From: Methanobacteriota archaeon
GTDB taxonomy: Archaea; Thermoplasmatota; Thermoplasmata; SG8-5
DNA length: 53,949 bases
Assembly (NCBI GenBank): GCA_013791785.1
Contig: VMTD01000122.1
Span: 1-53,949, forward strand
Reading direction: 5' to 3'
In this document: one piece after another, positions 1 through 53,949 of the stretch
Numbering within the stretch: position 1 is the stretch's first letter
Layout of the letters: the number at the start of each line of letters is the position of its first letter
Translations under genes and position numbers: made by a program
The notes under the pieces: generated by a model
Databases searched by the model: none
Told to the model about the DNA's origin: nothing
Seen by the model: the letters and a program-made list of their open reading frames with translations, nothing else

Positions 1-66
1 AATCTAAAATCTAAAATCTAAAATCTACAATCTAAAATCTACAATCGTTATTGCTTCATTTCGCTG
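1..66 (+). repeat. Heptamer A/T-rich repeat element, right part (copy 1)
   Basis: The window opens inside tandem variants of AAAATCT (six units, some reading CTACAAT), followed by a tail CAATCGTTATTGCTTCATTT. The same tail closes related copies at 9426-9565 and 46657-47153. The left part lies outside the window. No coding capacity. Confidence 0.8.
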
Positions 67-103
67 ACCACTTAACAATGCCCAATAATTATATCTACTC
101 TCA

Positions 104-3100
104 ATGGCATTGCACCTCTACAGGAGTGGCACTTTGGAGAATGGAGGGATACACCAGCCGGAGATGGTAGGTAGGGCCGGGGAACTGGCGATTCTTAAAG
201 AGAAGCTTGCCGATGCGTCCAGGAGCAATGGTTCCACCGTCTTCATTTCCGGAGAGGCAGGCCTTGGAAAGACAAGGCTTGTGTCGGAGCTCATCAAGCT
301 CGCAGAAGCGAAGGATTTCAGAATAATCCAGAGTTGGTGTCTGGCAGAGAACCTTGAACCCCTCATGCCCGTGAAGACCGCACTTCGGGAGGCCAGTCTG
401 ATGCACCTGGTATCCGGGGATCCGCCGCCTCTGGTAATCTCTGCCTACCTGGTGGACGATAACGGCATCCCCATCGCCAAGTCCGAGAGGGAGGGCCTTA
501 CGCTTGACCCGCTGATATTTTCATCCATGCTGAAAGCTGTGGGCGACTTCGTGAAGGATTCCATGGCCATGGTGGACGGAGCAGAAAGGACAGGCGGATT
601 GAACATTCTGGGATATGGCGATTACAAGATAATCATGGAAGAGGATGACGGCCTGCACCTGGCCTGCGTTACAAAGGGGTGCCTTAACGAGTTCCTGACC
701 ACGGACATGAGAGAAGTGCTTGCCGGAATTCAGACGGATTTCGGCCACATCCTGAAGGTCTGGAATGGTGATATGGACATGGTTAAAGGGGTGGGCGATC
801 ATGTGTCCGGGTTGGTGAAGAGTGGGAAGTACAGCGGTCGATTTCTCGTCGATGACCCAAAGCTGAAACAGGAGAACCTGTTCGATAACGTGCTGCTGGG
901 CCTCCAGAGAGCATCCGCGGTGAAGCCATTGGTCTTCTTCCTGGACGATATGCAATGGTCGGACCCCACTTCCCTGAATTTGCTTCATTATCTGGCAAGA
1001 AACATTAAATCAAGCCGAATACTCATACTGGGTGCTTACCGGCCAGAGGATATAACCCAAACAGCCCTTGGAAAGCCGCACCCCCTTGAAACCGTCATGC
1101 AGGAGATGAGCCGGGAGGATTGCCTCGAAAGACTTGAGCTGGGGAGGCTGGACCTGGAGTGCACCGAGAAGGTCATAATCTCTGCGCTCGGCCGTTCCGC
1201 ACTTGAGGGGGATTTCTTCGAGATGGTGCATGCCGAGACAGGCGGAACGCCGCTGTTCATCATCGAGGTCATTAAAATGCTCCTGGCCGAGAACATGATG
1301 GTCAGAGATGGGGCCGGTGACTGGTCGCTTGCCGGAAGTCCGGAAAAACTTGAGTTGCCCGGGAAGGTTTATGAAGTTGTAAAGAGACGGCTTGACCGCC
1401 TCACCAGGGAGCAGCACGAGATACTGGAATGCGCGGCCGTGATAGGCGAGGAATTCTCGACTGACGTTCTGGGGCGGATATGCGGCCTCGGTCGGATGTC
1501 TCTTCTCAGGTCGTTAGCCGAGATAGAGAACTCCCACAGGTTGATACATTCTTCAGGCAAGACCTACCGCTTTGACCATGCCAAGGTCAGGGAGGTTCTT
1601 TACAGTGACATAATGGACGAGTTAAGGGAGGAGTATCACAGGCTGGTTGCTGATACGATGTGGGAACTCAATCATGAGAACCTGGTTCCGGCCCTGAACG
1701 ACCTGGCGTACCACTATCACCAGGCCAACGACCCCCGGGCCGGCAATTACCTTGTCAAAGTGGGGGACATGGCCTGGGGCCGGTACTCCAACCAGGAGGC
1801 AATAAACGCCTACCGGAACGCCCTTGATTTCCTTCCGGATGAAGAAACACCCCTTATAATTGAACGGTTGGGAGATCTTCTGGCCCTCACCGGCAGTTAC
1901 GAACAGGCAATCGAAACCTTCGAAAAGCTGGTCGATAAAGATGTTGCAACCGGTGCCAGGATGTTGAGGAAGATTGGAGATGTGCATCTCAGTATGGGAG
2001 ACTTCGGTCTCTCCCTGGATGTTCTCTCACGGGCCAGGACTATGGCCAATGGTTCGGAGCTCGGGAGGGTGATATTTGGGGAGGGCTGTGCCCATCAGAG
2101 GAAGGGCGACAACCACATGGCGCTAGATCTCATAAAGGAGGCCCTTATTTTATTCGAGAATGCCGGTGAGAAGAAGGACATCGCCAACGCCTTCAGGTTC
2201 ATCGGCACCATCCACTTGAACAATGGCAATTACGAGGATGCCATGTTCCATTACAAGCGCAGTCTTGAGATGATGGAGTCTCTGAGGGAAGAGAACGGGG
2301 CAGCCGCGGCCTTGGTTAATATCGGAATAGTCTTCTGGAACCGTGGAGAGTACGGCAAGGCACTGGAATTTTATGGCCAGAGCCTCGGGATTATGGTAAA
2401 GATAGGAAATCTGGCCGGCACCGCGACAGTCCTCGCCAATATCGGTCTCCTGTACTGGGACAAAGGTGAATTGGAGAGGTCGCTGGAGCACCAGGAGCGC
2501 GGTTTGCTGATATTCGAGAAGATAGGTGACCAGCGGGGAATTGCTTCGGTACTGGGTAACATCAGTTTGGTCCACCGCGACAACGGCTGCCTGGAGGCCG
2601 CGCTGAAGTTCCAGGAAAGGAGTCTGGGCATGCGGGAGAGAATGGGAGACCAGTCCGGAATAGCGCTTTCTCTGAGCAACATAGCCGAGCTCCACCGTGA
2701 CATGGGTAATCTGGAAATGGCCATGGAAATCCATCGAATGAGCCTTGACATATGCCAAGACATCGGGGATAAGCGGGTTTCCATCCACAATCTCTGTGGC
2801 ATTGCAGAAGCCTGTATGATTATGGGTAATGCCGCTTCCGCTTTGGAGAATTCTGCGAAGGCTGTAGATGCATCCATACAAATCGGGGCCAAGTTCGAGG
2901 AGGGCATGAGCCGGCGGGTCATGGGTATGGCCCTGAGGAATTCCGGGGATTTTGAAAACGCAGCGGTAGAGTTCGACAGGTCTGGAAAGGTCTTTGATGA
3001 GATGGGGGATAAGAAGGAAATGGCAAAGCTGCTCTACGAAATGGCAGTGCTTCACAGAACCCGCGGCACACTGGATAAGGCGAAAGTCCATTTCGAGAAA

Positions 3101-3181
3101 GCCCTGGATGAGTTCGCGAGAATGGGTATGAGATTGTGGGTCGACAAATGCCGGGACGCCCTCGGTTCGCTCATTCCTTGA
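104..3181 (+). CDS. AAA/STAND-type ATPase with inserted sensor-like domain and TPR array
   Basis: A 1025-residue predicted cytoplasmic signalling ATPase. An AAA_16-like module has Walker A GEAGLGKT at about residues 50-57 and Walker B FFLDD at about 278-282. Between them (about 105-265) sits a separate alpha/beta segment reading like the roadblock-type sensor domains common in Thermoplasmata; this assignment is by resemblance only. From about residue 545 to the end there are roughly ten TPR units with alternating G..A and Y..AL positions. Such proteins act as signal-dependent scaffolds or regulators; the ligand is unknown. The start is uncertain: ATG 104 has no ribosome site, and a BoxA-like AATTATATC at 88-96 is too close to it. 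ATG 164 (MVGRAGELAIL, the usual beginning of this ATPase fold) is a good alternative. The 3' end overlaps the convergent rpl11 by 11 bases. Confidence 0.85.
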   Translation: MALHLYRSGTLENGGIHQPEMVGRAGELAILKEKLADASRSNGSTVFISGEAGLGKTRLVSELIKLAEAKDFRIIQSWCLAENLEPLMPVKTALREASLMHLVSGDPPPLVISAYLVDDNGIPIAKSEREGLTLDPLIFSSMLKAVGDFVKDSMAMVDGAERTGGLNILGYGDYKIIMEEDDGLHLACVTKGCLNEFLTTDMREVLAGIQTDFGHILKVWNGDMDMVKGVGDHVSGLVKSGKYSGRFLVDDPKLKQENLFDNVLLGLQRASAVKPLVFFLDDMQWSDPTSLNLLHYLARNIKSSRILILGAYRPEDITQTALGKPHPLETVMQEMSREDCLERLELGRLDLECTEKVIISALGRSALEGDFFEMVHAETGGTPLFIIEVIKMLLAENMMVRDGAGDWSLAGSPEKLELPGKVYEVVKRRLDRLTREQHEILECAAVIGEEFSTDVLGRICGLGRMSLLRSLAEIENSHRLIHSSGKTYRFDHAKVREVLYSDIMDELREEYHRLVADTMWELNHENLVPALNDLAYHYHQANDPRAGNYLVKVGDMAWGRYSNQEAINAYRNALDFLPDEETPLIIERLGDLLALTGSYEQAIETFEKLVDKDVATGARMLRKIGDVHLSMGDFGLSLDVLSRARTMANGSELGRVIFGEGCAHQRKGDNHMALDLIKEALILFENAGEKKDIANAFRFIGTIHLNNGNYEDAMFHYKRSLEMMESLREENGAAAALVNIGIVFWNRGEYGKALEFYGQSLGIMVKIGNLAGTATVLANIGLLYWDKGELERSLEHQERGLLIFEKIGDQRGIASVLGNISLVHRDNGCLEAALKFQERSLGMRERMGDQSGIALSLSNIAELHRDMGNLEMAMEIHRMSLDICQDIGDKRVSIHNLCGIAEACMIMGNAASALENSAKAVDASIQIGAKFEEGMSRRVMGMALRNSGDFENAAVEFDRSGKVFDEMGDKKEMAKLLYEMAVLHRTRGTLDKAKVHFEKALDEFARMGMRLWVDKCRDALGSLIP

Positions 3182-3650
3182 ACTGCGCGTCCCACTTGCC
3201 GCTCTTCATGATGAACTGGGCCTGCTTCGGGTCCTCGCCGTTGATGGTGATTCCCATGGATACGCATGTTCCGGCTACTTCCAGGCACCGGTTCTTCAGG
3301 GTCTTGCCCAGAATGGCGGATTCCTTCATGTTGGCGATTTTGATCATCTGCTCAATCGTGAGGTTGCCGACCTTGGTGGTGGTGTTGGCGCCGGAGCCCT
3401 TCGGTATTTTCAATTCCTTGATGATGAGCGCGCTGGTGGGTGGTGTTCCCACGGATACGTCGAAGGCTTTGGTCTTCGGGTCAATGGTTATCTTGACCGG
3501 GACTTTCATCCCGGCGAATGCTTTCGTTTTCTCGTTGATGACTTTCACTATTTCTACTATGTTGACCTGCATGGGTCCGAGAACCGGTCCCAGCGGGGGG
3601 CCGGGTGTGGCCTTTCCGCCGTCAACAAGCACTTCTACAACTTCTGGCAT
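3171..3650 (-). CDS. rpl11: 50S ribosomal protein uL11
   Basis: A 159-residue archaeal L11, which binds the GTPase-associated centre of 23S rRNA. The N-terminus PEVVEVLVDGGKATPGPPLG and the proline/glycine-rich loop are diagnostic, and the C-terminal RNA-binding domain ends normally. It is preceded by the site GGTG in GGAGAGGTGAACACATG, and starts 4 bases after the spt5 stop, so it is the last gene of ftsZ-secE-spt5-rpl11. In many archaea rpl1, rpl10 and rpl12 follow; here the convergent AAA-TPR gene follows directly and overlaps its end. There is no room for a separate terminator. Confidence 0.97.
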   Translation of the reverse strand: MPEVVEVLVDGGKATPGPPLGPVLGPMQVNIVEIVKVINEKTKAFAGMKVPVKITIDPKTKAFDVSVGTPPTSALIIKELKIPKGSGANTTTKVGNLTIEQMIKIANMKESAILGKTLKNRCLEVAGTCVSMGITINGEDPKQAQFIMKSGKWDAQFKE

Positions 3651-3654
3651 GTGT

Positions 3655-4563
3655 TCACCTCTCCTTTCCTATGACTCTGACACTGTCACCCTTCACGGTG
3701 ACCGGTATGGGCACCAGGGCTTCGAATAGTTCGACTGTGATTTCTTCCTTGTTCTCATCGATGTTCTGCACTCTCGCCTTTTCGCCCTTGAACGGTCCGG
3801 CAATGAGCTCGACGATATCGCCTTCGATGATGCCGGATACCAGCGCCTTCGGGGTAAGATAATGCTCTATCTCATCAATCTTCATCTCACCGGTGACCTT
3901 TCCCCTGGCCCGCTTGATGCTTCTCACGGTTTCTTCCAGGCGGTCGGTGTTCATGGCCTCAACCAAGACATAGCCCCTGAGCGGGGCCGGACTGAGTATG
4001 GACAGTACGCCCATGTCCTTCGCCCTGGCTGCCAGGGTGTCGGCGACTGTTCTCTCATGCCCTATCTGGGTTTTGATGGCAAGAACGGATTGCCTTGCCG
4101 TGGTTCTGGTGGTCAGGGAATCAGAAAGAGCTGGATCGTTGACAGATGTCGCCGTCAGGACAACGTTGATTGCGTCACCATACCTGGCGCCCTTGGGCGA
4201 GGTGACTCTCAGGATGAATCCGCTTGGATCCTTGGGTGACATATCGAAAATCTTGTCCATGATGCTGGTCCGGGTCACTTCCCAGGCTTTCTCGTTCTTG
4301 TGGTTAATGACCACTACCCACTCCGCGCCCTGGTCTCCCAGGCTTGAATCGTGAATGACACTTACCGAGAGCTTGACCTTGTCCGATTTTGTCCCTTCAT
4401 AAACGATTTTGATGTTGTAATCGGATGTTATTCCGGTTGTTATGGCGCGCTTATCGTCTCCCTCGCAGGATATCTTGATTTTTCTGATTTCCTGTGGTGT
4501 AGGCGGTGTTTCTGGCTTCGGGGCCTGTTCCGGTTCTTTGTTTAAATCTTCAAGCAGTGACAT
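3655..4563 (-). CDS. spt5: Transcription elongation factor Spt5 (NusG-like) with extra N-terminal domain
   Basis: 302 residues. The C-terminal half (about 158-302) is a standard archaeal Spt5: an NGN domain (VLAIKTQIGHERTVADTLAA...) followed by a KOW domain (IEGDIVELIAGPFKGEKARV). With Spt4 it clamps RNA polymerase and supports processive elongation. Archaeal Spt5 is normally about 150 residues. Here the first 155 residues form an acidic/proline-rich leader plus a beta-rich segment that looks like an Ig-type fold (NEW3-like repeats such as VKLSVSVIHDSSL and INVVLTATSVNDP). It lies in an operon between secE (15-base gap) and rpl11 (4-base gap). The fusion is read through one uninterrupted frame, so it is unlikely to be an artefact. 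Confidence 0.93.
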   Translation of the reverse strand: MSLLEDLNKEPEQAPKPETPPTPQEIRKIKISCEGDDKRAITTGITSDYNIKIVYEGTKSDKVKLSVSVIHDSSLGDQGAEWVVVINHKNEKAWEVTRTSIMDKIFDMSPKDPSGFILRVTSPKGARYGDAINVVLTATSVNDPALSDSLTTRTTARQSVLAIKTQIGHERTVADTLAARAKDMGVLSILSPAPLRGYVLVEAMNTDRLEETVRSIKRARGKVTGEMKIDEIEHYLTPKALVSGIIEGDIVELIAGPFKGEKARVQNIDENKEEITVELFEALVPIPVTVKGDSVRVIGKER

Positions 4564-4578
4564 GTAAAAAACCTCATT

Positions 4579-4803
4579 TTAGAAATACGTGGGGAGCACT
4601 GACCATAGCCAATATACAAGGAATCCAAGGCCTCCCATGAGGAACAGTCCGATGCTGACTATCTGCAGCACTTTCACATATTCCTCGTTCTCCGGCTTCC
4701 TGGCCATCTTCAGCACACGGCCGTACTTGCCCTTACCGAAGTTCTTGGCGCGATTCTCGATACGATGCTGTATCTTCCATGATTCCTCGACTATGTCTAC
4801 CAT
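4579..4803 (-). CDS. secE: Protein translocase subunit SecE (Sec61 gamma)
   Basis: A 74-residue single-span membrane protein of the Sec translocon. A basic amphipathic N-terminal region (MVDIVEESWKIQHRIENRAK...RMARKP-like) precedes one transmembrane helix, VLQIVSIGLFLMGGLGFLVY. The start is ATG 4803, supported by the site AGGTGAT five bases upstream; the frame extends 16 codons further but that extension has no site and no similarity. It sits between ftsZ (28-base gap) and spt5, the conserved archaeal order. Confidence 0.93.
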   Translation of the reverse strand: MVDIVEESWKIQHRIENRAKNFGKGKYGRVLKMARKPENEEYVKVLQIVSIGLFLMGGLGFLVYWLWSVLPTYF

Positions 4804-4831
4804 GTAATCACCTGATATGAAAAGTGCCGGC

Positions 4832-5947
4832 CTATCTGATGAGGTCCACACCTATGTCCTTGCCCCTCCTGGCATCATGTTTTGCAAACATCTGGTTTGA
4901 TTTGACGCCAGTGATCACTATCATGACTCTTATCATTCCTTCGAGTGTGGGGTCAACAGCCGCTCCCCAGATTATTCTGGCATTGGAGCTTATTCTGCTC
5001 TGCACGACCTCCGCCACCTGCTCTGCTTCTGCGATGGTCATGTCCGATCCGCCGGTGACATTTATCAGTGCGCCGGTGGCATCGGTGATATCCACGTCTA
5101 TCAACGGTGAATCTATCGCCTCATTGACTGCCTCAATGGCCCTGTCTTCGCCGTCGCTCTCGCCCAGGCCGATCATTGCCACGCCGCCGCCCCTCATTAT
5201 TGTCTTTATGTCGTTGAAGTCCAAGTTGACCAATCCGGGCTTTGTGACTACCTCTGTGATGCCCTTTATTGACCTCATCAGAACCTCGTCAGCGACCTTG
5301 AAAGCGGCATTTATGGAAAGTTTAGGTACAAGTTCTATCAACTTATCATTGGGTATTACGATGACTGTGTCAGCAACCGCGCGGAGCTTCTCCAGTCCGT
5401 ATTCGGCGTTCTCCATCCTGATGGAACCTTCTGCCCTGAAAGGTGATGTGCAGATGGCAATTGCCAGTGCCCCCATCTCCTTGGCCATTGCGGCAACGTA
5501 TGGGGCCGAACCGGTTCCGGTTCCGCCTCCCAGGCCGCATGTGATGAAAACAATGTCCGCACCGGTAAGAGCAGCGCGAATTTCTTCATCGGCCTCCCTG
5601 GCGGCTTCCTCCCCTATCTGGGGCAATGCGCCGGCGCCGAGACCCTTCGTGGACCTCCTGCCGATGAGGATTTTGTGTGGTGAGTGCACGGTCAAGAGAT
5701 GCTGTGCATCCGTGTTGATGGCGTACAGGTCGGCACCCATGATGCCAGATTCCACCAGTCTGTTGACTGTGTTGCTTCCGCCTCCGCCGCATCCGACAAT
5801 CTTGATGTTGGTCTTCAGACCTGCCAGTATACGCTCTAATTCTTCATCCTCTGCGCTCTGTCCTCCGACGCGATATTCTGTCGGGGCTTCCTGGTGCGAT
5901 ACTTCCGGAACTGAACGGGCCAATACCTCTTTCACAATGGAACTCAT
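4832..5947 (-). CDS. ftsZ: Cell division GTPase FtsZ
   Basis: A 371-residue tubulin-like GTPase forming the division ring. The start loop [13 protein letters not shown], the signature [16 protein letters not shown], the NxxD-type PNDKL and the T7-loop region [12 protein letters not shown] are all present. The last residues ([10 protein letters not shown]) lack an obvious bacterial-type C-terminal peptide, as is usual in archaea. ATG 5947 is chosen because AGGTAGGTGAATGG precedes it; an in-frame ATG at 5980 would place the start near the predicted transcription start and lacks a site. First gene of the ftsZ-secE-spt5-rpl11 operon. Confidence 0.97.
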
Positions 5948-6013
5948 CCATTCACCTACCTTGAATAAAATTGCAGACAATCACGTCCACAACTTGTCAC
6001 CCTAAACAAATAC

Positions 6014-6028
6014 CAATATATAAAAAGT
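6014..6028 (-). promoter_or_regulatory. BoxA promoter of the ftsZ operon
   Basis: On the minus strand CTTTTTATATATTGG is a strong archaeal TATA/BoxA. Transcription would begin about 25 bases downstream, near 5995, giving a leader of about 48 bases to ATG 5947. Confidence 0.65.
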
Positions 6029-6143
6029 TTCGTATGTCCTCATTCACACAATATGGTTTTTTCAATAATGGATCTTTTGTGGTCAAGCATCTGACGATAT
6101 TCACCACCCCATTCGGGTGCCAGCCCCAAGTATTATACAAATC

Positions 6144-6153
6144 CTTATATAAC
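6144..6153 (+). promoter_or_regulatory. BoxA promoter of the roadblock/KaiC-like operon
   Basis: CTTATATAAC lies about 46 bases before ATG 6195. The expected start near 6175 leaves a short leader containing AAAGGGGGC as ribosome site. It is divergent from the ftsZ promoter about 120 bases away. Confidence 0.6.
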
Positions 6154-6194
6154 GTGAAGTACATCTCCTAACTCCTGATAAAGGGGGCAGTATC

Positions 6195-6566
6195 ATGACG
6201 GTAGCCACAGAATTGACAAATGAGCTTGACAGACTAGCAAGCGAGCACAGTGTTGAAATTTCGGCAATCATCACACGCAGCGGAGCACCTATCGCCTGGC
6301 ATTTGCCGCCGGGCTCCTCTGCCGAGACCATCGCGACGCTTTCCGCGACCATATTCGGCGCTTCTGAGGTTATATTCACTGGCAGCGGATGGAACAAACC
6401 TGCCAAGGTCTCCGTGGAATCCATTCCGGAGGGCTGCATGGTAACAAGAAGTCTGGGCCGCAAGGCCATTCTCGTTCTCATGAGCAAGAAATTGGATTTA
6501 TCGCAACTGGATATCAAAGCTTCCGAGGCCGAGGTAAGAATAAGGGAGTTGATGCAGAATGAATAA
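6195..6566 (+). CDS. Roadblock/LC7-domain protein
   Basis: A 123-residue small protein of the roadblock/longin-like superfamily, typical regulators of GTPases or other nucleotide-driven switches. It shows the alternating beta-alpha pattern, with core strands ISAIITRSGAPIAWHL and CMVTRSLGRKAILVLMSK. No signal or membrane segment, so it is cytoplasmic. It overlaps the next gene by 8 bases, which implies translational coupling with the KaiC-like ATPase and a shared function. What the pair senses cannot be read from the sequence. Confidence 0.75.
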   Translation: MTVATELTNELDRLASEHSVEISAIITRSGAPIAWHLPPGSSAETIATLSATIFGASEVIFTGSGWNKPAKVSVESIPEGCMVTRSLGRKAILVLMSKKLDLSQLDIKASEAEVRIRELMQNE

Positions 6567-8091
6567 ACCCTATTCCAATCACATATCCATCCCGGGCGAG
6601 ATAAGGGCGTTCTTCGAGAAATCCGGCGGACGCTCCCTTCTGATCAAAGGCTCCGCAGGCTCAGGTAAGACAACTCTCGCTCTGCAGTTGCTGGAGGACC
6701 TGGCTGACCCGCAAAAGAGTTTCTATCTTTCCAGCAGGGTATCCGATCAGGCGCTGTTCAGGCAGTTCCCCTGGCTCGAAAAGGAAGAGATGAAGAATCG
6801 CATCATAGACGCCAGCCGAATTCTTCTGCAACATCTGGTGGCTGATGAGGTTGATGACGTTCCGGATGCAAAGCACCTCGAAAGAATGAGCAGCGCCAGG
6901 GATTTCCTGAAAAGCGTCAGTGACGAACCGCTGGCACCGCCGTCAAAGGTTGACCGTACAAGATTGGCCGTGTTGCTCGAGAGAAACCGCATGCCGGAAC
7001 TGGAACGCATCTATGACAAGGTGGAATCCAACTTGCCTGATAAATCCATGATTATCATAGATAGCGTTGAGGGTATAACCAACAAGTACAGCCTGGAGAA
7101 CGAGGAGCTTATCACATGCATCCAGAAGGATCTGGTGGAAAGTTCCAATGCCGATGTTGTGTTCGTTCTGGAGAACAGGGAGGCCACAAATCTCGAGTAT
7201 CTGGTTGACGGTGTAATCAAGATAACCTTCAGATCGAGAGAGGGTCGCAGGGTGAGAAATGTCCACCTGGAAAAACTTAGAGGCACCAGGATTCTGCAAC
7301 CGTCATATCTGGTAACGCTCAACGACGGACGTTTCAACAGCTTCGACCCGTTCAAGATGTACACCGGCGATATCAGGCCATGGGTGTCGATACCCGATAC
7401 CGAGAAAATCTACAGCACGGGAACAAAAGACCTGGATGAACTGCTTGGCGGCGGTTATCAGGCCGGAAGTTACAATGTCATAGAGGTCGATGAGAACGTT
7501 TCCAACGAGGAATATCACTCCATCGTTGTTCCAATACTGCTGAACTTCATTGCCCAGGACAAGGGTATATTTGCTGTCCTATCGGGCGGAGATCACGCCG
7601 AAACTCTGAAGAAGGATCTGGAGACATTCCTGCCGGAAAACCAATTCGAGAATCACGTGAGAATCGCGGATTACTTCACCACGAAGAGCGAATCCCCTTA
7701 CATCATGGCCCTGGGAACAAGGAACAAGGATGACGCGCTCAGAACCTGGAAGAGCAACCAGGAATTCCTCCGGGGGCCGGAGAACAAGCCAATCATGGAC
7801 TTCACCGGTTTTGACACTCTCGAATATCTCAGGGGTGGCGAGGTTGCAATCCAGCACCTTCTGGACGCCGTGGCCAAGATAAAGATATCCCGTGACCTGG
7901 GCATCGGAATCCTGAAGCCGGGACTGAGGCTCACTCAGGAGATCATGAACATGGCGGATACTTACATCAAGATAGTCACTATTGACAAGTGTCCGTGCAT
8001 CTACGGGGTCAAACCGAAAACCATGATATACGGAATAGTGAACGACCTCGAGAGGGGTACACCCAATATCCGCCTCATACCTATTATCTAA
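6559..8091 (+). CDS. KaiC/GvpD-like double RecA-fold ATPase
   Basis: 510 residues. The N-terminal half is a RecA/KaiC-type ATPase with Walker A GSAGSGKTT (about 31-39) and Walker B-like SMIIIDSVEG (about 158-167). The C-terminal half restarts with TGTKDLDELLGGGY, the beginning of a second KaiC-like domain, but its nucleotide loop is degenerate (EVDENVSNEE instead of GxxGxGKT), so it probably cannot bind ATP in the usual way. Family members are archaeal signal-transduction ATPases; gas vesicle GvpD is a distant relative. It is coupled to the upstream roadblock gene. A poly-T stretch follows the stop codon. Confidence 0.75.
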   Translation: MNKPYSNHISIPGEIRAFFEKSGGRSLLIKGSAGSGKTTLALQLLEDLADPQKSFYLSSRVSDQALFRQFPWLEKEEMKNRIIDASRILLQHLVADEVDDVPDAKHLERMSSARDFLKSVSDEPLAPPSKVDRTRLAVLLERNRMPELERIYDKVESNLPDKSMIIIDSVEGITNKYSLENEELITCIQKDLVESSNADVVFVLENREATNLEYLVDGVIKITFRSREGRRVRNVHLEKLRGTRILQPSYLVTLNDGRFNSFDPFKMYTGDIRPWVSIPDTEKIYSTGTKDLDELLGGGYQAGSYNVIEVDENVSNEEYHSIVVPILLNFIAQDKGIFAVLSGGDHAETLKKDLETFLPENQFENHVRIADYFTTKSESPYIMALGTRNKDDALRTWKSNQEFLRGPENKPIMDFTGFDTLEYLRGGEVAIQHLLDAVAKIKISRDLGIGILKPGLRLTQEIMNMADTYIKIVTIDKCPCIYGVKPKTMIYGIVNDLERGTPNIRLIPII

Positions 8092-8106
8092 AAACGTTTT
8101 TGTTAA
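8092..8106 (+). terminator. Possible T-rich terminator after the KaiC-like gene
   Basis: AAAAACGTTTTTGTT immediately follows the stop codon: a short palindrome ending in T5, compatible with the poly-T signals of archaeal RNA polymerase. Confidence 0.35.
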
Positions 8107-8151
8107 TTAATAGGCTGTAATGCTCTCTTTTTATCAATCCCCGAAGCAAAA

Positions 8152-8162
8152 GCTTTTTAATC
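8152..8162 (+). promoter_or_regulatory. BoxA-like promoter of the V4R-like gene
   Basis: GCTTTTTAATC centred near 8157 predicts a start near 8183, about 10 bases before ATG 8193. It overlaps the palindrome AAAAGCTTTT (8149-8158), which might be an operator. Confidence 0.45.
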
Positions 8163-8192
8163 TTGAAATCTCATATCATAAAAAGGGATACT

Positions 8193-8711
8193 ATGGAACG
8201 GAAGATCAGGGGCAGCATACTCAACAGTTACATGGCTTATGTGACAAAGAAATGGGGCAAGGACGGGAAACGCCTCTGCATGAGCGATATCGGGCTCTGG
8301 GGTGAGTTCAGGGACGGCAATTATTACCAGGACGCCATACGCGAGAACATTCTCAGGTGGATGTCAAGGGAGAAGGGTGAGGAATATCTCAGGGAGTGCG
8401 GTAAATTCATCGTTTCCAACCTGGGCATCCTTTCATGGTTGGTCCGATTCGCGGACCCGAAGACCCTGGCAAGCAAGTTTCCGAAAAATTTCAGCGAGGT
8501 CTATTCCTACGGCCGCATGGAAACAATTACAGACAAAGACAATGAGATAATCATTCGTCTGTTCGATGTTAACCGCATCAAGGAATCCTGCGATGTCTGG
8601 CACGGTGTGTGCGAGGGTGCCCTGTCCGTGACCAAGACACCGGGGACAGTTGAGAAGACAAAATGCGCAGTGGATGGGGACGAGTGCTGCGAGTATCGAA
8701 TCATATACTGA
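8193..8711 (+). CDS. V4R/heme-NO-binding-like sensor domain protein
   Basis: 172 residues, predicted cytoplasmic. The C-terminal third (GVCEGALSVTKTPG...CAVDGDECCEYRI) matches the ending typical of V4R (4-vinyl reductase) and related small-ligand sensor folds: a glycine/valine-rich strand followed by a Cys-x6-Cys-Cys segment. The N-terminal two thirds are helical with no recognisable motif. It stands alone, 3 bases from the convergent mgtC end. ATG 8193 is preferred to the in-frame TTG at 8163 because it fits the BoxA spacing. Confidence 0.55.
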   Translation: MERKIRGSILNSYMAYVTKKWGKDGKRLCMSDIGLWGEFRDGNYYQDAIRENILRWMSREKGEEYLRECGKFIVSNLGILSWLVRFADPKTLASKFPKNFSEVYSYGRMETITDKDNEIIIRLFDVNRIKESCDVWHGVCEGALSVTKTPGTVEKTKCAVDGDECCEYRIIY

Positions 8712-8714
8712 GGT

Positions 8715-9377
8715 TCAATCGTCCAGCATCTTGAAATCGGCGTTCAACTTCATGAGAATTTTCTTGAATCCGGCCCGTTCTGACCGGGTCAGGTCGCATT
8801 CTATGGTAAGAATCCATTTCTCACCCAGGGTCTCCATCTCGATTATGTTGAATTTGGATTGAGATTTCTTCAAAACGTCCTGCAGTTCCGGGACCCTCTC
8901 CATGTTCATCACAATTTTGAATTTGAAATGCCTCCGGCCCTTGAGGCCCAATACCCTCTCGACCTTTCCCAGGAGGATGAGCGAGGCAACCACCAGAAGT
9001 GTGACCAGCATGGCAAAAAGATGCATGTTCATACCGATGGCCATGCCGATTGCCGCCGAGGTCCAGATTGCTGCAGCGCTTGTGAGTCCGCTTATCCTGC
9101 CCCTGGCGAACATGATGGTACCTGCTCCGAGGAAACCCACGCCTGTGACTATCTGGGCTGCGACCCTCAGCGGGTCCGCGGTCCCTGACCACTGCTCAAC
9201 GAAGTAGATACTTATCATGGTGAACAGCGTGGCGCCGACACTGATGAGCATGTACGTTCGCATGCCTGCGGGCTTGTCTCTCAGTTCCCTCTCGAGGCCG
9301 ATTAGGCTGCCGCAGAATATGGAGAGCAGTATTTTCGGAAGGAAATCGTACAGCATGATGTCCAGGTCTAGCAACAT
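8715..9377 (-). CDS. mgtC: MgtC/SapB family membrane protein
   Basis: 220 residues. Four hydrophobic helices in the first 130 residues carry family motifs GSLIGLERELRDKPAGMRTYML and GVGFLGAGTIMF. The C-terminal 80 residues form a soluble domain with an ACT-like beta-alpha-beta pattern. MgtC-type proteins are tied to magnesium stress and membrane ATPase regulation in bacteria; the archaeal role is unknown. The start ATG 9377 follows GGTGAA, and a BoxA-like AATTTTTAATAC lies at 9403-9417. Confidence 0.88.
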   Translation of the reverse strand: MLLDLDIMLYDFLPKILLSIFCGSLIGLERELRDKPAGMRTYMLISVGATLFTMISIYFVEQWSGTADPLRVAAQIVTGVGFLGAGTIMFARGRISGLTSAAAIWTSAAIGMAIGMNMHLFAMLVTLLVVASLILLGKVERVLGLKGRRHFKFKIVMNMERVPELQDVLKKSQSKFNIIEMETLGEKWILTIECDLTRSERAGFKKILMKLNADFKMLDD

Positions 9378-9402
9378 TTCACCATGAACAGCAAGCGTGT
9401 AT

Positions 9403-9417
9403 GAGTATTAAAAATTT
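9403..9417 (-). promoter_or_regulatory. BoxA promoter of mgtC
   Basis: Minus-strand AATTTTTAATACTC, about 33 bases before the ATG, implies a leader of roughly 8 bases. Confidence 0.45.
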
Positions 9418-9425
9418 TGTGAAAA

Positions 9426-9565
9426 GGGTAAGAGTTCAGTTTTCTGAAATTTTAGATTTTAGATTTTAGATTTGTGCTGATAATATGCAACACCGTCAAT
9501 CCGTCGTAAATCTACAATCGTCAATCTACAATCTACAATCGTTATCGTTTCACTGAATATTTATC
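9426..9565 (+). repeat. Heptamer A/T-rich repeat element (copy 2, complete)
   Basis: It begins GGGTAAGAGTTCAGT, passes through TTTTAGA heptamers, then a unique core GCAACACCGTCAATCCGTCG, then CTACAAT heptamers, and ends GTTTCACTGAATATTTA. Both ends recur around the composite at 46657-47166. It fills the space between mgtC and the ABC operon end. Confidence 0.85.
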
Positions 9566-9583
9566 GAAATGCAAAATGCTTGC

Positions 9584-10384
9584 CTACCTCTTCTTCCCGA
9601 ATCTGCGGCGAATCGCCAACTTCCACATGGTCATCCGCCCGGAGAGCCTGAGCAATCTCACTTCCAGCTTCGTGTATCGGCCCGGATTGTCCAGCACGTA
9701 AAATGACAGGGCCGTGAGTCCGCTCAGGACGGTCAGACCCACCAGCGCGAAGAACGGCCAGAGCGGGATGTTCTTTCTGACTGAGAACGCAGTATCCGGA
9801 ATTATGCCATCAAAGCCCAGTTCCTCCAGGTAGGTCTGGTTCATCTCGCCCACGGTACCGTCCAGCTTGAGATGTTCCCACTCCGCGTCTGTGAAGTGCC
9901 CCCGGGAAGCCATGGTGTAATTCTGCCCTTGGTAAGAGAACGACAGCATGAACCTCACCAGATAACTGCTCTGAGAGAAGTATGAGCCGTGGGGCGTACC
10001 CTTTTCGGTCTGGATTGTGAGGTTTACCGCATAACTCCCGCCCGGCGGAATATCGCCGCAGTTCATGTTCAGGACGATGGTGCCAGACTCCGCAATGACC
10101 GGCGGGTTGGATATTTCTGATATGGGTATGAAGTCCTCCAGCGTGGCGTAATGGTAAATGGATACCGCAATCGACACGTTCTCCATGGGGGAAGTTAGAT
10201 TGATTGCGTCCGGGTTGTTCACCGTGAATGACAGGATGCCATCGTCGCCCGGAGTAATTGCCGGCGTCCGGATGTCGTCCAGCATCCGGTTGACGAAACG
10301 CGGCTCGTCCGCGGACTGGGCCTGGGCCAGGGGGGCGAGCAATGCAAGTGCCAATGCCAGTGATATGAGCGTTCCGAACCTCAT
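9584..10384 (-). CDS. Exported membrane-anchored protein of the ABC exporter operon
   Basis: 266 residues. A signal peptide (MRFGTLISLALALALLAPLAQAQ minus the last few residues, cleavage after AQA) leads into an Ig/CARDB-like extracellular beta domain (FTVNNPDAINL..., VNLTIQTEKGTPHGSYF). A C-terminal transmembrane helix (FALVGLTVLSGLTALSFYV) and a very basic cytoplasmic tail (RRRFGKKR) follow. This is a type I anchored surface protein. Last gene of the ABC operon, 85 bases after the second permease, so it may help or be handled by the transporter. ATG 10384 is used; an upstream TTG adds four residues only. Confidence 0.75.
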   Translation of the reverse strand: MRFGTLISLALALALLAPLAQAQSADEPRFVNRMLDDIRTPAITPGDDGILSFTVNNPDAINLTSPMENVSIAVSIYHYATLEDFIPISEISNPPVIAESGTIVLNMNCGDIPPGGSYAVNLTIQTEKGTPHGSYFSQSSYLVRFMLSFSYQGQNYTMASRGHFTDAEWEHLKLDGTVGEMNQTYLEELGFDGIIPDTAFSVRKNIPLWPFFALVGLTVLSGLTALSFYVLDNPGRYTKLEVRLLRLSGRMTMWKLAIRRRFGKKR

Positions 10385-10469
10385 GGATGCCAACAAAGCC
10401 CGTGAGTGGTAAAAAGGTTTTGCTACCTATTGTTATAAGAAACTATCAAACTCAAACTGGTTTGACAGT

Positions 10470-11225
10470 TCAGGGATATTCGCTCTTGTCGAAAACAATC
10501 GCGCCCAAAACCAGGAAGGCAACGGTGATGCCCACCAGAACCGCAATGGAAACGGAAACGGGAGAACCGTCGTATGTTCCGATGCTGCCGTAATTCACCC
10601 AGCCTGCCGCCACGGACCTGACGAAATGCCGAACAGTGAAATGGCTGATGGCCCCCGGGATGGAGCCGATGAAGCTCTCCCAGATGAATGCGTAGAACAG
10701 GCCGAAGTAAACCGGTTTCTTCAGGAACACGCCCGAAGCCAGGAACAGTGCGGAATATGCCAGCGACCCCATTATTGAAACGAGGCACATGGATGCAAGG
10801 ATTGCAAGGGAATCGCCGTCCATGCCCCTCTGGGCGTAGAATGCCAGCCAACCGATGAGGTTGATGAGGACCATGATTATTGACAGGGCGAAGGCCAGGG
10901 AGATGTAATAACCGAAATACGCGATACGTCTGTCCAGCGGTGCGATTATCACCTGGGTGATGCTCCTGTCCTCTATCTCGTTCCTTATCAGGGACGAGCC
11001 GTAAATCATGGCGATTATCGGCATAATGAAGGAAAGAATCAGTACGTCCAATAGGGTCGCTCCGCTGTCCAGCGGTTCGTCAACCAGGGTGGCGGCATAA
11101 CCCATGATGCTTCCCACCAGCACTGCGATGATAAGGGAAAGGATCCACCGCCGGTTGAACAGAATTTTCCTGGTGGAATATCTGGCTATCGAAAGTACAG
11201 GTGAAATAATCTTGTTCAGTTCCAT
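10470..11225 (-). CDS. ABC-2 type transporter permease
   Basis: 251 residues with six predicted membrane helices. It contains the ABC-2 hallmark IAMIYGSSLIRNEIEDRSITQVIIAPLDR between helices 2 and 3, where an exporter permease touches its ATPase. No fused ATPase. ATG 11225 follows GGTGGTGAG and lies 1 base after the preceding ATPase stop, so the two are translated as a pair. Substrate unknown. Confidence 0.85.
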   Translation of the reverse strand: MELNKIISPVLSIARYSTRKILFNRRWILSLIIAVLVGSIMGYAATLVDEPLDSGATLLDVLILSFIMPIIAMIYGSSLIRNEIEDRSITQVIIAPLDRRIAYFGYYISLAFALSIIMVLINLIGWLAFYAQRGMDGDSLAILASMCLVSIMGSLAYSALFLASGVFLKKPVYFGLFYAFIWESFIGSIPGAISHFTVRHFVRSVAAGWVNYGSIGTYDGSPVSVSIAVLVGITVAFLVLGAIVFDKSEYP

Positions 11226-11226
11226 C

Positions 11227-12186
11227 TCACCACCCCACCATGTACTTGAACACTGATTCCAGGTTATCATCCTGGCTGAACATTCTTTCTATCCTGGCGC
11301 CGGTCATTTCCACCAGTTCCGGCATGGAATCGAAGAATTCCTCCGGAATGGTAACTTTCACGGTGATGCTGTTCCGGTTGTTGTTGAATCCCACCGAGTA
11401 GGTATAGCTCCGGTCTATCAGGGCCTTTGCCAGCTCGGCCATGTTTTTTCCTTCCAGAATAATGTTGTGCGGGTGCTGGCTTATGAGGTTCCTAATCTCG
11501 GATATCACGCCTGACGCCACGGCCCGGCCCTTGTAAATCAGCGCGATGCTGTGGGTCATCCTCTCTATCTCGTGAAGTACATGGGAACTGACGATTACGG
11601 TGTGGCCATAGTCCCGGTTGAGACTTTTGATTAGTTCGATTATGTCCCTCCTGGAAATCGGGTCAAGACCGCTGAGCGGCTCGTCCAGCAGGAGCAGTTT
11701 GGGATTGTGCAGCAATGCGCCGGCAATCTTCAGGCGCTGTTTCATTCCTTTGCTGTACCCCCCCATCTTCCTGTCCATGTCCTTTTTCATCCTGACGATG
11801 ATGGCAACTTCCGCAATTCTCTTTTCAAGGGCATTTTTCTCCATGGCCTGGAGGCCACCGAGGAACCGGAGATATTCATTGCCTGTCATGTCCAGCGGCA
11901 GAAATTCGTAATCCGGGCAGAAACCAATGGACGAAAGTTGCCTCCAGTTTCCCCAGGGACGCTGACCGAAAACAAGCAAATCGCCTGCGTTTGACTTGAT
12001 TGTGCCCATCACGAGCTTGAAGAAAGTGCTCTTCCCGGCGCCGTTTGGGCCGACGATTCCGGTTATTCCCTCGTGGATGATGACGTTCATGCCATTGAGC
12101 CCTATCACATCACCGTACCACTTGGAAAGGAAGCTGGCCTGTATCACCGGTGGTTTGAAATTTCCTGCTGGAACGGCAGAACTCAT
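11227..12186 (-). CDS. ABC transporter ATP-binding protein
   Basis: A 319-residue ATPase subunit of an exporter. Walker A GPNGAGKST (about residues 46-54), signature YSKGMKQRL, Walker B LLLLDEP and the H-loop VIVSSHVLHEI are intact. A C-terminal extension of about 100 residues (after residue 215) resembles the regulatory tail of drug/copper-type ABC-2 ATPases. The start overlaps the upstream permease stop by 4 bases. Confidence 0.92.
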   Translation of the reverse strand: MSSAVPAGNFKPPVIQASFLSKWYGDVIGLNGMNVIIHEGITGIVGPNGAGKSTFFKLVMGTIKSNAGDLLVFGQRPWGNWRQLSSIGFCPDYEFLPLDMTGNEYLRFLGGLQAMEKNALEKRIAEVAIIVRMKKDMDRKMGGYSKGMKQRLKIAGALLHNPKLLLLDEPLSGLDPISRRDIIELIKSLNRDYGHTVIVSSHVLHEIERMTHSIALIYKGRAVASGVISEIRNLISQHPHNIILEGKNMAELAKALIDRSYTYSVGFNNNRNSITVKVTIPEEFFDSMPELVEMTGARIERMFSQDDNLESVFKYMVGW

Positions 12187-13004
12187 TTCCCAATCCTCCT
12201 CTGGTGAATCCTCAGGTATACCAGTGCCAGCGGCACGATGATGAAGGCGCAGAACGCCGCCGCAAGTACCGGGCCGTTGATGGAATGCGGGATGCCGACA
12301 CCGAAAATCCAGTCATAGAAATATGCAAGCATGCTGCCCGGATTCATCAGGTTCCAGTTGCGATCGAATTCGGAAAATATGCTGCTGATTATCGCAAGAA
12401 CCGTGAAGGTCATGAACGTGCCGATTGCCGCGTGTGTTTTTCTTTTCGTCAGGGACGAAACAAGAACACTGAACGGTATCAGGAACACAGTGGTCACCAG
12501 GCTGGTCAGGACAGTGAGTCCGAGTATACCCAGACCGGAAAGATAATCAGAACCTGACTGTGTGCCGAGAATGGCGAGTGCCATGATTATCGGAGGGAAG
12601 AAGCAGAACAGTGCCAGTACGAAAAATACCCCGCCCATCTTTCCTGCAAGGTAGCTTTTGGTCCCGATGGCCCTGGAGAAATAAAGTACGAATGAATTGT
12701 TTCTCAAATCCTCCGATATTGAATCCGAGCAGACCAGAGATGCCAGCAACACCGTGAACATGAAGAAAAGGCCGTTTCCGAGCTGTTCCGACATGGTGAG
12801 GCCATCCAGTACTTCGTGCGGCATCAGGGAATACAGAATAATTGGAAACGCGAAAACGCCGATATAGCCCAGGACCAGCAATCCAATCATCCACTTGTTT
12901 TTCATCTTGGACATGAAAAGTTTCCAAGAAATAACCAGTATTCTTTCGTGCTTGGCACTGCGCTGGCCGTTCCAGGGCTTGTATCCTATCGGGTCGATGC
13001 CCAT
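12183..13004 (-). CDS. ABC-2 type transporter permease
   Basis: 273 residues with six hydrophobic segments. The conserved stretch LVCSDSISEDLRNNSFVLYF is the ABC-2 coupling region. The start ATG 13004 overlaps the stop of the upstream ATPase (TGATG), with GGGGGCGGTGT as ribosome site; the longer frame to 13103 runs inside that ATPase gene and is ignored. It probably pairs with the ATPase encoded at 13004-13960. Confidence 0.87.
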   Translation of the reverse strand: MGIDPIGYKPWNGQRSAKHERILVISWKLFMSKMKNKWMIGLLVLGYIGVFAFPIILYSLMPHEVLDGLTMSEQLGNGLFFMFTVLLASLVCSDSISEDLRNNSFVLYFSRAIGTKSYLAGKMGGVFFVLALFCFFPPIIMALAILGTQSGSDYLSGLGILGLTVLTSLVTTVFLIPFSVLVSSLTKRKTHAAIGTFMTFTVLAIISSIFSEFDRNWNLMNPGSMLAYFYDWIFGVGIPHSINGPVLAAAFCAFIIVPLALVYLRIHQRRIGK

Positions 13005-13960
13005 CACACCGCCCCCTTCTGTTTTTTGCCCTCGACCGCGCTGACGAACACGTCCTCCAGAGTTGCCCTGTGCGGGTAATACGCACGCAACTGGACATTG
13101 CATTCCCTGCTGAGTTTGAATATCGGATTACCGTCGTCCGAATTCAGTATCACGGCGGATATCTGGCCGCTTTCCCTGGTGACGTCTCTCACTTCGAATG
13201 CGGTTCCCAGCGTTCTGACGAAATTCTCCATTGACTCGGATTGGCCTCTGACTTTCACCACCCGCAGGCTCTCGCTGCCCTCCAGAAGAGTATCCAGATT
13301 GCCCTGGGTGACGAGTCTGCCGTCGTTTATGATTATGGCATGGTCGGAAATCTTTTCCAGGTCATCCAGTATATGTGTCGAGACCAGAATGGATTTATCG
13401 GACGCCCGTATCTTCTTCACCAGGTTGAGCATCTCCTCCCTGCCCTGGGGGTCCATGCCGTTTGTCGGTTCATCAAGAAACAGAATTTTCGGGTCATGGA
13501 CAATTGCCTGGGCAAGTTTGACGCGCTGTTTCATGCCAGTTGAATAAGAAGAAATCGGACGGTAACGTTCCTCGCCGATGCCGACGAAGTCAAGCATCTC
13601 GTGGCTTCTGGGCATGGCGTCCATCCTGCGCATGCCGGATATCTGGCCCATGTAGGAGACGAGTTCGACCGCCGTGAAAGTATCAATGAGGCAGTCATTC
13701 TCCGGCATGTAACCTATCATGTCGCGGATAATATCACCCTCGGTGCGGGAATCCTTGCCGGCGATGGTTATCCGGCCACTGGCGGGTTCCAGAAGGCCGA
13801 CGATCGCCTTGATGAATGTGCTCTTGCCCGCGCCGTTGGGACCGAGAAGCCCGACTATGCCAGACGGAACGTCCACTGAGAAATCGTGAAGGGCGGTGAT
13901 ACGGCCGTAGTTGACTGTGACGTTCTTCGAACTGATTGTGGTTTTTGATTCACCGCTCAT
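13004..13960 (-). CDS. ABC transporter ATP-binding protein
   Basis: 318 residues, with Walker A GPNGAGKST, signature YSTGMKQRV, Walker B ILFLDEPTNGMDPQG and the H-loop ILVSTHILDDL, plus a C-terminal tail as in the second ATPase. First gene of the five-gene operon. ATG 13960 lies about 26 bases from a BoxA and has no ribosome site, as expected of a leaderless transcript; an in-frame TTG at 14005 would lie upstream of that promoter. Confidence 0.92.
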   Translation of the reverse strand: MSGESKTTISSKNVTVNYGRITALHDFSVDVPSGIVGLLGPNGAGKSTFIKAIVGLLEPASGRITIAGKDSRTEGDIIRDMIGYMPENDCLIDTFTAVELVSYMGQISGMRRMDAMPRSHEMLDFVGIGEERYRPISSYSTGMKQRVKLAQAIVHDPKILFLDEPTNGMDPQGREEMLNLVKKIRASDKSILVSTHILDDLEKISDHAIIINDGRLVTQGNLDTLLEGSESLRVVKVRGQSESMENFVRTLGTAFEVRDVTRESGQISAVILNSDDGNPIFKLSRECNVQLRAYYPHRATLEDVFVSAVEGKKQKGAV

Positions 13961-13980
13961 CGGCGATGCATTTGCATTTT

Positions 13981-13990
13981 GATTAATTAA
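13981..13990 (-). promoter_or_regulatory. BoxA of the ABC exporter operon
   Basis: CCTTAATTAA on the minus strand, centred 26 bases upstream of ATG 13960, which fits leaderless transcription. Confidence 0.5.
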
Positions 13991-14574
13991 GGTATCTGTA
14001 ATCAATCATAGGCAATTTTACAGACGGAGCATGATTGGTTGGAAAATTAGCCGTGCAAAACATGGGTGGACATCCCCCATTGTCTTGAAAGGGGGGGTGT
14101 TGGGGGCAGGAATGGTGGATGGGTGGGCTCCTGGAGGCGGTATATCTTCCAACGCCAGCAGGGATGATGGTGAAGGGGGGGGCTGGTGCTGTGTTCAATT
14201 CGAAGGAAGAATAATCCTAAGATTCTGGGGGCTGTGGAACTGTGTCCAGTCGCGGTCCTGGACGAAGCGCTCGATGCGGGTGCGAGGGTGGCGAGGGTGA
14301 GGTCCATGGTGACGATGTATTGGAAAGGTAGGGGAAAAGATTCGGGGGAATTTGAAATTAAAGAAGCAAATAGACAAGGCAGATGTATTGGGGCATCCAC
14401 AATGGCAGCGGAGCCACCCAGAAGTCTATAATGTATTACCGGAGGCATTTCTTGGATAGTGAGTGCGGTTGGGGTGGCCGGAGAAGGATGGGCAGGGAGG
14501 TATGTTATTACAGAGAAGGGAGAGGTGGCAACCAAGGTATTTTTCGGAGGGGGTTGAGATTGGTTAGTGTATGT
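13991..14574. other. Intergenic stretch with strong G bias, no supported gene
   Basis: About 580 bases, G-rich on the plus strand between about 14090 and 14560 (runs of 6-8 G). Short open frames exist on both strands but have no ribosome sites, no promoter and no recognisable protein. It looks like decayed sequence; a short reading, VLDEALDAGARVARVRSMV (about 14250-14310), might be a remnant. Confidence 0.5.
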
Positions 14575-15450
14575 TCAACGATGTGTATGCTTACTTGTTA
14601 AACATAAAGCATTAACAGGGCAATCTTTACACATGCGTTTTGCTTTACATATCGTTCGACCGAAATGCCAGAATATTCTATCCAAATCAGATGGAGAATA
14701 TTTTTCACCTGTAAGTTCGGAGATTCTCAAAATTAGTTTGTGCAAGAATAAATAGTTATTTTCATTCGAGGGATTGTTACCCATCTCTAACTTATCATCC
14801 TCTAATAATTCAAACCCATAATTCAAAAGTCCCAATCTAGTCATAATCCGCACGACATGTAAATCATTGGCAACATAATTTTCATTAAAATTCGATAATG
14901 CTAAATCTCTGAGTTTATAACCAACATTTTTAATTTTTAACAGTTTGTCGTCCTGAAAATTATCCCTGTAATTCTTTTCAGCATTCTTGAAGTATATTAC
15001 CCAATCCCACTTTAATTCATCTCTGAAATAAGTGACAACACCATCTATGACCGGGGCTCCTTTTTCTGCCCCCCATCGATAATCAGCATTATTTAAAATT
15101 TGTACATAATTTTTATAATTCAGGTCTTTTTTGGATTTTATTGATAATATGAGTTCATTTTTTACTTTGCTTCCTCTTTCCCCGCTCATAGCCCTGACTA
15201 AAAGGCTATCCAGGAATATAATTAAAATTTTTAAATCATTGCTATCATATCTGTTTTTTATAAGCTCTGTATTTTTCTTAATATCATCTCTGTGGTCTTT
15301 TACCCACTTTTCAATTGTTTGTGTTGTTTCATCAGATTTTGCTTTAACTTCAATAATTTCTGAAATAATTTTATTAACATCTGGTAACTCAATATTCATC
15401 TTACATAATCCCCGATTTTCCGAAGACCACAGAACATTTTGGTTCGGCAT
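14575..15450 (-). CDS. HhH-GPD (endonuclease III-like) Fe-S DNA glycosylase homologue
   Basis: 291 residues. The C-terminal half carries a helix-hairpin-helix loop KNVGYK (catalytic-type lysine near residue 179), an aspartate in NDLHVVRIMTRLGL (near 197; the EndoIII/MutY catalytic Asp position), and four cysteines C-x5-C-x2-C-x5-C at the end. These are the endonuclease III hallmarks, although EndoIII has C-x6-C first. The N-terminal 110 residues are a charged helical extension of unknown role. ATG 15450 is chosen for its site GGGAG. The gene is much more A/T-rich than its housekeeping neighbours, and lies at the island edge. It may cut or scan modified or damaged DNA; a defence use is inference only. 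Confidence 0.65.
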   Translation of the reverse strand: MPNQNVLWSSENRGLCKMNIELPDVNKIISEIIEVKAKSDETTQTIEKWVKDHRDDIKKNTELIKNRYDSNDLKILIIFLDSLLVRAMSGERGSKVKNELILSIKSKKDLNYKNYVQILNNADYRWGAEKGAPVIDGVVTYFRDELKWDWVIYFKNAEKNYRDNFQDDKLLKIKNVGYKLRDLALSNFNENYVANDLHVVRIMTRLGLLNYGFELLEDDKLEMGNNPSNENNYLFLHKLILRISELTGEKYSPSDLDRIFWHFGRTICKAKRMCKDCPVNALCLTSKHTHR

Positions 15451-15468
15451 TCTTCTCCCAAGTGAATG

Positions 15469-15493
15469 CGAAAGCCAGGTAATAAGGCTTTCG
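15469..15493. promoter_or_regulatory. Inverted repeat upstream of the glycosylase-like gene
   Basis: CGAAAGCC, 9-base loop, GGCTTTCG. It sits between a BoxA-like TTTTTTAAACTATAA (15494-15508) and the ATG at 15450, so it would lie in the leader or at the transcription start: an operator or leader hairpin. Confidence 0.4.
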
Positions 15494-15551
15494 TTATAGT
15501 TTAAAAAAGAGAAAAAGAGGGGACGATTTTCCCACATTCCGAGATTTTAAT

Positions 15552-15758
15552 TCATGAGTGAACTAATTTTTGGCCAGCACATCGATTTTCGGAGCCCGCC
15601 TCCGCCCACTCCAGTAACTCCCTGGTCAATGGCTGGGCGTCGCTGTAGATGCCCGCAGCGCGGGTCTCATAGCCCATCTTCTCGAATATCTCCTTGCTGG
15701 TGCGGCTTCGGTTCTCGCCTTGGTTGCAGACGAAGAGGAGTTTGGGTTTTGGCATCAT
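15552..15758 (-). pseudogene. Truncated low-molecular-weight protein tyrosine phosphatase
   Basis: 68 codons begin as a LMW phosphatase: LLFVCNQGENRSRTS contains the phosphate loop C-x5-R, followed by EIFEKMGYETRAAGIYSDA and the family stretch LTRELLEWA. It then turns into unrelated AGSENRCAGQKLVHS. Intact members are about 105 residues and continue with a membrane-like strand and an aspartate loop. A frame shift near 15600 gives APKIDVLAKN then stop, which suggests an internal deletion with loss of frame. It is downstream of, and likely co-transcribed with, the 293-residue gene (8-base gap, site GGGAG). Confidence 0.6.
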
Positions 15759-15766
15759 CTCCCAAC

Positions 15767-16648
15767 CTAAGGTTCATTCATAATTTTACTAACCTCATCA
15801 TCAGATAAATCGTATTTCCATTCCACAGCATCTCTAAATGCATTCGTTCCGCCTTTTATTCCACCAGTATCGCCAGTTTCCAGGTCCTCAAAAGAGATTC
15901 GTAATTTGATATCATAAAAAATATCCTTGACACCGATATGCCCAAGTTTCACGAATTCCTTCTTTTTCTTAAATGATTCAAAACTAATACTATTGTGTGA
16001 TACATCCTCGATTATTGTGATAAAGAAATCCGTTAATATCATATTTGTCAACAAGTCCTGATAAATCTCATTGCTAATCGCTTTGCGTTTGAGTGCAATT
16101 TGAAGTTCTTCCATTCTCTGGCTTGGTGTGTCGTCATATTTGATTGCCTTGTACAATGTCCTCGGGAACAACAAAATGGTTTTTGAAAAGAACCTTTCGC
16201 CCCCCTCATCCAGCTTTAGTGAGTGTTTTTCTATGAACCACGGTATGAACTTTTCCGTAAGCATCTTATATACATATTCACAGTCCAGTGTGCGATACAT
16301 AGTCTCGCTGTCTATGTCATGTTCTTGGAATTTGATTTTGAGCAAATGTATGAAGAAATCCAGATTCTCATAATTTAGACAATACCCCACCCTCGGTATA
16401 TCATATTTATCGGGTATGTCTTCATGGGCCTTCAAGACCTTATCCTTGACAAGGTCGTCCACCGCGAGTCGCGTGGTGTAGTAATTTTCCCCTAGAATAT
16501 CTGCGATATCCATTTTAATCCTCGGTTTGTTATCGCCAAAGGCGGTAACGTCCTTGTCTGGTGCAACTATCGCTTGTCCCAGAAACAGGTCTATTATCTT
16601 CCAGTGCACCTTCTTCCTAGAGCTTGGGTAATCCTTATTAGACGTCAT
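15767..16648 (-). CDS. Unknown protein with possible N-terminal winged helix
   Basis: I do not recognise a family. 293 residues, no membrane segment or signal. Residues about 12-75 (KVHWKIIDLFLG ... YYTTRLAVDDLVKDKVLKA) have the helix-turn-helix-wing spacing of archaeal winged-helix DNA-binding domains. The rest is helical and charged, with lysine runs. A BoxA 27 bases upstream of ATG 16648 and the absence of a ribosome site indicate a leaderless mRNA. A/T-rich. Together with the glycosylase-like gene it forms the left edge of the accessory island. Confidence 0.6.
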   Translation of the reverse strand: MTSNKDYPSSRKKVHWKIIDLFLGQAIVAPDKDVTAFGDNKPRIKMDIADILGENYYTTRLAVDDLVKDKVLKAHEDIPDKYDIPRVGYCLNYENLDFFIHLLKIKFQEHDIDSETMYRTLDCEYVYKMLTEKFIPWFIEKHSLKLDEGGERFFSKTILLFPRTLYKAIKYDDTPSQRMEELQIALKRKAISNEIYQDLLTNMILTDFFITIIEDVSHNSISFESFKKKKEFVKLGHIGVKDIFYDIKLRISFEDLETGDTGGIKGGTNAFRDAVEWKYDLSDDEVSKIMNEP

Positions 16649-16670
16649 GTGAATAGATATGTTCGACAGG

Positions 16671-16680
16671 TATAAATAGA
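16671..16680 (-). promoter_or_regulatory. BoxA of the 293-residue gene (leaderless)
   Basis: Minus-strand TCTATTTATA centred 27 bases from the ATG at 16648. Between here and 16770 the sequence is strongly A/T-rich, serving divergent promoters. Confidence 0.6.
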
Positions 16681-16769
16681 TTATCTTATTCTTGGTATAA
16701 ATTAAAAAATGGTATAAAAAAATTTAAATTGTTAATAGATATGTGAAATATTTTCATTTTTCATCCAAA

Positions 16770-16779
16770 TTATTTATAT
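16770..16779 (+). promoter_or_regulatory. BoxA of the three-gene unknown cassette
   Basis: TTATTTATAT followed by GCG; expected start near 16800, leaving a leader of about 48 bases with the site AAGGAGG (16834-16840). Confidence 0.55.
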
Positions 16780-16847
16780 GCGAAGTATGCGTTTTCTCAT
16801 TCATCGAGCCCGAGGATACGGGTACGGGAAGCTAAGGAGGCAGAAGA

Positions 16848-17393
16848 ATGGATAGATATCAAGACAGAAGGGCTAGGCACATGAGCGATAGGGACCTGAT
16901 ACTGGACCTGATGCGGGAAGGGCGGAACAACTTCACATCGGTGCGCACACACGTCATGGAGATGCGTGAACGCAGACCGGAACACATCGACGTTGAGATA
17001 GATTACGAGATATGCGGCATAACATGGGACAGAGAGGCCAGCATGAATAAGATATTCGTGACGGTCCACGGCATGCGGCCGATTGGGCATTTCATAACTT
17101 ATGTGGACCTTGCTCACCAGATGGTATTCGAGCTCGAATGCCAGATTCCAAAACTGAGCGAGACGTTCTATGTCAGCATAGACCAGGACTCGATAGACAG
17201 GGTCAACTGCAAAGAAATGGACATGATGGATGCCGATTATGTACCTGGCACAAACGGACACAAAGAGTCCAGGTCGGTATGTACTGACCTAGAGCTGATG
17301 GACAAGTTAGAGGGCATACTGGAAGCATACAGGGATCTGGTGTCCTACCTCGGAAGTCGCTCAAGGGAAGGGGGGAGCGATTGTCAAAGGTGA
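16848..17393 (+). CDS. Unknown cassette protein A
   Basis: I do not recognise this protein. 181 residues, soluble, acidic, with the excellent ribosome site AAGGAGGCAGAAGAATG. The central part (about 42-110) has the pattern IDVEIDYEICGITWDREA...IFVTVHGMRPIGHFITYVDL, which recurs in protein C of the same cassette as ITYEVCGVAYHRPGELLIYV. The two therefore share a paralogous beta-rich domain. The end overlaps the next start (TGATG). First gene of a three-gene operon beside the DUF499 defence operon. Confidence 0.7.
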   Translation: MDRYQDRRARHMSDRDLILDLMREGRNNFTSVRTHVMEMRERRPEHIDVEIDYEICGITWDREASMNKIFVTVHGMRPIGHFITYVDLAHQMVFELECQIPKLSETFYVSIDQDSIDRVNCKEMDMMDADYVPGTNGHKESRSVCTDLELMDKLEGILEAYRDLVSYLGSRSREGGSDCQR

Positions 17394-17716
17394 TGCTGAC
17401 CAGATATTGTTTCTGGTTCAATAGAGGCAATACTGAGATCGAAATTGAGTATCCTCCCGGTCAGGGAACGCTGGTTGTGAAAGCTCAAGCACCTGGTTGT
17501 TATTTTGACGAATACGACTTCGGGGTCAAGCTATGCTCGGGTATTTGCCCACAATTCTACACCTTCGATAAGGAAGCAATCCAGATGCTGAAAGGCAATG
17601 ACTATCAGGCAGTGAGGGAGTGGCAAAGAGGTGGAAGAAAAAAATCGAAGAAAAAAGGCAAGTTGAGTGAAATGGGTGATGATTCCGAAGGAGATGAACA
17701 GAATGATGAAAACTGA
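17393..17716 (+). CDS. Unknown cassette protein B, charged tail
   Basis: No family recognised. 107 residues. The first 65 are beta-rich with aromatic and cysteine positions (YCFWFNRGNTEIEIEY, GCYFDEYDFGVKLCSGICP). The last 35 are a lysine run followed by an acidic tail (KKSKKKGK...DDSEGDEQNDEN), which suggests nucleic-acid or partner binding by a disordered tail. ATG 17393 overlaps the previous stop as TGATG, a coupling used elsewhere in this genome; a TTG at 17381 is the alternative. Its end overlaps the next gene. Confidence 0.65.
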   Translation: MLTRYCFWFNRGNTEIEIEYPPGQGTLVVKAQAPGCYFDEYDFGVKLCSGICPQFYTFDKEAIQMLKGNDYQAVREWQRGGRKKSKKKGKLSEMGDDSEGDEQNDEN

Positions 17717-18767
17717 GGTTGAGTTAGAGATTCACAGATTGATAATGAACGATTGCGGCACCGTGGTGTCCAGCAAGAAGACATGGCACGATGGCAGATG
17801 GATAGAAATGTCAATAACCTATGAAGTCTGTGGAGTTGCTTATCACCGACCTGGTGAGCTTTTAATTTATGTCACAATCAAGAGTTTCAAGCCCGTGGAT
17901 CCTGCTATTTCGCTTTACGAACTAACAATGTTCCTCCGGGATGATCTTAAAAGGCATTTTGAGCCGCTCCGTAATACTAATATTGAAGTGGAAGTGAGCT
18001 ATTATGGGGCAAATAAGGAGGCAATTATGAACCACCTTCGGGGAGACTTCCTTAACATGTGCTACACTGCGGAACTCCCATTGGAAATAGTCCTTGCGAT
18101 GCTTTTCAGGTTCATGGAGGAAAAGGTCACGGATACAAAATACCAAAACATGAGGACATTTTTAAGTATTTATATCGCCAAATATCTTGGCAGTAGAACC
18201 GATTTCGATTCGATTGACGACCCAGAATGGGAAGCTTTCAAAATGGGCGATTACAGGAAAATCATTGCTATCGCTGAGGAAGAATTTAGAACTTTCAGCA
18301 GTGCTGATGAGGATGTCTCCAGCAAAATAGATTGTTTGTTGAAAATCGCTGAGGCCAGGATTAAGTTACATGAGTACAAAGAAACTGAGAAGGTACTGGA
18401 AGAAGCATACACGCTGATGGCTATACTGAAAGAAATACCAACAGATCATTTTTTAGCTGAACTAATTGCAGAAAATATACGAGACCAGACTTTGGAGATT
18501 ATGAAACTCGAATACAAGCTGGAAATGAACCGCGGGAATTCAGAAATGGGAATCCAGTTATTGGAAAAATACGTTAATCATTTTAAAGAACAAAAAACAT
18601 TGATAGAAACTTGCGGCATGTATTACGATGCACACAATCATGCAATGCAAATGGGTCACCAGCCAATAGCAGAAGCTTACTATAAAATGGCTGAAATGTA
18701 TAGTGAAATGGACAGAAAAGAGAGAAACGGGGTGCTAGAGGAGTTAGAGTGGGATGAGAGAAGTTAA
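17703..18767 (+). CDS. Unknown cassette protein C, paralogous domain plus TPR-like helices
   Basis: 354 residues, family not recognised. The N-terminal 110 residues repeat the domain of cassette protein A (IEMSITYEVCGVAYHRPGEL..., TIKSFKPVDPAISLYEL aligning to TVHGMRPIGHFITYVDL). From about residue 170 the protein is all-helical with TPR-like periodicity (CLLKIAEARIKLHEYKETEKVLEEAY), ending AYYKMAEMYSEMDRKE. ATG 17703 is preferred: GGAG lies 11 bases upstream, whereas ATG 17694 is too close. It overlaps the previous gene by 14 bases. The cassette looks like a small stoichiometric complex of unknown job. Confidence 0.65.
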   Translation: MMKTEVELEIHRLIMNDCGTVVSSKKTWHDGRWIEMSITYEVCGVAYHRPGELLIYVTIKSFKPVDPAISLYELTMFLRDDLKRHFEPLRNTNIEVEVSYYGANKEAIMNHLRGDFLNMCYTAELPLEIVLAMLFRFMEEKVTDTKYQNMRTFLSIYIAKYLGSRTDFDSIDDPEWEAFKMGDYRKIIAIAEEEFRTFSSADEDVSSKIDCLLKIAEARIKLHEYKETEKVLEEAYTLMAILKEIPTDHFLAELIAENIRDQTLEIMKLEYKLEMNRGNSEMGIQLLEKYVNHFKEQKTLIETCGMYYDAHNHAMQMGHQPIAEAYYKMAEMYSEMDRKERNGVLEELEWDERS

Positions 18768-18818
18768 AAGAAACGAATGTACACTTTGCAGAGGATGATG
18801 CATAAGTATGGCTTGAAA

Positions 18819-19160
18819 TTACAATCTCACCAGGCTATCGCTCTTTGTAAATATTTTCTCTTCTAACCCATGAAGCCAATCCTCTTTTATTATTGGTTGG
18901 TTATTTGGCATTTTAACATTATCAGTTTCAAGGGACATCAACCATTCTGCTCCATTGAACCCAAAGCTGTCAATCCAGGTTTCAAATTTTACTTTATCTT
19001 TTCCAAACCCCTTATTCTTCCAGCGGGATAATAGAGAGTACATTTGAATATCCAGAATCACATTATTATAATCATCCGTAGGAATAGGGAGTATCTCTTT
19101 CAAGAAATGGTAGATTTCATCTGTAGTGCGATATTCGACATGCATGTAATTCATTTTCAT
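18819..19160 (-). CDS. Small unknown protein
   Basis: 113 residues, not recognised. Soluble, rich in aromatic residues (YRTTDEIYHFLKEILPIPTDD, WIDSFGFNGAEWLMSLE). The site GAGGG lies just before ATG 19160; ATG 19154 is equally possible by spacing. The upstream codons to 19286 show no site. It converges on cassette protein C 51 bases away. The 195 bases before it hold no supported gene. Confidence 0.5.
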   Translation of the reverse strand: MKMNYMHVEYRTTDEIYHFLKEILPIPTDDYNNVILDIQMYSLLSRWKNKGFGKDKVKFETWIDSFGFNGAEWLMSLETDNVKMPNNQPIIKEDWLHGLEEKIFTKSDSLVRL

Positions 19161-19355
19161 ACCCTCTTTCTCCTGTTGGGTTTTAGAGTGTTGATTTTTA
19201 TATTCCGCTCTCACACATAAGGAAGAATTACATAATTTATCAAGTAGCATCCAAAAATTGGGAAATTTATTGTTATGAATTCTCATGAAGTCTATGATTA
19301 TCTGGTCTTGATTACTTCGTTGTGGTTATGCTTCGTCGTAATAAAATACTGCAAT

Positions 19356-19754
19356 TTAGAATGGTGTTCTTCCAGGTTGTTCTTTCTGATTGAAACAGTA
19401 GTCACGAATAAGAACTTCGGTTATAGTGTCCATTTTGCCGAACTCGTCAATCCAGATATCTTTCATATTTTCAAGATAGATTGATAATGCTTCTTTGGCT
19501 TTTTCTATTCCCTCTGGAGTCAACCGAACTATTGGAATTGGGTCTTTCCCTATATCTTTCGTATAAAAATATGCTGCCATTTCATCTAATAAATCAGGGT
19601 CTAATGGGGGTTGCCAACTATCATATCCCGATACGGTTATTCCGGTATTTGCAATTTTTGTATAATGCCCTTTTATGATGTTACCAGCATGTACATTAGT
19701 ATCACAAATCAGTGACCTGATTAATAGCAGGTTCATATCTTCCTCATTCGCCAT
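19356..19754 (-). CDS. Small unknown protein
   Basis: 132 residues, not recognised. A proline-rich middle (DSWQPPLDPDLLDEMAAYFY) and RLTPEGIEKAKEALSIYLENM, the latter like the last helix and wing of a helix-turn-helix domain; it could be a DNA-binding regulator, but this is weak. ATG 19754 is chosen because GGAGGG sits 8 bases upstream. It is divergent from the DUF499 operon (123 bases between starts), so autoregulation of the shared spacer is plausible. Confidence 0.5.
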   Translation of the reverse strand: MANEEDMNLLLIRSLICDTNVHAGNIIKGHYTKIANTGITVSGYDSWQPPLDPDLLDEMAAYFYTKDIGKDPIPIVRLTPEGIEKAKEALSIYLENMKDIWIDEFGKMDTITEVLIRDYCFNQKEQPGRTPF

Positions 19755-19876
19755 GTTTTTTCCCTCCATCGTAATAATTAATAAATCCAGAATGAACTAC
19801 ACGTATAATAAGAATCCGCATAACAAATATTAAACAATGGCGACCTATCCTGAGTAGCAATAGAAGAGGGAGGACT

Positions 19877-22800
19877 ATGACCGTAGAACTGCCATCCATT
19901 AGAGACATTTGCATACCGAGAGAAGACGTCCAGAAAGGGACTGGGGATCGATTCACTGCTAATCTGAGCCTAGTAATTATTGACGATGGACCAGATGTTT
20001 ATAAGGACCCCGTGACATTCTTTGATAACACATACCCCACAGAGGGGCTTATTGGGACAATCCAGCAAGTATTTTCGCGTTTGAACGAAAAGGGCACCGG
20101 AACCCCAGTTATCAAGCTGGAAACCAGCCTTGGTGGCGGAAAGACACACACACTGATTGCGCTTTACCACCTGGCAAAGCATGGGTCGTCTGTTACGAAA
20201 AAAGTAGGATTCATGAAGGGGCTCAAATTCGACCCCGTCAAGGTGGCTGCGATTGTGGGCACTGATGTTCAGACCACAATTTGGGGAGACATGGCTAAAC
20301 AACTAAAAGGTGAGGCTGGCTATAAACTAATCAAGGAGCAGGACGAAAAGAAAATATCTCCGAACGAAAGCCAACTGAAGAAACTGTTCGGTGATGAGAA
20401 ATGCCTTATTTTACTGGATGAGATGGCTCTATATTTGGCGAAAGCCAGCGCTGTCAAGGTGGAGGATTCCAACTTGGCGGAGCAGACCAAGATATTCTTT
20501 CAAGTCATATCTCAGGTCGCTGATGGGATGGACAGTGTATGTCTGGTCATAACGAGCCTCACGAAGTCGGATGTCTTTGGTCAAAGGACCGAGGAACTGA
20601 AAGAGATATTCGACAACGAGGTAGCAAGAGCAAAGGCTACACATGCGATTAAAGAAGCTGACGGCGTTCTTTCCAGGATTGGAATCAATCTCACTCCTAC
20701 TAAGGGGGAGGAGTTCCCTGCAATCATGAGGAAGCGTCTGTTCAAGTCGATAAATCAGACATCTGCAATCGAAGTATGCAAAGCCTATCACAACAGCCTA
20801 AACAGCGAGGGCGTCAAGGAATACATGCCAAAGCATGCGACCGAGGCCAAGTATTTCAAGTTCTTTCAGGAAGCGTATCCGTTCCACCCAGAGTTTATTC
20901 AGATTCTGAGAACCAAGACCTCAAGCATAAGCAACTTCAACCAGACACGAGGCGTGCTGCGGCTCCTCGGAAAGGTGATAAAACACATCTGGGATGAGAA
21001 GATAGATGCGCCTTTGATACACCCATACCACATCGATTTTTCGGAAGCCGAGTTCACGAACGAACTGGTTTCAAGGCTGGACCGCGGCGAATACATGGCT
21101 GCAATCACTGCGGATATCGCTGATAAGAGCGGAACACCCAGAGCGACAATCATCGACGAGAATTTCACAGAGCCACTGGCAACCATGATTTGCACGACGG
21201 TGTTCTTGAACAGCCTTACTGGAGTGGTGACAACGGCAGATGTCCGGCGAGGGGCAAATGAGGCCGAGATTCAGCTTGCCATCCACCACCCAGGTCTAGA
21301 TCCGAAGACCGTTGAGAATGCGCTCAGGGAAGTTGAGGACAAGTGTTTCTACCTTGTCAAGCAGGGTTCGATGTATGCGTTCAGCAATGAGCCTGGTCTC
21401 AACAAGATAATAGAGGAGGCAAAGTCAACTGTCGAATCCACCCATGTCTTGCGTGAATGCGAAAAGCGCATCGAGACTATATTCGGCGGGAGGAAGTTCT
21501 TCGACCCGAGGATATTCGCCAATAAGCCGGGGGACGCGCCAGACGACACAAACAAGCCCAAACTGGTAATCCCACATTTCAATGAATGTGCCACGACCGG
21601 AGGGACTACAAAAACTCCAGAACTCGTTGAGAAACTGTTCCACGGAGCAGGGACCCAGGGCAAGCCCAGGATATTCGCCAACAACATTCTGTTCCTGGTC
21701 GCTGATAGTGGCGAGACGGAGAAAATGGATTTCAAGGCCAGGGAATTCCTTGCCCTGAAGAAACTCTGTGATGACATTGACGAGGGCGCCCCAGGATTGC
21801 AATCCCTATCCAAGCCCCAACGGGACAAGCTGAAAGAGAAGCGCCAGGAAGCAGAGTTGTTTCTGAAGGTCGCAGTAATACTCGCCTACAAACATTATTT
21901 CCTACCTACAAGCCAGAAGAGCCTTGAGGAAGCACAGGCAAAGAAACCACTCAGAAAGATATCTGCAAGGATCCAAGATAACAAAGTCGAGGAATCAGTG
22001 AAGGCCAATAAGTCACAGGAGGATTCCATCCTTGACTTCCTGAAAGAGCAGGAAGCCGTGAGAACTGCCGATGACAGTCCATGGGCTCCGGACCTGATAA
22101 TCCAGAAGTTCTGGCCAAAGAACACAGACTCAATGACGGGCGATGATTTCAAGAAGCTGTTCTTCAAGAACCCAGACGCCAAAATAATCATGTCTGAAGA
22201 CCTGATTCTCCGGGCACAGCAAAATGGTGTTAAAGCAGGAACGTGGCTCGCAGTCAGGGACGACCAGATATTCGACAAGACTAATGCTTCCACGTTCTCA
22301 GCTGCATTCACGTCCGCGACCCAGATTATCCTGGCTGATACTGATGCAGGGAAGGTTGCGAGGGAACAATTCTATTGCGACAAGTGCCAGAAGCGAAAAA
22401 CAGAATGCAAGTGCGGCAAAGAGAAGTGCAAGAAATGTGGTAAAACACTCGACGTCTGCACCTGCAAGGAATCCACATGCCCTGTTTGTGGCAAGGCTTT
22501 GGCTGTCTGCGGTGGCAATCACGGACCGACCACTATTCCACCGATAACAGAGAAGACTTTGCAGGGCATCATAGGCGAGCTCCTGCCGATACTTGAAGAC
22601 AAGAACATCGAGGTCATTCAAAGCATAGGGCTGAAAGCCAAGGGCAGGGACGACCTGGCTAGACTGCTCTCAGCGATACCGCAGTTCCTCGGAGCGAAAG
22701 CATATTACATCATTGAAGCGACCCTCAACGAAGAGCACAAGGGCGGCAACTTCATGCAACTGGATTACAGAGGAGACGATGCAGGCTTCAAGGTAGTCAA

Positions 22801-22984
22801 ACCAGTTCTCCTGAACTACCAGCCAAAAGAGCAGTTCAGCAGTTGCGACCTGGTTCTTACGTTCTCCTGGGACGGAGGAATATCAAGAGACGAATTCGTC
22901 GGCATTCTGAGAGATAAAGTAGCCAACTTCACAGGGGATTCGATATACACCGCCAAGGTCACACCCAAGGAGGCGGAGAAGTGA
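19877..22984 (+). CDS. DUF499 ATPase (BrxC/PglY-like) of a BREX-type-3-like defence operon
   Basis: A 1035-residue P-loop ATPase. The modified Walker A SLGGGKTH (about 84-91, preceded by VIKLETS) and Walker B ILLDEMA (about 178-184) are typical of DUF499 proteins, the class to which BREX BrxC/PglY belong. A C-terminal zinc-binding stretch (about 834-878) has 14 cysteines in CxxC and CxC arrays (CDKCQKRKTECKCG, CPVCGKALAVCGG). No membrane segment. GGGAGG precedes the ATG. It overlaps the next gene by 4 bases. In BREX such ATPases assemble with the methylase and helicase; the biochemical role is unresolved. Confidence 0.88.
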   Translation: MTVELPSIRDICIPREDVQKGTGDRFTANLSLVIIDDGPDVYKDPVTFFDNTYPTEGLIGTIQQVFSRLNEKGTGTPVIKLETSLGGGKTHTLIALYHLAKHGSSVTKKVGFMKGLKFDPVKVAAIVGTDVQTTIWGDMAKQLKGEAGYKLIKEQDEKKISPNESQLKKLFGDEKCLILLDEMALYLAKASAVKVEDSNLAEQTKIFFQVISQVADGMDSVCLVITSLTKSDVFGQRTEELKEIFDNEVARAKATHAIKEADGVLSRIGINLTPTKGEEFPAIMRKRLFKSINQTSAIEVCKAYHNSLNSEGVKEYMPKHATEAKYFKFFQEAYPFHPEFIQILRTKTSSISNFNQTRGVLRLLGKVIKHIWDEKIDAPLIHPYHIDFSEAEFTNELVSRLDRGEYMAAITADIADKSGTPRATIIDENFTEPLATMICTTVFLNSLTGVVTTADVRRGANEAEIQLAIHHPGLDPKTVENALREVEDKCFYLVKQGSMYAFSNEPGLNKIIEEAKSTVESTHVLRECEKRIETIFGGRKFFDPRIFANKPGDAPDDTNKPKLVIPHFNECATTGGTTKTPELVEKLFHGAGTQGKPRIFANNILFLVADSGETEKMDFKAREFLALKKLCDDIDEGAPGLQSLSKPQRDKLKEKRQEAELFLKVAVILAYKHYFLPTSQKSLEEAQAKKPLRKISARIQDNKVEESVKANKSQEDSILDFLKEQEAVRTADDSPWAPDLIIQKFWPKNTDSMTGDDFKKLFFKNPDAKIIMSEDLILRAQQNGVKAGTWLAVRDDQIFDKTNASTFSAAFTSATQIILADTDAGKVAREQFYCDKCQKRKTECKCGKEKCKKCGKTLDVCTCKESTCPVCGKALAVCGGNHGPTTIPPITEKTLQGIIGELLPILEDKNIEVIQSIGLKAKGRDDLARLLSAIPQFLGAKAYYIIEATLNEEHKGGNFMQLDYRGDDAGFKVVKPVLLNYQPKEQFSSCDLVLTFSWDGGISRDEFVGILRDKVANFTGDSIYTAKVTPKEAEK

Positions 22985-23433
22985 GAAAATACACTTTCGA
23001 GCTGAAAGTGATTCCTCAGCCTTCTGGCGATTATAAACTCGAATTGTGGGAGCCACCAGCGACCGACACCAGACCGGCGAAGGGTAGAAAATCGAAGCCT
23101 ATTTCCAGCGTTCAGGGTTGGTATCTAGGACTCGCCACAATGAACCTGCGCCGGGCGTTGGAATCCAACGGTTACAAATACTCTGATTTGAAAAGAACCA
23201 GAAAGGTCCCATTTCATCTGTCCGAAGAGGACGGTATAAAGCTGGATCTGGCCTTCAGGAGCGTTTCGGGGCTGCGCCAGCGCTCCCGCCTGGAAGATAT
23301 TTTGTTCGGCATAATGGAGATGAGCAGGGAGGAAGCCCTTTACTGGCATGCCAAGGTCTCCAGGAACAACGGCACTCAAGCAAATAATGCATTGATTGCA
23401 TTGAGAGTATTATTGGGGGGAGAAAACAGATGA
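22981..23433 (+). CDS. Small protein of the DUF499/DUF1156 operon
   Basis: 150 residues, start GTG 22981 overlapping the ATPase stop as GTGA, with AAGGAGG as site. Basic central region (TRPAKGRKSKPI, DLKRTRKVPFHLSEEDG), no hydrophobic helix, no catalytic motif seen. Small proteins at this position are typical of archaeal DUF499-DUF1156 operons; I cannot name the family with certainty. Likely a structural subunit bridging ATPase and methylase (inference from position only). Confidence 0.75.
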   Translation: MRKYTFELKVIPQPSGDYKLELWEPPATDTRPAKGRKSKPISSVQGWYLGLATMNLRRALESNGYKYSDLKRTRKVPFHLSEEDGIKLDLAFRSVSGLRQRSRLEDILFGIMEMSREEALYWHAKVSRNNGTQANNALIALRVLLGGENR

Positions 23434-26225
23434 GCGACATACCGAGAGATGCCCAGGGCAGACCGAGAGTATATTTGGAAGATGACTGCCCGGTCGCAGA
23501 ATTATCCGTGGAATCGCAAAGGGAGCGTGGGGCATCAAGTGCTTTACCTCCGCTATACTTTCTCCATGTCTGGTGGGCTCGTCGACCTCTTACTGTTAGT
23601 CGTGCCAGTGTGCTTGGTTCTCTCCTACCTTCAGGTATGGACAGGAAAGATTTTCTGGCGTTAATGGGTGTGCCAAGGGGTTCTGACCCAATCGGCGCTC
23701 GGCAAAAGATTGACGAGGTCAAGGCAGGTATAAGAAAGGAGCGTATCAAGGACCCTTATGGATACCCGAGGGCATTCACAGGTACAATATCAACTTCAGA
23801 TTATGCTAAAATGCAGTCAGAATTGGAGAGAATGTGGGGAACGAAAACACCCACAGTCCTGGATTCGTTTGCCGGCGGCGGGAGTATTCCATTTGAGGCC
23901 TATCGCATGGGACTCAATGTCATTATGAATGAGTTAAATCCGGTGGCTAGCATCATCGAGAGAGCGACAATTGAGTATCCAGCTTTGTTCGGAAAAGATC
24001 TTGCCAAGGACATCGAGGCCTGGGGTAACAAAATTGTAAAAGAGGTTAAGGCACAAATGGCAGATTGTTTCCCAAGAAAAATTGGTGAATCAGACCTTTG
24101 TTATATTTGGGCTCGCACAGTGGAATGCCCCAACTGTCAGCTACAGATACCCCTCTCACCCAACTGGTGGCTGGATAAAAAGAAAAATCTTGGATATAAT
24201 GTGGTTGTGCCGCCAATGAGTGGGGGCAATGTCTGCTACTTCAAAATCACATCCGTATCAGAGACTTTTGACCCAGATAATGGTAGCATCACAAAAGGTA
24301 TTGCTACATGCCCAAGATGTGCTGTTACCGTCGAGGGTGAGACCATTAAAAATCAAGCACAGGCCGAAAAAATGGGACTTCAGATTGCAGCCATCGGATT
24401 TAAGATGAAGAACAAAAAAGGTAGGTACTTCAGAGAAGCCACCAAGGAGGACTTAAATGGCTATGAGCTGGCAAAGAAGTTGCTGGCAAAGAAATTACCT
24501 GACTGGGAGGTTAAGGGACTGGTACCCAACGAGTTCATTCCAGAAGGCAATAAGACCAATGAACTGAGAAATAAAGGTTCAGAGAAGTGGATTGACCTAT
24601 TCAACCCTCGGCAGCTTCTTGTACATCTCACCACCCTAGAAAGCATCCTGAACCAGCCCTGGCAGGAGGTCAGAGACCCGAAGAGGAGAGAAGCGCTCAG
24701 GGTTTATTTGGCGTTTGTATTGGATAAACAAATTTCGTATGATTCATTACAATCTCGTTACGATTCAGGTAGGGGGATGCGTAATTTATTTGAGCGACAT
24801 GATTTTGCATATAAATGGAGTCCTGGAGAGATAGATGGTGCGGGTCAACTCCAAGAATGGGCAATTTCACAAATCACTCAAGCCTATGCAGAAATTGCCG
24901 CATTGAGTTCAAAACAATCAGCACAATCCACATTTATTCAAGGTGATGCTTCTAAATTGAACTTGAAAGATAAATCTGTTGAATGCGTTTCAATCGATCC
25001 ACCATATTATGACAATGTTATGTATGCAGAACTCTCTGATTTTTTCTACGTATGGCTGAAACGTAGTTTGAATGATGTGTTTCCCGAATGGTTCACATCA
25101 GAACTTACTGATAAAGAAGCTGAAGCTGTGGCTAATAAAGCCCTTTTTAAAACAGCTAGTAGAGGAAAGGCAAGCTCGCTAGCCGACAAAGATTACACCG
25201 CCAAGATGCAGGCAGCCTTTTGTGAGTGTCACAGGGTTCTAAAAGATGAAGGCGTTCTAACGATAATGTTCACCCATAAAAAAGTTGAAGCATGGGACTC
25301 CTTAGCAAGAGCATTGATGGATGCAGGGTTCGAAATTACTGCTACCTGGCCAGTCCATACAGAAAGCGAACATAGTCAACACCAAGCTAAGCAAAATGCC
25401 GCAGCATCCACCATCCTTCTTGTGTGTCGGAAGAGATCCATAGGTACAGGTGAGGCCTGGTGGGATGACATCAAAGACGAACTCAGAAGCCATGTCAGAG
25501 AGCGAGCGAAAAAATTCTCCGAGATGGGTTTGCGGGGTCAGGACACCAGCATCGCCTGCTTTGGCCCTGCTTTACAGGTTATCTCAAGACAGTGGCCAGT
25601 CAAACTCCATAGTGGAGAACCTATCAACCCGGATATGGCACTTGACCTGGCCCGAAAGGAAGTGAATGACTGGTTCTTTGAGTTGATTGCGGAAGGCAAG
25701 GCCAAGGCAGTAGATAAATGGACGAAGTTCTACATTCTCTCGTGGTTCCATTTTGGAGCCAGGGAGTTCCCGTATGACGAAGCTAGGAAATTAGCTCTTG
25801 CGGTGGATGTGGACATTGACAAAGATTTGATTGCTCATAAAATCCTGGAGAAGAAAGGCAACAATGTTCGAATGCTCAAGCCAGGAGAACGATTCCAGAA
25901 GGGGGCAATCAAGCCAACTGCGATTTCCTACAACTGGGACGTGGACTACGTACACGCGGCTATTCACGCTTATGACACAGGGCAGAGCAGCGAACTTACG
26001 CGGTATCATCAACGCACGGCAGCACTAACCAGGGACAGCTACAAACACGCAATCGGCTATTTGTTGGACGTCTTGCCGAGGACTGACGAAGTGAGCGAGT
26101 ATGCGTCTCTGGACAAGCTATGGGAAGCGAACTTCCGTGACAGCGTGAAGCGTCGGGCAGTAAAGAAGACGGACCCAACACTTGAAAAGCAACAGAGACT
26201 TGACATATTCAAGTATGAGGAATGA
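23430..26225 (+). CDS. DUF1156 adenine-type DNA methylase (PglXI-like)
   Basis: 931 residues. The N-terminus has the DUF1156 hallmark PLYFLHVWWARRPLTVSRASVL (about 30-51). SAM-binding motif I is DSFAGGGSIPFEA (about 144-156), and catalytic motif IV is DPPY (about 523-526, in VSIDPPYYDNVMYAELSDFF), the amino-methyltransferase signature for N6-adenine or N4-cytosine. A CPNC...CPRC pair (about 232-295) suggests a zinc finger in the target-recognition region. It overlaps the previous stop by 4 bases. The stretch from about 24700 to 25200 is clearly more A/T-rich than the rest of the gene, as if exchanged. It would mark self DNA. Confidence 0.9.
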   Translation: MSDIPRDAQGRPRVYLEDDCPVAELSVESQRERGASSALPPLYFLHVWWARRPLTVSRASVLGSLLPSGMDRKDFLALMGVPRGSDPIGARQKIDEVKAGIRKERIKDPYGYPRAFTGTISTSDYAKMQSELERMWGTKTPTVLDSFAGGGSIPFEAYRMGLNVIMNELNPVASIIERATIEYPALFGKDLAKDIEAWGNKIVKEVKAQMADCFPRKIGESDLCYIWARTVECPNCQLQIPLSPNWWLDKKKNLGYNVVVPPMSGGNVCYFKITSVSETFDPDNGSITKGIATCPRCAVTVEGETIKNQAQAEKMGLQIAAIGFKMKNKKGRYFREATKEDLNGYELAKKLLAKKLPDWEVKGLVPNEFIPEGNKTNELRNKGSEKWIDLFNPRQLLVHLTTLESILNQPWQEVRDPKRREALRVYLAFVLDKQISYDSLQSRYDSGRGMRNLFERHDFAYKWSPGEIDGAGQLQEWAISQITQAYAEIAALSSKQSAQSTFIQGDASKLNLKDKSVECVSIDPPYYDNVMYAELSDFFYVWLKRSLNDVFPEWFTSELTDKEAEAVANKALFKTASRGKASSLADKDYTAKMQAAFCECHRVLKDEGVLTIMFTHKKVEAWDSLARALMDAGFEITATWPVHTESEHSQHQAKQNAAASTILLVCRKRSIGTGEAWWDDIKDELRSHVRERAKKFSEMGLRGQDTSIACFGPALQVISRQWPVKLHSGEPINPDMALDLARKEVNDWFFELIAEGKAKAVDKWTKFYILSWFHFGAREFPYDEARKLALAVDVDIDKDLIAHKILEKKGNNVRMLKPGERFQKGAIKPTAISYNWDVDYVHAAIHAYDTGQSSELTRYHQRTAALTRDSYKHAIGYLLDVLPRTDEVSEYASLDKLWEANFRDSVKRRAVKKTDPTLEKQQRLDIFKYEE

Positions 26226-26234
26226 GGAAACCAT

Positions 26235-29200
26235 ATGAGCCTACGCGATGTAAAATATCAAACACAATATGTAACCGGTGTGGATAACCTGGTGAAGGAT
26301 TTCTATATTCCCACTTTGGAAAAAAGTGTCCTCTATCAGCGCAGAACAGGTTATTTCAATTCACGAGCGCTTGCTATGGCAGCGAGAGGTCTTTCTGGGC
26401 TGCTGAAGAACAATGGCAGGATGCAGTTGCTATGTAGCGTCCAGCTCGACAAATCAGAAGAGGAAGTTCTGCGGGACCCTGTGACATACCTGGAGAAGAT
26501 AGCGATAAATGTTCAGGAAGCATTAAAGCAACCATACGATGAACTTGAGAAACAGCGCCTTGGGCTGCTTGCACATCTGCTGGCTTCAGGTAAACTTGAA
26601 ATTAAGATTGCATACATTAAAGGTGGAATCTACCACGAAAAAGCTGGAATATTTACAGATTCTGAAGGAAATATAGTAGCTTTTAGTGGTTCTGGCAACG
26701 AAACACCTGGTGGTTGGCGGAACAATACAGAATCGTTCCATGCATTTACATCCTGGGATGATGACAGGCATATCCGCCCTGAGTTAAAAACATTTGACCG
26801 ACTATGGAACGGGAACGATCCCAGGACAACGGTGGTTCCGCTGCCTTTCGCAGTGGTTAAGGGCTTGTTAGAATTCAAAGATTATTTCAAAGAGGGATTA
26901 GACGACCCAATCGATCCTGCTGACTTTGGAGTTGAATTGACGAGAGGTTGGGAATGGACCCCTGAACTTGCGTTTGTTTTCGAGTCACAGCGGTTATGGA
27001 ACCACCGAGATTTCGCTTATGCGGAAACAGCCATAAGGCCGTTTGAACATCAGGATTATATTGCATCTAGCGTTCTGAAGAACTGGCCGCCCAGGTTTCT
27101 GTTTGCCGATGAAGTCGGATTGGGCAAGACCATCGAAGCTGGACTGGTCATCAAAGGCTTCATTGCAGCAGGCAGGGTGGATAGACTTGTCATACTGGCG
27201 CCTGCGAACGCCATGAAGCAGTGGCAGGAAGAATTACTGAATAAATTTGGGCTGGAGACATGGCGCTTGGATGGAAACTATGTTGTGGCTCCACAGACTG
27301 ACCCACACCGTCCGCCACGGAAGGAGAAGGTGGATGCAGTCAATCCGTTCCGCTCGAAACCATATCTTATAGTGAGCAGCCAGCTAATCAGAAGCGAGGA
27401 AAGGCTGGAGCAGATATGCCAATTGGAATATGATCTTATAATCCTGGATGAAGCTCATCATGCGAGAGCGAGTAATAATGCAGGAAGGAGAGAAGAGAAC
27501 AAACTTCTGCAAGCCATGGGGGAGCTGCGCTACAACACTCTGGGTCTTATCCTGATGACGGCTACGCCGATACAGTTGAGTCGCTTGGACCTTTGGGACC
27601 TGCTGGGAATCCTTGAATTACCTGGTAAATGGCAGGACCAGAACTCTTTCGATAGATTTTTCCAGATGATCAACGAACCTGAACCGGACTGGAAATTCCT
27701 GCTGGACATGGCGAATAGCGGCATACAGCAGGGCGGCTTTGACCAGAATGAAGAAGCAAAAGTTCTGAGAAATGATTATCCAAACATTGATGTGTATAAG
27801 CTCACGCACATTGTCAAGGAAAACGATTCTGCAGCTGTAAAAGAACTGTCCGAAGACGAGTTGAAAGGCCTCAAGGTCCTCCTTTTCCGATTGACCCCAG
27901 TAAGGCAGATGACCTACAGGCACACCAGGGAATTACTGAAGCGATACAGAAAAGAGGGCAAATTCAGCGGGAAGATAGCGGACAGGAATCCATCAAAGGA
28001 ACGTGTCGAGCTCCGAGGAACAGATGACGACCTGACAAGCGAGAGAGGACTGTATCATCGAATAGACCAGTATGTTAGAGTATACTATGCCAAATACGAT
28101 GGCGTGAGGAAAGGCATGGGCTTCCTGATGGAGGTTTATAGAAAGCGGTTAACATCCAGCTTTTATGCGATAAAACTCAGTCTTAAGAAAAGATATGACC
28201 GATTGGGCCAGGCCCTTGAAACAGGCGATTTCAGCATCATATTCAAGGAACTGGAAGAGGAGGAGGTCAGAGACCTTCTTCCGGACAACTTGATGGATGA
28301 GTTCATCGACGAAGAAGGTAAGGCAAAGACATCGGACAATGTTTCTACACTAAGAGATGTCGTAACGAAGGAATACGAGTATCTCGGGAATTTCATCAAC
28401 CATCTGAACGCGCTTACCACTGATACGAAAGCAGAGCACCTAGACATGCTCCTGGCCAACATTTTCGGAAGCGGCAAGAAGCAGGTGATAATATTCTCAC
28501 AATTCATGGACACGGTCAACTTCCTGCTAGACTATTTCAGAGCAAAATACGGGGAGAGGCTTGGCTCATATTCAGGGGACGGCGGCAAGTATTGGGATGG
28601 CAAGGAATGGAAGAAATGTTCGAAGCAGGAAATCCAGAACAAGTTCGCTGACCCGAACGATCGAATGGACCTTCTCATCTGCACAGATGCGGCCAGTGAA
28701 AGTTTAAACCTGCAGACCTGCGACACAGTCATTAATTATGATGTTCCTTGGAACCCGATGCGAATAGAGCAAAGAATAGGAAGGATAGACCGCATAGGCC
28801 AGGAATCTCCAATAGTGAATGTTTACACCATTTTCTACAAAGATTCCGTGGAGGAGAAGGCATATGACAGATGTCTGAAACGCATCGGTTATTTCAAGAC
28901 CACACTTGGACATCTACAACCTATTTTACAATCCACTGAACGGGCAATCAGGGACGCATCCCTGGCAAGAACACCAGAGGAAGAAGCAGCAATCATTGAA
29001 CGGATGGATAACGAATTTGAAATTATTGCTCAGACAGAAGAAGACCTCAGGATTGAACGATTGTTGAATTATTATACACCGCAGTTGCCTATGATGAAAT
29101 ATCGGGCCCCAGTCACACAACAGGAGTTGGAGAGTGTCATTGCACCCAGCTTGGAAGCAGCAGGCTGGCAGAAGAATGAAGCCGTGTGGAAAAGGGACGA

Positions 29201-29873
29201 AGTATCGATAACATTCGATCAAACATTCATGGACCGGAAAGGCGGCGAGGTGGAACTCGTTACACCCCATTCAAGCCTATCAAAATACATAGGCAATCTT
29301 CCCGAACTCCCAGAGAGTATCGGACATATCCACAGAATACAAATGTCTGGATTGGTTGGTTTTGCGGTTGAGGAAAACGGTAGGTTTTACATCGCCAACA
29401 ATCTATCTGATTTGAAATCTCCCAAAGGCGATTCATACCCCTCTTTGGAAGAAGCCAGGATGGGATTAAAGTATAAGATAAATGAACAACGACTACAATA
29501 TCTCGAAGCGGATAAGAAAGCCTGGGCAAACAGACGAGCCAACTGGGAAGTTAGAGTTAAAATGTATCTGGACAATGTTGCAAGATGGAGATGGAAGTCT
29601 GCACGGACCGAGGGTGCATTGGATAATTTCTCAGGTGAAACACTTGCTCAGGTCTGGAATAAATACCTCAATGACTCAGATAGAACTTTGACAAAACAGC
29701 TTGTGGATGTTGTCAGCTATAAACCCACATTCGATCCTGCCGAGAAGGGAAAGGGCCGCGTATCAGCTAAGAGTCCAAAGGACGCTAGGAAGGAGCAGTC
29801 GTTCCTGGATGACTTGGGGAGGATTACACAGAAGATTAACCTCAACGAGGAGCAACGGAAGGGAATTTTATAA
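26235..29873 (+). CDS. SNF2-family helicase with N-terminal phospholipase D-like nuclease domain
   Basis: 1212 residues. Residues about 130-165 hold the PLD motif YHEKAGIFTDSEGN...SGSGNETPGGW (H-x-K and the downstream Gly-Ser/Asn pair), so a nuclease domain precedes the motor. The SNF2 helicase follows: motif I DEVGLGKTIEAG (about 291-302), motif II DEAH (about 405-408), and C-terminal motifs SQFMDTV, TDAASESLNLQ and QRIGRIDRIGQ (about 845). The C-terminal 300 residues are unassigned. It is 9 bases behind the methylase, last gene of the operon. Combining helicase and nuclease makes it the likely effector that attacks unmodified DNA. Confidence 0.9.
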   Translation: MSLRDVKYQTQYVTGVDNLVKDFYIPTLEKSVLYQRRTGYFNSRALAMAARGLSGLLKNNGRMQLLCSVQLDKSEEEVLRDPVTYLEKIAINVQEALKQPYDELEKQRLGLLAHLLASGKLEIKIAYIKGGIYHEKAGIFTDSEGNIVAFSGSGNETPGGWRNNTESFHAFTSWDDDRHIRPELKTFDRLWNGNDPRTTVVPLPFAVVKGLLEFKDYFKEGLDDPIDPADFGVELTRGWEWTPELAFVFESQRLWNHRDFAYAETAIRPFEHQDYIASSVLKNWPPRFLFADEVGLGKTIEAGLVIKGFIAAGRVDRLVILAPANAMKQWQEELLNKFGLETWRLDGNYVVAPQTDPHRPPRKEKVDAVNPFRSKPYLIVSSQLIRSEERLEQICQLEYDLIILDEAHHARASNNAGRREENKLLQAMGELRYNTLGLILMTATPIQLSRLDLWDLLGILELPGKWQDQNSFDRFFQMINEPEPDWKFLLDMANSGIQQGGFDQNEEAKVLRNDYPNIDVYKLTHIVKENDSAAVKELSEDELKGLKVLLFRLTPVRQMTYRHTRELLKRYRKEGKFSGKIADRNPSKERVELRGTDDDLTSERGLYHRIDQYVRVYYAKYDGVRKGMGFLMEVYRKRLTSSFYAIKLSLKKRYDRLGQALETGDFSIIFKELEEEEVRDLLPDNLMDEFIDEEGKAKTSDNVSTLRDVVTKEYEYLGNFINHLNALTTDTKAEHLDMLLANIFGSGKKQVIIFSQFMDTVNFLLDYFRAKYGERLGSYSGDGGKYWDGKEWKKCSKQEIQNKFADPNDRMDLLICTDAASESLNLQTCDTVINYDVPWNPMRIEQRIGRIDRIGQESPIVNVYTIFYKDSVEEKAYDRCLKRIGYFKTTLGHLQPILQSTERAIRDASLARTPEEEAAIIERMDNEFEIIAQTEEDLRIERLLNYYTPQLPMMKYRAPVTQQELESVIAPSLEAAGWQKNEAVWKRDEVSITFDQTFMDRKGGEVELVTPHSSLSKYIGNLPELPESIGHIHRIQMSGLVGFAVEENGRFYIANNLSDLKSPKGDSYPSLEEARMGLKYKINEQRLQYLEADKKAWANRRANWEVRVKMYLDNVARWRWKSARTEGALDNFSGETLAQVWNKYLNDSDRTLTKQLVDVVSYKPTFDPAEKGKGRVSAKSPKDARKEQSFLDDLGRITQKINLNEEQRKGIL

Positions 29874-30008
29874 AAACACCTCAAGATGGCACTGGCTAAT
29901 CAGCATCGTCTCGTGGGGATGCCCCCAACATTGGCCCGACAGAGGCATCATTCCCGGAGGGGTCGAGGGTGTGGGGGCGATATGTCGAAAATCTGATATG
30001 GTATTAAC

Positions 30009-30021
30009 CATAATTTTATAA
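30009..30021 (+). promoter_or_regulatory. BoxA-like site after the defence operon
   Basis: TAATTTTATAAAT predicts a start near 30040, just before the small frame at 30065 and the HTH gene at 30225. Confidence 0.45.
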
Positions 30022-30064
30022 ATGAGGGAATGGTATCACTATCTGAGTAGAGACGGATGGTGAA

Positions 30065-30199
30065 ATGCAAGACAACCCCGAGAAGCAGGCCCGCGTGAAG
30101 GCGCTGGAAAGGGAGATTGACCTGTTGGTGTATGAACTGTATGGGCTGACGGAGGAGGAGATTGGGGTGGTGGAGGGGGAGAAATCGGTAAGAAATTAG
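30065..30199 (+). pseudogene. Detached C-terminal tail of an Eco57I/TaqI-type restriction-modification enzyme
   Basis: 44 codons read VKALEREIDLLVYELYGLTE then EEIGVVEGE. The phrase IDxLVYELYGLTEEEIxxVE is the hallmark last helix pair of type IIG/Eco57I methylase-endonucleases. Nothing of the remaining ~900 residues is present upstream, so this is a remnant, or a short stand-alone domain that has kept its start codon. It is 25 bases before the HTH gene. Confidence 0.6.
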
Positions 30200-30224
30200 C
30201 GGAGATTGAGAAGGAATTGGGAAA

Positions 30225-30821
30225 ATGAAAAAGAAAGATAGTAGAGTGTTTGATTACAATATAGAAATGGAATTTGCATTTGCTACAGTGCTTGGAGAAT
30301 CTGTGTATAATAACGCTGGCCTTTATGACGATCCAAAATATGTTAAAAAGGATTTTTTAAGATGGATAAATTCAATTGAAAAAAGAATAATTGAACTCAC
30401 TGAATATGACGAGAGACTATTATTGCTGACAACTATACATTTGGATAGGATTAAAGAAAATCTCAAAAAAATATCAACGGAATATGTTGAATGGGAGATA
30501 ATTTCTGACATGATAGCCCTTATCAGTAATTTACTGGGATATGACTTTCTGGGTGAAATCAATCATCATGCATTCTTTTATCAAGATAAATTTCAAATGG
30601 AGCATACTGAAAGGGAGATGAGTGGAAGAAGAGTTATGGAGGATTGGAAATGGGGCGACCAGAATCTTCAGAATTATCAAGTTGATATTGTAATGTCACT
30701 AAAAGAAAAAGGCCTTACACAATTTCAAATATCTCGAATCATGAATATTAGCCAGTACAAAGTTAAAAAATTACTAAAGGCAAATACAAATGTCGATGAA
30801 ACCTCATCTGATACTCAATAA
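30225..30821 (+). CDS. Unknown protein with C-terminal helix-turn-helix
   Basis: 198 residues, A/T-rich, family not recognised. The last 50 residues, VDIVMSLKEKGLTQFQISRI followed by MNISQYKVKKLLKAN, form a clear helix-turn-helix (MerR/resolvase-like spacing). The N-terminal 140 residues are helical and charged. A weak site AAGGAATTGG precedes the ATG. Its position directly after the four-gene defence operon suggests a regulator of it or of the following ATPase pair. Confidence 0.6.
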   Translation: MKKKDSRVFDYNIEMEFAFATVLGESVYNNAGLYDDPKYVKKDFLRWINSIEKRIIELTEYDERLLLLTTIHLDRIKENLKKISTEYVEWEIISDMIALISNLLGYDFLGEINHHAFFYQDKFQMEHTEREMSGRRVMEDWKWGDQNLQNYQVDIVMSLKEKGLTQFQISRIMNISQYKVKKLLKANTNVDETSSDTQ

Positions 30822-31185
30822 CCTGATTTCAAACCAGCCAAACCACTTATGATTATCGAGCATGCTCACCCGGAGTTTTTCTATTGATGAATTTTTCTTT
30901 TTGCGGAGGGTGAGCCGGCGCAGAAAAATCTTACAAAAAGAAAAACTCGCGTGGGAGGTGTTTAAATCGGCATTTAACCCGACCCCAGGGCTCCAACACC
31001 GGCCAACCGCCCACCACACCACGGCACCCAGCCTCTGTTCCGAACCACTGTTCGGATACCGATAAAAGCTCTTGCAAGGCTACGTCTCTTTCTAACTTCG
31101 ATCACCAATATCACAGAACTTCACGCAGTTCCGCCCGCACCCCCCTCAGCCTTCGACCCCCAATTACCCCCCGCCCACCCCTGCC
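30822..31185. repeat. Repeat-rich intergenic region with nested inverted repeats
   Basis: No gene. Nested arms: GCTCACCC (30864-30871) with GGGTGAGC (30908-30915), and GAGTTTTTCT (30873-30882) with AGAAAAACTC (30939-30948), giving overlapping possible folds. Then a GC-rich tract related to the ends of the palindrome family (AACCCGACCCCAGGGCTCC, about 30977). The rest is C-rich without coding signs. Confidence 0.55.
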
Positions 31186-31325
31186 CCCCATCCCTCGATT
31201 AAACGCCCCGGCTGCGAGGTATTCGCCCTATTCTTTCATGATAGGATACATAACACGAAGGTTGAAAGAGCCAGCCAGACTGTGAAATCCCACACCGGCC
31301 CAGGCAATCATGCCCCGCCTGAATT
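31186..31325 (+). repeat. Interspersed repeat module 1 (copy 1)
   Basis: About 140 bases including GCGAGGTATTCGCCCT, TAACACGAAGGTTGAA and CTGTGAAATCCCACACCGGCC. The same order recurs at 34700-34845 and, decayed, at 36797-36840. It is followed directly by palindrome module 2. Confidence 0.75.
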
Positions 31326-31360
31326 GGAACATTTTGACATCTGGAGGACGGGGTACTCGC

Positions 31361-31480
31361 CATCGAATCCGGAACATTCGATGTCGTGTGACGGATTCCC
31401 GCATCATCCTTTTAAAGCCTCGCCTGTAAGGGCGGGGTTAGTGTAAACCGGCGCTCAACCCGGCCCCGGGGCTATGGCAC
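31361..31480 (+). repeat. Palindrome module 2 (copy 1)
   Basis: CATCGAAT, 7-base loop, ATTCGATG, then TCGTGTGAC, ATTCCCGCATCATCCTTTTA, then a hairpin GCCTCGCC-TGTAAG-GGCGGGG and AACCGGCGCTCAACCCGGCC. The hairpin resembles subterminal hairpins of IS200/IS605 elements. Copies at 33932-34060, 36861-36950 and 44460-44575. The remaining sequence to 31776 holds C-rich DNA without a supported gene. Confidence 0.75.
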
Positions 31481-31720
31481 CGGCCTTATCCCAACTTGTC
31501 CCATTCAACCGCCCACCACACCCTCCGGCACCGGGGACCAACCACCGCGTCCTCCGAGACCAAACCAATTTCCCTGGGCTTCACGCACTTCCAGCCTACC
31601 CGTCCGTCCATGCGCCCCCATACCCAAACCAACAAGCTCTATTTTTGGATAAAATTAGCGAGATTTATGCGTCAAAGTAGAATTTATCACGTATTTCGCA
31701 CATAGAATTAAATACGGTTA

Positions 31721-31729
31721 GTTTTATAC
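31721..31729 (+). promoter_or_regulatory. BoxA of the AAA/RloB pair
   Basis: GTTTTATAC; expected start near 31750, leader about 26 bases containing the site GGGGTG (31766-31771). Confidence 0.5.
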
Positions 31730-31776
31730 CCTGAAATTGTGAATAATTCACATAAACAAAGATTTGGGGTGTAAAT

Positions 31777-33015
31777 ATGCTGGTCGAAATAAGCATCGAG
31801 AACTTTCTTTCAATAAAGGACGAGGTAACCTTGAGCATGGTGGCTTCAAAGGACAAATCTTTCATGGATAACACAATCAAATCTAAACCGTTAAAAAAGG
31901 ATAGATTACTCCGAAGTGCTGCCATATATGGGGCAAATGCATCTGGAAAATCGAATGTTCTCAAAGCATTGAGTTATATAAAAAGACTTGTACAAACATC
32001 ACATAATTACCAAAGCGATACGAAAATCAAGTACTCACCATTCAAGCTGGACAAAAAATGTAGAAACAAACCGAGCAAATTTCAAATCATTTTCATAAAA
32101 AACGACATCAAATACATTTATGGTTTATCGGTCACTGATGTAAAGGTTGTGGATGAATACTTATATTACTATCCTGGTGGCAGAAAATCACAGATATTCG
32201 ATAGAAAAGATACTACTACGTTCACGTTCAAGGTAGATAAAAAGGACCAAGATTTCTTTGCTGATAAAACTCTGGGTAATGTCTTATATCTCTCAAGGGC
32301 AACACAGTTGAATTACAACAGAACAAAAGAGGCATATAACTGGTTCATTGAAAACCTAATGACGGTTAGTCCAGATAATCCAAGATTGCAAGAGTTGAGT
32401 ATAAATTTACTGAATGATAATAATACGAAAGATTTAATTCGTAATGCGATGATACGGGCAGATGTTGGAATAGAGGAAATCAATGCTCGAATTATTAAAT
32501 TCAATTATGATCAATTGCCAAGTGACATTCCAGAGAATTTAAAAAAATTAATGGCAGAACCGGATGTTACGTGGATGACACCAGAAATTAAGACCATTCA
32601 CAAAGGTGTATCATTTGATTTCTCAGAGGAATCGGAAGGAACAATAAGAGTTTTTGATATAATTGGATGCTGGATAAAAGCACTCAAAGATGGAAAAGTC
32701 CTCGTTGTTGACGAATTGGAAATAAAATTACATCCTCACTTATGTAGTTACTTAGTGACATTGTTTCATGATTCAAGCCAGAACAAAAACAATGCCCAAT
32801 TAATTTTCTCAACCCACAATGTCTATCTACTGGAACAAGATATTTTCAGAAGAGACCAAATATGGTTCACCGAAAAAATTCCAGAAACGGGTCAAACAGA
32901 TTTGTATTCCTTATGGGAGTTCAGCCCCAGAAAGGACAAGAATCTAAAAATTGGGTACCTTACAGGAAGATATGGTGCTTTACCTTTCATTCAAAATAAA
33001 GGGTTAATTTCATGA
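31777..33015 (+). CDS. AAA_15/OLD-type ATPase (RloA/AriA-like)
   Basis: 412 residues. The N-terminus MLVEISIENFLSIKDEVTLS and Walker A GANASGKSN (about 52-60) are the ABC-like ATPase start of the OLD/AAA_15 family. The C-terminal part has Walker B VLVVDELE (about 308-315) and the switch IFSTHNVYLL. There is no TOPRIM domain in this protein; it is encoded separately by the next gene, as in RloAB and PARIS systems. A 4-base overlap implies coupling. A/T-rich. In characterised relatives the ATPase sequesters or activates the nuclease partner on phage cues. Confidence 0.85.
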   Translation: MLVEISIENFLSIKDEVTLSMVASKDKSFMDNTIKSKPLKKDRLLRSAAIYGANASGKSNVLKALSYIKRLVQTSHNYQSDTKIKYSPFKLDKKCRNKPSKFQIIFIKNDIKYIYGLSVTDVKVVDEYLYYYPGGRKSQIFDRKDTTTFTFKVDKKDQDFFADKTLGNVLYLSRATQLNYNRTKEAYNWFIENLMTVSPDNPRLQELSINLLNDNNTKDLIRNAMIRADVGIEEINARIIKFNYDQLPSDIPENLKKLMAEPDVTWMTPEIKTIHKGVSFDFSEESEGTIRVFDIIGCWIKALKDGKVLVVDELEIKLHPHLCSYLVTLFHDSSQNKNNAQLIFSTHNVYLLEQDIFRRDQIWFTEKIPETGQTDLYSLWEFSPRKDKNLKIGYLTGRYGALPFIQNKGLIS

Positions 33016-33662
33016 GAGACTATATTTCACGAAGAAAAGGAATTCGAAAATGGGCACACAAATATGTAATAGTGTGTGAAGGAGAAAAAGATGAAATTGA
33101 CTATTTTGACGGCTTCAGTACTAGGGATAGTGGAATAAAAATTATGGCGATGCACGGTAAATGCACAGATCCCAAACACATTATTGAATTCGCTATTGAA
33201 CAAAAAAAGAAAAATGAACTGGACTTAGGAAATGGAGATGGCATCTGGTGTGTTTTTGACGTTGATGAAAATCAAAATCGAGAACTGCAAGAAGCAAAAG
33301 CCAATGCAAAACGAAAGGATATAAAAACGGCATTGTCCAATCCATGTTTTGAATTGTGGCTCTTGCTTCACGATGAAGATATTAATGCCTCATTTTCAAG
33401 AACAGAAATTAAAAGGAAATTAAAAAGGTATATTCCTGATTATAAGGAAATAGATGATTTAAAAATAAAACTGGATGTTAAATTACCTGTGGCAATCGAG
33501 AGAGCCAAACGAAAAAAAGAGGTTAGAGAAAGAGATGGCGTTGAAATTTACTCGAAAGAGAGCAACCCAGTCACAGAAGTTTATGAAGTTGTTGAAGAAA
33601 TTGTAAAAGTGTCTAAGAAGAACATATCTGAAATAAAAAAACAGCGGTTGAAAAGAAGATGA
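33012..33662 (+). CDS. RloB-like TOPRIM protein
   Basis: 216 residues. YVIVCEGEKDEIDYFDGF (about 18-35) contains the TOPRIM glutamate, and WCVFDVDENQN (about 80-90) has the DxD-type acidic pair. LSNPCFELWLLLHDED is the RloB landmark. The C-terminal third is a lysine-rich helix. Predicted metal-dependent nuclease effector of the pair, probably a tRNA or DNA nuclease by analogy with RloB/AriB/OLD. It overlaps the ATPase by 4 bases. Confidence 0.83.
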   Translation: MRDYISRRKGIRKWAHKYVIVCEGEKDEIDYFDGFSTRDSGIKIMAMHGKCTDPKHIIEFAIEQKKKNELDLGNGDGIWCVFDVDENQNRELQEAKANAKRKDIKTALSNPCFELWLLLHDEDINASFSRTEIKRKLKRYIPDYKEIDDLKIKLDVKLPVAIERAKRKKEVRERDGVEIYSKESNPVTEVYEVVEEIVKVSKKNISEIKKQRLKRR

Positions 33663-33900
33663 GCAATTATTAGTGTAATATCTTGAATAAAATCGAGTGT
33701 TATTTTATGTAGGTACGACACCTTAATTTTCATCGACCGTGCCATCAGCCGCGCAGCCGTCGCCAAGCCCGGCCCCGTGGGCTCCCACATCAGGGCAAGC
33801 TGGGCGAGAAAGCCGGAAGGCGTATTGGACTAAGGATAAGGCGGTGAATCGCGCCCCCACCAGCCCCCTCGGCTCCATAGCTCCTTCCAGCCCCCTCCAT
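33663..33900. other. Intergenic, C-rich, no supported gene
   Basis: After the RloB stop the sequence becomes GC-rich (about 33740 onward) with a frame that has no start signal and no similarity; it leads into repeat module 2. Confidence 0.4.
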
Positions 33901-33902
33901 CA

Positions 33903-34060
33903 TGCCCAGCCTGTGAGGGCGGGGTTTTCAGCATCGAATTATCCGAATTCGATGTCGTGTGACACGATTCCCACATCATCCTTTTAAAGCCTCGCCTGTA
34001 AGGGCGGGGTTAGCTTAAATCGGCGCTCAACCCGGCCCCAGGGCTCCGGCACCGGCCATC
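33903..34060 (+). repeat. Palindrome module 2 (copy 2, most complete)
   Basis: A first hairpin (CCCAGCCTGTGAGGGCGGGG) precedes CATCGAATT-ATCCG-AATTCGATG (33932-33954), then TCGTGTGACA, ATTCCCACATCATCCTTTTA, the second hairpin at about 33989-34015 and the terminal ATCGGCGCTCAACCCGGCCC. The sequence from 34061 to 34174 is C-rich and non-coding. Confidence 0.8.
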
Positions 34061-34174
34061 CGCCCCCAACACCGCTTCCAGCCTACCCGATACAGCGTTT
34101 TGTCCCGGCCACCCTCTCCGAAGCTGGTCCCGCACCACCATTCGCCCCGGAACCGCCCCGGGTTCGGCCCCCAT

Positions 34175-34599
34175 CTACTGCGCGATGGTTTTCTCTACCC
34201 GGGCGACCACATAAGGGTATGAACCCCCAAGGTGCTGGCGTGAAGGTATCGCATTTTGCGACACCATGACATTCACCTCCTCATCTGTAAGCCGGAACAT
34301 GAACTTAGATTTTAGATATTTGCTGGCAGAATGCCCAACCGTATTTTAGAACTTAGATTTTAGATTTTAGATATTTGCAGGAATATGCAACGCCGTCAAT
34401 CCGTCGTAAATCTACAATCGTTATCATCTGAAGGAAATCTGGTTATGTTCCTTTTCACCTGTCCTCTCAATCTGACGGATTTCACCTCATATAATTCAGC
34501 CAAGTCCCGATCAAGCATTACCTGAACTCCGCGTATCGTGTGTATCCTGTTCTGGATGTCTTCCTTAAAGGTCAATTCGCTGTCGGATGTCTCGCTCAT
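34175..34599 (-). pseudogene. ORF6N (KilA-N-like) domain gene split by an A/T-rich element
   Basis: From ATG 34599 the frame reads NRIHTIRGVQVMLDRDLAEL...VKRNITRFPSD, the ORF6N domain start found in phage and mobile-element DNA-binding proteins. It runs into a heptamer element at about 34425. On the far side of the element (34303 downward) the same strand continues FMFRLTDEEVNVMVSQNA...SYPYV, the next residues of the same domain (family consensus RFPxDFMFxLT...), then breaks off and stops at 34175. So one gene is disrupted by an insertion of about 122 bases and has also lost its 3' end. Confidence 0.8.
34304..34425 (-). mobile_element. Heptamer A/T-rich element inserted in ORF6N (copy 3)
   Basis: Boundaries follow from the two ORF6N halves. 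On the plus strand it starts CTTAGATTTTAGATATTTGC, repeats that phrase once, then carries GCAACGCCGTCAATCCGTCG, CTACAATCGTTATC. It has no gene. The core matches copy 2 at 9487-9510 nearly base for base. No clear target duplication is visible. Confidence 0.75.
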
Positions 34600-34699
34600 A
34601 AGTTCTTACCCGCCTAGTAATCACTATGTGGCCAGCATATATATACAGGTAGAGAAGGTCGGTGAAAGTATTACGGGTGCGTCGCCACCACCCGATACC

Positions 34700-34845
34700 C
34701 CCCCCCATCCCCCGATCAACGCCCTGGTTGCGAGGTATTCGCCCTGCCGTTTCATGCTGTGGAACCATAACACGAAGGTTGAATGAGGCAGCCAGGCTGT
34801 GAAATCCCACACCGGCCAACCCGACCATGCCCTGTCTGATTTCTA
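34700..34845 (+). repeat. Interspersed repeat module 1 (copy 2)
   Basis: Same order as at 31186-31325 (GCGAGGTATTCGCCCT, ATAACACGAAGGTTGAA, CTGTGAAATCCCACACCGGCC). It ends 10 bases before the nucleotidyltransferase gene end, and here module 2 does not follow. Confidence 0.75.
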
Positions 34846-34854
34846 TTGCTTTAA

Positions 34855-35463
34855 TTAAATCAGCGGCGAATCTACCCCATAATCATCTTTGAGGTCTATC
34901 AGCCTCTCATGAACACGAGGAAACCACTTTTCTGAATTAGGTTGTTTTCTTATCTCTAACTCTATGGTATTCCAGTCTAGCTCCATCTGGGCGATTGAGA
35001 ACATGTCCACTAGATCATTGTCCCTCATGGTTATGGATTTGAACAGGAATATGTCTTCCCCAGACATTGCATGGACAGTTAGATTGTTTAATTCTAGCTT
35101 TGTTTGTGCTCTGTGCTTCATGTCTTCCGATAGTATCAGGCCGTTGCAGACCTGTTTGTAGAATATGTCCAGCCTTATGCCGTCTTGATTTTCAAGAATA
35201 TGCTGGGGCCCCATTTGGACATACTCAGCTGACTTGTCCGATATTGCTTTCATCCCTGCCTTTTCTGCGGCAGTCATGAACCATTTCAGGTCTTCGTCTG
35301 TATCGAATACTATGTCCACGTCAAATGTGATGGCCTTGTAACCATGGAGGACCATGGCAAGACCGCCGATCAAGTACACTGTTGTTTCTTCCTCTAGGTG
35401 TTTGGATATTTCTTCCAGTACTGGAATTAATACGTTTTTATCGTGTTTCTTTCTCTCGGTCAT
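34855..35463 (-). CDS. Nucleotidyltransferase-fold protein, AbiEii/MNT-like toxin candidate
   Basis: 202 residues. VYLIGGLAMVLHGYKAITFD followed by VDIVFDTDED holds the GG motif and D-x-D of the minimal nucleotidyltransferase fold; a second acidic site lies in GIRLDIFY. The remainder is helical (MSGEDIFLFKSITMRDNDLVD), as in AbiEii-type toxins that transfer nucleotides to targets such as tRNA. It overlaps the upstream winged-helix gene by 4 bases, the usual antitoxin-toxin arrangement of AbiE-like type IV systems. Its target here is unknown. Confidence 0.75.
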   Translation of the reverse strand: MTERKKHDKNVLIPVLEEISKHLEEETTVYLIGGLAMVLHGYKAITFDVDIVFDTDEDLKWFMTAAEKAGMKAISDKSAEYVQMGPQHILENQDGIRLDIFYKQVCNGLILSEDMKHRAQTKLELNNLTVHAMSGEDIFLFKSITMRDNDLVDMFSIAQMELDWNTIELEIRKQPNSEKWFPRVHERLIDLKDDYGVDSPLI

Positions 35464-36311
35464 TTCTTTACCAAATCTTTGATTGCTGTTTTCTTAGCAT
35501 ATTTGCCAGCGTAGTTGAAGAAAGTTGCAGAGTCTAATTCTCTGAGTCTTTCGCTTATGAGATTCTTTATTCTTGGGTTATATGAGTCAACGTACAGGGC
35601 CTGCATAAATGCTTCCTCTTCTGATACTTCTGTATCTGCGTAGCCGTAGTAATAATATTGCTGGGTGTGAGCTAGACTTGTATTTAGTTCATCTAACCGA
35701 GTGAGACCGGCAGGAAGTGCATTCGGATCATTGAGTGTTTTATCTATTGAGAACAAGAACTCATCCCTCCACTGCCAGACTATTACTGCTTCAGGATAAT
35801 TCTCTTTCATTATGCTGAGGTTCTTGTGCTCATTGAATTTCCTCAGGAACTCGGCAAGCAGCTTAAATCTAGGATTTAGTTGGTAATTGGTTTTTTCCTG
35901 CAAGAGTACGCCCATACGCTTCCATCTTGGGAGGAGTCCCTTGACTGTTCTCGTCGAAAGTGATGTTCTCTCAGTCAGCTCTTTAGCAGAGTAACCTGGC
36001 TTTAGTAGTAATGGCAGCATTACTAGGCCAGAACCTGAGAATAAGGTTTCAAGATTAAGCATTGGTTGCTCTGTTATGAGTAGCGACAAGGATTCTCCCA
36101 GGGAAGTCTTTGGTATGAAAACAAGTTTATAGATTCCTTTCTTTTCTTTTCTTACAAGACCCATGGTTTCCAGATGATTCACAGTTTCTGACACCCTATT
36201 TGCAGATTTTGATAACTCTGAGGCAAGCTCTGACAGGGGGAGGTATCTGCCTTTTAGCGTTTGTAGTAACCGGACCTCGGTTTTGTTCAGAGACCAACTA
36301 GTTTTTTTCAT
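35460..36311 (-). CDS. Winged-helix regulator, AbiEi-like antitoxin candidate
   Basis: 283 residues. Two winged-helix units: residues about 8-65 (LNKTEVRLLQTLKGRYLPLS, ANRVSETVNHLETMGLVRK) and about 105-150 (YSAKELTERTSLSTRTVKGL, RWKRMGVLLQEKTNYQLN). The second half is helical with a tyrosine-rich patch (QQYYYYGYADTEVSEEEA). A BoxA sits 28 bases upstream of ATG 36311 with no ribosome site, so the mRNA is probably leaderless. Two perfect palindromes lie about 75-130 bases upstream, suitable as operators. Confidence 0.7.
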   Translation of the reverse strand: MKKTSWSLNKTEVRLLQTLKGRYLPLSELASELSKSANRVSETVNHLETMGLVRKEKKGIYKLVFIPKTSLGESLSLLITEQPMLNLETLFSGSGLVMLPLLLKPGYSAKELTERTSLSTRTVKGLLPRWKRMGVLLQEKTNYQLNPRFKLLAEFLRKFNEHKNLSIMKENYPEAVIVWQWRDEFLFSIDKTLNDPNALPAGLTRLDELNTSLAHTQQYYYYGYADTEVSEEEAFMQALYVDSYNPRIKNLISERLRELDSATFFNYAGKYAKKTAIKDLVKK

Positions 36312-36333
36312 TGTAGTGCAATATTATCGAGAT

Positions 36334-36343
36334 AGTATATAAA
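36334..36343 (-). promoter_or_regulatory. BoxA of the AbiE-like operon
   Basis: Minus-strand TTTATATACT region centred 28 bases before the ATG. Confidence 0.6.
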
Positions 36344-36382
36344 GACATCGGTAATTTTGCACCGTAATTCCTATTTTTAACT

Positions 36383-36441
36383 TAATGTAATACTTTAGTA
36401 TTACATTATGTACACTGTATATTACAAAGTAATATACAGTG
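36383..36441. repeat. Two tandem perfect palindromes upstream of the AbiE-like operon
   Basis: First: TAATGTAATAC-TTTA-GTATTACATTA (36383-36408). Second: CACTGTATATTA-CAAAG-TAATATACAGTG (36413-36441). Arms of 11 and 12 bases, no mismatch, 4 bases apart. They could be operators for the winged-helix protein or subterminal hairpins of a mobile element. Confidence 0.75.
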
Positions 36442-36506
36442 GTCAACACCTTTGTTTGATTAGAGGTGCATTCACTTCCGATAGATTCCATGCCTCTTCT
36501 TCGAAA

Positions 36507-36719
36507 CTAATCCAAGTTCAACCAATTTCTCGTTTTTTTGGGGTTTTTCCTTTTCTTGTACCGCTCATTATAGCCTTCGCCGTTTATTCCATTGTTGACC
36601 ATCTCGAATAGGAAATAGCATTCTGCCATTTCCCGGCAGTATTCTGAATTTGACAGAACCTTATAGGCGAGTGGAATGCCATCCTGTGCATCCCCGAAGG
36701 CAATTTTGGTGAACCTGGG
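36507..36719 (-). pseudogene. Remnant of an unidentified coding sequence
   Basis: Seventy codons open between a stop at 36720-36722 and a stop at 36507, with protein-like composition: FTKIAFGDAQDGIPLAYKVL, then ECYFLFEMVNNGINGEGYNE and YKKRKNPKKTRNWLNLD. No start codon in a plausible place, so it is the C-terminal end of a lost gene. The basic tail would suit a transposase or DNA-binding protein, but I cannot name it. An overlapping plus-strand frame here is rejected. Confidence 0.4.
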
Positions 36720-36796
36720 CTAATATGTTGGGCAGTTCCAATCACGATTACTCTTCCCCACTAGGGCAAGGCCATAATGCAAAGCATAAACGAGCC

Positions 36797-36950
36797 TACC
36801 AGGCTGTGAAACACAAAGGGTTTCAACCCCACATGCCCCGCCTGTAAGGGCGGGTATCGTCATCGAATTTTCAAAATTCGATGTGGTGTGACAGTACAAA
36901 TTTCATGAATCCCTTAAAGCCTTGGCTGTAAGGCCAGGGTATGAGGCCTC
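36797..36950 (+). repeat. Modules 1 and 2, diverged copy
   Basis: CAGGCTGTGAAACACA and CATGCCCCGCCTGTAAGGGC precede the perfect palindrome CATCGAATTTT-C-AAAATTCGATG (36861-36883) and TGGTGTGAC. The second hairpin reads GCCTTGGC-TGTAAG-GCCAGGG instead of GCCTCGCC...GGCGGGG: both sides of the stem have changed together. Confidence 0.75.
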
Positions 36951-37529
36951 AAAAACGCTCACCAGGCCTCCTATTTTAGATTCTCTTGCACAGATACGAT
37001 TTTTCAAACTTCTGGGGGTTTTCAAAATGTGGTTGTACATCTGAAGGGTTAACATCCCCGGGTTGGCTGGGAAGCTGGCGCGGCCGCCATGAAAATGTGG
37101 GCTAGGTGGGGTGCCGTTGCCACCCCGCCCTTCGCTGCGCTCAAACGGGGCTTCCCAAAATAGGGTGCCAACAAAATGTTCTTTCGCCAACAATATGCTG
37201 TCACCCATACAGCCAATAGAATGCAACCCCGGGCTTTACGCCGAATTCAAAATTCGGCTAACTCGCATTGATGTTAGTAGATTGTCAGGGCGCTACAATG
37301 CTCGTACACCCGGGGCATGCTGCCAATCATATATGCGTGCGGGTGAGGATGGCGAAGCCCTGAACTTGTAGGGCAATAGTTTGAATGCAATTCCCAGCAT
37401 TTTGTCACGTCGCATTCGACGATGGCATGGTCAACACGTATTTGCTAAATCCATGCCATAAAATACCAGCAATTTTTAACAATCGGTGAATGCGATAACT
37501 GAATCTCAACATTTTGAGCGTTCGCCATG
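36951..37529. other. Intergenic repeat debris, no supported gene
   Basis: Contains, in reverse orientation, a segment (about 36963-36997) matching 42413-42448 (CTGTGCAAGAGA...AAAATAGG), a palindrome GCCGAAT-TCAAA-ATTCGGC at 37240-37258 related to the module 2 core, and GC-rich sequence. The open frame covering 36903-37226 on the minus strand is built from these repeats and is not accepted as a gene. Confidence 0.5.
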
Positions 37530-37697
37530 ATTTCGGGCTTCACTCCCCACACTTTATCAGTAATAGCCCGAAATTGGACGGGCTCACGATTATTTAATAA
37601 TAAAATAAAGTGAGTCCGACCAGAATCAGCAATCTGTAAACAATGAGATTCACAGCGTTGCCGGTAATCCGCGATGTAGATGCGATGAGATTACCGG
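37530..37697. promoter_or_regulatory. Three consecutive stem-loop candidates in front of mutS
   Basis: ATTTCGGGCT (37530-37539) with AGCCCGAAAT (37565-37574); GACGGGCTCAC (37577-37587) with GTGAGTCCGAC (37610-37620, two mismatches) around a very A/T-rich loop that could hold a BoxA (ATTATTTAATAA); CCGGTAATC (37661-37669) with GATTACCGG (37689-37697). mutS starts 19 bases later. Confidence 0.55.
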
Positions 37698-37715
37698 GGG
37701 CATGTTGCCTATAAA

Positions 37716-40394
37716 ATGTCTTTGATAATAGAACCTAATGTTCCTCCATCAAATATATTAGAAGGCATGCCTTTTCAAGCGAACAGGGGGGCAATCCTGA
37801 CCGACGATTCACCAATGATGAAACAATACAAGAGCATTAAATCGCAGTATCCAGGCACAGTTGTATTCTTCAGAATGGGCGATTTTTATGAAACATTTGG
37901 CGATGATGCTGTAATCACTGCCAGAGTTCTTGACATTACCCTAACTGCCAGGGGTCATTTCAAGGGCGAGAAGATGCCGCTGGCCGGCATTCCGTACCAC
38001 GCACTGGACACATACCTGCACAGGATGGTGAAAGCCGGTTACAAGGTCGCCATATGCGAGCAAATTGAAGATCCGAAGAAGGCCAAGGGCATAGTCAAAC
38101 GCGATGTTGTGCGCATCGTATCACCGGGAACCGTCATGGAGGATTCCATGCTCCAGGGCCGTTCTAACAATTTTCTCATTTCCATTGGCCGTAACGGTTC
38201 GGATTACGGACTGGCTGCGGTTGATATTTCCACAGGCGAGTTCCTTGCCACGAGTTTCGAGGGCCGGAATGCCGGACGGATGCTGAGAAACGAGGTTGCC
38301 AGGTTATCCCCGTCGGAATGCCTGGTGAGCCCCGATATCGGCGTGGGCAATCTGAATGAGCTGATGGACGGCGAAATGGCTTGCTCCGTCACCCTGGGCA
38401 CCGCCGAACAGTTCGCCGGGAATAATGCCGCAGAACTGCTTGCGAGCCAGTGCGGCAACGCATCCGGCCCGGCGCCTGCGGTTTCCGCTGCCGGCGCGGC
38501 GCTTTCATATCTGATGGAGATGCAGAAAAGCAGCATCGGCCAGATAACTTCCATAAAGTTCTATGAAATAAACGATTTCATGATGCTGGATTCCGTGACA
38601 CTGCGGAATCTTGAGCTGTTCGGTAACATCAGGGACGGCGGAAAATCCGGTACGCTTTTCGAGTTGATGGATAGGACGCTAACGCCCATGGGCTGCCGCA
38701 CTCTCCGGGGCTGGTTGGCGAAACCGCTGATGGTCATGGCCGCCATCGAGGAACGGTTGGATTCGGTCGAGAAGCTCATGGAAGAAAGGCCGCTGAAGGC
38801 CGAGATAAGGGAGAACCTGAAAGACGTCCGCGATCTGGAACGGCTGCTGGCCAGGAGCATTTACGGCAGCGCCAACGCCAGGGACGTTCAGGCAATCGCC
38901 AACACACTGGCCGCTGTGATGCCGATTGCCGAAACACTCGGCGGCAAGGTCCCCATTCTTCTCAAGAACATACGCCAGAACCTTGACCCGTGTCAGGAAT
39001 TGACGGATGAGATAGAAAAGGCCATTGCGGAGGAGCCGCCCGTTGGCGTGAGGGAAGGCAGCATTATCCGTGAAGGTTATGATGCACAGCTGGACGAGCT
39101 CAGGGACATGGCCAGGACCGGCGGAAAGTGGATGGCCAGCCTGGAGGAGACCGAACGTTCCAGAACAGGCATAAAATCCCTGAAGATAAAGTATAACCGC
39201 GTGTTTGGTTATCACATTGAGATTCCAATCAGCCAGTCCGGAAATGTTCCGGATAATTACACCCGGAAACAGACCATGTCGAACGCGGAACGTTTCATAA
39301 CTCCTGAACTGAAGGAAAAGGAGAGCCAGATACTTACAGCGAACGAGCGTTCTGCCGCTCTTGAATACGAAATATTCAGCCGTATCAGGGAGAAAGTCGC
39401 CGCTCATTCCGAGCGCCTGCGGGGAACCGCGCGAGCCCTGGGGGAATTGGATGCCATTGCCTCGCTGGCCGAGATTGCTGTCGCGCAGAACTACGCGCGG
39501 CCGAAATTCGACGATTCAGGCTCACTGGCCATAGTCAGCGGCCGTCACCCTGTTGTGGAGAGCATCCTTTCGGAGAAGTTCATACCCAACGATACCACGT
39601 TGGACATGAAAAAAAATCGCGTCATGATACTCACCGGGCCCAACATGGCCGGTAAATCAACCTACATGCGGCAAATCGCGTTGATAATCGTCATGGCCCA
39701 GATGGGCGGCTTCGTGCCCGCGACGTCTGCCAGGCTGACGATTGTTGACCGCGTTTTCACTCGCGTCGGTGCGTTTGACGACCTTTCCAGGGGCCAGAGC
39801 ACCTTCATGGTGGAGATGAGCCAGGTCTCGGAAATCCTGAAGAACGCAACCAAGCGCAGCCTCATCCTGCTTGACGAATTGGGTCGCGGTACGAGCACGT
39901 TCGACGGCCTGAGCATCGCCTGGGCGGTGGCGGAATACGTTCATTCGCGCAAGCTGGGGGCCAAGACGATTTTCGCCACGCATTATCATCAGCTAAACGA
40001 GCTGGAGGAACTGCTGGACGGCGTGGTGAATTACAATATCGCGGTCAAAGAGGAAAAGGATGACATAATCTTCCTGAGAAAGGTGATTCCCGGCAGCACA
40101 AACAGAAGTTACGGTATCCAGGTGGCCAAGCTGGCAGGTATGCCCCCCGAGGTCGTGGAAAGAGCCAAGAAGCTGCTTCAGGACATCGAAGCGCAGACCG
40201 TTGTCGATTTGTCATCGACGCCGAAATCCAAGAAGAAGCCCAGGACATACACCCAGCTGGTGATGTTCGGCGAGATGACGGAAACCAATCCCCTGAAGGA
40301 CGAGCTGAAGAATCTGGACCCGGACCACATGACCCCCATGCAGGCACTCCACAAGCTCCAGGAACTGAAGAAGAAGGCGGAGGGGAAAGAATGA
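37716..40394 (+). CDS. mutS: DNA mismatch repair protein MutS
   Basis: 892 residues. The mismatch-recognition Phe-x-Glu is in FFRMGDFYETF (about 52-62). Core and clamp domains are complete, Walker A is GPNMAGKSTYMRQ (about 641-653), Walker B is LILLDELGRGTSTFDG, and the composite ATPase motif FATHYHQL is present. Length and order match bacterial MutS1, which recognises mispairs and recruits MutL. No ribosome site is visible before ATG 37716; the frame is unambiguous from residue 30 on. It forms an operon with mutL (4-base overlap). Bacterial-type MutSL in an archaeon indicates an ancient or recent transfer. Confidence 0.97.
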   Translation: MSLIIEPNVPPSNILEGMPFQANRGAILTDDSPMMKQYKSIKSQYPGTVVFFRMGDFYETFGDDAVITARVLDITLTARGHFKGEKMPLAGIPYHALDTYLHRMVKAGYKVAICEQIEDPKKAKGIVKRDVVRIVSPGTVMEDSMLQGRSNNFLISIGRNGSDYGLAAVDISTGEFLATSFEGRNAGRMLRNEVARLSPSECLVSPDIGVGNLNELMDGEMACSVTLGTAEQFAGNNAAELLASQCGNASGPAPAVSAAGAALSYLMEMQKSSIGQITSIKFYEINDFMMLDSVTLRNLELFGNIRDGGKSGTLFELMDRTLTPMGCRTLRGWLAKPLMVMAAIEERLDSVEKLMEERPLKAEIRENLKDVRDLERLLARSIYGSANARDVQAIANTLAAVMPIAETLGGKVPILLKNIRQNLDPCQELTDEIEKAIAEEPPVGVREGSIIREGYDAQLDELRDMARTGGKWMASLEETERSRTGIKSLKIKYNRVFGYHIEIPISQSGNVPDNYTRKQTMSNAERFITPELKEKESQILTANERSAALEYEIFSRIREKVAAHSERLRGTARALGELDAIASLAEIAVAQNYARPKFDDSGSLAIVSGRHPVVESILSEKFIPNDTTLDMKKNRVMILTGPNMAGKSTYMRQIALIIVMAQMGGFVPATSARLTIVDRVFTRVGAFDDLSRGQSTFMVEMSQVSEILKNATKRSLILLDELGRGTSTFDGLSIAWAVAEYVHSRKLGAKTIFATHYHQLNELEELLDGVVNYNIAVKEEKDDIIFLRKVIPGSTNRSYGIQVAKLAGMPPEVVERAKKLLQDIEAQTVVDLSSTPKSKKKPRTYTQLVMFGEMTETNPLKDELKNLDPDHMTPMQALHKLQELKKKAEGKE

Positions 40395-42148
40395 GCAAAA
40401 TTAGGTTGCTGGACGAGTCAACAATCAGCAAGATTGCCGCCGGCGAGGTAATCGAACGTCCCGCCAGCGTCGTCAAGGAGCTGGTGGAGAATTCCCTGGA
40501 CGCAGGCGCAACTGACATCCGCGTGCGAGTTTCTGATGCGGGAAAAAAGCTCATCGAGGTCATAGACGACGGCTGCGGAATCGCTGCTGACGAACTAACG
40601 CTGGCATTCGTGCAGCATTCCACCAGCAAAATATTCCGCATTGACGACCTGGACACACTGGTCACCATGGGTTTCCGCGGGGAAGCGCTTTCCAGCATCG
40701 CATCGGTTGCGGACCTGGACGTTTCAACCCGGATGGAAAATACCGCAATCGGTCATTCTGTATCATTCCGGAAAGGCAAGCCCGGTGCGGTAAAGCAAAT
40801 AGGTCGGGTCCCGGGCACAACAATTACCGTAAGGAACTTATTCAGCGGCCATCCGGCCAGGCTGAAATATCTCAAATCGGACCGGGTGGAAATGAGCCAT
40901 ATAATCCAAATAATCACGGAAAGGGCGCTGGCGAACCCCAATGTCGCTTTCAAGTTGCACAATGACGATGTGGAAGTGCTGAACCTTCCGGCGGCTGGTA
41001 ACATACTGGATCGCATTAGCGACCTCATGGGCAGGAAGGTGGCCAAGGAAATAGTTTCCTTCGAAACGTCCGTCGAAGGAATCCGTGCGGAAGGCCATCT
41101 GGCTAAACCCAGCATCACGAAATCCACCAGGGACGGATTCTTCCTTTTCATTAATTCTCGGCCCGTCTCCAGTTCGGTAATTTCCGAAGCAGTTGAGACG
41201 GGATATTCTGGCCTGCTCATGAGAAACCGGCATCCTGTTGGCGTTCTATTCCTGGACATCGACCCGAAGATACTGGACGTGAATATCCACCCCACCAAGA
41301 GGAAAGTCAGATTCGCAGATGAAAAGACCATCGCCAGGCTCGTCTCGGATGCAGTGGCAAAGGCCCTTGGCAATGTCCGGCATATTCCGGATGTCGCGCC
41401 CAGGCAGAAAGAGCTGTTCCCGATTCCCAGTTCCCAGTCGATTCCCGATTCCCAGTTCCCAGTCGATTCCCGATTCCCCGATTCCCCCATTCCCGATTCC
41501 CCAGGGAGGGAACCGGCCCAGAGCCAGCTCTTCGCCGAGAAGGAAGCGGAAGAAATACGCGAGGACAGGATGCTGCCAAGGATGAAGGTCATCGGCCAGA
41601 TACTCGACACCTACATACTGGCGCAAAGTGGTTCAGACTTACTCATCATTGACCAGCACGCCGCTCACGAGCGCGTGATGCTGGACAAGCTCAGGAACCG
41701 CCCCGAGAAGAAACTCTCCCAGATTCTGATAACCCCGATATTGCTCGGCCTGGGAAAGAAGGAGAGCCAGTTAGTGGAACATTTCCGCCCGGTAATCGAG
41801 GACCTGGGATTCAAAATCGAACCGTTCGGAACCGATACATACCTCGTCCGAGCGGTGCCGGCAATCGGCGGTCACATCGAATCGGAATCCGGATTACGAG
41901 ACTTAATCGGCGAACTGGCCGAGCTGGGAAAGGCCCGTTCCATCGAAGAAAAGCGGGATGAAATTATCCATCTGGTGGCCTGCCATTCAGCAATCAGGGC
42001 CGGTGAGCGGCTCACATTGCAGAGAATGTCGCGCCTGGTCGCGGAAATGCACGCCCTGGACAATCCCTACACCTGTGCGCACGGGCGGCCGACCATAATC
42101 AGGATTACCAATGCGGAGTTGGAGAAGTGGTTCAAGAGAATAGTCTAA
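40391..42148 (+). CDS. mutL: DNA mismatch repair protein MutL
   Basis: 585 residues. GHKL ATPase motifs are AAGEVIERPASVVKELVENS (N box), DDGCGI and GFRGEAL. The C-terminal dimerisation domain has DQHAAHERVMLDKL (about 421-434), ACHSAIRAGE and CAHGRPT, i.e. the layout of endonuclease-type MutL. In the motif DQHA-x2-E-x4-E the last glutamate is aspartate, which may affect metal binding. The linker (about 344-373) is encoded by GATTCCC heptamer repeats and reads as a Ser/Pro/Asp-rich string. It overlaps mutS by 4 bases. No mutH is present, so strand nicking is expected from MutL itself. Confidence 0.96.
   Translation: MSKIRLLDESTISKIAAGEVIERPASVVKELVENSLDAGATDIRVRVSDAGKKLIEVIDDGCGIAADELTLAFVQHSTSKIFRIDDLDTLVTMGFRGEALSSIASVADLDVSTRMENTAIGHSVSFRKGKPGAVKQIGRVPGTTITVRNLFSGHPARLKYLKSDRVEMSHIIQIITERALANPNVAFKLHNDDVEVLNLPAAGNILDRISDLMGRKVAKEIVSFETSVEGIRAEGHLAKPSITKSTRDGFFLFINSRPVSSSVISEAVETGYSGLLMRNRHPVGVLFLDIDPKILDVNIHPTKRKVRFADEKTIARLVSDAVAKALGNVRHIPDVAPRQKELFPIPSSQSIPDSQFPVDSRFPDSPIPDSPGREPAQSQLFAEKEAEEIREDRMLPRMKVIGQILDTYILAQSGSDLLIIDQHAAHERVMLDKLRNRPEKKLSQILITPILLGLGKKESQLVEHFRPVIEDLGFKIEPFGTDTYLVRAVPAIGGHIESESGLRDLIGELAELGKARSIEEKRDEIIHLVACHSAIRAGERLTLQRMSRLVAEMHALDNPYTCAHGRPTIIRITNAELEKWFKRIV
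41418..41503 (+). repeat. GATTCCC heptamer tract inside mutL
   Basis: About twelve units of GATTCCC or AGTTCCC, occasionally with one extra base, spanning about 86 bases. The reading frame rotates through the unit and no stop results. It lies in the flexible linker, where length change is tolerated. Confidence 0.85.
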
Positions 42149-42194
42149 TTGCACCCACAATCCTGTGCTTTTCACAATTGAGTTTATTGTAAAA

Positions 42195-42391
42195 ATGTCG
42201 AGAAAACTCTGGCTTTCAAGCCGGAGATGAATCGACATAAACAATAAAAGCGTGGGAATCCGCCATGCACCGTACACATATCTGCACATGGAATCAAAGC
42301 TTTGAAGCTTTGATAATGAGGTGCATGGCTACCTGTGTAAACTTCCAGCCCTGGTAACAAACGCCAGCTCCTTTAGGGGCTGGTAGTTTAC
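42195..42391 (+). mobile_element. IS200/IS605-type element without transposase or TnpB (omega-RNA-like), copy A
   Basis: About 197 bases. 5' hairpin: outer GTCGA/TCGAC (42197-42201/42232-42236), inner CTCTGGCTT/AAGCCGGAG. Middle: long stem GCCATGCACC/GGTGCATGGC enclosing ATCAAAGC/GCTTTGAT. 3' end: TTCCAGCCCTGG, then hairpin CCAGCTCC-TTTA-GGGGCTGG and TAGTTTAC. No open frame. Same order as copy B at 46750-46953. The remaining sequence to 42520 has no gene. Confidence 0.75.
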
Positions 42392-42520
42392 AGGTGTGTG
42401 ATGAATCATCCTCATCTGTGCAAGAGATTCCAAAATAGGTGGCCAGATGAAATTGGTGTGGTCTCCATTCATGTAATCACAGCCCTCGGAGCGTTTTGCT
42501 GATAAATGATAAACCTGTTT

Positions 42521-42739
42521 TTATATAAGTTTCAGAAAATCATCTGCTGTTATGTCGGCGTCTTTCAATATCGCCCGTAAGGTTCCTCTTGCGATTTCTT
42601 TATGATTTGGTATTGTAAGAGGTCTCTTTGTTACATGTCTCAGGTGGATATGGCTACCTTTTTGATCTCTAACATAATAACCTAATTTACACAGTGCTTT
42701 AACAAACTCTGTTCCAGATAATATCGGAAGTTTGCTCAT
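42521..42739 (-). CDS. hicA: HicA toxin (mRNA interferase)
   Basis: 72 residues, the usual HicA size, with the double-stranded-RNA-binding-like fold. SGTEFVKALCKLGYYVRDQK leads to GSHIHLRHVTKRPLTIPNHK (catalytic histidine in GSHxxL), and RGTLRAILKDADITADDFL closes the family pattern. It overlaps the upstream hicB by 4 bases; antitoxin-first order is one of the two known arrangements. Confidence 0.93.
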   Translation of the reverse strand: MSKLPILSGTEFVKALCKLGYYVRDQKGSHIHLRHVTKRPLTIPNHKEIARGTLRAILKDADITADDFLKLI

Positions 42740-42954
42740 AAAGATACAGCAACCGTCGTTTGCTTCACATTAGCTTTTTCGATAAGTGGGACACCCTCTT
42801 CCACTAAGGCGCTCATATGGAGTTCGATTGCCTCCTTAATGTTTTTCCTGGCTTGTGCCTCGGTCTTGCCTTGCGAGATACATCCCGGAAGAGAGGGGAC
42901 GGTTGCGACGTAATAGCCATCTTCATCTTTTTCAATTAGAACCTTAAAGTTCAT
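42736..42954 (-). CDS. hicB: HicB antitoxin
   Basis: 72 residues. MNFKVLIEKDEDGYYVATVP followed by SLPGCISQGKTEAQARKNIK is the standard HicB RNase-H-like fold. There is no C-terminal DNA-binding helix, so this is a short HicB. ATG 42954 fits the site GGTG 8 bases upstream better than ATG 42960. Confidence 0.92.
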   Translation of the reverse strand: MNFKVLIEKDEDGYYVATVPSLPGCISQGKTEAQARKNIKEAIELHMSALVEEGVPLIEKANVKQTTVAVSL

Positions 42955-42989
42955 TTTCATACACCAATACAACATTAGTTTTTCGAGAT

Positions 42990-43000
42990 TATAAATCTAT
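42990..43000 (-). promoter_or_regulatory. BoxA of hicBA
   Basis: Minus-strand AGATTTATAAT, about 40 bases before the hicB ATG. Confidence 0.5.
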
Positions 43001-43039
43001 TGGTTGATAGTGCAGTATAAGCAAAAGGTAGGCCGCCGT

Positions 43040-43461
43040 GCTCATATGCATGACCCGCCATGCATCGTGCATATTTCACCTCATATCAAATACTCTCTAT
43101 TCAAATTGTCCATTAAAAGGGGGTCACTCCAAATTTCATATAATTAGATGTGTGCTTTGTTTTATTGGTTATTTTTCCCGCATTCCAACCTCGGATTGTA
43201 CACATCGCACAGAGTGTACAAGTAGAAAAGTGTACGGAGTGTACGAAGTGTACAAACGTATAATGACGGATAGTCTCATTCACGGAAATTCGAACACTTG
43301 CTAGCATGTCAAAGAGGGGGACACATCTATCCCGGCTGATTGAAAAAGAACTTGTTACTAGGAATTCAAGAGGAAGATATTCATTGTTCCATCCGTTATT
43401 CAGAGAATACCTTAACCGCGGTAAAAAATCTATGCCTGGTTCCAAATAAAACGTTGAATAC
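43040..43461. repeat. Intergenic region with element fragment and GTGTAC repeats
   Basis: CCGCCATGCATCGTGCATAT (about 43048-43070) resembles the middle stem of the IS605-type elements, truncated. Five GTGTAC units at 43217-43255 are partly spaced by 9 bases (GTGTACGGAGTGTACGAAGT). Short frames on both strands are not supported as genes. Confidence 0.5.
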
Positions 43462-43506
43462 TTGCTTTTTCTCTGTTTTCAGCCCACAATCCTCTTATAC
43501 ATTCCT

Positions 43507-44364
43507 GTGGTTAAAGGTCCATGGATATGTGATAATCTGGTAACAATCTACAATCCGTCCCAAAACTTCATCACCGTCTCCCTCACCGGCGACGCTTGCT
43601 CTCTGCAGTGCCCCCACTGTCAGGGCCGCTTCCTGAAGCACATGGCGCCGGTCGTCACGCCCGAAGAATTGTATGCTCTTGCCAAGGAATCTTCCCAGAA
43701 AGGCGTCAAGGGAATGCTAATCAGTGGGGGCTGCGAAGCAGACGGCCAGGTTCCGATATTTGATTATTTAGATATAATTAAAAATATAAAATCAAATATA
43801 GATATATCAATAAATATTCATGCCGGATTTGTTCGTCTGGACAATATCCCGAAGCTGGCCGGAAAAGGCATCGACATCGTTTCTTTCGACGTTATCGGTT
43901 CGCCCGACGTCGTGAAGAAAATTTACGGCCTCGACCTCGAACCGGATTATTTTGAGAAAGCGCTGGCCGCCTTCAGGGATAACGGCCTGAAAGTGGTTCC
44001 GCACGTAACCGCCGGCCTGGGCATGGGAAATGATTCCGGCGAGGAAAACGCCCTGGAGACCATAGCCAGGCACGGACCGGATTTTGTGGTTATCAACGCC
44101 CTCATGGCCTCGGATGCCGATGAATTATCCGGCGAACGGTTACTCGAGGTTCTGTACATGGCCAGGGAAATTCTCCCGGACGATACTGCCTTCGGCATCG
44201 GGTGCATGCGGCCCAGAGGGGATATTATTTCTGCAGAACTGGTTGCGGAACTGGACATTGCCTCGGTGGCCATGCCGTCGAAGGGGCTGGTTAAGGAGCT
44301 GAAGGCGCTTGAGATGGATATTATCGAGAAGGATGGCTGCTGCGCGTTCTGGACAATTCCATAA
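43507..44364 (+). CDS. Radical SAM domain protein
   Basis: 285 residues from GTG 43507. C-x3-C-x2-C in DACSLQCPHCQGRF binds the 4Fe-4S cluster; the SAM-binding GGCE-type strand (GMLISGGCEADGQ) and the TIM-barrel strands SINIHAGF, SFDVIGS and KVVPHVTAGLG follow. The C-terminus carries GIGCMRPRGDIISAELVAEL, then CC near the end. The reaction is unknown. The start is uncertain: the frame is open to TTG 43462, no ribosome site is visible for either, and a BoxA-like CTTATACAT lies at 43492-43500. Confidence 0.8.
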   Translation: MVKGPWICDNLVTIYNPSQNFITVSLTGDACSLQCPHCQGRFLKHMAPVVTPEELYALAKESSQKGVKGMLISGGCEADGQVPIFDYLDIIKNIKSNIDISINIHAGFVRLDNIPKLAGKGIDIVSFDVIGSPDVVKKIYGLDLEPDYFEKALAAFRDNGLKVVPHVTAGLGMGNDSGEENALETIARHGPDFVVINALMASDADELSGERLLEVLYMAREILPDDTAFGIGCMRPRGDIISAELVAELDIASVAMPSKGLVKELKALEMDIIEKDGCCAFWTIP

Positions 44365-44394
44365 ACACGCCATGGCGCCGGCCAAGCGTCTGGT

Positions 44395-44575
44395 TCCAGC
44401 CAACCCCATCATGCCTCGGTCGAATATAATCTCATTCTACCTGGAGGCCGGGGTTGTGACATCGAATTCAAAAATTCGATGTTTGTGACACGATTCCCGC
44501 ATCATTCTTTTAAAGCCTCGCCTGTAAGGGCGGGGTTAGCTTAAACCGGCGCTCAACCCGGCCAAGCGTCTGGTT
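44395..44575 (+). repeat. Palindrome module 2 (copy 4) with flanking duplication
   Basis: ATCGAATT-CAAA-AATTCGAT (44461-44480) then GTTTGTGACA, ATTCCCGCATCATTCTTTTA, the GCCTCGCC/GGCGGGG hairpin (44512-44538) and AACCGGCGCTCAACCCGGCC. The phrase AAGCGTCTGGTTCC occurs on both sides (about 44385 and 44565), like a direct repeat flanking the unit. Confidence 0.75.
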
Positions 44576-44763
44576 CCGGCCAACCCGATGTTCGTTTCCA
44601 TCATGCACGCGAATCTAGAGAGAAAAGCCTCCTGTGCAAGATCCGCGTAATGTGTTTCGCCCAACATGCAGGAGTTGGGCGAGTACCTGCCACCCCGGGG
44701 CAAGCCCCGAGGCTTAACAGTATACAGAAGCTTTGTATCACCCAGAATGTTTGCAAAATGGAA

Positions 44764-44783
44764 CCCCGCCCTCACAGGCGGGG
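44764..44783 (-). repeat. GC hairpin, reverse fragment of module 2
   Basis: CCCCGCC-CTCACA-GGCGGGG, about 33 bases beyond the stop of the 570-residue gene. On the minus strand it reads like the first hairpin of module 2 (CCTGTGAGGGCGGGGTT). It might also stop transcription. The rest of 44576-44815 shows no gene. Confidence 0.55.
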
Positions 44784-44815
44784 CATGCCGTTTGTTAATT
44801 GTCCATGCTGGACGG

Positions 44816-46528
44816 TTAAAGACCGTCCAGTCCTTTGCGGATCTTCTTGGCAATGCCCTTGGAGATGCCCTTGACGCCCACCAACTGCTCCTCGGAGGCC
44901 TTTTTCAGCATGGCCATGCTGGTGAATCCCGCGTCGTAAAGCGCAGTTGCCCTTGCCAGGCCGATTCCCGGGACGCACATGAATTCCTCCAGTATGTCCT
45001 CCGCGGTCTCCAGTTCCGCTTCCTCCGCGGCTTCCACGAATTTCTGGCTGACCTTTTCCATCTTGGACTTTGCGAACGCGTTCTCCGGGTCCAGGGCAAG
45101 TATCTGGCTGTAAATCTCCATGGACTTGTCCAGGCGGTCCCTGTCGTCCAGTATCTTGGCTTTCAAGATGAGTGTGTCTATGTTGTTCGGGTTTATTTTC
45201 AGGGCGGTGTTCACGTACTGAACCGCGGAACCCCACTTGCCCAGCTTGTGCAGGGCCTCTCCCTTTCTCAGAAGCGCTATTTCGTTGACTGCATCGTGTT
45301 TCAGCGTTTCATCGTAACATGTGATGGCATCCTCGTACTTGCCGGCCTTGGCGAATGTCTCGCCTTTTCTCAGGTATTCGATTGGATTAATGGCTACCGC
45401 TTCCATTGCGGCCATCGGGTTGCCGCATGAGAAGCACATTGCCGCATGGGCGCTGTTCATCTCTCCGCAGCCGGAGCATTTCACGTCCGCTTCCTCAACG
45501 AGGTCATCGTCAACCTTGCCCCTGGCCCTTGCCATCTCCGGTTCAATGATGCGGGCCTGCGGTTGCGGTTTTGGCGTCGCAGGTTCGGGAGGCAGTTCCA
45601 TGTCCAGGACTTCATCCAGCATGATTTCCTCCGTCTCCTTGTGTGTTTTCTTTATCTGCTTGACCGAATATTCGCCGGCGTCAGTCTTGGCCACGTATTT
45701 CTTGCTGTATATGGATGATGAAGCGTAAGTTTCCCGGATGGGGTACATTATGGATATGGCCGCGAACTGCACGACGATAAAGGCCAGGGCCAGGGCGGGA
45801 ATGTAAAGCTTGAGGAAGGGAGAAACCTCGCTCGTCACCGAATAGGTGAAGCTGATATTGCCTGTCGCGGCGGTGTTCTCTACTACAATGTATATACTGT
45901 TCTGCATGTCTGAATGTTCTGCAAGTCTGGAGAATTCATAAATCGTGTCCGGGTTGGGCTGCCAAATCGCAACAACGCCCGGAACCGTGTTGAGGTTCAG
46001 GTCAACGTCGTTTGTATAGTTATCCACCTCTATTCGAATATAATTAACCCTTGTCAGTCCCATGCTGTCCTGCGTCATGAAATATTCATCCCGGATTGTC
46101 TCACCGGCCGGAACGGTTATCGGTCCGTCGGAGGACGGCGCATAGGTATCGGAAATCCTATCGTGGGACTGGGGCAGCATCAGGAAAAGGATGCAGAGCC
46201 CGCTGACCGCTATGATGATCATGGAGCGCCTTATTGCATTTCTGGCCATCAGGAATTTCCTGCTCTTGTTCCTGGTGTATCTTATCTCCAGGCCCTTGAA
46301 GTAGATGGCTTCTATGGTGATGACCAGAAGCATTATGAGAATAATAAAAAGGAACATGTCCAGGGGGATGTAGAACGGCTCGAACTTCGCTCCGAACATG
46401 AAGGCCATGGTGAAACCGAGTACCAGGCCCAGCGCCATCTCTATGGAGAAGAATCCCAGCTTGATGCGCTTGATGCGGATGAGCTTGTAAGAGCCTTCCA
46501 GCCTTTCCCTGATGTTTTTTATGCTCAT
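44816..46528 (-). CDS. Membrane protein with zinc ribbon, TPR and C-terminal helix-hairpin-helix domains
   Basis: 570 residues. Two helices near the N-terminus (MALGLVLGFTMAFMFGA, LDMFLFIILIMLLVITIEA) and a third (MIIIAVSGLCILFLML) precede a 100-residue extracellular beta domain; a fourth helix (LYIPALALAFIVVQFAAIS) returns the chain to the cytoplasm. Then come a Pro-rich linker, a zinc ribbon CSGCGEMN...CFSCG (about 350-368), three TPR units (about 385-490) and a DNA-type helix-hairpin-helix pair at the end (VPGIGLARATALYDAGF, VKGISKGIAKKIRK). ATG 46528 is used because the upstream frame crosses repeat DNA. Role unknown. Confidence 0.75.
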   Translation of the reverse strand: MSIKNIRERLEGSYKLIRIKRIKLGFFSIEMALGLVLGFTMAFMFGAKFEPFYIPLDMFLFIILIMLLVITIEAIYFKGLEIRYTRNKSRKFLMARNAIRRSMIIIAVSGLCILFLMLPQSHDRISDTYAPSSDGPITVPAGETIRDEYFMTQDSMGLTRVNYIRIEVDNYTNDVDLNLNTVPGVVAIWQPNPDTIYEFSRLAEHSDMQNSIYIVVENTAATGNISFTYSVTSEVSPFLKLYIPALALAFIVVQFAAISIMYPIRETYASSSIYSKKYVAKTDAGEYSVKQIKKTHKETEEIMLDEVLDMELPPEPATPKPQPQARIIEPEMARARGKVDDDLVEEADVKCSGCGEMNSAHAAMCFSCGNPMAAMEAVAINPIEYLRKGETFAKAGKYEDAITCYDETLKHDAVNEIALLRKGEALHKLGKWGSAVQYVNTALKINPNNIDTLILKAKILDDRDRLDKSMEIYSQILALDPENAFAKSKMEKVSQKFVEAAEEAELETAEDILEEFMCVPGIGLARATALYDAGFTSMAMLKKASEEQLVGVKGISKGIAKKIRKGLDGL

Positions 46529-46749
46529 TCGTTCCGTCCCTTTACAATGTCTCTTTGCGGCCCGGTTGCCCGACAGGGTCGCATGCCAACATGGATGCCC
46601 GCGCCATGTCTGCTTCCTTCTGGAATCGGAAATCTGCTTATATAATTTTCCCAGCCCGGGTAAGAGTTCAGTATTCTGAAGTTTGTTCATTAAATTTAGA
46701 TTTAAGATTGATGCTTCCAGTATGCTGTTTTGTCAATCTTTTTTAGTGA

Positions 46750-46953
46750 TAAAGGCCGGGAACCCCCTGGTTTTTAAGCCAGGGATGAGAGGCCATTTAC
46801 ACGAATATTACAAAAAGAGATCCGCCATGCGCCGTGCAACATATCACATATGAAATCAAAGCACATTAGCTTTGATAATTAGGTGCATGGCTACCTGTGT
46901 AAACTTCCAGCCCTGGCAACAAACGCCAGCTCCTTTAGGGGCTGGTAGTTTAC
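46750..46953 (+). mobile_element. IS200/IS605-type element without transposase or TnpB (omega-RNA-like), copy B
   Basis: Outer GGCC/GGCC (46754-46757/46791-46794) and inner CCCTGG/CCAGGG replace the stems of copy A with different bases but the same pairing. The stem GCCATGCGCC/GGTGCATGGC, the hairpin ATCAAAGC-ACATTA-GCTTTGAT, and the 3' hairpin CCAGCTCC-TTTA-GGGGCTGG with TAGTTTAC are retained. No open frame. Confidence 0.78.
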
Positions 46954-47077
46954 TGAATAGTGAATAGTGAAAAATGAAAAACTGAGTAATTTTGTCCTTG
47001 AGAGCCGATTCTTTCACCATTTACCTCCAAACGTCACTTTTCACTATTCACTTTACACTTTTCACTAATCACTTCGG
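46953..47077. repeat. GTGAATA heptamers in inverted pair
   Basis: TGAATAGTGAATAGTGAAAA (46954-46973) and CACTTTTCACTATTCACTTT (47035-47054 region, followed by ACACTTTTCACTAATCAC) are 7-base-periodic and complementary to each other, able to form a long stem. Confidence 0.7.
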
Positions 47078-47173
47078 CCAGTCAATAAGTCCGTAAATCT
47101 ACAATCTAAAATCTAAAATCTACAATCGTTGTTGCTTCATTTCGCTGAATATTTCCCAGCCCGGGTCCCGTGC

Positions 47174-47614
47174 TCAGACATCATCGGGCTCGAACAGGTA
47201 CATGGAGATGAAACCGACAGTGAAAAGGGTCAGGAATGATATGACCATGTACGGCATGAGCAACAGAGCCATGTTGATGAATTCCTCGGCTATGCCGGTC
47301 GCGACAACGTCCGGGGAAAGTGCGGGACTCATGTATATCAGGAAGCAGAAAACGGCGCCCAGGAGCGGAAGCATGATGGCGTTCAGCAGCATGTGGATAA
47401 TGTCCGGGTAGAGGTAACCGGCGACCAATCCAAGAACGCAAAGCAAGCTCACCAGGCCCCAGACCGGAAAGTCGCTGGCGGCCGGAACGCAAAAATACGG
47501 CATAATATCGTAGAAGAAAACGAATCCCAGGATGATTCCCAGCATCAGGTACATGGCAATCTGCGGAAGCAGTTTTCTCAGTTCTTCCTGAACGTCCAAT
47601 TCTCTCCACTTCAT
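47174..47614 (-). CDS. Four-helix membrane protein, unknown
   Basis: 146 residues with four predicted membrane helices (IAMYLMLGIILGFVFFYDIM; WGLVSLLCVLGLVAGYLY; MLLNAIMLPLLGAVFCFLIY; LLLMPYMVISFLTLFTVGFI). A Yip1/DUF-like small membrane protein; family not recognised. The ATG overlaps the upstream stop by 4 bases. Last gene of the peptide transporter operon. Confidence 0.7.
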   Translation of the reverse strand: MKWRELDVQEELRKLLPQIAMYLMLGIILGFVFFYDIMPYFCVPAASDFPVWGLVSLLCVLGLVAGYLYPDIIHMLLNAIMLPLLGAVFCFLIYMSPALSPDVVATGIAEEFINMALLLMPYMVISFLTLFTVGFISMYLFEPDDV

Positions 47615-48312
47615 GGCGATGCCCCTCCGACGCCTGGCGTGACGTCCACGCCATCGAATCTTCGAATCATACCTGCTTCCCTGTAATAATCCGAAAGCTC
47701 CGGAATATCATTGATGAACAGTATGGAACTGGTGTACTGTAGCCATTCCAATTCTCCGTCTGCCGTTTGATTGTATATCTTCTCGAATTCGGACATGATG
47801 TCCGGGTAGTTGGTGCGGTTGAGAACGATGTTTCTTGTGATGGTGAAATTGGAATCAGCAGGAATGATAATTTTCGGATTGTCGAAGGAGAATGATACTG
47901 CGAAGATTGGGTAGTACATCTGCTCGGTGCCATTGACTTCCAGCGAGCCATCGATTCTCCATCTGGTTTTGTCCAGCCCTGTTTCCAGTGGGATATCCCT
48001 GACCCATCCCTTGTAGGTGAGTATCCAGACCCTTATCTCCCTCTGGCTGGGATTTACCACAGTGAAATCAATTGTCATGTTCACTGATTCCGGATTGCCG
48101 TTTTCGTCCAGGCCGATGACAGCTGAATCTGTGGTCACTACATGGGTGAGTGCGCTGGCCTTAGCTATCTCAGTGTAATTGCCTGCCGACAGCACTGAAA
48201 GAACAAGCGAGATGATGAACATAACTGCAAGAATCATCCAGACAATCTGCCTGGGCTTCGGCCTTTTCTTTTCCGGATGGGGAATTGAAGACGCATCACT
48301 GTCCGTCGTCAT
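47611..48312 (-). CDS. Single-span membrane protein with extracellular beta domain
   Basis: 233 residues. A proline/lysine-rich cytoplasmic N-terminus (HPEKKRPKPR), one transmembrane helix (VWMILAVMFIISLVLSVLSA), then an extracellular beta domain of LEA/WHy-like character (VNMTIDFTVVNPSQREIRVW, TITRNIVLNRTNYPDIM). It lacks a ligand-binding cleft recognisable as a solute-binding protein. ATG 48312 lies 17 bases inside the oppF-like gene, so translation is coupled. Confidence 0.7.
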   Translation of the reverse strand: MTTDSDASSIPHPEKKRPKPRQIVWMILAVMFIISLVLSVLSAGNYTEIAKASALTHVVTTDSAVIGLDENGNPESVNMTIDFTVVNPSQREIRVWILTYKGWVRDIPLETGLDKTRWRIDGSLEVNGTEQMYYPIFAVSFSFDNPKIIIPADSNFTITRNIVLNRTNYPDIMSEFEKIYNQTADGELEWLQYTSSILFINDIPELSDYYREAGMIRRFDGVDVTPGVGGASP

Positions 48313-49357
48313 TCGCCACATCCTGCCCGGGGTCAATCTCCGGCACCGGTGGCGGAGCCTCGTTACCGTAGAATTCCTCGGCAAAGAAACACTTGACGAA
48401 ATGGCCCTCGGCAACCTCTATCGGTTCCGGAACCTTCATCTTGCAGATGTCCCTGGCCCAGACGCATCTCGGGTGGAACCTGCAGCCCTTGGGCAGATTT
48501 ATTGGGCTCGGGATGTCTCCCTTGATAGGCACATCGACCCACTCGTAATCCGGGTCCGGTATGGGCACCGCCGAAAGAAGCGCTCTGGTGTACGGATGTG
48601 TTGCATTGTTGATGAGCTGGTCCGTGCCTGCGCTCTCTACCAGATTGCCCAGGTACATGACGCCGAGATTATCTGACATGTACCTGGCTATTGCCACGTC
48701 ATGCGTTACGAAGAGGTACGCCATCTGGAATTTTTCCTTGATGTCCAGCATGAGGTTCATTACCCCGGCGCGGATGGAAATGTCCAGCATCGAGACCGGT
48801 TCATCGGCCACTATGAATTTTGGGTCCACAACCAGGGCGCGGGCTATTGCCACTCTCTGCCTCTGGCCGCCGCTGAGTTCGTGTGGGAATCTCTCCAGAA
48901 GGTCATAGGGATTCTTGAGCCCCGCGTCGTTCAAGGCCTTGACGACCGCGTCCAGCCTTTCCTCGATGTTCTGGCCCCTGGCATGGACCGTAAGCGGGTC
49001 AGCCACTGCCTGGAAAACAGTAAATCGCGGGTTCAGGGATTCGTACGGGTCCTGGAATATCATCTGGACGTTCTTCCTGAAGCCGCGAAGTTCTTTCTTG
49101 GGAATCTTGGCTATGTCCACGTCCTGGAACTCTATGCTGCCGTCCGTCGGGTCCTCAAGCCGGGCAATGCATCTGCCGGTAGTGGTTTTTCCGCAGCCGG
49201 ACTCACCTACCAGGCCGTATATCTCGCCCTTGTTTATGTTGAATGTGAGATCGTCAACTGCCTTGACGTAGATGGGCTCCGCCCGGAAAGCCAGAATGCC
49301 CTGCTTTATCTCATAGTATTTCTTGAGATTTTTTATTTCAAGCACCGGTTCCGCCAT
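48296..49357 (-). CDS. oppF: Oligopeptide/dipeptide-type ABC transporter ATPase (OppF/DppF)
   Basis: 353 residues. Walker A GESGCGKTT, signature LSGGQRQRV, Walker B FIVADEP and the H-loop FVTHD are intact. The peptide-family C-terminal extension CRFHPRCVWARDICKMKVPE contains the conserved cysteines. ATG 49357 overlaps the preceding stop as TGATG. Works with OppD to drive import through the two permeases; the substrate could be peptides, sugars or metals. Confidence 0.92.
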   Translation of the reverse strand: MAEPVLEIKNLKKYYEIKQGILAFRAEPIYVKAVDDLTFNINKGEIYGLVGESGCGKTTTGRCIARLEDPTDGSIEFQDVDIAKIPKKELRGFRKNVQMIFQDPYESLNPRFTVFQAVADPLTVHARGQNIEERLDAVVKALNDAGLKNPYDLLERFPHELSGGQRQRVAIARALVVDPKFIVADEPVSMLDISIRAGVMNLMLDIKEKFQMAYLFVTHDVAIARYMSDNLGVMYLGNLVESAGTDQLINNATHPYTRALLSAVPIPDPDYEWVDVPIKGDIPSPINLPKGCRFHPRCVWARDICKMKVPEPIEVAEGHFVKCFFAEEFYGNEAPPPVPEIDPGQDVANDDGQ

Positions 49358-50364
49358 CAGGCCATCCCTCCCTGCTGAACCTCGTTGGCGAAGTGACACA
49401 GCGATTGCTGGCCCGTGGGAAGTGTAATGAATGGCGGTTTTTCTGTCTTGCATATTTCCTTGGCGAACTTGCACCTGGGGTGGAATCTGCACCCGGTGGG
49501 CGGCTCCACCAGGCTTGGCGGGTTGCCCGGAATGCTGGCTATGCGTTTCTTCTCGCCCTTCAGGCTGGGGAATCCCCCGAATAGCGCCTTTGTGTACGGA
49601 TTGGCCGTGCGCTTGAATACGTCCTTGATATTGCCGTATTCCATGATTCTGCCGGCGTACATGACCGCTATCTTGTCGGCGACATTGGCCACCACGGAAA
49701 CATCGTGGGTGATGATTATCATGGTCATGTGGAATTCGTTCTGGATCTTCTTGATCTCCGATAGAATGCGCCTCTGCATGATGACGTCCAGCGCCGTTGT
49801 CGGCTCGTCCGCGATTATCAGGCTGGGATTGTGAACCAGGGCCATTGCTATCATGGCGCGTTGCCGCATTCCGCCGCTGTACTCGTGGGGGTAGTTGTCA
49901 ATGCGGTCCTTCGGAATGCCGATGAGTTTGTAGAGTTCCTCCACCCGTGCCACTGCTTCCTGTCTGGTGACATCGCTGTGCACCTTGATAGCCTCGATAA
50001 TCTGGTCACCGACCTTCTGGACCGGGTTGAAGGCGTTCATTGCCCCCTGGAATATCATGGAAATCTCCTTCCAGCGAAGCTCGCGGATTTCCTGGCGGTA
50101 GGGTTTCAGGGTGCCGTTCTTCTTGAGGCTGGGTGTGAGAATATCCTCTCCCTTGAAAATCACCTGGCCGGCTTTGACATGGGCATTGTCAGGCAGAAGC
50201 TGGGATATGCCGTAGCCAAGCGTCGTTTTTCCGCATCCGGACTCTCCGACCAGGCCCAGTGTCTCTCCGGACTCCAGAGTGAAATTCACGTCCTCCACGG
50301 CGTGAACCCAGCCTTCCTTTACTTTGAAGTGTAGTGTGAGGTCCCTGACATCGAGCAATCTCAT
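49357..50364 (-). CDS. oppD: Oligopeptide/dipeptide-type ABC transporter ATPase (OppD/DppD)
   Basis: 335 residues. Walker A GESGCGKTT, signature YSGGMRQRAMIA, Walker B LIIADEPTTALD, and the C-terminal cysteine motif CRFHPRCKFAKEICKTEKPP. ATG 50364 follows GGTGAG, which also contains the permease stop; the in-frame ATG at 50400 lies in the permease gene. Partner of the oppF product. Confidence 0.92.
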   Translation of the reverse strand: MRLLDVRDLTLHFKVKEGWVHAVEDVNFTLESGETLGLVGESGCGKTTLGYGISQLLPDNAHVKAGQVIFKGEDILTPSLKKNGTLKPYRQEIRELRWKEISMIFQGAMNAFNPVQKVGDQIIEAIKVHSDVTRQEAVARVEELYKLIGIPKDRIDNYPHEYSGGMRQRAMIAMALVHNPSLIIADEPTTALDVIMQRRILSEIKKIQNEFHMTMIIITHDVSVVANVADKIAVMYAGRIMEYGNIKDVFKRTANPYTKALFGGFPSLKGEKKRIASIPGNPPSLVEPPTGCRFHPRCKFAKEICKTEKPPFITLPTGQQSLCHFANEVQQGGMA

Positions 50365-50365
50365 C

Positions 50366-52660
50366 TCACCGCCTCCTGAGTCTTGGGTTGATAATTTCAT
50401 CCATTCCCCTGCCCAGCAGGTAGAATCCCAGTGAAAGTATGGTTATGGCCAGCCCCGGCGGGAGCATCCACCATGGCGCTATGAGGGAATGGCCGCTGGT
50501 CTGTATGGTGGAGAGCATGTTGCCCCATGAAATGACTTTTGGGTCCCCCAGCGCAAGATAACTCAGTGCCGCTTCCGTGAGAATGGCGCCTGCGACGAAA
50601 AGTGTCATGTACAGGAAGGAGAACGGTAACACGTTGGGAGCGATGTGCTTGAGTATGATCTTCGTATCGCTGGAGCCGGACACTCTGGCCGCGTCAACGA
50701 ACGATCTCTCCTTGAGGGAAAGCGTTTGAGCCCTCACGACCCTGGTTATGCCGGGCCATCCCAGCAATGCCAGGATGATTACTATGTTCCAGATGGATTG
50801 CCCGGAGATCTGCGTCCAGATGAGCACTATGGGCAGGAACGGAATTGTCAGGGCGATGTCGGTTATTCTCATCAAAATCATGTCTATTCTTCCGCCGTAG
50901 TACCCGGATATCAGGCCGATGAGTGTTCCCACGACAACAGAGAAGAATGCGGCAGTGAGTCCTACAAAGAGCGCGACCCTGCTGCCGTATATCAGGTGGG
51001 TTAGAATGTCATGCCCCACATTGTCGGTGCCCAGTATGTACCTGTTGCCCGATGCATACGTTCCCGGCGGAAGCGCGCCCAGGCTGGTTCCGATTGATTG
51101 GAATATGTCCATTGTGCAGGTTTCCGGGTTGAAGAACAGGTTGCGCATCTCCTCGGATGTCATGGTGGTGCTGTACTTCGTACCTCCAAAGCTGCCGAAA
51201 TATTCCAGCTGTGAATCCGGCGAACCGGTGTAGAATAATTCCTTCATTCCCCTGTTTACGTATGGGGTGGTGACTGTGATGATGGTCTGTCCCACATGCA
51301 CCACGCCATTCGTGTCAATGGCGTAGAGCAAACTTGCCTGTTCCACCACGAAGATGCTCCTGGCAACAGTGTCCATCTCACCAAGGAATGAACTGTCCAG
51401 TACTCCGCTGCCGCTTGACTTGAAAACGGTGGTGTTGGTCGGAATTCCGTCCGCGTATCCGTGGACCGCGATGTATATTGAATCCGAGGTGGTCGGTGAT
51501 GGTGCAATTTTCACGAGGCCCCCATTGCCCTGAAACTCTCCCAGGAGAGCGTCCGCATTTAAATCATAAATTTTTACCGAATAGGCATAATCCACTGCGG
51601 TCGGAATGTACAATTTGGGTGTGGTATCCATTGTTCTGTGGTATCCCATTGGCCCGGTGAATTCCACTGGTTCACTGCTGATGTTGAATTGGATGATTTT
51701 CGCTGCGGTGCCGTTGGTGGTTCCGTTGAAGTAATACAGCGTGCCGTTGGTTGAGGGTATGTAAATCCCGGTGGTGTTGGCAGCGTATTTTACATTATCA
51801 AATTTGTAATTGAGGGGCTTCTGGGTGATGGGTATGTCCATCTCCACTAGGTTCTGGACCGGGCCGATGCCCCTGATGTTCCAGCAATACTCGAACTTGT
51901 AAGTCACGAATTTGGATTCGTTGGCCAATGTCACATACCTGAAGGGGCCTTCCAGCCTGGTGAACCACAGGTTCTCTGTGATTTTTCTCTGGGACGGCGG
52001 ATTGAGCATGTTTCCCGCAGAGGTCGTATCCTGCACCACCCATTTCGGTATGAAGCCCGCGTCCTCCTGATGAAGAACAGTTTCCGTGAACGGGTCGAAT
52101 ATCACGAAGGTGGTGTTTGCCACGAATGTCAGCAACCCGCTTTCCACTCTCTCCCCGAATGTACTGGTTTCGGTGGAGGTGCTGTTGTAGCCCCTGGCCG
52201 GGGTGAGGTACAGAACCTCGGAAAGTGGGAGCTCCAATCCGTAATCGGCTATGTCCAGGGAGATGCTCATGTTTCCCTCTTCAAAAGGATCCAATGCCGT
52301 TTTTATCCCGAAATCCATCTCTATGGTGCCGTCCTGGTTGGCCAGTATGAACCATATGCCGCCGCCCATGGATGATTCGCTGGGGGTTGTGGGGCCTACC
52401 ACCATCGAATAATATCCGTCCTTGACCGGGTACTGGAGCACTATCCTGTCCACGCTGAACATGTCATCTGCCGGAGCTATGAAATCCACGCTGTAAGGTG
52501 CTATGAACGGTGCGAAAATTGCCATGAATGCGAATGCCAGGATGATGGCCAGACCGGCCATTCCTGTCCTGCTCTCCATGAGCATCCTGCCCACCTTCTT
52601 GGTGAGTATCAGGAGGGTGTTTATGCGAAGTTTCAGTTTGTCAGGGGGAATGTCATTCAT
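50366..52660 (-). CDS. oppC: Peptide-type ABC permease (OppC/DppC) with very large extracellular insertion
   Basis: 764 residues, where OppC is normally about 300. The N-terminal helix (MAGLAIILAFAFMAIFAPFI, about 34-53) is standard. The C-terminal 220 residues hold the remaining helices and the coupling EAA loop (RVVRAQTLSLKERSFVDAAR). Between them, about residues 60-545, lies a predicted extracellular beta-rich domain with repeated strand patterns (FVTYKFEYCWNIRGI, YIPSTNGTLYYFNGTTNG, SIYIAVHGYADGIPTNTT) that may be a propeller. It ends at the normal family sequence RYILGTDNVGHDILTHLIYG. It could replace a free solute-binding protein. Confidence 0.88.
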   Translation of the reverse strand: MNDIPPDKLKLRINTLLILTKKVGRMLMESRTGMAGLAIILAFAFMAIFAPFIAPYSVDFIAPADDMFSVDRIVLQYPVKDGYYSMVVGPTTPSESSMGGGIWFILANQDGTIEMDFGIKTALDPFEEGNMSISLDIADYGLELPLSEVLYLTPARGYNSTSTETSTFGERVESGLLTFVANTTFVIFDPFTETVLHQEDAGFIPKWVVQDTTSAGNMLNPPSQRKITENLWFTRLEGPFRYVTLANESKFVTYKFEYCWNIRGIGPVQNLVEMDIPITQKPLNYKFDNVKYAANTTGIYIPSTNGTLYYFNGTTNGTAAKIIQFNISSEPVEFTGPMGYHRTMDTTPKLYIPTAVDYAYSVKIYDLNADALLGEFQGNGGLVKIAPSPTTSDSIYIAVHGYADGIPTNTTVFKSSGSGVLDSSFLGEMDTVARSIFVVEQASLLYAIDTNGVVHVGQTIITVTTPYVNRGMKELFYTGSPDSQLEYFGSFGGTKYSTTMTSEEMRNLFFNPETCTMDIFQSIGTSLGALPPGTYASGNRYILGTDNVGHDILTHLIYGSRVALFVGLTAAFFSVVVGTLIGLISGYYGGRIDMILMRITDIALTIPFLPIVLIWTQISGQSIWNIVIILALLGWPGITRVVRAQTLSLKERSFVDAARVSGSSDTKIILKHIAPNVLPFSFLYMTLFVAGAILTEAALSYLALGDPKVISWGNMLSTIQTSGHSLIAPWWMLPPGLAITILSLGFYLLGRGMDEIINPRLRRR

Positions 52661-52668
52661 GGTAACAC

Positions 52669-53664
52669 CTACAGCCTCACTCTTGGGTCCAGCACTCCGT
52701 AGAGCAAGTCAGCCACTATATTCGCGAATATAACGAGAAGCGAGAGAATGAATAGTACGGCGCCTGACAGGAAATGGTCCTGATTGTACAATGCGTCCAG
52801 GTAGAGCAATCCCATACCCTGGTAGGAGAACACCTGTTCCAGGATGACCGCGCCGCCGAGAACGGATGCCATGGATAGAGTAAAGGACGTCACTATCGGC
52901 AGGTAGGCATTGCGGTTCGCATGCCGTATCCTTACATGCCTCTCCGAAAGCCCCTTGGCCTTGGCCGTGAGGATGTAATCCTCCCTCATGACCTCCAATA
53001 AGGATGTACGCATCAACAGAATCACGCCAGCCACACCGATGAGCACCATTACTATCAGGGGGAGTGCCATGTGCCATCCGAAGTCGAGGATTTTCAGGTA
53101 GGATTCGCCCCCCGAAAGACCGAAGAAAGCAACCGTTTCTTCCATCCCGGTGAAACCTCCCAGTGGGAAATATTTCCATTTATTGGCAAACACCCATATC
53201 ATGATAAGGCCTATCCAGAAGGATGGCATATTGTAGAAGAACAGGGAACTGGAAATGATTGCGCCCTCGGCAACACCGCCCCTGCGCCAGGCAATGTAGG
53301 AACCCACTGCGACACCCAGGGCATAGGAAATGATGGTGGCGGCCCCGAAAAGTATCAGGGTTCTCGGAGCCCTGAGCTCAATCTGATCAATTACCGGCCC
53401 CCCCTTCGAATATGAATAACCGAAGTTGAACGTGAACATATTGGTCATAAATCTGTAATACCTAACATGAATCGGGTCATTGAGACCGTAGAGGTTCTCC
53501 AGTTGGGTAAGTCTTGCCTCTGTGGTCGTCGGATCCGCCCTGAACTTGGCCAGTGGGTCGCCGGGCATGGCTTCGAAAAGCATGAAAATGATGCTGGTCA
53601 CAATCAGAAGGGTGACTGCGGCTTGAAGCACTCGGCCAAATATGTACCGTCCCATTTTTGCCAT
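52669..53664 (-). CDS. oppB: Peptide-type ABC permease (OppB/DppB)
   Basis: 331 residues with six helices. The N-terminus (YIFGRVLQAAVTLLIVTSII), the extracellular LENLYGLNDPIHVRYYRFM, the EAA loop (MREDYILTAKAKGLSERHVR) and the ending DLLYGVLDPRVRL are typical. First gene of the operon. A BoxA about 30 bases upstream leaves almost no leader; GGTGTTACC precedes the next gene. No solute-binding protein gene follows in the window. Confidence 0.93.
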   Translation of the reverse strand: MAKMGRYIFGRVLQAAVTLLIVTSIIFMLFEAMPGDPLAKFRADPTTTEARLTQLENLYGLNDPIHVRYYRFMTNMFTFNFGYSYSKGGPVIDQIELRAPRTLILFGAATIISYALGVAVGSYIAWRRGGVAEGAIISSSLFFYNMPSFWIGLIMIWVFANKWKYFPLGGFTGMEETVAFFGLSGGESYLKILDFGWHMALPLIVMVLIGVAGVILLMRTSLLEVMREDYILTAKAKGLSERHVRIRHANRNAYLPIVTSFTLSMASVLGGAVILEQVFSYQGMGLLYLDALYNQDHFLSGAVLFILSLLVIFANIVADLLYGVLDPRVRL

Positions 53665-53687
53665 TGCTTCAGGTTAAGCATTTCTCG

Positions 53688-53700
53688 TATATATATTATA
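53688..53700 (-). promoter_or_regulatory. BoxA of the peptide transporter operon
   Basis: Minus-strand TATAATATATATA, centred about 30 bases before ATG 53664. Confidence 0.6.
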
Positions 53701-53898
53701 TTCAAGAATAGAACATTTTAATATTGTATTCGATAACTTCAGCTTGTCCTAACGGGGCAAAACCTCATTAGTGGTGTCAGGTAAACTTCCCACACCGTTC
53801 TTCCCGGATTGATTGAACATGTCCTCGCCCACATACCGCGACTTTTAAGTCTGCGGATACGGGCGCTTTCAAGCTGCTCTTCTGCGAGGACTTGTTCA

Positions 53899-53949
53899 GT
53901 AAACTACCAGCCCCTAAAGTGGCTGGCGTTTGTTGCCAGGGCTGGAAGT
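53899..53949 (-). mobile_element. IS200/IS605-type element 3' end, copy C (runs off the window)
   Basis: On the minus strand it reads TTCCAGCCCTGGCAACAAAC, CCAGCCAC-TTTA-GGGGCTGG, TAGTTTAC, as in copies A and B. The body lies beyond 53949, so this copy could be the one that carries a transposase or tnpB. The sequence 53701-53898 shows no supported gene; it includes TAAACTTCCCACACC at about 53782, a weak echo of the element. Confidence 0.7.

Follow-up and report, generated by a model that had tools for sequence, protein, structure and literature searches.

The mutL gene of this archaeon, a relative of Thermoplasmata, carries within a predicted disordered linker a degenerate array of heptamers, and we consider it probable that this array is a GGGAATC-type minisatellite in an otherwise normal archaeal MutL, drifting in length under selection for the reading frame. 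The window that we analyzed is a 53,949-nucleotide stretch constituting contig 53 of the 145 in a draft genome of 2.62 Mb (G000). Tandem Repeats Finder (TRF), core spacing, and shuffling placed the array at positions 41417 to 41502 of the plus strand, corresponding to mutL codons 343 to 371, with the G-rich (GGGAATC) strand serving as the template strand of mutL. The array has 11 TTCCC cores, seven of them within exact GATTCCC units, two within AGTTCCC, and one within CATTCCC, while the first follows native codons. Successive cores are spaced 7, 7, 11, 7, 7, 11, 7, 8, 8, and 7 bases apart, which rules out a pure (GATTCCC)12 tract. The longest perfect period-7 tract is only 15 nt (2.14 units). 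Period 25 dominates instead: TRF prefers a 25-base unit, and the purest repeat of the array is a perfect period-25 tract of 62 nt at 41417 to 41478 of the plus strand, comprising 2.48 copies of TTCCCGATTCCCAGTTCCCAGTCGA. The initial annotation had proposed about twelve 7-base units; the tandem array is real and the number was roughly right, but there are 11 cores, they are far from pure, and the coordinates are 41417 to 41502.

At period 25, the array scores 126 in TRF. When the window was shuffled 40 times under a first-order Markov model, the highest score was 55, and when the codons of mutL were shuffled synonymously 500 times, it was 75. Likewise, its 11 TTCCC cores compare with a mean of 3.9 and a maximum of 8 in 2,000 synonymous shuffles of mutL. 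Because the shuffles never reached the score of the array, neither base composition nor the protein sequence accounts for it, and chance or codon bias can be ruled out as its origin.

The host gene is intact. mutL (40391 to 42148, plus strand, from the open reading frame [ORF] list and Pfam) encodes 585 amino acids, and its ATG start codon overlaps the end of mutS, which lies directly upstream (37716 to 40394, plus strand) and was recognized by reading its translation in the ORF list. Pfam located HATPase_c_3 at residues 25 to 119, DNA_mis_repair at 210 to 326, and MutL_C at 401 to 541, so that the N-terminal ATPase, transducer, and MutL_C domains are all present, and the invariant residues are retained in an alignment of 18 sequences. 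An AlphaFold2 model, which we used solely to locate the disordered region, gave pLDDT values below 50 for residues 331 to 393 (codons at 41381 to 41569, plus strand), and the array therefore lies wholly inside the predicted disordered linker. There the frame is open and the array is translated into the Pro/Ser/Asp-rich string PIPSSQSIPDSQFPVDSRFPDSPIPDSP, bearing out the earlier suggestion of such a string in frame in the MutL linker. The open frame, the presence of the domains, and the constrained amino acid changes described below rule out the possibility that mutL is a pseudogene. Two Q-x-x-L-F-like motifs, RQKELFP (~41405 to 41422) and QSQLF (approximately 41520 to 41540), flank the array, and the second of these is retained across much of the order; they are possibly sliding-clamp binding motifs. 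On the 3′ side of mutL, a HicA toxin and a HicB-like antitoxin are encoded as a pair on the minus strand (42521 to 42975). A search of the window for structured RNAs gave no match at Rfam gathering thresholds.

Comparison with congeners showed that the array is confined to part of the genus. Sister species G001 has a shorter array, TTCCCGATTCCCCAGATTCCCGATTCCCC, at the same mutL codons and in frame, so that the number of units differs between the two species; in G002 and G003, mutL has a single TTCCC within Leu-Phe-Pro codons and no array. Between the G000 and G001 genes, synonymous sites are at or near saturation (pS, 0.71 to 0.78), whereas the N-terminal and C-terminal domains are conserved (pN, 0.15 and 0.10, respectively) and the linker is less so (pN, 0.29). 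That a repeat is nevertheless shared at the DNA level implies either its renewal or its repeated formation; the mutL array is thus turning over and is not simply an old relic. The length and sequence of the linker vary among relatives, with large alignment gaps even between congeners. Among the single consensus genomes we found no off-frame mutL allele, and all four species of the genus are in frame.

The unit itself belongs to a dispersed family, in agreement with the expectation that homologous heptamers would be found elsewhere in the genome. Among 61 genomes, GATTCCCNATTCCC occurs at 15 sites in G000 and 30 in G001, at none in G002, G003, and five other members of the family, and at 0 or 1 elsewhere. 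With a stricter unit pattern, only G000 and G001 were found among 400 genomes of the class, so that the GGGAATC unit is not characteristic of the class as a whole. No GGGAA array anywhere in the G000 genome is longer than the one in mutL. Most of the other copies form an intergenic element in which GGGAATC units are followed by CGTACGGAATGGCTG-loop-CAGCCATT and then by inverted GATTCCC units; a near-invariant core, CGTACGGAATGGCTG-loop-CAGCCATTG, lies between the inverted heptamers. We identified this element at L159, L172, L234, L237, and L239 to L244 in G000, at L194 to L196, L200, and L201 in G001, and at L227 to L229 in G002, where GGGAAGC/GCTTCCC takes the place of GGGAATC/GATTCCC as the flanking unit, as though the two arms had undergone a concerted change. 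RNAalifold predicted a hairpin for the dispersed element and found zero covarying pairs with changes on both sides.

Period-7 arrays in general are the dominant tandem repeats of G000, with 50 in 651 kb versus none in a shuffled copy. Counting all families, 87 lie outside long ORFs and 9 inside, and the latter are mostly in doubtful ORFs. The commonest heptamer, ATTTTAG, contains a stop codon, whereas GGGAATC is free of stops in all frames of both strands. Other families (ATTTTAG/AATCTAA, AATCTAC, and TCACTTT) occur in the window at 1 to 46, 9449 to 9541, 34343 to 34372, and 47034 to 47127, the first of these arrays forming the contig end. The heptamers of G002 are different (TAGGGTC and GGGGCTA), and G003 had none in the sample examined. 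A further repeat of ~51 bp, the near-palindromic AAACTTCCAGCCCTGG...TTTAGGGGCTGGTAGTTT, is present at 42339 to 42389 and 46901 to 46951, at 21 sites in 651 kb of G000, and at two sites in each of the smaller samples of three congeners; it looks like a dispersed hairpin or MITE-like repeat.

A plausible course of events starts from the native CTG-TTC-CCG (Leu-Phe-Pro), still single copy in G002 and G003, which may have served as the seed or the landing site of the array. Units drawn from the genomic family, or resembling it, would then have expanded in a segment of the gene that accepts nearly any open sequence. Slippage, unequal recombination, or copying of units from elsewhere in the genome would account for gains and losses, with selection purging the frame-breaking products, such that net multiples of three bases survive. 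We propose that the array has been able to persist because GGGAATC, unlike the commoner ATTTTAG, lacks stops in every frame of both strands. The effect on the cell would thus be a drift in the length and composition of the linker and not a switch. Tolerance is supported by the distribution of the repeat, in that the GGGAATC unit and the mutL array are both present in G000 and G001 and both absent from G002 and G003. In E. coli, moreover, MutL lacking 40 linker residues confers no mutator phenotype (PMC6902014).

Heptamers in the MutL linker are not peculiar to this genus. With TRF we surveyed 109 other mutL genes, consisting of the best-matching 80 from the genome collection together with class relatives and selected regardless of repeats, and found period-7 or -14 linker arrays, with differing unit sequences, in Nitrospirae/Nitrospiria, Desulfobacterales, Chloroflexi, and WOR-1. 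All of the heptamer-bearing mutL genes examined are in frame across the linker. At the same loci, the density of heptamer arrays is 4.4 per 10 kb in mutL linkers, compared with 0.62 per 10 kb in the spaces between ORFs and 0.19 per 10 kb in the remaining long ORFs, the ORFs being called by length only. By a simple lag-7 measure, 8 of the 109 linkers were positive, whereas none of 121 coding tiles with comparable predicted disorder were (Fisher P = 0.002). In this control, the disorder was matched crudely by an amino acid scale, part of the tiles (those of G400) derive from one heptamer-bearing genome, and runs of masked N raise the heptamer-like counts of both G400 and G000. A test with 511 disorder-like tiles excludes these runs: in an enlarged set, 11 of 138 linkers were positive versus none of the 511 (P = 3e-8) and 2 of 6,512 tiles of all kinds, a figure that is partly ascertained, since the 29 added mutL genes were drawn from a Desulfobacterales clade picked because one of its genomes bears a heptamer array, and sequences so related do not count as independent. 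Lag 7 yielded 11 linkers and lag 14 yielded 3, with 0 or 1 at each of the remaining lags from 4 to 15. The G000 array is interrupted and so fails the strict lag-7 test and was left out of these counts.

In one of these genomes, that of a member of the Desulfobacterales (G400), there are no heptamer arrays in 326 kb of coding sequence versus 15 in 74 kb outside, and one of the noncoding arrays shares its unit with the mutL of the same genome (AGACAGA, a rotation of CAGAAGA). The mutL unit thus occurs among the genome's own noncoding arrays, which matches the situation in G000, where mutL holds the genome's own dispersed family. The linkers at L072, L066, and L116 contain two heptamer arrays that are apparently inverted (AATGCGG and then CATTCCG at L072), resembling the inverted pairs of Xanthomonas. 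A literature search, whose coverage left out most subscription journals, found no prior report of heptamers in mutL; the recurrence across phyla is unreported as far as we found and deserves an explanation. Tolerance alone leaves unexplained why heptamers are found in the MutL linkers of several phyla and in 0 of 511 other disorder-like tiles. It also predicts heptamers in other hypervariable linkers of heptamer-rich genomes, and we found none in a handful of FtsZ linkers, some of which were from loci that were cut or lay on the wrong ORF.

The initial annotation had suggested that slippage could switch MutL on and off and so change the mutation rate. According to this idea, changes of 7 or 25 bases would shift the frame of mutL, remove the C-terminal domain, and reversibly turn off mismatch repair in a few cells, with selection for a switchable rate accounting for the recurrence. 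Its arithmetic is sound: 7 and 25 are not divisible by 3, a single step therefore shifts the frame, and each step that we simulated (−1, +1, or −2 units or ±25 bp) truncated MutL to 389 to 428 amino acids, leaving little or none of the C-terminal domain, whereas a three-unit change kept the frame. Heptamers also recur in the MutL linkers of unrelated bacteria, where lag 7 stands out among lags 4 to 15; the copy number of GGGAATC-unit heptamers differs between strains of Xanthomonas, ranging from 5 up to 12 (PMC8002079); and in Salmonella three 6-bp repeats in mutL convert functional and defective alleles into each other (PMC2955026). We nevertheless regard a switch as unlikely, given that the consensus genomes examined contain no frameshifted allele and that G001 has kept the frame despite the different length of its array, as frame selection predicts. 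Nor does the array offer a long uninterrupted tract, its purest stretches being the 15-nt heptamer and the 62-nt 25-mer of 2.5 copies; across the mutL genes examined, pure heptamer tracts run to 2 to 4 units, against about 7 to 38 in the heptanucleotide phase-variable tracts described in PMC2651432. A short pure tract does not in itself disprove a switch, since three 6-bp units suffice in Salmonella (PMC2955026). There is in addition a mechanistic objection. Bacterial MutS corrects 7-base loops, which are outside its good range, only poorly, and the loss of MutL would therefore not itself speed the return to frame.

Selection might instead act on the linker itself, its length and composition (seven residues for every three units) altering the passage of MutL past obstacles on DNA, with heptamers supplying convenient raw material. 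In vitro, the ability of E. coli MutL to bypass roadblocks does depend on linker length (PMC6902014), and yeast Mlh1-Pms1 is affected by linker changes (PMC6393296). Furthermore, the array sits between RQKELFP and QSQLF in the genus and so alters only the spacing of these motifs. However, no preferred length is evident among linkers that are heavily gapped even between congeners, and triplet repeats would be equally suitable, yet period 7 dominates; we therefore rate this explanation as quite unlikely. That the array is a product of parallel chance, with Phe-Pro and Ile-Pro codons merely looking repetitive, or of metagenome assembly error is highly improbable: although the draft is fragmented and some of its contig ends carry heptamer arrays (window positions 1 to 46, for example), synonymous-codon shuffles never matched the observed repeat, G001, which was assembled separately, carries an array at the matching codons, and the mutL reading frame is intact. 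We therefore favor a tolerated array under frame selection. The broader proposition that recurrence beyond that expected from disorder, from Thermoplasmata to Nitrospirae/Nitrospiria, Desulfobacterales, Chloroflexi, and WOR-1, reflects selection for a frame- or length-sensitive repeat, and hence convergent, reversible control of the mutation rate, seems to us doubtful.

If the recurrence holds up when surveyed in full, the MutL linker would be a repeated entry point for non-triplet repeats into a conserved repair gene, the idea that repeats in mismatch repair genes act as mutation rate switches would become testable in many natural lineages, and selection could be contrasted cleanly with passive tolerance of a disordered linker. 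Even the passive reading is informative, as it connects genome-wide heptamer families with the way in which disordered protein segments come about.

The array belongs to a known class of prokaryotic heptamers, as the initial annotation had recognized, but the cyanobacterial STRR that it named are not the closest precedent. Their unit is CCCCAGT and similar sequences, whereas the units here are GATTCCC and AGTTCCC. Closer are the G-quadruplex heptamer repeats, GGGAATC or GGGGA(C/T)T, of Xanthomonas and Nostoc (Rehm et al. 2015, PMC4692102), which have the same GGGAATC unit and are likewise dispersed, mostly intergenic, and often arranged as two inverted arrays. Rehm et al. defined their repeats as having at least two units, at least one of them an exact GGGAATC, and the minus strand of the mutL array has seven exact units and 11 GGGAA cores; the dispersal and intergenic overrepresentation that they described are seen in the 15 sites of G000 and in the distribution of all families around long ORFs. 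One strand here likewise has at least four G3 tracts (11 G runs of at least 3 on the minus strand of the array) and is a candidate for quadruplex folding. Unlike the repeats of Rehm et al., the family described here is in an archaeal host, and a conserved gene holds the genome's longest array, which is heavily interrupted. STRR heptamers and the TAACTGA repeats of Beggiatoaceae, cyanobacteria, and Bacteroidetes are also seven-base, genome-dispersed, and mainly intergenic repeats, but their units are different, TAACTGA contains stops and GGGAATC does not, and the available part of that account describes no mutL array (PMC4679880). The mutL switch of Salmonella and E. coli (Chen et al. 2010, PMC2955026) is similar in being a tandem repeat in mutL whose copy number could alter function, but it consists of three frame-keeping copies of 6 bp, whereas the array here, of 7 or 25 bp, is in the linker and would shift the frame. 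The heptanucleotide phase-variable tracts of Haemophilus influenzae (PMC2651432) share the seven-base unit and in one case lie in an ORF with a frameshift, but they are made up of many tandem copies of one unit, compared with ~2 pure units at a time here. Finally, the repeats of Borg elements of archaea (PMC9879509) also create disordered protein segments from tandem repeats in archaeal DNA, but within ORFs their unit lengths are all divisible by three, whereas those of the MutL linker repeats described here are not.
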